From: Verrucomicrobia bacterium UBA3214
Lineage (GTDB): Bacteria; Verrucomicrobiota; Kiritimatiellia; RFP12; UBA1067
Assembly: GCA_002363575.1 (NCBI GenBank)
Contig: DEWI01000048.1
Coordinates: 1 to 27,618, forward strand
DNA length: 27,618 bases
Reading direction: 5' to 3'
The notes under the pieces are model-generated. The model was not told the DNA's origin. It searched no databases and saw nothing but the letters and a program-made list of their open reading frames with translations. This document shows positions 1 to 27,618 of this stretch, one piece after another. Position numbers and translations under genes: made by a program. Numbering within the stretch: the first letter of the stretch is position 1; the number at the start of each line of letters is the position of its first letter.

Positions 1-1082
1 TGCCGATCACGCTGGACGATCTTTCAAGCGGCTTCAATGTCGGCACCGTCGTCAGCCTCGATTCGGACAAGCTTGGCCTTGTCGGATTCACACAGTCGCA
101 GGTCAATAAGTACGTCGATGAAATCTTCGCCGAACACGGCTTGGATGTCTCGATAAAGTCCGCCGTGCTGACGGATCTCAAAAACTTTTACGACGGCTAC
201 CGCTTCCTGCCTTTTGCCGAGCCGCTTTACAATTCGACGATATGCAACTGGTATCTGCGGTGCCTCGTCGTGGAGCGCAGGCAGCCCTCGTTTGTCATTG
301 ACGCGAATGTTCGCACGGATATTAGATGGTTCCGGCGGCTCGCGCAAACGAATTCGAAAGCGCTCGAGAAAGTCCGCGCATATGTCGAGCGCGGCGAAGG
401 CGAGATCGTGAACAGGCGGGAGCTCTCCTCGAAATTCGGGCGCGCCAAGTTCTTCAGCGAGGAGTTCTTTCCCTACGCGCTCTACTATCTCGGGCTTATG
501 ACGTTCGAGGACGAGATGACGTTCAACATCCCGAACTTGACGGTCAAAAACATGTTCGTAGATTACTACGACGAGCTGTCCGAGTTTACAAACGTCGATG
601 AGGCGCGCAGGGCGTTCGGACTTGCAGCGAAGGCGCTGGCGTTAAACGGCGGCACATGGAAGAATCTCTTCGACGCGTTCTGGCTGCACTACGTCAAGGC
701 ACGCATCCCGGCGCAGGCGTTCGACAAGATGAACGAGAACTTCTTCCGCACTACGTTCACCTCGCGCTGCCTCGACTATTTGGTTGACTACTACTCCTTC
801 GAGACGGAATACAATTCTTCCGAAGGGCGCTGCGACTTCTTGGCGATTCCGAAGCCGGGTATCGCGAAGCCCGCGCAACTCGTCGAGTTCAAGTATTTCA
901 TGAACGCGGCGGCGGAGAAAGGTCGCGTACTCGGGCGGACGGAACCCGACGCTGAAACGGTCGCGCAAGCGCTCGCCTACCGCCAGGCGCTCGCGCGCCG
1001 TCCCGACTGGAAAAGCGAAATCGCCGTTGCGGTCGTCGAAGTCTGCGGAAACGCCGGCTACAACTGGTTCGACATCCCGTAG
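1..1082 (+). CDS. AAA-ATPase-like / PD-(D/E)XK nuclease family protein (5' end outside window)
   Basis: The reading frame is open from base 3, so the gene begins upstream and only the last 359 residues are visible. They contain the LKNFYDGYRF signature (about visible residues 58-67), which is typical of the AAA-ATPase-like (DUF1703-type) family, where an N-terminal P-loop domain precedes it. The C-terminal part matches the companion PD-(D/E)XK domain: RCDFLAI supplies the Asp (about residue 278) and LVEFKY the E-x-K pair (about 295-297). The Walker A motif must lie before the window, so ATP binding is inferred from the family and not seen. The family is abundant in gut anaerobes and its biological role is unsettled; a nuclease or defence role is inference. 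The tag stop is followed by about 190 nt without a gene before the citrate synthase promoter. Confidence 0.85.
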   Translation, partial: PITLDDLSSGFNVGTVVSLDSDKLGLVGFTQSQVNKYVDEIFAEHGLDVSIKSAVLTDLKNFYDGYRFLPFAEPLYNSTICNWYLRCLVVERRQPSFVIDANVRTDIRWFRRLAQTNSKALEKVRAYVERGEGEIVNRRELSSKFGRAKFFSEEFFPYALYYLGLMTFEDEMTFNIPNLTVKNMFVDYYDELSEFTNVDEARRAFGLAAKALALNGGTWKNLFDAFWLHYVKARIPAQAFDKMNENFFRTTFTSRCLDYLVDYYSFETEYNSSEGRCDFLAIPKPGIAKPAQLVEFKYFMNAAAEKGRVLGRTEPDAETVAQALAYRQALARRPDWKSEIAVAVVEVCGNAGYNWFDIP

Positions 1083-1273
1083 GCTCGTGTTCCCGGCAAC
1101 CGCCAGGCTCCATGATATCCTCAGCGGCTCCAGATATGCGCCAAAGGCGCGCAGGATGCAATACAAGCCGCTTTTCCGCGCCTTCGAACCCCGCGCGGCT
1201 CCACACAAGACGCCGCCGCCTCCAATAGCTGCACGAACGATAGGTTTATGCGCCCCTCGCAAGAAGAAACTCC

Positions 1274-1308
1274 CGGCGTCTTCACGCCGTGGAATATGGT
1301 ATAATATC
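1274..1308 (+). promoter_or_regulatory. Hairpin plus extended -10 promoter for gltA
   Basis: A perfect inverted repeat CGGCGT-CTTC-ACGCCG (1274-1289) is followed after 10 nt by TATAAT (1300-1305) preceded by TGG, an extended -10. The whole downstream motif is GGAATATGGTATAAT. No TTGACA-like -35 is evident; the inverted repeat occupies that position. Predicted transcription start is about 1312, giving a leader of about 55 nt with AAGGAGGT at 1351-1358. Nothing else was recognised in 1083-1273. Confidence 0.7.
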
Positions 1309-1366
1309 TCCTTGCGAGTTTATGCAGCTGAATTGGAAAGGCAACAAGGAAAGGAGGTAAAGCGCC

Positions 1367-2722
1367 ATGATAGACAAGCAGTGGCTTGAGAAGTACGCCA
1401 ACAAGGTAAGAGAAGCGGACAAAATCGACCCGGCGCTCTACAGGAAATACGGCGTCAAACGCGGCTTGCGCTACGACGACGGCACTGGCGTGCTCGTCGG
1501 CTTGACGACGATCGGCAATGTGCACGGGTATTTGACGAGCGAAGGCGAACGGGTCGCCATTCCGGGCGAGCTCTTCTACCGCGGCATAAATGTCAAGGAT
1601 ATCGTGGCGGCGGACAAGCGCGAACATCGCTTCGGCTACGAGGAAGTCGCATATCTGCTGCTCTTCGGAGAACTGCCGACCGCCCGCGAACTCGTGGATT
1701 TCAAGACGAAACTCGGCTCGTACCGCCGTCTTTCCGACGGCTTCAAGGAGAATGCCATCCTGCGCCATCCGCCGCTCGATATAATGAACGGCATCGCGCG
1801 CTCGCTTCTCTTCGCCTACGCCTACGACGAAGCGGATTCGCCGGAGGACATGTCGATCGAGAACTGCCTCAGGATGTCCATCAATCTAATGGGCGCGATG
1901 CCGACCATCGCCGCATACGCCTACCAGGCCAAGGCGCACTACCACATGGACGCGCCGCTATTGATCCGCAATCCGGATCCGAAGAAATCGACCGCAGAGA
2001 ACTTTCTTTCGCTGATACGCGTCGACGGGAAATGCACGCGCCTCGAAGCCGAGACTCTCGACCTGGCGCTCATCCTCCACGCCGAACACGGCGGCGGCAA
2101 CAACTCCTCGTTCGTCACACACGTCGTCACCAGCGCGCACACGGATCTGTTCTCGTCACTCGCCGCATCCGTCCTATCACTCAAGGGCTACAGGCACGGC
2201 GGCGCGAACCTCCGCGTCATGCGCCAGATGGACGAGCTGAAGGCGGCCGTCTCCAACTGGCGCGACGAACGCGCCGTGACCGCATATCTGGAGAAAGTCG
2301 CCGACCGCAAGGCAGGTGATCGTTCCGGGCTGATCTACGGGCTGGGCCACGCCGTATATACGATCAGCGATCCGCGCGCGCAAATGCTGAAGGCGAAAGC
2401 GCGCCAGCTTGCCAAAGAGAAAGACAGGCTGGACGAAATGCGTCTTTTCGAGATGATTGAAGAGCTTGGGCCGGCGATAATCAAGGCGCGGCATCCTCGC
2501 GCCGAGGATGTTTGCGCGAACGTCGATCTCTACTCCGGGTTCGTCTATGAAATGCTCGGCATCCCTCGCGACCTCTATACGCCGATCTTCGCGATCGCGC
2601 GCTGCGTTTCGTGGTGCGCGCACCGCATGGAGGAACTGATCAACGCAGGCCCGATTATCCGCCCGGCGTACAAGCCGCTCTTCCGCCCGCGCCCATACGT
2701 CCCGCTGAACAAGAGAAAGTGA
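1367..2722 (+). CDS. gltA: Citrate synthase (citrate/2-methylcitrate synthase family)
   Basis: Condenses oxaloacetate and acetyl-CoA to citrate, the entry step of the TCA cycle and of glutamate precursor synthesis in the cytoplasm. The 451-residue product carries the family signatures: HAEHGGGNNSS with His241, GYRHGGAN with His277, GLGHAVYTISDPR with His328, and NVDLYSG with Asp387. These correspond to the substrate-binding and catalytic His/Asp residues of the family. The start is fixed by a strong Shine-Dalgarno (AAGGAGGT, 1351-1358) 8 nt before ATG, and an extended -10 promoter lies about 60 nt upstream. A 2-methylcitrate synthase activity cannot be excluded from sequence, but no prp genes are nearby. 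It is the first gene of a tight plus-strand run with dnaG and moxR. Confidence 0.93.
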   Translation: MIDKQWLEKYANKVREADKIDPALYRKYGVKRGLRYDDGTGVLVGLTTIGNVHGYLTSEGERVAIPGELFYRGINVKDIVAADKREHRFGYEEVAYLLLFGELPTARELVDFKTKLGSYRRLSDGFKENAILRHPPLDIMNGIARSLLFAYAYDEADSPEDMSIENCLRMSINLMGAMPTIAAYAYQAKAHYHMDAPLLIRNPDPKKSTAENFLSLIRVDGKCTRLEAETLDLALILHAEHGGGNNSSFVTHVVTSAHTDLFSSLAASVLSLKGYRHGGANLRVMRQMDELKAAVSNWRDERAVTAYLEKVADRKAGDRSGLIYGLGHAVYTISDPRAQMLKAKARQLAKEKDRLDEMRLFEMIEELGPAIIKARHPRAEDVCANVDLYSGFVYEMLGIPRDLYTPIFAIARCVSWCAHRMEELINAGPIIRPAYKPLFRPRPYVPLNKRK

Positions 2723-2765
2723 GCGCCACCGGCCATAGTGCAAGGCAATAGTGCAGGAATCCGAC

Positions 2766-4703
2766 ATGGGCGGCATTACAGATTCCACGCTGGACGAAAT
2801 AAAATCGCGCATCGATCTCGGCGATTTGATCGCGTCCTACGGCATTGCGCTGCGCCATTCCGGCTCGCGACTGGTCGCGTGCTGCCCGTTCCACAACGAA
2901 AAGACGCCTAGCTTCAGCATCGACACCGCGAAAGGCCTCTACCACTGCTTCGGCTGCGGAGAATCCGGCGACGCGATCAAGTTCGTCATGAAGCAGGAGG
3001 GGATGGCGTTCGGCGAAGCCGTGCGCAAGCTCGCCTCTCTCTGCGGTGTGAAGATCGACGAGGCGAAGGAAGAAGACGGCGCGGCGGCGCGGCGCCGCCG
3101 CCTCTACGCGCTCATGGCGGAGGTCTCGCAGTTCTACCATGCGTGCCTGGCGGAAATGCGCGAAGCGGCCCTAGCGCGCGAGTATCTCGAAAAGCGCGCG
3201 CTCGACAAGGCTGCGCAGGACGCCTTCGCGATCGGCTACGCTCCCGAAGGCGCGGAGAGGATGCTCGCGTGGGCGCAGCGCCACGGCTACACGCCGCAGG
3301 AAATGGAAGCCGCCGGCATTCTCAAGCTCGCGAGCGACGAAAGCGCGCTGCGCGGCGGCGGCGCCTACCATCGCTTCGGCGGCCGCTTGATGTTCACCAT
3401 CCGCGACAGATCCGGGAGGGTGGTGGCGTTTTCCGGCCGGCAGCTCGTGGAGAACAAGAAGACCGGCAAATACGTCAATTCGCCGGATACGGAAATCTTC
3501 AAGAAATCCAACGTCCTATTCGCGCTAGACCGCGCGGCCGGGAACATCGCGAAATCTCCGCACCGCGAGGCGATAATCTGCGAGGGCCAGATCGACTGCA
3601 TCCGCCTGCACATCTCCGGCTTCCCTGTCGCCGTCGCCGGCCAGGGCACGGCGTTCACGGAAGAACACGTGCGCATGCTCGCCAGAGTGGCCGACTCCGC
3701 ACTGCTCGTTTACGACGACGACGCGGCGGGCCGCAAAGCCGCCATACGCTCGGCCGGCCTGCTTCTCGCGGCCGGAATATCCGTGCGCGTCGTGAGGCTT
3801 CCCGATGGCGACGACCCCGATTCCTTCCTGCGCACCAAGGGTGCGGAGGCGTTCGCGAAACTCTGCGACGCCGCAGAATCCATCGTCGCTTTCCAGCTCG
3901 CGGTCGAGCGCGGCAAAGAACGCAACCCTGGAAGCGTGGATGCCGTGGCGCGCATCACGAAAGCGCTGCTCGCGACGATCTCCCTCTGCCCGAACGCCGT
4001 GCTGAAAGCCGGCATGATCGGCGAAGCCGCATCCAGGCTCGCCATACCCGCCGCGGCGCTCAACGAAGAACTCGGCAAAATACGCCCTTCCATACGCCGT
4101 CAAACGCCCGCGGCGCAGCCGCCCGCCGGGCAAGAGCACGCGGAGGCGGACGCACCGGATGCAGGCGGCGGAACGACAGCGCCGGACGAGTTTGCGCCGG
4201 CGAAAGGCGAGAATGCCGAAACCGCGGCGCAGCCGCCGGGCGCCGAGCGCGACCTTATGGCGTTTCTCATGGCCAACGAAGGCGATGCCGCGCTCGCAGG
4301 GACGATTGGAGAGTTCGTCTCGCCGGAAATCCTCTCGCACCCTTTCACAGCGAAATTCACGGACGAATGGCGCGAAAGCGCCGCGCGCTCCGAAGACATC
4401 CCCGGAGAATTCGCTTCTTCCCTCGCAAACGACGAACGCGCATGGTTCGACGCCGCGCTCGTCGATGCGCAAAAGCCAATGGCCTGCTCTCTGGACAAGA
4501 CGCAAATCGCGCACGATCTCGTCTGCGCGCTATGGCAGCGCCACGTCGAGCGTCTGCTCGGCGCGATGGATGCCGTGCCGAAGACCCGCGAAGCGCTTCT
4601 CAGAAGCTGCGCGCTCGCGCAGGCGCTGCCGGCGCTGCGCGCAAAGAAGTGGGACGCGCTTCCAGGCATAATTTCAAAACTGAAACAGAAAGGAACAAAC
4701 TGA
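2766..4703 (+). CDS. dnaG: DNA primase DnaG
   Basis: Synthesises RNA primers at the replication fork. The N-terminal CHC2 zinc ribbon is intact (CPFH at about residues 40-43, CFGC at 61-64). The catalytic core and TOPRIM domain follow, with CEGQIDC supplying the conserved Glu and LVYDDDAAGRKAA the metal-binding aspartates. The last 200 or so residues form the more variable, Ala-rich helicase-interaction region, ending Lys-rich. The ATG at 2766 has AGGAA at 2756-2760 and leaves 645 residues, normal for DnaG. A GTG five codons upstream (2751) is possible but would put the ribosome-binding site inside the gene. A 13-nt near-repeat containing ATAGTGCA (2735 and 2748) lies just before the start. 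There is no separate promoter in the 43-nt gap, so it is probably co-transcribed with gltA. Confidence 0.95.
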   Translation: MGGITDSTLDEIKSRIDLGDLIASYGIALRHSGSRLVACCPFHNEKTPSFSIDTAKGLYHCFGCGESGDAIKFVMKQEGMAFGEAVRKLASLCGVKIDEAKEEDGAAARRRRLYALMAEVSQFYHACLAEMREAALAREYLEKRALDKAAQDAFAIGYAPEGAERMLAWAQRHGYTPQEMEAAGILKLASDESALRGGGAYHRFGGRLMFTIRDRSGRVVAFSGRQLVENKKTGKYVNSPDTEIFKKSNVLFALDRAAGNIAKSPHREAIICEGQIDCIRLHISGFPVAVAGQGTAFTEEHVRMLARVADSALLVYDDDAAGRKAAIRSAGLLLAAGISVRVVRLPDGDDPDSFLRTKGAEAFAKLCDAAESIVAFQLAVERGKERNPGSVDAVARITKALLATISLCPNAVLKAGMIGEAASRLAIPAAALNEELGKIRPSIRRQTPAAQPPAGQEHAEADAPDAGGGTTAPDEFAPAKGENAETAAQPPGAERDLMAFLMANEGDAALAGTIGEFVSPEILSHPFTAKFTDEWRESAARSEDIPGEFASSLANDERAWFDAALVDAQKPMACSLDKTQIAHDLVCALWQRHVERLLGAMDAVPKTREALLRSCALAQALPALRAKKWDALPGIISKLKQKGTN

Positions 4704-4704
4704 G

Positions 4705-5667
4705 ATGGACATAAAAGAAGCCACGCAACGCATCGCCAGCCGCAAGGAACTCGTCGCGAAAATCCGCGATGAAGTCGGCAGGGTTATCGTGGGGCAGGAA
4801 AAACTCGTGGATCGCCTGATCCTCGCTCTCGTCACGGATGGACACATCCTCCTCGAAGGCGTGCCGGGACTCGCCAAGACGCTCAGCTGCAACACCCTCG
4901 CAACCGTCCTCGGACTCGATTTCAAGCGCATCTCCTTCACTCCGGATCTGCTGCCTGCGGATGTCGTCGGCACGCTCGTCTATTCCCCGAAGACAGGCGA
5001 ATTCTCGCCGAAGAAAGGCCCCGTGTTCACCAACCTCCTGCTCGCCGACGAAATCAACCGCGCGCCCGCGAAAGTCCAGTCCGCGCTTCTCGAATCCATG
5101 CAGGAGCGCCAAGTGACGATCGGAGACGAGACATACCGCCTCCCGGAGCCGTTCCTCGTGCTGGCGACGCAAAACCCGCTCGAGCAGGAAGGCACGTATC
5201 CTCTGCCGGAAGCGCAGGTCGATCGTTTCATGTTCAAGTGCCTCGTCGAGACTCCCTCCAAGGCGGACGAGCGCCGCATCATGCAGCGCTTCGCAGAGGA
5301 TTCCGAGCGCCCGGCCGCGCGCACCGTCTGCACGCGCGAAGACGTCATTGCGCTGCGCGCCGCCCTCAAGGAAGTGTACTGCGATGAAAAAGTCGGCGAC
5401 TACATCCTCGACATCGTCTTCAAGACACGCGAAAAGAACGAGTACATCCAGAACGGCGCATCCCCGCGTGCAACGCTGGCGCTCAATCTCGCCGCGCGCG
5501 GCAACGCGCTCATGCGCGGCCGCGCCTACGCCACTCCGCAGGATGTCAAGGAAGTCGTCCACGACGTCCTGCGCCACCGCATCATCCTCACCTACGAGGC
5601 CGAAGCGGAAAACATCTCTTCCGACGCCATAATCGACAAGATCCTCGACACCGTCCCCGTGCCGTAA
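4705..5667 (+). CDS. MoxR-family AAA+ ATPase
   Basis: A 320-residue MoxR AAA+ ATPase, a family of chaperone-like ATPases that usually works with VWA/DUF58 partner proteins in maturation or envelope-related processes. Walker A is GVPGLAKT (residues 52-59), Walker B is LLLADEIN (111-118), and the highly conserved ALLESMQERQVT and ATQNPLEQEGTYPLPEAQ-type segments are present, with the VDRFMFK stretch at about 172-178. The ATG starts 1 nt after the dnaG stop, with AAAGGA at 4689-4694, inside the dnaG 3' end, as its ribosome-binding site. Its usual neighbour, a DUF58 gene, is present but displaced by 1.76 kb by a restriction-modification pair. The stop is followed by only 25 nt before the endonuclease gene. 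Confidence 0.93.
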   Translation: MDIKEATQRIASRKELVAKIRDEVGRVIVGQEKLVDRLILALVTDGHILLEGVPGLAKTLSCNTLATVLGLDFKRISFTPDLLPADVVGTLVYSPKTGEFSPKKGPVFTNLLLADEINRAPAKVQSALLESMQERQVTIGDETYRLPEPFLVLATQNPLEQEGTYPLPEAQVDRFMFKCLVETPSKADERRIMQRFAEDSERPAARTVCTREDVIALRAALKEVYCDEKVGDYILDIVFKTREKNEYIQNGASPRATLALNLAARGNALMRGRAYATPQDVKEVVHDVLRHRIILTYEAEAENISSDAIIDKILDTVPVP

Positions 5668-5692
5668 AAACGCGACACGAGCACTTCTGGCC

Positions 5693-6505
5693 ATGGACAG
5701 CGCCACATTCAGCAATCTGCTTGCCGAAGAGGTCAAGGGATACAAAACTCTTCTGGAGACGGAGGGGGGCGATTGGATTGTCAAAGGCTTCATTGACGTT
5801 CACCAGAATATATACTCGATGACCAACGACACCAAAGTGGTGTCTAAAATCCTCGAACTGATTCTTGTGCCGCGCCTTGAAGCCTTTGCCAAACGCAACG
5901 GACTTGCGATGGAATTCCCCTCGGCGCAGAATTTCTATCCCGACCTGACGTTCAAGGACGGGAAAGGAAACCTCTTCGCCGTTGATTTCAAGTCCAGCTA
6001 CTACAACAACAATCGGCAAGTCAACGGATTGACCCTGGGATCGTATTGGGGGTATTTCAGAAATAGAAACGTCAAGAAGAACATGGATCATCCATATGGC
6101 GACTATAAATGCCATCTAATTCTCGGCATTCTTTATCGCCAATCACCGGCGACCAACGGCGAGGGGTCAATCTACAAGATAGATGAATTGAAAATGATCA
6201 AGTCTGTGATCGACAGCTTCGTGTTCTTCGTCCAACCGAAATGGAAAGTGGCAAGCGACAGGCCAGGCAGCGGGAATACGCGAAACATAGGCGCCGCAAC
6301 CGACATTGACGACCTTGTCAACGGCAGAGGGACGTTTGCATCGCTTGGCGAAGATGTTTTCGACGCTTATTGGGCTGGATATTTCAACAAAAAAGACGCG
6401 CGGACAGAAGGAATTGGCAAGCCGCATTACCACAACATCGAGACATACAGGAAATATCTGTCGCGGCAAAGCAACCTGCTTAGGAAAATCTCGAACCGGC
6501 AATGA
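5693..6505 (+). CDS. Type II restriction endonuclease, EcoRV family (predicted GATATC)
   Basis: A 270-residue homologue of EcoRV, recognised by comparison with the remembered EcoRV sequence. Shared blocks are DTKVVSKILEL with the active-site-region Glu55, QNFYPDLT with Asp84, AVDFKSSY with Asp98 and Lys100 (the PD...DxK catalytic centre), TLGSYWGYFRN, and GSGNTRNIG at 192-200. The last block corresponds to the EcoRV recognition loop (GSGNT) that reads the GATATC bases, and the QN pair before the PD motif is also kept. Together these predict blunt cleavage at GATATC; the specificity is inference. There is no Shine-Dalgarno before the ATG. The reading frame is intact. Base composition differs from its surroundings: 6061-6120 has 21 G/C in 60, against 45 in 60 at 5461-5520 in moxR, suggesting transfer. 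The last bases overlap the methyltransferase start (ATGA). Confidence 0.9.
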   Translation: MDSATFSNLLAEEVKGYKTLLETEGGDWIVKGFIDVHQNIYSMTNDTKVVSKILELILVPRLEAFAKRNGLAMEFPSAQNFYPDLTFKDGKGNLFAVDFKSSYYNNNRQVNGLTLGSYWGYFRNRNVKKNMDHPYGDYKCHLILGILYRQSPATNGEGSIYKIDELKMIKSVIDSFVFFVQPKWKVASDRPGSGNTRNIGAATDIDDLVNGRGTFASLGEDVFDAYWAGYFNKKDARTEGIGKPHYHNIETYRKYLSRQSNLLRKISNRQ

Positions 6506-7410
6506 TCATACCGCCGATAAAATCGCAGGGCATAAAGACCAAGCTGGTGCCTTGGATAAACGAACTGGTAGCGTCTTCCGGCATTCCGGAAGACGCCGGG
6601 TGGGTTGAACCGTTCTTTGGCACCGGCGTAGTCGGCTTCAACTCTCCGCTGACCGGCCTGCATGTCGCCGGCGACACCAACCCGCACATTGTAAACTTTT
6701 ACAAAGGGATACAATCCGGGGCAGTAAGCGGGCAGACGATGCGAGCCTATCTCCAGCGCGAAAGCCGCCGTCTAGAAGATTCGCCGGACGACGGATATTC
6801 ATATTTTCTCGAAGTCAGGAGGCGATTCAACGCTTTGCACGATGTGCACGACTTCATCTTCCTTTCCCGCGCCGGGTTCAACGGCCTAATGCGCTTCAAC
6901 AAACACGGCGAATGGAACGTGCCCTTCTGCAAGAAGCAGAAAAGATTCACCGCCGCGTACATAACGAAAATCTGCAATCAAGTGATCGACGTGGCGAGGA
7001 CGATCGCCAAGAGCGACTGGGTGTTCAGCAATTCTTCGTTCCTGGAAACGGTATCCGCCGCCGGAGAAACGGATTTGATCTATTGCGACCCTCCGTATTT
7101 CGGGAGATATGCCGACTACTACAATGGATGGACCGAACACGACGAAAGCGAACTATACAATGCGCTGTCCAGGACAAAAGCGAAATTCATCCTGTCCACC
7201 TGGCATCACAATGCTTACCGACACAATGAAATGATAAAGCGGTATTGGAGCAAATTCAACGTTTCCACGCGAGAACACTTCTACCATACGGGCGGGAAAA
7301 TAGAAAACAGGCACCCCATGGTCGAGGCGCTCGTGTATAATTTCGACATGGTGCGAAAGCCGTGCTCTAAAACCGTACGGCAAATGGAGCTGTTTGCCGA
7401 AACTGCATGA
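6502..7410 (+). CDS. DNA adenine methyltransferase, M.EcoRV type (predicted GATATC)
   Basis: A 302-residue D12-class (Dam-like) N6-adenine methyltransferase that should protect host GATATC sites. The N-terminal PPIKSQGIKTKLVP block is nearly identical to what I recall for M.EcoRV. The SAM-binding motif I is EPFFGTG (36-42) and the catalytic motif IV is DPPY (196-199). Conserved blocks RFNKHGEWNVPFCKK, AYITKICNQV, STWHHNAYR and EHFYHTGG support the same specific subfamily and not general Dam (GATC). The start codon overlaps the endonuclease stop by 4 nt, so translation is probably coupled with the endonuclease first. This differs from the common safe order in which the methylase leads or a controller gene is present; none is seen here. 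The stop lies 17 nt before the DUF58 start. Confidence 0.92.
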   Translation: MIIPPIKSQGIKTKLVPWINELVASSGIPEDAGWVEPFFGTGVVGFNSPLTGLHVAGDTNPHIVNFYKGIQSGAVSGQTMRAYLQRESRRLEDSPDDGYSYFLEVRRRFNALHDVHDFIFLSRAGFNGLMRFNKHGEWNVPFCKKQKRFTAAYITKICNQVIDVARTIAKSDWVFSNSSFLETVSAAGETDLIYCDPPYFGRYADYYNGWTEHDESELYNALSRTKAKFILSTWHHNAYRHNEMIKRYWSKFNVSTREHFYHTGGKIENRHPMVEALVYNFDMVRKPCSKTVRQMELFAETA

Positions 7411-7427
7411 TTCGAAAGGATTCGGAC

Positions 7428-8330
7428 ATGGCGACTGATGTAAAAGAATTGATGGCGAAGGTGGGAAGGATACGGATTCTCACCAACAAGCTTATCGACG
7501 ACCAGCTGAGCGGCGACTACCACTCGACGTTCAAGGGCCAAGGCGTGGAGTTCGACGAAGTGCGCCCGTATATCGCCGGCGACGACGTAAGGACGATCGA
7601 TTGGAACGTGACGGCGAGGACGGGCGTGCCGTACATAAAGCGCTATTCGGAAGAGCGCGAGCTGACCGTCCTTTTCATGGTCGATGTCTCCGGCTCGCAA
7701 GGCTACGGGACGGCGGGGAGAAGCAAGATGCAGCTGGCGGCGGAATTGACCGCCCTTCTCGCGCTCACGGCGATCCGCAACCAAGACAAAATCGGGCTGA
7801 TACTCTTTTCCGACAAGATCGTCAAATACATCCCGCCGCGCAAAGGGCGCGACAGCGTGCTGCGGCTGGCGCGCGAAGTCCTCGCGGCGGAAGACGACGC
7901 CAAGGGCGGCACGGATGTCGCGCAGGCACTGAAATTCCTGAATGGCGTGCAGAAGCGCCGCGCCGTCGTGTTTCTCGTAAGCGACTTCATGATCGGCGCG
8001 GACGCCGTGGAAGCCGCGCGCAGCCTGTTGCGCGCGACCGCGCGCCACCACGACATGATATGCGTAAGCGTGAGCGATCCTGCGGAGCGCGAATTGCCGG
8101 ATGTCGGTCTCGTAGAGCTGGAAGACCCGGAGACGGGTTTCCTGCGGCTCGTAGATACTTCCTCCGCCAAAGTCCGCGAAGCGTTTGCCGCAACCGCCAA
8201 GGAGGAACGCGAGGAGCTTTTGCGGTTCTTCAGGCGAAATGCTATGGAATGCATTGAAATCGGCACGGAACGCCCGTATATCGACGCCGTCCGCGAGCTT
8301 TTCAGCCGCCGTGCGGCAAAGCGCGGGTGA
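7428..8330 (+). CDS. DUF58 family protein (MoxR partner, VWA-like fold)
   Basis: A 300-residue DUF58 protein. The signature GQGVEFDEVRPYIAGDD followed by VRTIDWNVTAR spans about residues 38-65, and a VWA-like MIDAS segment VDVSGS follows near residue 85. Proteins of this family are encoded beside MoxR ATPases and are thought to act with them; the precise job is not established. The ATG at 7428 is preferred because AAAGGA lies at 7415-7420 with a 7-nt spacer. A start at 7407 (overlapping the methylase stop) is possible but would swallow that site. The ribosome-binding site is therefore still directly in front of this gene, as if the restriction-modification pair had been inserted upstream of it. 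No later members of the usual moxR cluster (batA-like VWA genes) follow. Confidence 0.9.
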   Translation: MATDVKELMAKVGRIRILTNKLIDDQLSGDYHSTFKGQGVEFDEVRPYIAGDDVRTIDWNVTARTGVPYIKRYSEERELTVLFMVDVSGSQGYGTAGRSKMQLAAELTALLALTAIRNQDKIGLILFSDKIVKYIPPRKGRDSVLRLAREVLAAEDDAKGGTDVAQALKFLNGVQKRRAVVFLVSDFMIGADAVEAARSLLRATARHHDMICVSVSDPAERELPDVGLVELEDPETGFLRLVDTSSAKVREAFAATAKEEREELLRFFRRNAMECIEIGTERPYIDAVRELFSRRAAKRG

Positions 8331-8357
8331 CGCGCCGCGCCGGCTTTCGCGGCGTCA
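8328..8357 (+). terminator. Inverted repeat overlapping the DUF58 stop codon
   Basis: TGACGC (8328-8333) pairs with GCGTCA (8352-8357). After a 2-nt bulge, CGCG (8336-8339) pairs with CGCG (8348-8351), leaving an 8-nt loop. There is no following T-tract, so a terminator role is plausible but unproven. Confidence 0.4.
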
Positions 8358-8388
8358 GGCGAGGTACGGCGCAGGCGGTTTTCAAGCA

Positions 8389-8423
8389 CCGCTCCGTCAC
8401 GCCGTGGAGGCGTGGCTGAGCGG
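8389..8423 (+). terminator. Two-part stem-loop, terminator candidate
   Basis: CCGCTC (8389-8394) pairs with GAGCGG (8418-8423) and, inside a symmetric 3/3 internal loop, CACGCC (8398-8403) pairs with GGCGTG (8409-8414) around a 5-nt loop. Twelve perfect base pairs in 35 nt. No T-run follows, so it would be a non-canonical terminator or an RNA-stability element. Confidence 0.45.
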
Positions 8424-8474
8424 CGCTGCGGATTTGGCGCGTGAAAGCCGCGAAAGAAAATCGAAATAATTTCT

Positions 8475-8511
8475 CCGGCGCCGCGCGCCACGCCGGGAAT
8501 TATGGTAAAAT
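8475..8511 (+). promoter_or_regulatory. Hairpin plus extended -10 promoter for the C10 peptidase gene
   Basis: CCGGCG (8475-8480) and CGCCGG (8491-8496) form an inverted repeat, followed after 9 nt by TAAAAT (8506-8511) preceded by TATGG, an extended -10. The motif GGAATTATGGTAAAAT matches the promoters of gltA, dnaX and the phosphoesterase gene. No -35 hexamer is recognisable. The predicted start near 8518 gives a leader of about 150 nt. Confidence 0.65.
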
Positions 8512-8543
8512 ATCGGCGGTCGTAAAAACGCAGGGGCGTGCAT

Positions 8544-8559
8544 TCCGCCCGCGGGCGGA
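8544..8559 (+). promoter_or_regulatory. 16-bp perfect palindrome in the C10 peptidase leader
   Basis: TCCGCCCG followed directly by CGGGCGGA is a perfect 16-bp palindrome about 26 nt after the predicted transcription start. It could be an operator at DNA level. As RNA it would form a stem that partly extends into the flanking GGCG/CGCC. Function unknown. Confidence 0.4.
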
Positions 8560-8598
8560 CGCGCCGGCTTCGCGCTTGCGGCATCTCCCGTCCGGAGG

Positions 8599-8620
8599 CG
8601 CAGGATCGAAGCGGCCTGCG
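8599..8620 (+). other. Leader hairpin upstream of the C10 peptidase gene
   Basis: CGCAGG (8599-8604) pairs with CCTGCG (8615-8620) around a 10-nt loop, about 50 nt before the start codon. It is a modest stem that may fold in the leader RNA; no known riboswitch class was recognised. Confidence 0.3.
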
Positions 8621-8670
8621 GCGACTGCAAATCCACGGCGTCCAGCCACAGCCATATAAAGGCAAAAGAA

Positions 8671-11600
8671 ATGAAAAAGACGGCGATAGCAGCGATTTGT
8701 CTGGCGGCATCATCGGTCGCCATCTCCGCGCCAGTTTCCGAAAGCGACGCGCGCGCCGCGGCTTCGGCATTCGTTTCTTCGGACGGCGTGGGCGCAGCGG
8801 TCCTGCACGGCAGGACGGTGAAATCCGCATTCGATCGCGACGGGCTTTGGATCGTCGCGCTCGCTCCATCCGGGCACGTCATCCTCTCCGGCAGCGATAT
8901 AGCCGACCCGATCGTCGGATTCTCGCAGAACGATTTCGCCGAGCCGGATCCGGAGTCGCCGGCATGCGCGCTGCTGGACGCCTCGGCCGCCGCTTCGCGT
9001 TCAGCGGAATCTTCCGGAGGCGCGCGCCATGCGAAGTGGGGGAAGCTGCTCGGCGGCGGCGGAAAGCGGTTGCTCAAGGCCCCCGACGCAGAAGCGCCGG
9101 AAACGGTCGTGGTGCCGCCGTTCCTCGAATCGCACTACAGCCAGTGGCAGCCATACAACGATTACATGCCGGTTTACGACTCCGCCGCGAACACCTCCCC
9201 CGGTCTCGAACGCCGCGGCCGCTGCCCGGGAGGCTGCATTGGAACCGCCGCAGTGCAGGGGTTTCGCCATTTCCGCTGGCCGGCGCGCATCGACCGCGAG
9301 ATTTCCTTCTTCCACACGTTCTCGGACGACTCCGGAGCCGCCATGCAATTCCCTATACGCTTTGACGGGCATGTTCCGTTGGCGTGGGATTCGCTTGCGG
9401 ACGATTACATCTATTACACAAACGTATGGACGACAGGCGGCAACACCGTCTCGCTGGTTTACGATCTTCGCGGCCATGTCGCCGAATCCGTGCGCCATCC
9501 GGTCGCCCGCCTCGTCTTGTTCGCGGACGTTCTCGCGCACATGTCATTCGGCAGCGGAGGCTCAGGCGCCCATTACAGCACCATAGCCGACAATGCTTCA
9601 GACTGGTACACCAAAGGGACGTGGGTTTCCATCGACGATCCGAGAGTCTTCGAGGACATTGCAAACGGCGTCCCGGTGCAGTTGACGATTCCGGCGCACG
9701 ACCATGCCGCCGTCGGGCATGGATGGGCTACAGACGGGACGGACAAATACATCTACTTGAATTACGGCTGGGGAGGCGGCAACGACGGCTACTACAACAT
9801 CGACGGCACGAAAAGCGCAAGCCCGATTCAAAATGTGTACGTCGGGCACTATCCGCGCGCCAAACCGCAACTCGATCCGCTGCCGAAGGTGTGCGGAACG
9901 GCCCTCACGCTAGACTGGCATTTCCCGGACTTTTACACAAACAACCTTTCCGGGTTCACGGTGTCGGCATCCAAGACGGCCGCGACGACATCCACCTTCC
10001 TCGACGACTTCACCGCCTCGGCGGGCGTTTCGTCCTCCGAAAACATCTATGTCGCGACTGACAGCGCCGGCACCGGCGGCAACCTTCTTTTCACCAAGCC
10101 GTTTACCTCCGGCACTTACACTTTCCCCGGCTCCTGCACGCTTACATCCGCTTCCGTGCTGACATTCAAAGTGTACAGTTTCGCGGCGCTTGGCGCAACG
10201 TATCAGATCGAGGCGCGTTTCGACGGCGGAGACTGGACGCCTCTTTACGCTCCTGCGTTGACAACGGGGTGGGGCGCTTCGGGGTGGAGCGTCGAGCGAG
10301 TCTATCTGGGCTCTCGCGGCGGGCAGACGGCGCAGTTCAGAATCCACAATTCCCATAGCGGCTCATATTATCCGCAAGACCAGAGCAGGATACTTCTCGA
10401 CGACTTCAAGGTGACGGAGGTGCTTGCGCCGGAAGAGCCGGTCGTATATTCCGCCGGGAAGGATGCTCGCAGTTTCCGGCTGTCCGGCTTGACGCCAGGC
10501 GCGACGTATTCCTTCGCGGTCGCGCCGGCAATATCCGGCGCATTGGTCGAAGGCGAGACGTCCGCACCTGTATCCGTCACCATCGCCGGCACGCACAGGA
10601 CGCCGCTTCCGGGAGAGGAGACGTACAGTTCCCGGACGCTTTCATTCTCGGCTTCCGACATGAGCGAGACATGGTCGTATTCGGGGACCGCGGCAGATGA
10701 CACGACAATTCGCGACAACCTGCGCTGTTCGATCGCCGTTGCGATCAACGGCAAGCTTGCGGCCTCGTCTTCGCTCTCGTTCGGATGGAGCGCGAAAAAC
10801 TACTACGGGAACGGCCAAGACACGCTGACGGCGGAGTTTGTCGCAAGCGACGGAACCTCGACAACGCTCTGGACGGCGACAAACACGCAAAACAGCGAAC
10901 GGCAAAACGTCACCCTGCCGCTCGGGGAATTCGCCGGGCGATCGGGGAAGATCGTGATTTCGTATATCCATTCCGGCAGCTATTACGCAGGCGACGAATA
11001 CGGCGGGCGTCTCTACGCTCCCAGCGTCGCAAACGTCCTCGTCCCGACCGTACCTGCCGCGGCATGGAAGATGGAGACGCTGACGGCGCTCGCAACGCCG
11101 GAAATCACGTCCGTATCCAATGTTTCGGAAGGCTTCTACGGCGAGTGCGGATTCGACGAGACCGCGTTCATCGTGACATGCTCCGAACACGTCGAACGCC
11201 TGACTGCGCGGCCGAGCCATCTTGCGCTCGCCGATGACGCCGACGTCACGGTGACGCCGAAAGGGAATGGCAGGTTTTCCGTGAAGATAAAGCCCGGCGG
11301 AATCAGCGATGCGAACGCCCGCTCGCGCATGATTCTCACTCTCGCGGCGACAGACGCGAACGGCACGACGGTTTACAAGGATCTTTCGCTGCGCTTCGAA
11401 AAGAAAGAAGCCGTCCAGTCCGTGACGATCGCCGCCGCGTCGCCCCACGGCTCCTCGCTGACGGTAGAAATCCCCTCTTCGTGGTTTGTCGAACAAGGCC
11501 TCGCGAACGCCAGCGCCTCGGCGGATGCGCTCGCGGAACTTGCCGCGGACGACAGCGACGGCGATGGCCGCGTCAACTGGTTCGAGTACATTTGCCAGAC

Positions 11601-11808
11601 CGACCCCGCCGATCCGTCCGACAAACTGACTTGCAATATCGAAGTCGTGGACGGCCGCGGCAAGGTCACATACGATCCAAGCGATCTCCGCCAGGGATTC
11701 AAGGCGGTGGTCAAAGGCACTGACGATCTTCGCGCCGAGAACTGGACCACGGTGACGACAACGACCTCGCCGCTCCATTTCTTCACCGTCGTAATCGAAA
11801 ACGATTGA
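8671..11808 (+). CDS. Secreted C10-family (streptopain-like) cysteine peptidase, multidomain
   Basis: A 1045-residue exported protein. Residues 1-20 form a signal peptide (MKK plus Ala-rich core, cleavage near AISA-PV). Residues about 24-90 resemble the Spi-type propeptide of C10 peptidases (SDARAAASAF ... IVALAPSGHVILSGSD). The catalytic domain has Cys189 in GGCIGTA, His350 in AVGHGWATDG, and the NYGWGGG block at 364-370 that mirrors streptopain's NWGWGG. Downstream lie two lectin-like jelly-roll segments (about 400-590 and 640-800) flanking an fn3-like repeat with LTPGATYSF. A C-terminal segment carries a calcium-loop motif DSDGDGRVNWFE (about 961-972). The start has a plausible AAAGGC-type ribosome site. 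Its likely role is digestion of host, dietary or competitor protein outside the cell. The catalytic assignment is good; substrates are unknown. Confidence 0.82.
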   Translation: MKKTAIAAICLAASSVAISAPVSESDARAAASAFVSSDGVGAAVLHGRTVKSAFDRDGLWIVALAPSGHVILSGSDIADPIVGFSQNDFAEPDPESPACALLDASAAASRSAESSGGARHAKWGKLLGGGGKRLLKAPDAEAPETVVVPPFLESHYSQWQPYNDYMPVYDSAANTSPGLERRGRCPGGCIGTAAVQGFRHFRWPARIDREISFFHTFSDDSGAAMQFPIRFDGHVPLAWDSLADDYIYYTNVWTTGGNTVSLVYDLRGHVAESVRHPVARLVLFADVLAHMSFGSGGSGAHYSTIADNASDWYTKGTWVSIDDPRVFEDIANGVPVQLTIPAHDHAAVGHGWATDGTDKYIYLNYGWGGGNDGYYNIDGTKSASPIQNVYVGHYPRAKPQLDPLPKVCGTALTLDWHFPDFYTNNLSGFTVSASKTAATTSTFLDDFTASAGVSSSENIYVATDSAGTGGNLLFTKPFTSGTYTFPGSCTLTSASVLTFKVYSFAALGATYQIEARFDGGDWTPLYAPALTTGWGASGWSVERVYLGSRGGQTAQFRIHNSHSGSYYPQDQSRILLDDFKVTEVLAPEEPVVYSAGKDARSFRLSGLTPGATYSFAVAPAISGALVEGETSAPVSVTIAGTHRTPLPGEETYSSRTLSFSASDMSETWSYSGTAADDTTIRDNLRCSIAVAINGKLAASSSLSFGWSAKNYYGNGQDTLTAEFVASDGTSTTLWTATNTQNSERQNVTLPLGEFAGRSGKIVISYIHSGSYYAGDEYGGRLYAPSVANVLVPTVPAAAWKMETLTALATPEITSVSNVSEGFYGECGFDETAFIVTCSEHVERLTARPSHLALADDADVTVTPKGNGRFSVKIKPGGISDANARSRMILTLAATDANGTTVYKDLSLRFEKKEAVQSVTIAAASPHGSSLTVEIPSSWFVEQGLANASASADALAELAADDSDGDGRVNWFEYICQTDPADPSDKLTCNIEVVDGRGKVTYDPSDLRQGFKAVVKGTDDLRAENWTTVTTTTSPLHFFTVVIEND

Positions 11809-11876
11809 CGGCTCGCGACCTCCAAGACACTATAGGGCGCCATTTCTTCCCGGCGTTTCCCGGCGACAGACAACAA

Positions 11877-11926
11877 CTTTTGCCGACCTTTGGCCGTAGC
11901 CGTCCAAGGGTTTTGAGAGGCAAAAG
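11877..11926 (+). terminator. Inverted repeat downstream of the C10 peptidase gene
   Basis: CTTTTGCC (11877-11884) and GGCAAAAG (11919-11926) are perfect 8-nt arms. Inner CCTTTGG/CCAAGG sequences can extend the structure. A TTTTT run occurs 10 nt later (11936-11940), too far for a classical terminator. It may end the peptidase transcript or be a structured 3' UTR. Confidence 0.4.
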
Positions 11927-11974
11927 TATTCTACATTTTTGAACGAATGCCGTTGCTTGATGGCAACAATCGGA

Positions 11975-12128
11975 GATAGGTATCGCTTGCGGAAGTGATA
12001 GGTATCGGCTGGAGAAGCGATAACTATCGGTTGAGGAAGTGATAGGTATCGGTTGGAGAGGCGATACCTATCGGTTGGAGAGGCGATAGGTATCGGTTTG
12101 GGAAGCGATAGGTATCGGTTTGTGGGGC
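11975..12128 (+). repeat. Seven tandem 22-bp repeats with palindromic GATANNTATCG core
   Basis: Seven units start at 11975, 11997, 12019, 12041, 12063, 12085 and 12107, each exactly 22 bp. Every unit begins GATANNTATCG; the two central bases are GG, GG, AC, GG, CC, GG, GG. The remaining 11 bp vary around GTTGGAGAAGC. GATA and TATC arms are invariant in all seven, while the intervening 11 bp differ at many positions, so the cores seem to be under stronger constraint. Five of the seven cores are preceded by C or followed by G such that CGATA-NN-TATCG forms a longer palindrome. The 22-bp period is about two helical turns, which would place all cores on one DNA face. The binding factor and role are unknown. 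Confidence 0.95.
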
Positions 12129-12159
12129 GACGCCGGGGGAGGCGCGGGGGCTTTGGGGG
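12124..12159 (+). other. Canonical G-quadruplex motif abutting the der stop codon
   Basis: Four G-runs on the plus strand: GGGG (12124-12127), GGGGG (12135-12139), GGGGG (12146-12150) and GGGGG (12155-12159), separated by loops of 7, 6 and 4 nt. This satisfies the standard G3+N1-7 pattern. It starts inside the last 22-bp repeat and ends 2 nt before the last codon position of der. The G-rich strand is the der template strand and would be the RNA sequence of any read-through from the C10 gene. Confidence 0.6.
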
Positions 12160-12161
12160 CG

Positions 12162-13538
12162 TTATTCGTCTTTCTGCTGGGGAGCCTTCGTCGAGGACGA
12201 GCGCGGGCGCGGCTTCGGGAGAAGGCGGAGCGGGGCGCCGGCGAGGCCGAAACGCGCGCGAATCGCCTTTTCGAGATATGCGAGATAGGCTGGGGTGGCG
12301 AGCGCGGGGTCGTTGACGAAGAGGCGAATCGTCTGGGGGTTGGTGGAGACCTGCAAAGCGTAGTAGAGTTTTAGGCGCTTGCCGCGAATCATCGGCGAGA
12401 GGGTCTTTTTCGCCGCCACTTCCAGCGTCCGGTTCAACATGCCCGTAGGCAGGCGCATGGAAGCCGACGCGGCGGCGGAATCGATCGCCTCAATGCTTTT
12501 GCGGATATTGTAGCCGGATTTGTTCGAGCAGAAGACGACCGGGGCGAAATTGAGGAACGGCAGCATCTGGCGCATGGCCTCGCGCGCCGCGGCTTCGTCG
12601 ATGCCCTCTGCCTGCGCGAGGTCCCACTTGTTCATCAAGACGACGCAAGCTTTGTTCGCGTCGAGGACTTTGCCGGCGATACGCTTGTCCTGCATGGTCG
12701 GGCCGAGCGCCGCTTCCATGACGATCAATACGACATCCGCTTCCTCTATTGCCTGTTCGGAGCGGAAAAGCGAGAAATTGTCCACGCTCGTCTTCGACAT
12801 TTTCGTATGCGGCTTCATTCCGGCGGTATCGACGAGCATGTAATGGCGCGCTTCCGGCCCGGAACCGATCGTGAACGGGACTTCGACGGCGTCGCGCGTC
12901 GTCCCCGGGATTTCCGAGACGATCACGCGAGGCGCATTCAGCAACCGGTTTACATACGAAGACTTGCCGGCGTTCGGGCGCCCGACGATCGCCACGCGAA
13001 GCGGACGCACGGCGCTCTCGTCCGCCACGGCGGCGGGGAGCCGCGCGGCCACCGCCTCGAGAAGCTCGCCGACGCCGCGCCCGTGCTCTGCGCTTATCGC
13101 GTGCACCTCGAGGCCGAAGCGCTCGAATTCCGCCGCCAGGGCGTCGTCGCGCGGCGTATCGCACTTGTTGGCGGCGACGATGCAAGGCACGCCGGATTCG
13201 CGCACGCGCGCGATGACTTCGGCGTCCAGCGGCGTCACGCCCTCGCGCGCATCGACGACGATCACGCACACGGCGGAGTCCTCGACGGCGAGCGCGGCTT
13301 GCGAGCGCGTCTCGTCGTCTAGCGGATCGCGCGTGACTCGGCGGTCGAAAGCGATGCCGCCGGTATCGACGAGCATTACGCTGCGCCCGAGGATCTCGAC
13401 TTGGCGGGTCACGCGGTCGCGCGTCACGCCAGGCTGATCGAAGACGATGGCGACGCGCTTTTTCGCGATTCTGTTGAACAGCGCGCTTTTCCCTGTATTG
13501 GGGCGGCCGACGAGCGATACTACTATATTGGCGTTCAT
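12162..13538 (-). CDS. der: Ribosome-assembly GTPase Der (EngA)
   Basis: A 458-residue double-GTPase needed for 50S ribosomal subunit assembly. The first G domain has GRPNTGKS (11-18), DTGG (58-61) and NKCD. The second has GRPNAGKSS, PGTTRD, DTAG and NKWD. A KH-like C-terminal domain follows, ending in a basic, proline-rich tail. The ATG at 13538 (MNANIVVSLVGRPN) is chosen because it places the first P-loop at the usual distance; an upstream in-frame extension of 57 residues is proline/alanine-rich and not family-like. No Shine-Dalgarno precedes this ATG, and a strong hairpin lies about 20 nt upstream. It is the last gene of a minus-strand run after alr, with a probable own promoter inside the 3' end of alr. 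Confidence 0.95.
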   Translation of the reverse strand: MNANIVVSLVGRPNTGKSALFNRIAKKRVAIVFDQPGVTRDRVTRQVEILGRSVMLVDTGGIAFDRRVTRDPLDDETRSQAALAVEDSAVCVIVVDAREGVTPLDAEVIARVRESGVPCIVAANKCDTPRDDALAAEFERFGLEVHAISAEHGRGVGELLEAVAARLPAAVADESAVRPLRVAIVGRPNAGKSSYVNRLLNAPRVIVSEIPGTTRDAVEVPFTIGSGPEARHYMLVDTAGMKPHTKMSKTSVDNFSLFRSEQAIEEADVVLIVMEAALGPTMQDKRIAGKVLDANKACVVLMNKWDLAQAEGIDEAAAREAMRQMLPFLNFAPVVFCSNKSGYNIRKSIEAIDSAAASASMRLPTGMLNRTLEVAAKKTLSPMIRGKRLKLYYALQVSTNPQTIRLFVNDPALATPAYLAYLEKAIRARFGLAGAPLRLLPKPRPRSSSTKAPQQKDE

Positions 13539-13558
13539 GTTCGGAGGATGTATTGCAG

Positions 13559-13575
13559 CGCGGGCAAGGCCCGCG
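13559..13575 (-). promoter_or_regulatory. Perfect hairpin in the der leader
   Basis: CGCGGGC (13559-13565) and GCCCGCG (13569-13575) form a perfect 7-bp stem around a 3-nt loop, ending 20 nt before the der start codon on the minus strand. Since der lacks a Shine-Dalgarno, the stem may influence initiation or end the alr transcript. Function unknown. Confidence 0.45.
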
Positions 13576-13666
13576 TGTGCGTTTGCGGTATCGTTTGGCT
13601 GGGCCGCGGGGCGCGGCGGCGGGGAAAGCGGAACTTGGGAAAGCGCAATGCGCGGGAACTGGCGGC

Positions 13667-14803
13667 TCAATACTTTACTACACGCTCGACACGCGAGCCG
13701 AGCGAACATATTATATCATATGCGTGGGTGCCTTTGACGGCCGCCCAGTCGTCCGGCGTGACGATTTCGCCGCCGCTTCTGCCGAGGCACACTACCTCGT
13801 CGCCGGCGGCGACATCCGGGACGCGCGAAACATCGACGGTCGTATAATCCATCGAGACTCTGCCGACGACGGGGCAGCGCACGCCCTTGATCAAGACTTG
13901 CGCGCGGTTCGCAAGCGCGAGCGGGAGGCCGTCGGCGTAGCCGGCGGAAATCGTCGCTATCTTTGTCGCCTCGCGCAGGCACCACGTCCTGCCGTAGCCG
14001 AGCGTGGAGCCGGCTTTCAGCGTGCGGACTTGGGCGACGCGCGTTTTGAGCGCAAGCACCGGCTCGACGGCGAGCGCCCTGCGGCCGTTCGGATCGAACG
14101 AGCCGTGCAGATTTATGCCCGCCCTGACGACATTGAACGGCGCGCGCGCGCATTCCGGGAAATTGTTTATGGCGTCGGAAGCGGCCATGTGGACATACTT
14201 GAACGCCAGGCCTTGCGCCGCCGCGGCGGCGACGAGCGCCTTGAAGCGCGCAATCTGCCCCGCCGTGAACGGATCGCGCGGATCGTAGGCCATCGGGCAA
14301 TGCGTAAATATGCCTTCGCAATCGAGACCGGGAAGCGCGCACGCCTCGCGAACAACCGCCAGCGCCTCGTCTTCGACGATCCCCAGGCGCCCCATGCCGG
14401 TATCGATCTTGAAATGGACGCGCGCCTTTCTGCCGATGCGGACGGCCGCGTCGCTTATCGCCCTGGCTTCTTCGCGCCCCGCGACAGGCAGTACGATGCC
14501 GGCGGCGACCATATCGGGGATTTCATCCGGCAGCACCGAAGAAAGGATCTGTATCGACGCATCGGCGGAGCGCCCGCATTCTGCGAGCACGCCTGCAAGC
14601 TCCATCGCCTCGAAAGGCTCGGCGACGCCGAACATCCGGCAACCGGCGCCGGCCAGCGCGCGCGCATACGCGCCGACGCCGAGGCCGTACGCATTCGCCT
14701 TCAGCACGCAAAGCACCTGCGCCGGCTGCACATGCGCCGCGATCTTCCCGTAGTTCCTGACCAAAGCGCCGACATCTATCTCGACGCGCACCCGTCTCTT
14801 CAT
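13667..14803 (-). CDS. alr: Alanine racemase
   Basis: Converts L-alanine to D-alanine for peptidoglycan, using PLP. The 378-residue protein has the PLP lysine in LKANAYG (Lys35). The second catalytic base, Tyr270, lies in STLGYGRTW. HFKIDTGMGRLG, GIFTHCPMA and GRVSMDYTTVD blocks are in the usual order. The usual tyrosine in the RPGIxLYG block is replaced by histidine (RAGINLHG), a small deviation. AAGGGAAG lies 9 nt upstream of the ATG. It sits 63 nt downstream of hslO; two GC-rich hairpins occupy that gap. The gene ends 128 nt before der. Confidence 0.94.
   Translation of the reverse strand: MKRRVRVEIDVGALVRNYGKIAAHVQPAQVLCVLKANAYGLGVGAYARALAGAGCRMFGVAEPFEAMELAGVLAECGRSADASIQILSSVLPDEIPDMVAAGIVLPVAGREEARAISDAAVRIGRKARVHFKIDTGMGRLGIVEDEALAVVREACALPGLDCEGIFTHCPMAYDPRDPFTAGQIARFKALVAAAAAQGLAFKYVHMAASDAINNFPECARAPFNVVRAGINLHGSFDPNGRRALAVEPVLALKTRVAQVRTLKAGSTLGYGRTWCLREATKIATISAGYADGLPLALANRAQVLIKGVRCPVVGRVSMDYTTVDVSRVPDVAAGDEVVCLGRSGGEIVTPDDWAAVKGTHAYDIICSLGSRVERVVKY
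13710..13725 (-). promoter_or_regulatory. Extended -10 promoter inside the 3' end of alr, for der
   Basis: Read on the minus strand, CATATGATATAATATG contains TATAAT (13715-13710) preceded by TGA, an extended -10 like those of the other genes here. The start would be near 13703 and the leader to der about 165 nt. It lies within alr coding sequence and, unlike the others, has no inverted repeat in the -35 region. Confidence 0.45.
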
Positions 14804-14832
14804 TGCCTGTCTTCCCTTTGAATTGAAACCGT

Positions 14833-14862
14833 CGCCGCGAACGCGGCGTGCGCGGCGCGCAC
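14833..14862 (-). terminator. Two adjacent GC hairpins between hslO and alr
   Basis: CGCCGC-GAAC-GCGGCG (14833-14848) and GTGCGC-GGC-GCGCAC (14848-14862) are both perfect 6-bp stems, just after the hslO stop on the minus strand. There is no T-tract. They may terminate or attenuate transcription, although no clear promoter for alr is seen downstream. Confidence 0.4.
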
Positions 14863-14866
14863 CTGC

Positions 14867-15643
14867 TCACCCCACCGTCCACGTCCTGCCGCACATATGG
14901 CACGTGACATCCACTTTCGCTGGGAGCGCGGCGCGCTCCTCCGCGGACAGCGCAGCGAGAATCGCCTGCGCGCGTTCCGCGCTGCACCGGCAGGCGAAAG
15001 AAAGCGGCGTGGAATTCTTCAAGACCGCGTTCGGGAAGCCGAGCTTCTTCAATATCGTGCGCGAGGCCGAAGAAAGCGAAAGCGTCCGCGGGATGAGCTG
15101 CGCGGCGCGCGGCAGCGGGGAATCCGGGAGCGCCTCGACAAGCACGCCGCGCGCCTGCACGACTTCCACGGAGTCGGTGACGGCGGCGGCGACGCGCAGC
15201 TCGGCGTTGCGTTGCAGCGACTGCGAGAGATACCCGCCCAGAGTGTTCGCGACGCCTTGCGAAAGTATCCTCCCCGGCACGGAGCGCGTGATCTGGTATT
15301 GCCGGCTGCCGACGATCTTGCGCTCGTCCGGGGCGCCCATGCCGTCGAAATCTTCGAGCGTCTTCTTCTCCGTGTAGCCGCGCAGCGTGCCGGCGGCCGT
15401 GCATTCCACCGTGAGGCCGCCGAGCGGCCCGGAACACTTCATCTGCAGGACGAGCGTCTCGTCCGGCTCCGACATTTCCACACCCAGCAGCGCCGCCGCC
15501 GCGAGGTGCGTGGCTAGGAAATGCGCGCTCGCCGGCCCGGAAAGATGCGCAAGCGCCAGGCGCTGCGCCGCGTCCGTCACGTCTGCAATGACGATGCGCA
15601 CCTTCGCCGCTTCGTCGTACCACTCTTCGCGTAAATCTCTCAT
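14867..15643 (-). CDS. hslO: Redox-regulated chaperone Hsp33
   Basis: A 258-residue Hsp33, a holdase activated by oxidation that protects unfolding proteins during oxidative or bleach stress. The C-terminal redox zinc centre is intact: Cys218-x-Cys220 and Cys248-x2-Cys251, separated by 27 residues, as expected for the CxC...CxxC switch. The N-terminal domain has typical blocks (ATHLAAAALLG, LQMKCSGPLGGL, GTLRGY). GGGA precedes the ATG. A hairpin and a weak -10-like element immediately upstream could give it its own promoter. It lies between the rfbD-like gene and alr in the minus-strand run. Confidence 0.92.
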   Translation of the reverse strand: MRDLREEWYDEAAKVRIVIADVTDAAQRLALAHLSGPASAHFLATHLAAAALLGVEMSEPDETLVLQMKCSGPLGGLTVECTAAGTLRGYTEKKTLEDFDGMGAPDERKIVGSRQYQITRSVPGRILSQGVANTLGGYLSQSLQRNAELRVAAAVTDSVEVVQARGVLVEALPDSPLPRAAQLIPRTLSLSSASRTILKKLGFPNAVLKNSTPLSFACRCSAERAQAILAALSAEERAALPAKVDVTCHMCGRTWTVG

Positions 15644-15659
15644 ATTCCCAAAAGATGTA

Positions 15660-15692
15660 ACAATACTACAATTGACGCGGCGGAGCGCCGCG
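15660..15692 (-). promoter_or_regulatory. Hairpin plus -10-like element upstream of hslO
   Basis: On the minus strand CGCGGCG and CGCCGCG (15692-15686 and 15682-15676) form a 7-bp stem with a 3-nt loop about 10 nt after the rfbD-like gene's stop-side boundary. TCAATTGTAG then leads to TATTGT (15665-15660). Hairpin-to-hexamer spacing is 10 nt, as in the gltA and cmk cassettes, but the extended TG is lacking. The predicted leader to hslO is only about 10 nt. The stem sits between hslO and rfbD, but on this strand it is upstream of rfbD's start only if read from hslO, so its terminator role is uncertain. Confidence 0.3.
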
Positions 15693-15701
15693 CGCGGCTT
15701 T

Positions 15702-16562
15702 TCACGCCCCCCATTCGGAAGCGACGAACTCCGCGAGCGCCTTTTTCCACGGCGGCGTGCGGTAGCCGAGCACGTTCAAGACGCTCTTCTTCAGCGCGGA
15801 ATTGCGCGGGCGCGGCGCCGGGCGCGGGAATTCCGCCGTCGTGCAAGGCGAGATTTCGCGCGGGAAGCGCGCGCCCAGCAGTCTTTTCAGCTCGCACGCC
15901 AGCTCGTACCACGAACACTGCTCTTCGCACGTCGCATGCACTATCCCGCTCACGTCGGGACGCGTCAAGAGGAATTTTATCGCGTCCGCCACCGTCTTCG
16001 CGGATGTCGGATTGCCGCGCTGGTCATCGACGACGCGGAGCGGCTCGCCCGCCTTCGCGCCAAGCGCGGCCATCGTATGCACGAAGCTGGGACCGCCGGC
16101 GCCGTACAGCCAGGCGATGCGCAGGATCACGGAATCCGGGTAGAGCAGCGCCGCCATCTGCTCGCCCGCGAACTTGGAAAGCCCGTACACCGTGCGCGGG
16201 CGCGGCATGTCAGTCTCGCTCCACGCCCACGGCTCGCGCGGCGGCTCACCGGAAAACACGTAGTCCGTGGAGATCGCGACAAGCCGCGCAGACACCGCCT
16301 TCGCGGCGAGCGCGACGTTCCGCGTGCCTTCTTCGTTGAGGCGGAAGGCCAGCTCGCGATTGGTCTCGCACTCGTCCACATTCGTCATCGCGGCGCAATG
16401 TATCACGAGCTGCGGCGCCGTTGCGAGCATCTTCTCCATAAATGCTCCGGAATCCGCGACGTCCCATTCCGGGAGATCGGCGACGACGATTTCATGCTCC
16501 GCGAATTCCTTCTGGAGCGTGCGCCCCAGCATGCCCTTGCCGCCTGTAATGAGAATCTTCAT
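15702..16562 (-). CDS. rfbD: dTDP-4-dehydrorhamnose reductase-like NAD(P)-dependent reductase (RmlD/RfbD family)
   Basis: A 286-residue extended SDR of the RmlD family, which makes dTDP-L-rhamnose for surface polysaccharide. The Rossmann motif is GGKGMLG (7-13), STDYVFSG lies at 98-105, and the catalytic YxxxK is Tyr126/Lys130 in TVYGLSKFAGE. The start at 16562 (MKILITGG) puts the nucleotide-binding strand at the N-terminus; further upstream in-frame sequence is Arg-rich and not family-like. It follows purN by 73 nt. None of rfbA, rfbB or rfbC is in the window, so the exact sugar nucleotide is inferred from family only; other RmlD-like reductases are possible. Confidence 0.82.
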   Translation of the reverse strand: MKILITGGKGMLGRTLQKEFAEHEIVVADLPEWDVADSGAFMEKMLATAPQLVIHCAAMTNVDECETNRELAFRLNEEGTRNVALAAKAVSARLVAISTDYVFSGEPPREPWAWSETDMPRPRTVYGLSKFAGEQMAALLYPDSVILRIAWLYGAGGPSFVHTMAALGAKAGEPLRVVDDQRGNPTSAKTVADAIKFLLTRPDVSGIVHATCEEQCSWYELACELKRLLGARFPREISPCTTAEFPRPAPRPRNSALKKSVLNVLGYRTPPWKKALAEFVASEWGA

Positions 16563-16635
16563 GCCACACTTCTTTTTCCATGCTCCGTCCCGGCGAACGC
16601 ACCGGCTTCCGCAGACGCCCGCCCCGCCGTCGCGC

Positions 16636-17250
16636 CTAGCGGGAAATCGCGACGCGCCGTCCTTCGATGCGGTATGCTCTGGAAGCGAGGATGCGCAGCG
16701 CCTCCGGGTATGCGACATGCTCCTGGACCTGTATGCGCGCGTGCAGCGTCTCCGGAGTGTCGTCCTCGAGGACAGGCACGGCCTTCTGCACGATTATCGG
16801 CCCCGTATCCGTGCCGGCATCGACGAAATGCACCGTGACGCCGGCGACCTTGCAGCCGTAGTCCAGCGCCTGCGTCCATGAATGCACGCCGGGGAAGGCA
16901 GGCAGCAACGCGGGATGGATGTTGAGCACGCGATTCTTGTAGGCCTCGAGAAGGCCGGGCTTGACAATGCGCATGAAGCCTGCGAGGACGACGGTATCGA
17001 CGCCCGCCTCCTTCAATATGCGTATGCAATCCTCCTCCGCGCGCCCTTCGAGCTTCGTCTTCCACGGCGCGCAATCCAGATAGCGGCACGGGATGGAATG
17101 GCGGCGCGCGCGCTCGAGTATCTTCGCATCCTGTACGTCGGCAAGGACGATGCGGATTTCCGCATCCAGCGTGCCCGCGTCGATCGCATCGACGATCGAC
17201 TGCATGTTCGAACCGGCCCCGGACCCCAAAACTCCAAGTTTAAGTTTCAT
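16636..17250 (-). CDS. purN: Phosphoribosylglycinamide formyltransferase (GART)
   Basis: Transfers a formyl group from 10-formyl-THF to GAR in purine biosynthesis. The 204-residue protein has GSGAGSNMQ at 9-17 and the catalytic triad Asn110, His112 (in NIHPALLPAFPG) and Asp148 (in VHFVDAGTDTGPII). GAGGA precedes the ATG at a good distance. It lies 53 nt after the nfeD-like gene in the minus-strand run; no other pur gene is visible, so the pathway is scattered in this genome. Confidence 0.95.
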   Translation of the reverse strand: MKLKLGVLGSGAGSNMQSIVDAIDAGTLDAEIRIVLADVQDAKILERARRHSIPCRYLDCAPWKTKLEGRAEEDCIRILKEAGVDTVVLAGFMRIVKPGLLEAYKNRVLNIHPALLPAFPGVHSWTQALDYGCKVAGVTVHFVDAGTDTGPIIVQKAVPVLEDDTPETLHARIQVQEHVAYPEALRILASRAYRIEGRRVAISR

Positions 17251-17303
17251 CGCAAATCCTCAAAACGACGGCATACCGTTGAAAATCCCGCACGCGCGGC
17301 AGG

Positions 17304-17744
17304 CTAGCCGAGCTTCTCGACCTTCAGCGTGAGATTATCCTGTCCGACGACGCGAACCTTCTCGCCGGCGGCGACAGGCACGTCGCAGTGCGCCTTCCAC
17401 TCCGCATCGCCCAGCATCACGCGGCCGTCCGCCGGCGGCGCAATCGGCTCCGTCACGCAGGCTTCGCGGCCGACGAACTCAGATTCGACGCCGTTCGAAA
17501 CGCTCGTGGCGCCGTTGAAAACGGTCTTCAGCCAGCGCCGCACGAATGCGAGGTAGAGGATGGTGAAAACGGAAAACGCGATGAACTGCCACGCCGGCGT
17601 GAACACATCGCCGAAAACGAACCTGCAAAGCCCCGTCGAAGCAGCCGCAAGACCGAAGAAAAACATTACGAAGCCAGGCGCCAAAAGCTCCAAAAGCATC
17701 AGCGCCGCCCCGGCGTACATCCACATCCACGCGCACGAAGTCAT
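17304..17744 (-). CDS. NfeD-like membrane protein
   Basis: A 146-residue protein with hydrophobic stretches at about residues 8-42 (two closely spaced segments) and 52-68. A soluble C-terminal domain from about 85 ends in the GEKVRVVGQDNLTLKVEKL pattern typical of the NfeD OB-fold. The short, protease-less NfeD type usually pairs with an SPFH/flotillin-like protein and affects membrane microdomain organisation, but no SPFH gene is adjacent here. The start has a strong AGGAGGG ribosome site 7 nt before the ATG. It is 51 nt downstream of dnaX with no hairpin between, so co-transcription is likely. Confidence 0.8.
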   Translation of the reverse strand: MTSCAWMWMYAGAALMLLELLAPGFVMFFFGLAAASTGLCRFVFGDVFTPAWQFIAFSVFTILYLAFVRRWLKTVFNGATSVSNGVESEFVGREACVTEPIAPPADGRVMLGDAEWKAHCDVPVAAGEKVRVVGQDNLTLKVEKLG

Positions 17745-17795
17745 CTTCCAACCCTCCTGTTTACTTTACTGGCAAAATCATGAACCAAATCACTT

Positions 17796-19241
17796 CTACT
17801 TTCCCGGCGCCTGGCGGATCGCCACGACCTGCGCTCCCGGCACTTGGGTGACGACAGCGTTTATCATCTCGTCCGCCAAAATATCCTCGCGCGCTATTCG
17901 CGGCACCGCCGGACTAGGCGCGGCGGCAGGCGCGGGCGCAGCAGGCGCGGCAGGCGCGGACGCTGGCTCCGCCGCGCGCACAGTCGGCGCCGCAGGCGCG
18001 GCAGGCGCGGGCGCGGGCGCGGTGTGCGCGGGCACGGGTACGGCGGGCGCTGGAGCGGCGGCGAGAGTTTGCGCGGCCGGAGCGTTGGCGACCTGCCCTT
18101 TCAACTCGCGGACGGCGCGCATAAGTTCTTCGATCGTCGCCGTGGCGGCAATGCGGCTCGCCCTGAGCAGGGACATTTCGATCGCGGCGCGCACGGAGAG
18201 GACGTATCTGAGCTTATCCTCCATCTCCGCGAGGAGATCGCAGATTCTGAACATCCTGCCGGGATCGACGCCCTTTGCCTGTTCGGCCAGCACGGCTATC
18301 TGGTCCGGAGTCGCCTCGAGCGCGGGCGAATCCGGTCCGAGCGCCTGCAAGACGACGAGATTGCGGAAGTGGCCAAGCAGCTCGCCGGCGAGCCGCCGCA
18401 TGTTCTTCCCTGCGGAGTCGAACATCTCCACGGCGGAGAGAATCCCCGCGGTGTCGCCGCGGATGATCGCACCCGCGAGATTCTCCAGCGCGCTGCGCGA
18501 TACAAGCCCGAAGACGCCGAGGGCGTCCTCCTCCGTGACTTTGTCGCCCTTGAAAGACACCAGCTGGTCGAGCGACGACAGCGCGTCGCGCATGCCGCCC
18601 TCCGCGCCGCGCGCGATCGCCAGCAGCGCGTCTTCCTCCGCTTCTATGCCTTCCGCGGCGCAGATATGCTTCAGCCGCGCGACGATGTCCTTCGTCTGGA
18701 TTCTGCGGAGATCGAAGCGCTGGCAACGCGACACGATCGTCGCCAGCACCTTGTCGCCTTCGGTGGTGGCGAAGACGAAACGCGCCCACGGCGGCGGCTC
18801 TTCCAGCGTCTTCAAAAGCGCATTCCACGCCGCCGACGACAGCATATGGCATTCGTCGATGATGAAAATCTTGTAGCGCGAGGCGACCGGACGGAACTGC
18901 ACGGCGTCGATTATCGGGCGCACGTCCTCGACTTTGTTGTGGCTGGCCGCGTCAAGCTCGACCACATCGACGGAGCGCGACTGCGCTATCTCCTCGCAGT
19001 TCACGCACTTCCCGCACGGCTCCACGCCATTCGGCGAAAGACAGTTCAGCGCCTTGGCGAAGATTCGCGAGAGCGTCGTCTTGCCAATGCCGCGCGAGCC
19101 TATGAAGAGATAGGCGTTGGCGACGCGCGAGCTTTCGATGGCATGGCGCAGCGTGGTGACGACATGTTCCTGCCCTATGACATCGTCGAATGTCATGGGG
19201 CGATATTTCAGCGGCAGCGCTATGTGCTTTTTCTCGGGCAT
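17796..19241 (-). CDS. dnaX: DNA polymerase III subunit gamma/tau
   Basis: The clamp-loader ATPase of the replicase. In the 481-residue product Walker A is GSRGIGKT (48-55), zinc-binding cysteines are Cys67, Cys76, Cys79 and Cys82, the Walker B-type IIDECHML is at 127-134, and the sensor SRC is at 171-173. The collar domain is followed from about residue 390 by an Ala/Pro-rich linker and a short terminal helical segment. At 481 residues it is closer to gamma than to full-length tau, and no A-rich frameshift site was seen. The ATG at 19241 (MPEKKHIALPLKYRP) is family-like. The -10 hexamer lies only 9 nt upstream, so the mRNA would be nearly leaderless and has no Shine-Dalgarno. It heads a seven-gene minus-strand run. 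Confidence 0.95.
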   Translation of the reverse strand: MPEKKHIALPLKYRPMTFDDVIGQEHVVTTLRHAIESSRVANAYLFIGSRGIGKTTLSRIFAKALNCLSPNGVEPCGKCVNCEEIAQSRSVDVVELDAASHNKVEDVRPIIDAVQFRPVASRYKIFIIDECHMLSSAAWNALLKTLEEPPPWARFVFATTEGDKVLATIVSRCQRFDLRRIQTKDIVARLKHICAAEGIEAEEDALLAIARGAEGGMRDALSSLDQLVSFKGDKVTEEDALGVFGLVSRSALENLAGAIIRGDTAGILSAVEMFDSAGKNMRRLAGELLGHFRNLVVLQALGPDSPALEATPDQIAVLAEQAKGVDPGRMFRICDLLAEMEDKLRYVLSVRAAIEMSLLRASRIAATATIEELMRAVRELKGQVANAPAAQTLAAAPAPAVPVPAHTAPAPAPAAPAAPTVRAAEPASAPAAPAAPAPAAAPSPAVPRIAREDILADEMINAVVTQVPGAQVVAIRQAPGK

Positions 19242-19250
19242 CACGGCGGT

Positions 19251-19265
19251 ATTATACCATATTCC
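19251..19265 (-). promoter_or_regulatory. Extended -10 promoter of dnaX
   Basis: On the minus strand GGAATATGGTATAAT ends at 19251, with TATAAT at 19256-19251 and TGG before it. Only 9 nt separate the hexamer from the dnaX ATG, so a start 6-8 nt downstream would give a leader of about 1-3 nt. It is divergent to the phosphoesterase promoter 30-40 nt away. Confidence 0.75.
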
Positions 19266-19274
19266 AGCGCCACG

Positions 19275-19304
19275 TTGCACGACGCCGGCGAATTATGGTA
19301 AGAT
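19275..19304 (+). promoter_or_regulatory. Extended -10 promoter of the phosphoesterase gene
   Basis: GCGAATTATGGTAAGAT ends at 19304, with TAAGAT at 19299-19304 preceded by TATGG. TTGCAC at 19275-19280 is a fair -35 at 18 nt. The palindrome CGCCGGCG (19283-19290) lies between them, 8 nt before the hexamer. The predicted start near 19311 gives a leader of about 40 nt carrying AAAGGAG at 19333-19339 or nearby. Confidence 0.65.
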
Positions 19305-19350
19305 ATGCGCCGTCATGATGTTTCACGGACGCCAAAGGAGACTGGACACG

Positions 19351-20475
19351 ATGGGCGAGATTACAAGACGGGAATTCTGCGCGGGCGCCGCCGCCGCGGG
19401 CTGCGCGTTTCTTGCAGGCGGCGCTGGCGCGGCCGTCGATGACGCGCGCTACGCCGTGGCGATACTCGGCGACACGCACTACGACACGGAGCCGGAGAGC
19501 GTTTACCACTCCCATTACGACGAATCCAACAAGTGGGCGAAAATCCAGCACGAGGAATTCAGGCGCAACGGCGAAATGTGGCGCGAGAGGTGCCCGGCGC
19601 TCGTGAATGCGAGCGCGGCGCTCGCGCGCGCGCTGCCCACGAAATTCATATTGCAGCTCGGCGACCTCGTGCAAGGCGATTGCGACGACGTGCCGACGCA
19701 CAAAAAGATGCTCGCCGACTGCATCGCGAAGCTGCGCGCGCGCTACCCGGCGGAACTCCCCTTCCTGACAGTGATGGGCAACCACGATTTCCGCGGCAAG
19801 GGCGCGAGAGCCGCGTACATGGAATTCGCAGAGACTTTCCTGCGCGACGAGCTTGGCAAGCTGTGCGGCGCGCCGCCGCGCGCCGTCCGCTACCCGGTGA
19901 TACAGTTCCGCGTCGGTCCGGACGCCTGGATATTCTGCGACTTCGAGATGAAAAACCTCGACCCCGTTACAGAAGCGGTGGAAGCCGCCGCGGACGCGCG
20001 CCACGTCTTCCTCGTGACGCACGGCCCGTTCACGCCAAGCCCCGCCTCTTCCTTCCGCTGGCGCCTCGGCGGCAGAAGCGCCAGCGACGGCACGCGCGAC
20101 GGGCTTTTGCGGGCGCTCTCGCGCCGCCGGGCCTTCGTACTCGCCGGCCATACGCACACTACGAACTTCTACCACATCGAAAACGAGCACGGCGCCTACA
20201 GCGAAGCGATCGTCAATTCCGTATGGGCGAAGCCGGAGCTGGCGACCGCCGCGCCGATCCACGACAGCGCGGAGCAATACGGCTGCGACGAAGGCATCCC
20301 ACAGGAGAAGCGCGAAGACTGGCGCGCGGCGACGGCGGCCTTCAAGCCGGGCATGAAGCAGTATTTCTACAACCGCGCCGCCGGACACTATCGGCTCGGC
20401 GTCTCCGGCAAAGGCGTGGCGCTCGCATTCTATCCGGGCGCGGCGGCAAAGCCGGCGAAAATATTCAAGCATTGA
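19351..20475 (+). CDS. Exported calcineurin-like metallophosphoesterase (Tat signal)
   Basis: A 374-residue binuclear-metal phosphoesterase. The N-terminus MGEITRREFCAGAAAAGCAF with a following Ala/Gly stretch looks like a twin-arginine signal; AAGC could alternatively be a lipobox. Metal-binding motifs appear in order: GDTH (40-43), LGDLVQGD, GNHDF, VTHGPF and GHTHTTN. The enzyme should hydrolyse phosphomonoesters or phosphodiesters in the periplasm; the substrate cannot be told. The start at 19351 is chosen because AAAGGAG lies 11-17 nt upstream and the Tat motif then falls at the N-terminus. A GC hairpin directly follows the stop. Confidence 0.85.
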   Translation: MGEITRREFCAGAAAAGCAFLAGGAGAAVDDARYAVAILGDTHYDTEPESVYHSHYDESNKWAKIQHEEFRRNGEMWRERCPALVNASAALARALPTKFILQLGDLVQGDCDDVPTHKKMLADCIAKLRARYPAELPFLTVMGNHDFRGKGARAAYMEFAETFLRDELGKLCGAPPRAVRYPVIQFRVGPDAWIFCDFEMKNLDPVTEAVEAAADARHVFLVTHGPFTPSPASSFRWRLGGRSASDGTRDGLLRALSRRRAFVLAGHTHTTNFYHIENEHGAYSEAIVNSVWAKPELATAAPIHDSAEQYGCDEGIPQEKREDWRAATAAFKPGMKQYFYNRAAGHYRLGVSGKGVALAFYPGAAAKPAKIFKH

Positions 20476-20478
20476 GAA

Positions 20479-20514
20479 GGCGCGCAAACTCGCGCGCCGG
20501 AAATATGCTATAAT
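20479..20514 (+). promoter_or_regulatory. Hairpin plus extended -10 promoter between the phosphoesterase gene and cmk
   Basis: GGCGCGC-AAACTC-GCGCGCC (20479-20498) is a perfect 7-bp stem starting 3 nt after the phosphoesterase stop. After 10 nt comes TATAAT (20509-20514) preceded by TATGC, an extended -10. The hairpin occupies the -35 region. It probably ends the upstream transcript while the same segment starts cmk transcription near 20521. Confidence 0.65.
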
Positions 20515-20543
20515 ACCCCCCGGCGGCTTTTACAAGCCCTGCC

Positions 20544-20600
20544 ATGACATTCCACAAGCTGTCTGCAACATTCCAAACTACCAGATTATGCCGAAAGTAA
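20544..20600 (+). other. Possible 18-codon upstream ORF overlapping the cmk start
   Basis: An ATG at 20544 opens an 18-codon frame (MTFHKLSATFQTTRLCRK) ending with TAA at 20598-20600, 10 nt inside cmk in another frame. No Shine-Dalgarno precedes it. Two copies of ACATTCCA (20547 and 20568) lie in it. It may be chance; coding is unproven. Confidence 0.2.
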
Positions 20601-21283
20601 TTGCGATCGACGGGCCAAGCGGCGCCGGCAAATCCAGCGTCTCGCGCATCGTCGGCGAAAAACTCGGTTTCCTGCATGTCGATTCCGGAGCCCTCTACAG
20701 AATAATGACGTGGCTGTGCCTGAAAAACGGCGTGGACGTCTCCGACCAGGCGGCGATCGCGGCATTCGCCGCCTCTGCCGCAATCGAGAGCCGCCCCGTC
20801 GCTGGGCATATCGCATTCTTCGTCGATGGCGAAGAGCCGGGCGACAGGATCCGCACCCCGGAAATCAGCGCCAACGCTTCGAAAGTCGCCACCGTCAAGG
20901 AAGTGCGCGACGCCGTGACGGCGCTATTGCGCTCGCTCGTCTCCTTCGGCGACCTCATCGTCGAAGGCCGCGACATAACGACGGCCGTATTCCCGGACAC
21001 CCCCGCGAAATTCTACCTCACCGCGAGCGCCGAAGCCCGCGCACGCCGCCGCCGCATACAGGATGCCGAAAAAGGCATTGCCGACCGCTCGCAGGAAGCC
21101 GTAAAGGAAGCCTTGCTGGCGCGCGACAAGCTCGACTCCACAAGGCGCTACGCACCGCTGCGCAAGGCCGACGGCGTTTTCGAGATAGATTCAAGCGACC
21201 TCACGCTCGACGAAACCGTCGCGGCAGTGCTTGAAAAGGCGCGCAGCCTTCTCGCGCCGTCCGCCTCCCGCGGGGACTCGTAA
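20588..21283 (+). CDS. cmk: Cytidylate kinase
   Basis: Phosphorylates CMP and dCMP. In the 231-residue protein the P-loop is GPSGAGKS (9-16). VDSGALYR, the CMP-binding VEGRDITTAVFPD and the lid RDKLDSTRRYAPL block are all present; the usual EGRDxGT reads EGRDITT. The ATG at 20588 gives a normal N-terminus (MPKVIAIDGPSG) but lacks a Shine-Dalgarno, and a short upstream ORF overlaps it. It is transcribed from the extended -10 promoter 75 nt upstream and may run into the permease gene 41 nt downstream. Confidence 0.94.
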   Translation: MPKVIAIDGPSGAGKSSVSRIVGEKLGFLHVDSGALYRIMTWLCLKNGVDVSDQAAIAAFAASAAIESRPVAGHIAFFVDGEEPGDRIRTPEISANASKVATVKEVRDAVTALLRSLVSFGDLIVEGRDITTAVFPDTPAKFYLTASAEARARRRRIQDAEKGIADRSQEAVKEALLARDKLDSTRRYAPLRKADGVFEIDSSDLTLDETVAAVLEKARSLLAPSASRGDS

Positions 21284-21324
21284 GACGCAACGCGGCGCGC
21301 CGGCATGCAAAGGCCATACGCGAT

Positions 21325-22158
21325 ATGAAGATGCGGTTTTCCGTCAAGGCTTGCATCGGGGTGATCGCCATCTATCTGGCGACGGCGCTCTTCGGCGAAT
21401 TCCAGTATCTGCGCGCGCGCTTCGCCGACGAGACGCCGCAATACAACGTCGTCAATATTGAAGAGCGCTACCTCCCGCCGGGACGCGGGCACATACTCGG
21501 CACCGACAACCTCGGCAGATCCGTCGCCCTGCGCCTCGTGCAAGGCACGCGAATCGCTTTCCACGTCGGCATCATGACTTCCCTCATCGCCATCCCCCTC
21601 GGCGTGCTGCTGGGCTTGCTGGGCGGCTATTTCGGCGGCTGGGTGGACTCGCTCGTCGTGTGGGCGACGGCGACTGTGGCGTCCATGCCGGGGCTGCTCT
21701 TCATTCTCGCGATCTCGCTTGTCGCCGGCAAGGGCCTCGTGGGCATATATCTCGGCATCGGGCTTACGACGTGGGTAGGCGTGTGCCGGACCATTCGCGC
21801 GGAAGTCGTCAAGCACAAGAGCCGCGCATACGTGCTGGCCGCGCGCACGCTGGGGTATTCACACGCGCGGATTCTCGCGCGCCACATCCTTCCGAACGTG
21901 GCGCATCTCGTGCTGATCCAGTTTTCCCTTCGCTTCCCCTCCGCGGTATCCTCCGAAGTCTTCATCTCGTTTCTCGGCATCGGCGTGCAAGGCGAGCCTT
22001 CGTGGGGAGTGATGATAAACAACGCGCGCCTGCGCCTCTGGCAGGGCGTCTGGTGGGAACTCGCCTTCACTACGCTGGCGATCTTCGCGCTAGTGCTGGC
22101 GTTCAACCATCTCGCCGACTACATGCGCGACCGCCTCGACCCCGCGCTCAGAGAATGA
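21325..22158 (+). CDS. DppC/OppC-type ABC transporter permease
   Basis: A 277-residue inner-membrane permease for peptides, or possibly nickel or other small solutes. One N-terminal membrane segment (about 8-24) precedes the family hallmark LGTDNLGRSVALRLVQGTR. Further membrane spans begin near residue 80, and the EAA-type cytoplasmic loop is AARTLGYSHARILARHILPN. Such permeases act with an OppB-type permease, two ATPases and a binding protein, none of which is in the window. The neighbours (cmk, CLC channel) are unrelated. The start follows an AAAGG about 12 nt upstream; ATG six bases later is an alternative. Confidence 0.88.
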   Translation: MKMRFSVKACIGVIAIYLATALFGEFQYLRARFADETPQYNVVNIEERYLPPGRGHILGTDNLGRSVALRLVQGTRIAFHVGIMTSLIAIPLGVLLGLLGGYFGGWVDSLVVWATATVASMPGLLFILAISLVAGKGLVGIYLGIGLTTWVGVCRTIRAEVVKHKSRAYVLAARTLGYSHARILARHILPNVAHLVLIQFSLRFPSAVSSEVFISFLGIGVQGEPSWGVMINNARLRLWQGVWWELAFTTLAIFALVLAFNHLADYMRDRLDPALRE

Positions 22159-22275
22159 CGAAGCGCGGCGGCCGATTCCATTTCCGTTTCTCCGACCTCC
22201 TGCATTTCCGACCCGACCATCAAAACCTTCACTCCAGCGTTTGTAAGATTCTTTGCGGCAGGCAAAGGACTCTCG

Positions 22276-23634
22276 GTGCGCACCGGGAGAAACTTCGGCG
22301 AATCCATACTCGTCGGCGTATTCGTCGGTTTCGTCGTCGTGGTCTTCCGCTGCATGATCGAGATCGGCTCGCACCTTGTCCTGAACGGCATCTGCAACCA
22401 CAGAGCGCTTTCGCGCCTCGGCGACGGCCTGGCGATCGGCAAGATGTTCTCCGTGGAAGCGCTTCTCGACTGGCACAGGCTCTCGCTTATAATGCTGCCG
22501 GCGATCGGCGCGCTTCTAGGTTATCTGCTGATACGGCGCTTCGCGTCCACGCGAAACACCCACGGCACGGGCTCGGCCATACACGCATACCATTTCGAAG
22601 ACGGCTACATTCCAGGCGCCGTCATTCCCGTCAAGTCCATCGCGTCGGTGCTGACCGTCTCCACCGGCGGCTCCGGAGGCTACGAAGGCCCTGTGACGCT
22701 GCTGGGCGCGGCCTGCGCCAGCGTGCTGGCGCGCTGGATGAACCTCACCGTGCGCGCGCGCAGAATCCTCATGGCCGCCGGCCTCGGCGCGGGCATCGCC
22801 GCGCTTTTCCAGGCGCCTCTCGCCGGCGCGATATTCGGCTTCGAGATTTTCTATTCGTCCAGCGACGTCGAATACGAAACCCTCCTGCCGTCATTCATCG
22901 CCAGCGCCGTAAGCTACACGATATACGCATACTTCTTCGGCTGGGAGCCGCTCTTCACCATGCCTCCGGACTGCGCCTACACGAGCGGCGTGCGCCTCCT
23001 GCCGTACTTCGTGCTGGCGATCGTCGTCACATTCGGCGTCCGCTTCTACATCAGCCTTTTCCGCACGGTGGAGCGGCGCTTTGCGCGCTCCGGGATTCCC
23101 GGAGCGGCGTGCGTCGTGATCGGCGGCTTGATGACCGGTCTGATCGGGTACTTCGTACCCGACGTCCTCGGCACGAGCTACCAGGTCATACAAGCCTCGT
23201 TCACGGCTGGCGCGAGCGAGCTTTTCGAAGGCTTCGGGCCGCTCACGATCGCAGGCTTCATATGCTTCTTTTTCATGAAGGCGCTCGCCACCGCCTTCAC
23301 GGTGGGCTCCGGGGGTTCGGCGGGCGTCTTCGCGCCTGCGCTTGTCTGCGGGGGCAGTCTCGGCGCGGCCGTCGGGCTTTTCTTCCAGCACTATCTTCCC
23401 GATTGGGTCGGCATACATCCTGCGGCGTTCGCGCTCGTCGGCATGGCGGGCTTTCTTGCGAGCGCGATCCGCATCCCCCTCACGGCGATACTCATGGTGG
23501 CGGAGATTTCCGGCAACCACTCGCTGCTGCTGCCCGCGATGTGGGTTTGCGGAATAGCGTTCTGGCTGAACAACGGATGGTCGCTATACCGCTCGCAAGT
23601 CCATTGCCGCGAATCAAGCCCCGTGCATTCATGA
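22276..23634 (+). CDS. CLC-family chloride channel / Cl-/H+ antiporter
   Basis: A 452-residue polytopic membrane protein. The filter motif GSGGYEGP (132-139) carries the gating glutamate Glu137, and the second anion-binding motif GSGGSAGVFAPAL is present near residue 343-355. HGTGS at 96-100 stands where many members have GSGIP. No CBS domains follow. The GTG start is supported by AAAGGA at 22264-22269 with a 6-nt spacer; no in-frame ATG exists upstream before the stop at 22156. Channel versus exchanger cannot be decided from sequence alone. The gene overlaps the next by 4 nt (ATGA). A TAAGAT at 22244-22249 is a weak -10 candidate. Confidence 0.9.
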   Translation: MRTGRNFGESILVGVFVGFVVVVFRCMIEIGSHLVLNGICNHRALSRLGDGLAIGKMFSVEALLDWHRLSLIMLPAIGALLGYLLIRRFASTRNTHGTGSAIHAYHFEDGYIPGAVIPVKSIASVLTVSTGGSGGYEGPVTLLGAACASVLARWMNLTVRARRILMAAGLGAGIAALFQAPLAGAIFGFEIFYSSSDVEYETLLPSFIASAVSYTIYAYFFGWEPLFTMPPDCAYTSGVRLLPYFVLAIVVTFGVRFYISLFRTVERRFARSGIPGAACVVIGGLMTGLIGYFVPDVLGTSYQVIQASFTAGASELFEGFGPLTIAGFICFFFMKALATAFTVGSGGSAGVFAPALVCGGSLGAAVGLFFQHYLPDWVGIHPAAFALVGMAGFLASAIRIPLTAILMVAEISGNHSLLLPAMWVCGIAFWLNNGWSLYRSQVHCRESSPVHS

Positions 23635-24308
23635 GCGCACTCGACGCCGCGCTCAGCAAACAATACACATCAACGCCCATGCGGATACTCGTCACAGGTT
23701 CGACAGGAGGAATAGGAAGCGCCGTGAAAGCCGCCGCGCGCGCCGCCGGCCATGAAGTCGCGACTTTCGAGCGCGCGGATTTCGCGACGCCTGGCGCGAT
23801 GGACGCGATTCCCGGCGGCCTCGACGCGCTCGTCTTCGCCACGGGCACATGCCCTGTCGCGCCGCTCTCGAAAACCACTCCAGAGCTTTTCGCAGAGACT
23901 TTCCGCGTGAATTGCGCGCTCTTTCTCGACCTCGTAAGACACATCGTCAAGACGCGCAAATACTCCGCCGCGGGCATGACGGCACTTGCGATCTCCAGCG
24001 TTTCGGCGCGCGAAGGCTGGGCGGGCGGCGCGGCCTATTGCGCGTCGAAAGGCGCGCTCTCCGCGCTTTGCCGCGCGCTCGACGCGGAACTCGCGACGCG
24101 CCACATACATATCGAAGCGCTGGAGCCGCGCTACGTAAAGACGCGGATGTTCGACGAATGCGCCGGGCGCATGGGCGTCGATCCTTCTCTCGCGCAAGCT
24201 CCCGAGGCGTTCGCGCGCGAGATTCTCGCCAAGGCCTGCGCGCGCGGCGCGGCCGCATCACTTCGCCTGCAAGAGGAAGCCGGTCTTGCAGGCGGGGCGG
24301 CGGATTGA
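23631..24308 (+). CDS. Short-chain dehydrogenase/reductase
   Basis: A 225-residue classical SDR. The glycine-rich motif is TGSTGGIGSA, the catalytic serine lies in ISSVSA, and YCASK supplies Tyr and Lys. Reaction and substrate cannot be told. Two starts are possible. ATG 23631 overlaps the CLC stop (ATGA), which suggests coupling. ATG 23679 gives MRILVTGSTGG, a more typical N-terminus. Neither has a Shine-Dalgarno. The last 51 bp are shared, antisense, with the 3' end of the metzincin gene, and the final Ala/Gly-rich residues look unlike a conserved SDR terminus. Confidence 0.85.
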   Translation: MSALDAALSKQYTSTPMRILVTGSTGGIGSAVKAAARAAGHEVATFERADFATPGAMDAIPGGLDALVFATGTCPVAPLSKTTPELFAETFRVNCALFLDLVRHIVKTRKYSAAGMTALAISSVSAREGWAGGAAYCASKGALSALCRALDAELATRHIHIEALEPRYVKTRMFDECAGRMGVDPSLAQAPEAFAREILAKACARGAAASLRLQEEAGLAGGAAD

Positions 24309-26654
24309 CGCCGTCCCGAAACCTTGCGAACCCGCGAAAACGCCTTGGATGCGCGCGTTGTACTTTTTCAGCTTGCCGTCTTCGACGGCATAGACTTTGA
24401 AAGAACCTTTGAACGTGCCGGTCTTCGGCGCGTACGAAAGTTTCAGGCCGTGCGGATTCTCCGCATTCCCTGTCGCCACCGCCCTTCCGGTTCCCGCATC
24501 CAGCTTCACGACGGCCCCTTTGGGAAGCGCGGGCTTCGCGCCGAACGCCAGCGCATAGCGCAGCGGCAGCAAATCCTCCGCAAGCCCGGGGACGGGGAAC
24601 GCGCTCTCCAGGACGGCCTCGCAAGATTCTGGAGGCGCCGGCTTCCCGGCACGCGCTCCCGGCAAGCCCTCGATTGCGATTGCGCCGCCTGCGGAATCCA
24701 GCCAGACGATGAACGCGCGCGCCGTCTTCTTCGAGCATACGGCGAGCGCGTACACGCCGTCGCCGGCGCAAAGGATCGCCGTGCCGGAGCTTTTCGCGCC
24801 GTCGGCGCCGGTGAAAACCGCGCGCGCTTTTCCCTTCGCGCCGATCACGAGCGCGCACGTCTCGAAGCCGCCGTCCGGAGACGGCGCGGCGATATTCAGC
24901 GCGCCTTTCAGCCCCTGGATGGCGGCGTCGGCGTTTGCCGCCTCGCCGCGCGCCTTCGAAGAGAACACGTCGCGCGAGCCGGCGATCGCGAACTCCCCGC
25001 AGCGCCCGGAGAACCGCTCCGCGGCGATCGAAAGCTCCATCGTCCCCGCGGGGCCGGCGAGCGTTGCGACGGATTCGCCGCTCCACACGCCCTTGAAAGA
25101 AGCTTTGCGCGGCGAACCCGCCAAGGAGACGCCGGCGGAGATTTTCATCGCGCCGGCGCCGCGGCCAGGCTTCGCGATCTTCACTTCGACAATGCCGGCG
25201 ATGGCGCCGGCGGCATCGCGCATGTAGCCGCAAAAGCGCGTCGCGGATTCGCCGCGGTACGGCGCGTCGCCATATCCTGACGGGAAAAGTGACCGCCGCG
25301 CGGCAACATGCGCAGCGTGCGCCGCCTCGCCTGCGGCCGCCCAAACGGCGTAAAGCGTGATTACGCCGCCGGGCGTGACTACTTCGCCATCGCCGAAGCA
25401 GACTTCGCCGTCCGGCGAAAGCGCCCAGCCCGCGAATGAAAAGCCTTCGCGGGAAAACAGATTCTTCGCGAGCGCAACGCCTGTCCCGCGCCGGACGAAT
25501 TGCGCGGCCATTTCACCGTCGCCGCCGTTGGCATCGAAAACGATCGCGTCCCTTCCGTATATCGCGCCGCCCGCGTCCGCCTGCGAAGGCGCCGTGCGCC
25601 ACGAAGCCGCGATGGAATACGTATTTGCTATCGTGCGGGTGTTGTCGTGCATATCGTCGCCGACGAGCGAGCCGCAAAACGCATGGCGCGGCGACGAGAA
25701 ATACGGTATCTCGGCGTAGCGGTTCCCGTAGCCGTCGCTCGAATAGCCCATTATCGTATGGAATGCGCCTTCCTCGCCATCCTCGCCGACGCCATGGAAG
25801 CAGTAGGCGGAGGAATAAGAATAGAGCTGCGGGCCGCATTGCGACGCATTCGTCAGCCCGTCGTAATGGCCGGCGCCGAGATTGTGGCCGACCTCGTGAG
25901 TCATCGTATGCGAAACCGCGACGGCGCGCACGGCGCATGCGTTGTAAGCGAAATCTCCGAACGCGGAAATGTCGAAGCCGGGGGCGAGATTCCAGCCTAC
26001 GCCCGCCTGACCGCTCGCAATTCCGGTATCTGTCATCACCGTGACGATATCCGCGCCGGCGGCATCGCGGCGTTCGTGAATCTTCTTCCAAGCGCCCGCG
26101 CCGTATGTCGCGGACTGCAAGGCGTCTTCCAGCGACGTCGCGGAGACGGAAAGCGTCTCGACGGCGACGAGACGGAACGTGAAAAGCCTGTCCAGCTCCG
26201 TATTCGCCAGCGCGAGATTCATTTTCGCTACGGCCATCTGCGCGAAGTTTGTAATGCCGCCGCCTTCGCTCTGCGTCCATTGCTCCGCCAGCTTGTCGAA
26301 AACGACCATGATATCCACCGTCGTGGCGCCCGGCTCCGCCACATACGCCGCGCCGATGCGCGGCACGCGCGGCGCGACGGCGGCTTGCGCGGCGCCCGCG
26401 CCCTTCCCGTCCTGCGGAATCTCCAGCCTGATGCACGGCGAAGCGCGAGGCGATGAAACGGCGATCTCCGAAATCGCGCGCGCGCCGCCCGCGGCGCGCG
26501 CGGCAGAGCCGCCGCGCAAATCAAGCGCTATCGTCTTTGCGGAAACCTGCGGCGCGAAAACGTGCGCCGCGAAGGCGGCCAAAAGCATTTTCCCTGCCGC
26601 GGCTCGCAGGAAGGCGAAAGCCTCCCGTCCCCTTCGAGATAGACCGCCAGACAT
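24258..26654 (-). CDS. Secreted metzincin protease (reprolysin-like) with InlB repeat and C-terminal domains
   Basis: A 798-residue exported protein. The N-terminal region is Arg-containing, followed by a hydrophobic stretch (23-39) ending VSA-KT, a likely signal cleavage. The start may instead be Met23 (26588), which has AGGGA before it. Zinc motif HEVGHNLGAGH (253-263) and Met-turn IMGY (301-304) define a metzincin, probably of the reprolysin-like group. An InlB/FDANGG-type repeat covers about 371-438 (FDANGG to TLYAVWA). Then come repeated beta-rich segments, and near the end GTFKGSFKVYA and a Tyr-Gly-type strand resembling C-terminal domains I associate with Kiritimatiellota secreted proteins (from memory). 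Likely an extracellular peptidase. It begins 4 nt after the GHKL gene stop. Confidence 0.82.
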   Translation of the reverse strand: MSGGLSRRGREAFAFLRAAAGKMLLAAFAAHVFAPQVSAKTIALDLRGGSAARAAGGARAISEIAVSSPRASPCIRLEIPQDGKGAGAAQAAVAPRVPRIGAAYVAEPGATTVDIMVVFDKLAEQWTQSEGGGITNFAQMAVAKMNLALANTELDRLFTFRLVAVETLSVSATSLEDALQSATYGAGAWKKIHERRDAAGADIVTVMTDTGIASGQAGVGWNLAPGFDISAFGDFAYNACAVRAVAVSHTMTHEVGHNLGAGHYDGLTNASQCGPQLYSYSSAYCFHGVGEDGEEGAFHTIMGYSSDGYGNRYAEIPYFSSPRHAFCGSLVGDDMHDNTRTIANTYSIAASWRTAPSQADAGGAIYGRDAIVFDANGGDGEMAAQFVRRGTGVALAKNLFSREGFSFAGWALSPDGEVCFGDGEVVTPGGVITLYAVWAAAGEAAHAAHVAARRSLFPSGYGDAPYRGESATRFCGYMRDAAGAIAGIVEVKIAKPGRGAGAMKISAGVSLAGSPRKASFKGVWSGESVATLAGPAGTMELSIAAERFSGRCGEFAIAGSRDVFSSKARGEAANADAAIQGLKGALNIAAPSPDGGFETCALVIGAKGKARAVFTGADGAKSSGTAILCAGDGVYALAVCSKKTARAFIVWLDSAGGAIAIEGLPGARAGKPAPPESCEAVLESAFPVPGLAEDLLPLRYALAFGAKPALPKGAVVKLDAGTGRAVATGNAENPHGLKLSYAPKTGTFKGSFKVYAVEDGKLKKYNARIQGVFAGSQGFGTASIRRPACKTGFLLQAK

Positions 26655-26658
26655 GATT

Positions 26659-27618
26659 TCAAAGCTGCAGCGACTTGTCGTGCATGGCGCTTGCGAGAAT
26701 CGCGAAGACGAGTTTGCGGTCTTCCACGCTCATCGTGCGCAGAGACTCCATGCGGCGCGAAAGCTTTATAGCGAGATCGTCGAAGCGCTCGCGGTCTTTG
26801 GCCGGCACGGAAGGATGCGAACCTTCGGCGATCCACGACGAAAGCGTCGCCGCCGCCTTCGCAGGCTTCGCCGCCGCGAAATGCGCCTTGAGAGCGGCCT
26901 TCGCGCCATCGATATACGCACGGACTTCCGGATTCAGCTCGTCCATCACAAGCGCGTTCTCTCTGGCGAGTTCGCGCAAGCGCGCGGATACGAGATACGC
27001 CGTGAACGGCGTGCCGTCCGCGCGCACGGAGCATGGCCGCGAATAAAGCTCAAAGCCGTCAGGTCCGGCGAAGACGAGGCGTCCGGCGCCGGCGAAGCGC
27101 TTCTTCCACTCTATTATCTTGAGCTGCGCCGATGCGCCATTCGGCCCCGCGACTTCGCAAGTCGTCTCCGCCTGCCTGACGATGAGCGGCGTCACCGGCA
27201 GGCCGTTGTAGAATATCTTGACGTCAGGATAGCTCGCAAGATACAGCGCGAAACGCGCCGCGAGCGCCTGCACGGCTTCGCTGGCGTCGAGAAGAGAATC
27301 GCAATTCGCCGGCGCGTTCATCGTCACGACTTCCGTGCCCGGACCCGGACCCGGCGGCGCCGCCTTCACCTCGAACTCGCCAGGCCGCTCGAGCGCCCCG
27401 GCGATGACGAACGAAAGCAAGCTTCCGCCCGCCAGCATCGTCGTGCGCCACTCGACGCGCGTGCCGAGCGAAAACGCCTTGAAGCGCCCGCAGCCGTGCC
27501 GGCCGTGCAAACGGCGGCGCAGCGGGGAAGACGCGGCAGGCGCCCTCTTCCAGCTGCCTCCGAGAGAACCAAATGTCGAATCGGCGTTAAGAACGTCGAT
27601 ACCCGTGCCGTCGTCCGA
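26659..27618 (-). CDS. GHKL (Bergerat-fold) ATPase domain protein, N-terminus outside window
   Basis: The frame is open to the window edge, so the N-terminus is missing and 319 residues remain. They start at DDGTGID (encoded at 27595-27615), the G1 box of HSP90/MutL/histidine-kinase-like ATPases. HGRHGCGRFKAFSLG follows, the G2-type glycine-rich lid. PDVKIFYNGLPVTP and a helical, Lys/Ala-rich C-terminal region complete it. An in-frame TTG at 27508 is not a real start because the ATPase motif lies upstream. Family relatives include MORC/MutL-like and defence-associated ATP-binding proteins, but no function can be assigned from this part. The stop lies 4 nt before the metzincin start. Whether the C-terminus is shortened compared with relatives cannot be judged here. 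Confidence 0.72.
   Translation of the reverse strand, partial: SDDGTGIDVLNADSTFGSLGGSWKRAPAASSPLRRRLHGRHGCGRFKAFSLGTRVEWRTTMLAGGSLLSFVIAGALERPGEFEVKAAPPGPGPGTEVVTMNAPANCDSLLDASEAVQALAARFALYLASYPDVKIFYNGLPVTPLIVRQAETTCEVAGPNGASAQLKIIEWKKRFAGAGRLVFAGPDGFELYSRPCSVRADGTPFTAYLVSARLRELARENALVMDELNPEVRAYIDGAKAALKAHFAAAKPAKAAATLSSWIAEGSHPSVPAKDRERFDDLAIKLSRRMESLRTMSVEDRKLVFAILASAMHDKSLQL

Follow-up and report, generated by a model that had tools for sequence, protein, structure and literature searches.

Seven-unit palindrome arrays with a 22-bp step form a dispersed intergenic family in a Verrucomicrobiota genome and recur on other palindromes in sister species

Why should a bacterial genome line up seven copies of one short palindrome, exactly 22 bp apart, between two gene ends? 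The question is raised by positions 11975 to 12128 of the window, by which we mean the whole stretch of 27,618 nucleotides analysed here. Every step in this array is 22 bp, and TRF describes it as a repeat with a period of 22, 6.6 copies, 0% indels and a score of 180. The core reads GATA-GG-TATCG in units 1 (11975 to 11996), 2 (11997 to 12018), 4 (12041 to 12062), 6 (12085 to 12106) and 7 (12107 to 12128), GATA-AC-TATCG in unit 3 (12019 to 12040) and GATA-CC-TATCG in unit 5 (12063 to 12084), where identical spacers on either side imply an inversion of the centre alone. GATA, TATC and the next G are kept in all seven units, and GATANNTATC matches the array seven times, a number that none of 100 dinucleotide shuffles attained (mean 0.14). 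Comparison of unit pairs shows differences at the two central bases in 50% of cases, at the spacer bases in 33% and at the eight core positions in none. The array sits between convergent gene ends, those of a C10-family peptidase gene on the forward strand (8671 to 11808; PF01640, 4.5e-18) and of the gene for the ribosome-biogenesis GTPase Der/EngA on the reverse strand (12162 to 13709; TIGR03594, 1.2e-136), both given here as context only. Judging by length, the true start of the latter probably lies inside the called open reading frame, because relatives among the matches listed are 445-491 aa long. Seven units without indels, an invariant core amid a varying centre and spacer, and a place between convergent genes had all been described in an earlier, sequence-only reading of the window, and all three descriptions hold.

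Elsewhere in the window (5693 to 7410, forward strand), a gene for an EcoRV-type endonuclease (PF09233, 5.9e-88) is directly followed by one for a D12 N6-adenine methyltransferase (PF02086). The EcoRV site is GATATC; depletion of this hexamer in the window was looked for and not found (4 observed versus 5.26 expected).

The array is not alone. The genome from which the window comes (G000; 2.15 Mb in 180 contigs, 74% complete) contains 62 forward and 61 reverse matches to the two-core pattern, with none for the reversed pattern, and 15 loci with at least four in-register units, namely the window locus and 14 others, as the sequence-only reading had anticipated when it proposed a search for further arrays. 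Allowing two mismatches yields 87 adjacent pairs (2 for the reversed control) compared with 73 exact pairs in the 15 loci, and decayed arrays must therefore be few. The step between exact cores is 22 bp with one exception: two cores of the C16 array lie 44 bp apart, and the unit between them has a one-base change. If a position in register counts as a dyad once three or more of its four dyad pairs are present, a rule that a random 10-mer passes in 6.7% of places, 11 of the 15 arrays have seven units and the others 6, 6, 8 and 9; a rule based on core mismatches gives seven units in 10 of 14 arrays, eight in three and six in one. End units are frequently decayed. None of the 15 loci lies wholly within a called gene. 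One of them, on contig C62 (L150, 174-315), overlaps the start of a called open reading frame, whose product has HU-type DNA-binding and DUF4469 domains. This array combines two core types in a single 22-bp register: its seven units comprise five of GATA-NN-TATC type along with GGAAACTACC and GGAAGTTTCC, in the order GATAAGTATC, GATAGCTATC, GATAACTATC, GATAGCTATC, GGAAACTACC, GGAAGTTTCC, GATAGCTATC. We looked by eye for a flank common to the G000 arrays and saw none.

What exactly is conserved in these units? Each consists of GATANNTATCG plus 11 nt, 22 bp in all. Across 85 exact units (C62 left out here and in the centre counts below) the conserved site extends symmetrically beyond the core noted earlier, to RRS-CGATA-NN-TATCG-SYY, or about 18 bp. 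The central dinucleotide is GG in 37 units, CC in 34, GT in nine, AC in three and TG in two, and is self-complementary in none of the 85. With GG and CC at similar frequencies, it looks as though template switching within the palindrome had inverted the two-base centre. Comparison of 151 pairs of internal units, drawn from 14 arrays without C62, gives mismatches of 1.3% in the core, 40.7% in the centre and 36.6% in the spacer; with end units included (309 unit pairs) the figures are 6.7%, 40.5% and 42.4%. Note that the arrays were found by their cores, so that some of this conservation reflects ascertainment, an effect limited by the 87 loose versus 73 exact pairs. The claim that a twofold-symmetric site is under selection, and that recent duplication alone would not produce this pattern, is thus upheld by the difference between core and spacer. 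The left spacers of an array tend towards C and the right ones towards G, the window array being G-rich nearly throughout. In the 10 seven-unit arrays, spacers with the same index resemble each other more than they do other spacers, to a degree reached in 0 of 500 permutations, and since this resemblance goes beyond expectation, it suggests that the G000 arrays share one seven-unit ancestor. Similarity by position shows no preference for the direction of transcription, with 40 of 512 orientation combinations reaching an equal value.

The surroundings of the arrays bear on what the sites might do. On gene calls made by our own script, G000 gaps of at least 150 bp with both neighbours called are co-directional in 11 cases and convergent in one (the window) when they hold an array, and co-directional in 13, convergent in two and divergent in three when they do not; the corresponding figures for G017, a species of the same genus, are eight co-directional with an array, and 15 co-directional, four convergent and three divergent without. 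No array was found in a divergent gap with both neighbours called in G000, G017 or G019. The G000 and G017 counts amount to a mild tendency at most. The convergent position, which had been taken as a clue, does not survive the comparison, the window being the only convergent one of the 12 G000 array gaps with both neighbours called. The neighbours themselves are unrelated: they include Der, DnaK, Mfd, a Sua5-type protein, ACP, a pterin-binding enzyme, T2SSE, a Mg-chelatase-type and an alanine-racemase-type protein and others, and four of the 25 neighbours scanned around the other G000 arrays gave no family match. An operator of a local regulon, whose sites would lie in promoters of functionally linked genes, does not fit these neighbours. 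A partition site, which the sequence-only reading had considered, is a poor fit with 15 dispersed loci beside unrelated genes. One array adjoins a gene for a CesT/Tir-chaperone family protein (L157, 6741-7208; PF05932, 4.9e-9).

How far does this particular family extend? The GATA pattern was looked for in 39 further genomes of the order, including 23 from the same genus, and found in none. Among 387 genomes of the phylum, a search with a profile of the arrays matched G000 and, weakly, one other sequence, a chance-like 21-bp minisatellite; 13 candidates per genome were scored among those listed, and misses in this search are weak evidence. Being found in no other genome searched from the phylum would be odd for an essential site. 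Nor is the position fixed at der, a possibility we dismissed: TRF reports no 22-bp array with as many as three units at the der loci of the 27 relatives that have a match, three of these loci, two of them cut off, being unreadable downstream of der. In plasmids, none of three arrays found a match. In viral contigs, the G000 two-core pattern occurs in two stretches, each a single two-core pair, and two other cores in none (0 and 0); a viral origin was rejected on these counts.

The layout reappears on other palindromes. It is seen in six species of the genus (G000, G005, G006, G017, G019 and G422), with a patchy distribution. In 267 kb sampled from three species there are 22-bp arrays on other palindromic cores, with more than one core per species; the cores are self-complementary there too, both arms having changed together (G017, G019, G005, G422). 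The G017 core is AAAGGT-NNN-ACCTTT, with a 22-bp unit. The pattern AAAGGT-NN-AACCTTT has 27 forward and 31 reverse matches in G017, one in G207 and none in the other 56 genomes of the genus, while its reversed control gives single matches in seven of 58. Of 13 G017 loci, nine hold elements uncut by a contig end or N run, with 7, 7, 2, 4, 7, 7, 1, 7 and 9 units. By eye, seven of the 13 loci have a leader ahead of the units that reads ..TATGGCAGTTCAA or nearly so, and nine have a tail behind them that reads TTGCGCTGGCATTCTAATGC or nearly so; several of the others are cut by a contig end or N run, and in some elements a further common stretch lies behind the tail. In G019, TTCTAC-NN-GTAGAA recurs at a step of 23 bp, with 28 matches there and none in 57 other genomes of the genus (reversed control: none in G019, one or two in some others). 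The five arrays have 6, 8, 7, 7 and 7 units when units of TTCGTCCGGACCAA type are counted, and AATGGGCATT units are present besides TTCGTCCGGACCAA. Three of the five (L330-L332) combine units of TTCTACNNGTAGAA with units of TTCGTCCGGACCAA in a single 23-bp register, possibly a snapshot of core replacement, and L332 and L334 have inverted ends around CCGAAATCGGCTCAAACG. G005 has one GACA-NN-TGTC array as well as arrays of CGTTGGAACG and CCATATATGG type; the extra cores in G005 and G019 mean that a species is not confined to one palindrome. In G422 both GACA-NN-TGTC and AAGTSAYA-NN-TRTSACTT form arrays, and G006 has one array of a less regular kind. The latter was the one 22-bp array that TRF reported in 283 kb from 20 other genomes of the genus, and 396 kb from seven genomes of the genus held further arrays of the same kind in G422 and G006. 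In G002 and G012 there are 21-23-bp repeats in which no palindrome is clear. TRF on 302 kb from 20 genomes of the order or family found no array with a step of 21-24 bp outside long open frames. One 18-kb contig from the same order (G033, C1; L262) contains five 13-bp minisatellites.

Similar arrays occur far beyond the genus. Among named genomes, two GATANNTATCG cores at a distance of 22 bp occur in at least 108 stretches. Parabacteroides, Prevotella and Chryseobacterium contribute many of them, and others come from Tannerella, Carboxylicivirga, Spirochaetes and scattered taxa; some of these are single pairs or chance. Within these stretches (L036-L143) we count 63 arrays of at least three loosely matched units (21 co-directional, 13 convergent, 12 divergent, 12 undetermined and 5 intragenic), a figure that includes one 11-bp repeat (L125) twice. 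The GAYA-NN-TRTC arrays of Parabacteroides, Prevotella and others resemble those of G000 in core type, in the 22-bp period, in being present several times per genome and in being usually intergenic, but differ in having 3-6 units, often palindromic spacers, low G+C and all gene orientations. The likeness may reflect homology or convergence. By eye, the elements of Parabacteroides sp. 52 have inverted ends around ATTYTACTGTT. In Chryseobacterium, for example at L037, L064 and L078, a similar ..ACAAAG.AAC.ACAT.. stretch is followed by a single pair GATAYATATCG..GATATTTATCG at a distance of 22 bp, which looks like a conserved regulatory site, not an array.

How might these observations be reconciled? 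We lean, with little more than even confidence, towards the array being one copy of a dispersed intergenic non-coding element in which about seven dyad protein sites are set end to end, two helical turns apart. The core is probably, on the pattern of conservation, a putative dyad site for a dimeric DNA-binding protein, carried by a dispersed element of REPIN- or BrickBuilt-like kind. We favour a protein dyad because pairing inside the spacers is not selected, and the recurrence of one layout on different palindromes in sister species points to a putative DNA-binding partner whose preference would differ by species. Each palindrome would be bound by a dimer of a sequence-specific protein, and the seven dimers would lie on almost the same face of the helix, where they might form a nucleoprotein patch at gene ends. 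The specificity of the protein would differ between species, with the arrays following it, and spread within a genome would proceed by copying whole arrays, in the manner of REPINs or BrickBuilt MITEs. As a guess, the putative binding protein might be a domesticated transposase or a nucleoid-type protein. An earlier suggestion to look for further arrays and a co-occurring DNA-binding protein has been answered in its first half, but no candidate partner was found in the genus genomes beyond the Y1 transposase family (Y1_Tnp) discussed below.

The palindromes might instead be kept for base pairing, as an RNA or DNA hairpin at gene ends (a terminator, a protector of mRNA 3' ends or a cruciform) with no protein site involved. 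The self-complementary cores of other species are compatible with this, as is the absence of arrays from divergent gaps in G000, G017 and G019. In each of two G000 arrays (L146, L152) the sequence of one end unit is GACG-CC-CGTC, in which none of the four pairs is lost. There is a tendency for left spacers to be the reverse complements of right ones, and the order within arrays folds slightly better than shuffled order: the 14 real G000 arrays sum to -779 kcal/mol on the sense strand, compared with -751 (sd 9; 60 permutations) when order is shuffled within arrays. The G017 elements, moreover, point with the transcription of neighbouring genes in 13 of 13 loci (by eye; L293 by its remnant end only), which a protein site leaves unexplained because such a site is symmetric. 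It is for this orientation, for the C-rich/G-rich order and for the within-array fold control that we retain the hairpin as a rival. Yet spacer positions do not covary towards pairing. Across 70 spacers, opposite positions pair less often than expected at 2/11 (22 versus 34.2), 3/10 (32 versus 38.3) and 5/8 (11 versus 27.6), and only 6/7 lies slightly above expectation (26 versus 20.1). Dealing out cores and spacers across arrays gives a mean of -926 (sd 28; 60 permutations), so that real arrays are less stable than this control; both controls taken together indicate that the arrays are not built for maximal pairing, though the order of units is favourable. The two bases between the arms of G000 cores are too few for an RNA loop, changes in one arm show no bias towards G-U on the sense strand (4 units versus 4), and a search of the window against Rfam at gathering cut-offs was empty. 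Spacer pairing, the across-locus control and the empty Rfam search led us to set the hairpin aside as the selected feature, and we rate it as unlikely. The suggestion that the array is the source of a structured RNA is thus countered by the spacer-pairing and across-locus controls, though not decisively.

Might the arrays serve nothing but themselves? If the family were a MITE or minisatellite of a purely selfish kind, its palindromes would matter only to a putative transposase and bring the host no benefit. The leaders, tails and further common stretches of G017 fit such a family, as do the inverted ends in G019 and in Parabacteroides sp. 52, the patchy distribution and, as far as the available parts of the report show, the precedent of BrickBuilt (PMC4596501). 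The G000 arrays, however, share no flank discernible by eye and yet keep their cores intact while their spacers have drifted far, and their unit number stays at 6-9, mostly seven, compared with 1 to 22.8 in the BrickBuilt text available, though G017 has copies of one, two and four units. We consider this explanation possible, if on balance doubtful. A true REPIN/RAYT system, with arrays made by a Y1 (HUH) REP-associated transposase, strikes us as highly improbable. Y1_Tnp matches are present in 39 of 58 genomes of the genus, and in G019 a seven-unit array follows one Y1 gene at a distance of about 70 bp. But G000 (74% complete) and G005 (64% complete) gave no Y1_Tnp match, the sole Y1 gene of G017 has no AAAGGT core in its surrounding 3.3-kb locus even with two mismatches allowed, TRF detects no 22/23-bp array of seven at the other 19 of 20 Y1 loci (up to about 1.5 kb on each side), and the G000 unit profile lacks a constant GTAG or CGTC tag. 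The AAAGGT..ACCTTT site of G207, about 700 bp from a Y1 gene, was discarded as a hint when a similar GTGTAACCTTT stretch was seen before the same downstream gene in G019. The Y1_Tnp genes at L302 (G207) and L312 (G019) lie upstream of what is apparently one and the same gene (product ..SNVNISL.QF.DI.SG).

Returning to an element built of protein dyads, a bolder version can be entertained. From one species to another the arrays keep their period and number but exchange the palindrome, even one unit at a time within an array, which would imply co-evolution of protein and arrays, much as PRDM9 and its hotspots co-evolve. A putative protein of fast-changing specificity would then act on seven-dyad arrays at gene ends as a system that punctuates the chromosome; we regard this as a tentative idea, with the balance tilted well against it. 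Repeat families are usually recognised by sequence, so that an element that keeps its geometry (a 22/23-bp step and about seven palindromes) but differs in sequence from one sister species to the next is missed by searches of that kind. If a protein does drive the change, each species would be a natural experiment on how DNA-binding specificity changes, and the arrays would directly supply the target sequences for testing.

Has such an element been described before? In the literature searched, whose scope did not extend to figures, supplements or most subscription journals, no published element matches by sequence, and a search on five core strings yielded nothing relevant among the matches listed (title and start of abstract). 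The statement that no described element matches therefore stands at the level of sequence in that literature but not at the level of architecture, where BrickBuilt MITEs and REP/REPINs are precedents. In the parts of the report available, the BrickBuilt MITE of Porphyromonas gingivalis is an intergenic element of 19 dispersed copies, with tandem 23-nt bricks of conserved and variable positions, 1 to 22.8 repeats, and a leader and tail with small inverted ends (PMC4596501). The G017 and G019 elements are similar to it in overall layout, and like the G000 arrays with their 15 loci it is dispersed, intergenic and multi-copy. Its brick AGAYCATARTATCCTCTCRTRTG, at 23 nt, is not the GATANNTATCG-based unit of G000; leader and tail with inverted ends are not seen by eye in G000, leader and tail being found in G017 and inverted ends in two G019 elements; its repeat number ranges widely where the G000 arrays keep to about seven; and the word "palindrome" does not appear in the text examined. 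REP, BIME and REPIN sequences with their RAYTs are, in the portions of the sources available, short extragenic palindromes of many families across species, some in tandem groups (PMC3733652, PMC3116915). The G000 arrays resemble them in being dispersed, extragenic, species-specific palindromes, but have a strict 22/23-bp tandem register of about seven units, lack the GTAG or CGTC tag beside the palindrome; no Y1 transposase match was found in their genome as far as it is complete (74%). The iterons of R6K, as described in the part of the source available, are seven 22-bp direct repeats to which Rep binds at the origin of a plasmid (PMC4980987), and so share both number and length with the G000 units; the latter differ in being palindromes, in occupying 15 dispersed loci and in having no plasmid match, and we rejected plasmid iterons given those loci beside unrelated genes and the three arrays unmatched in plasmids. 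While none of these systems, as far as the available texts describe them, fits all the features tested, the nearest in architecture is BrickBuilt, the nearest in behaviour are the REP families, and the nearest in count and period are the R6K iterons.
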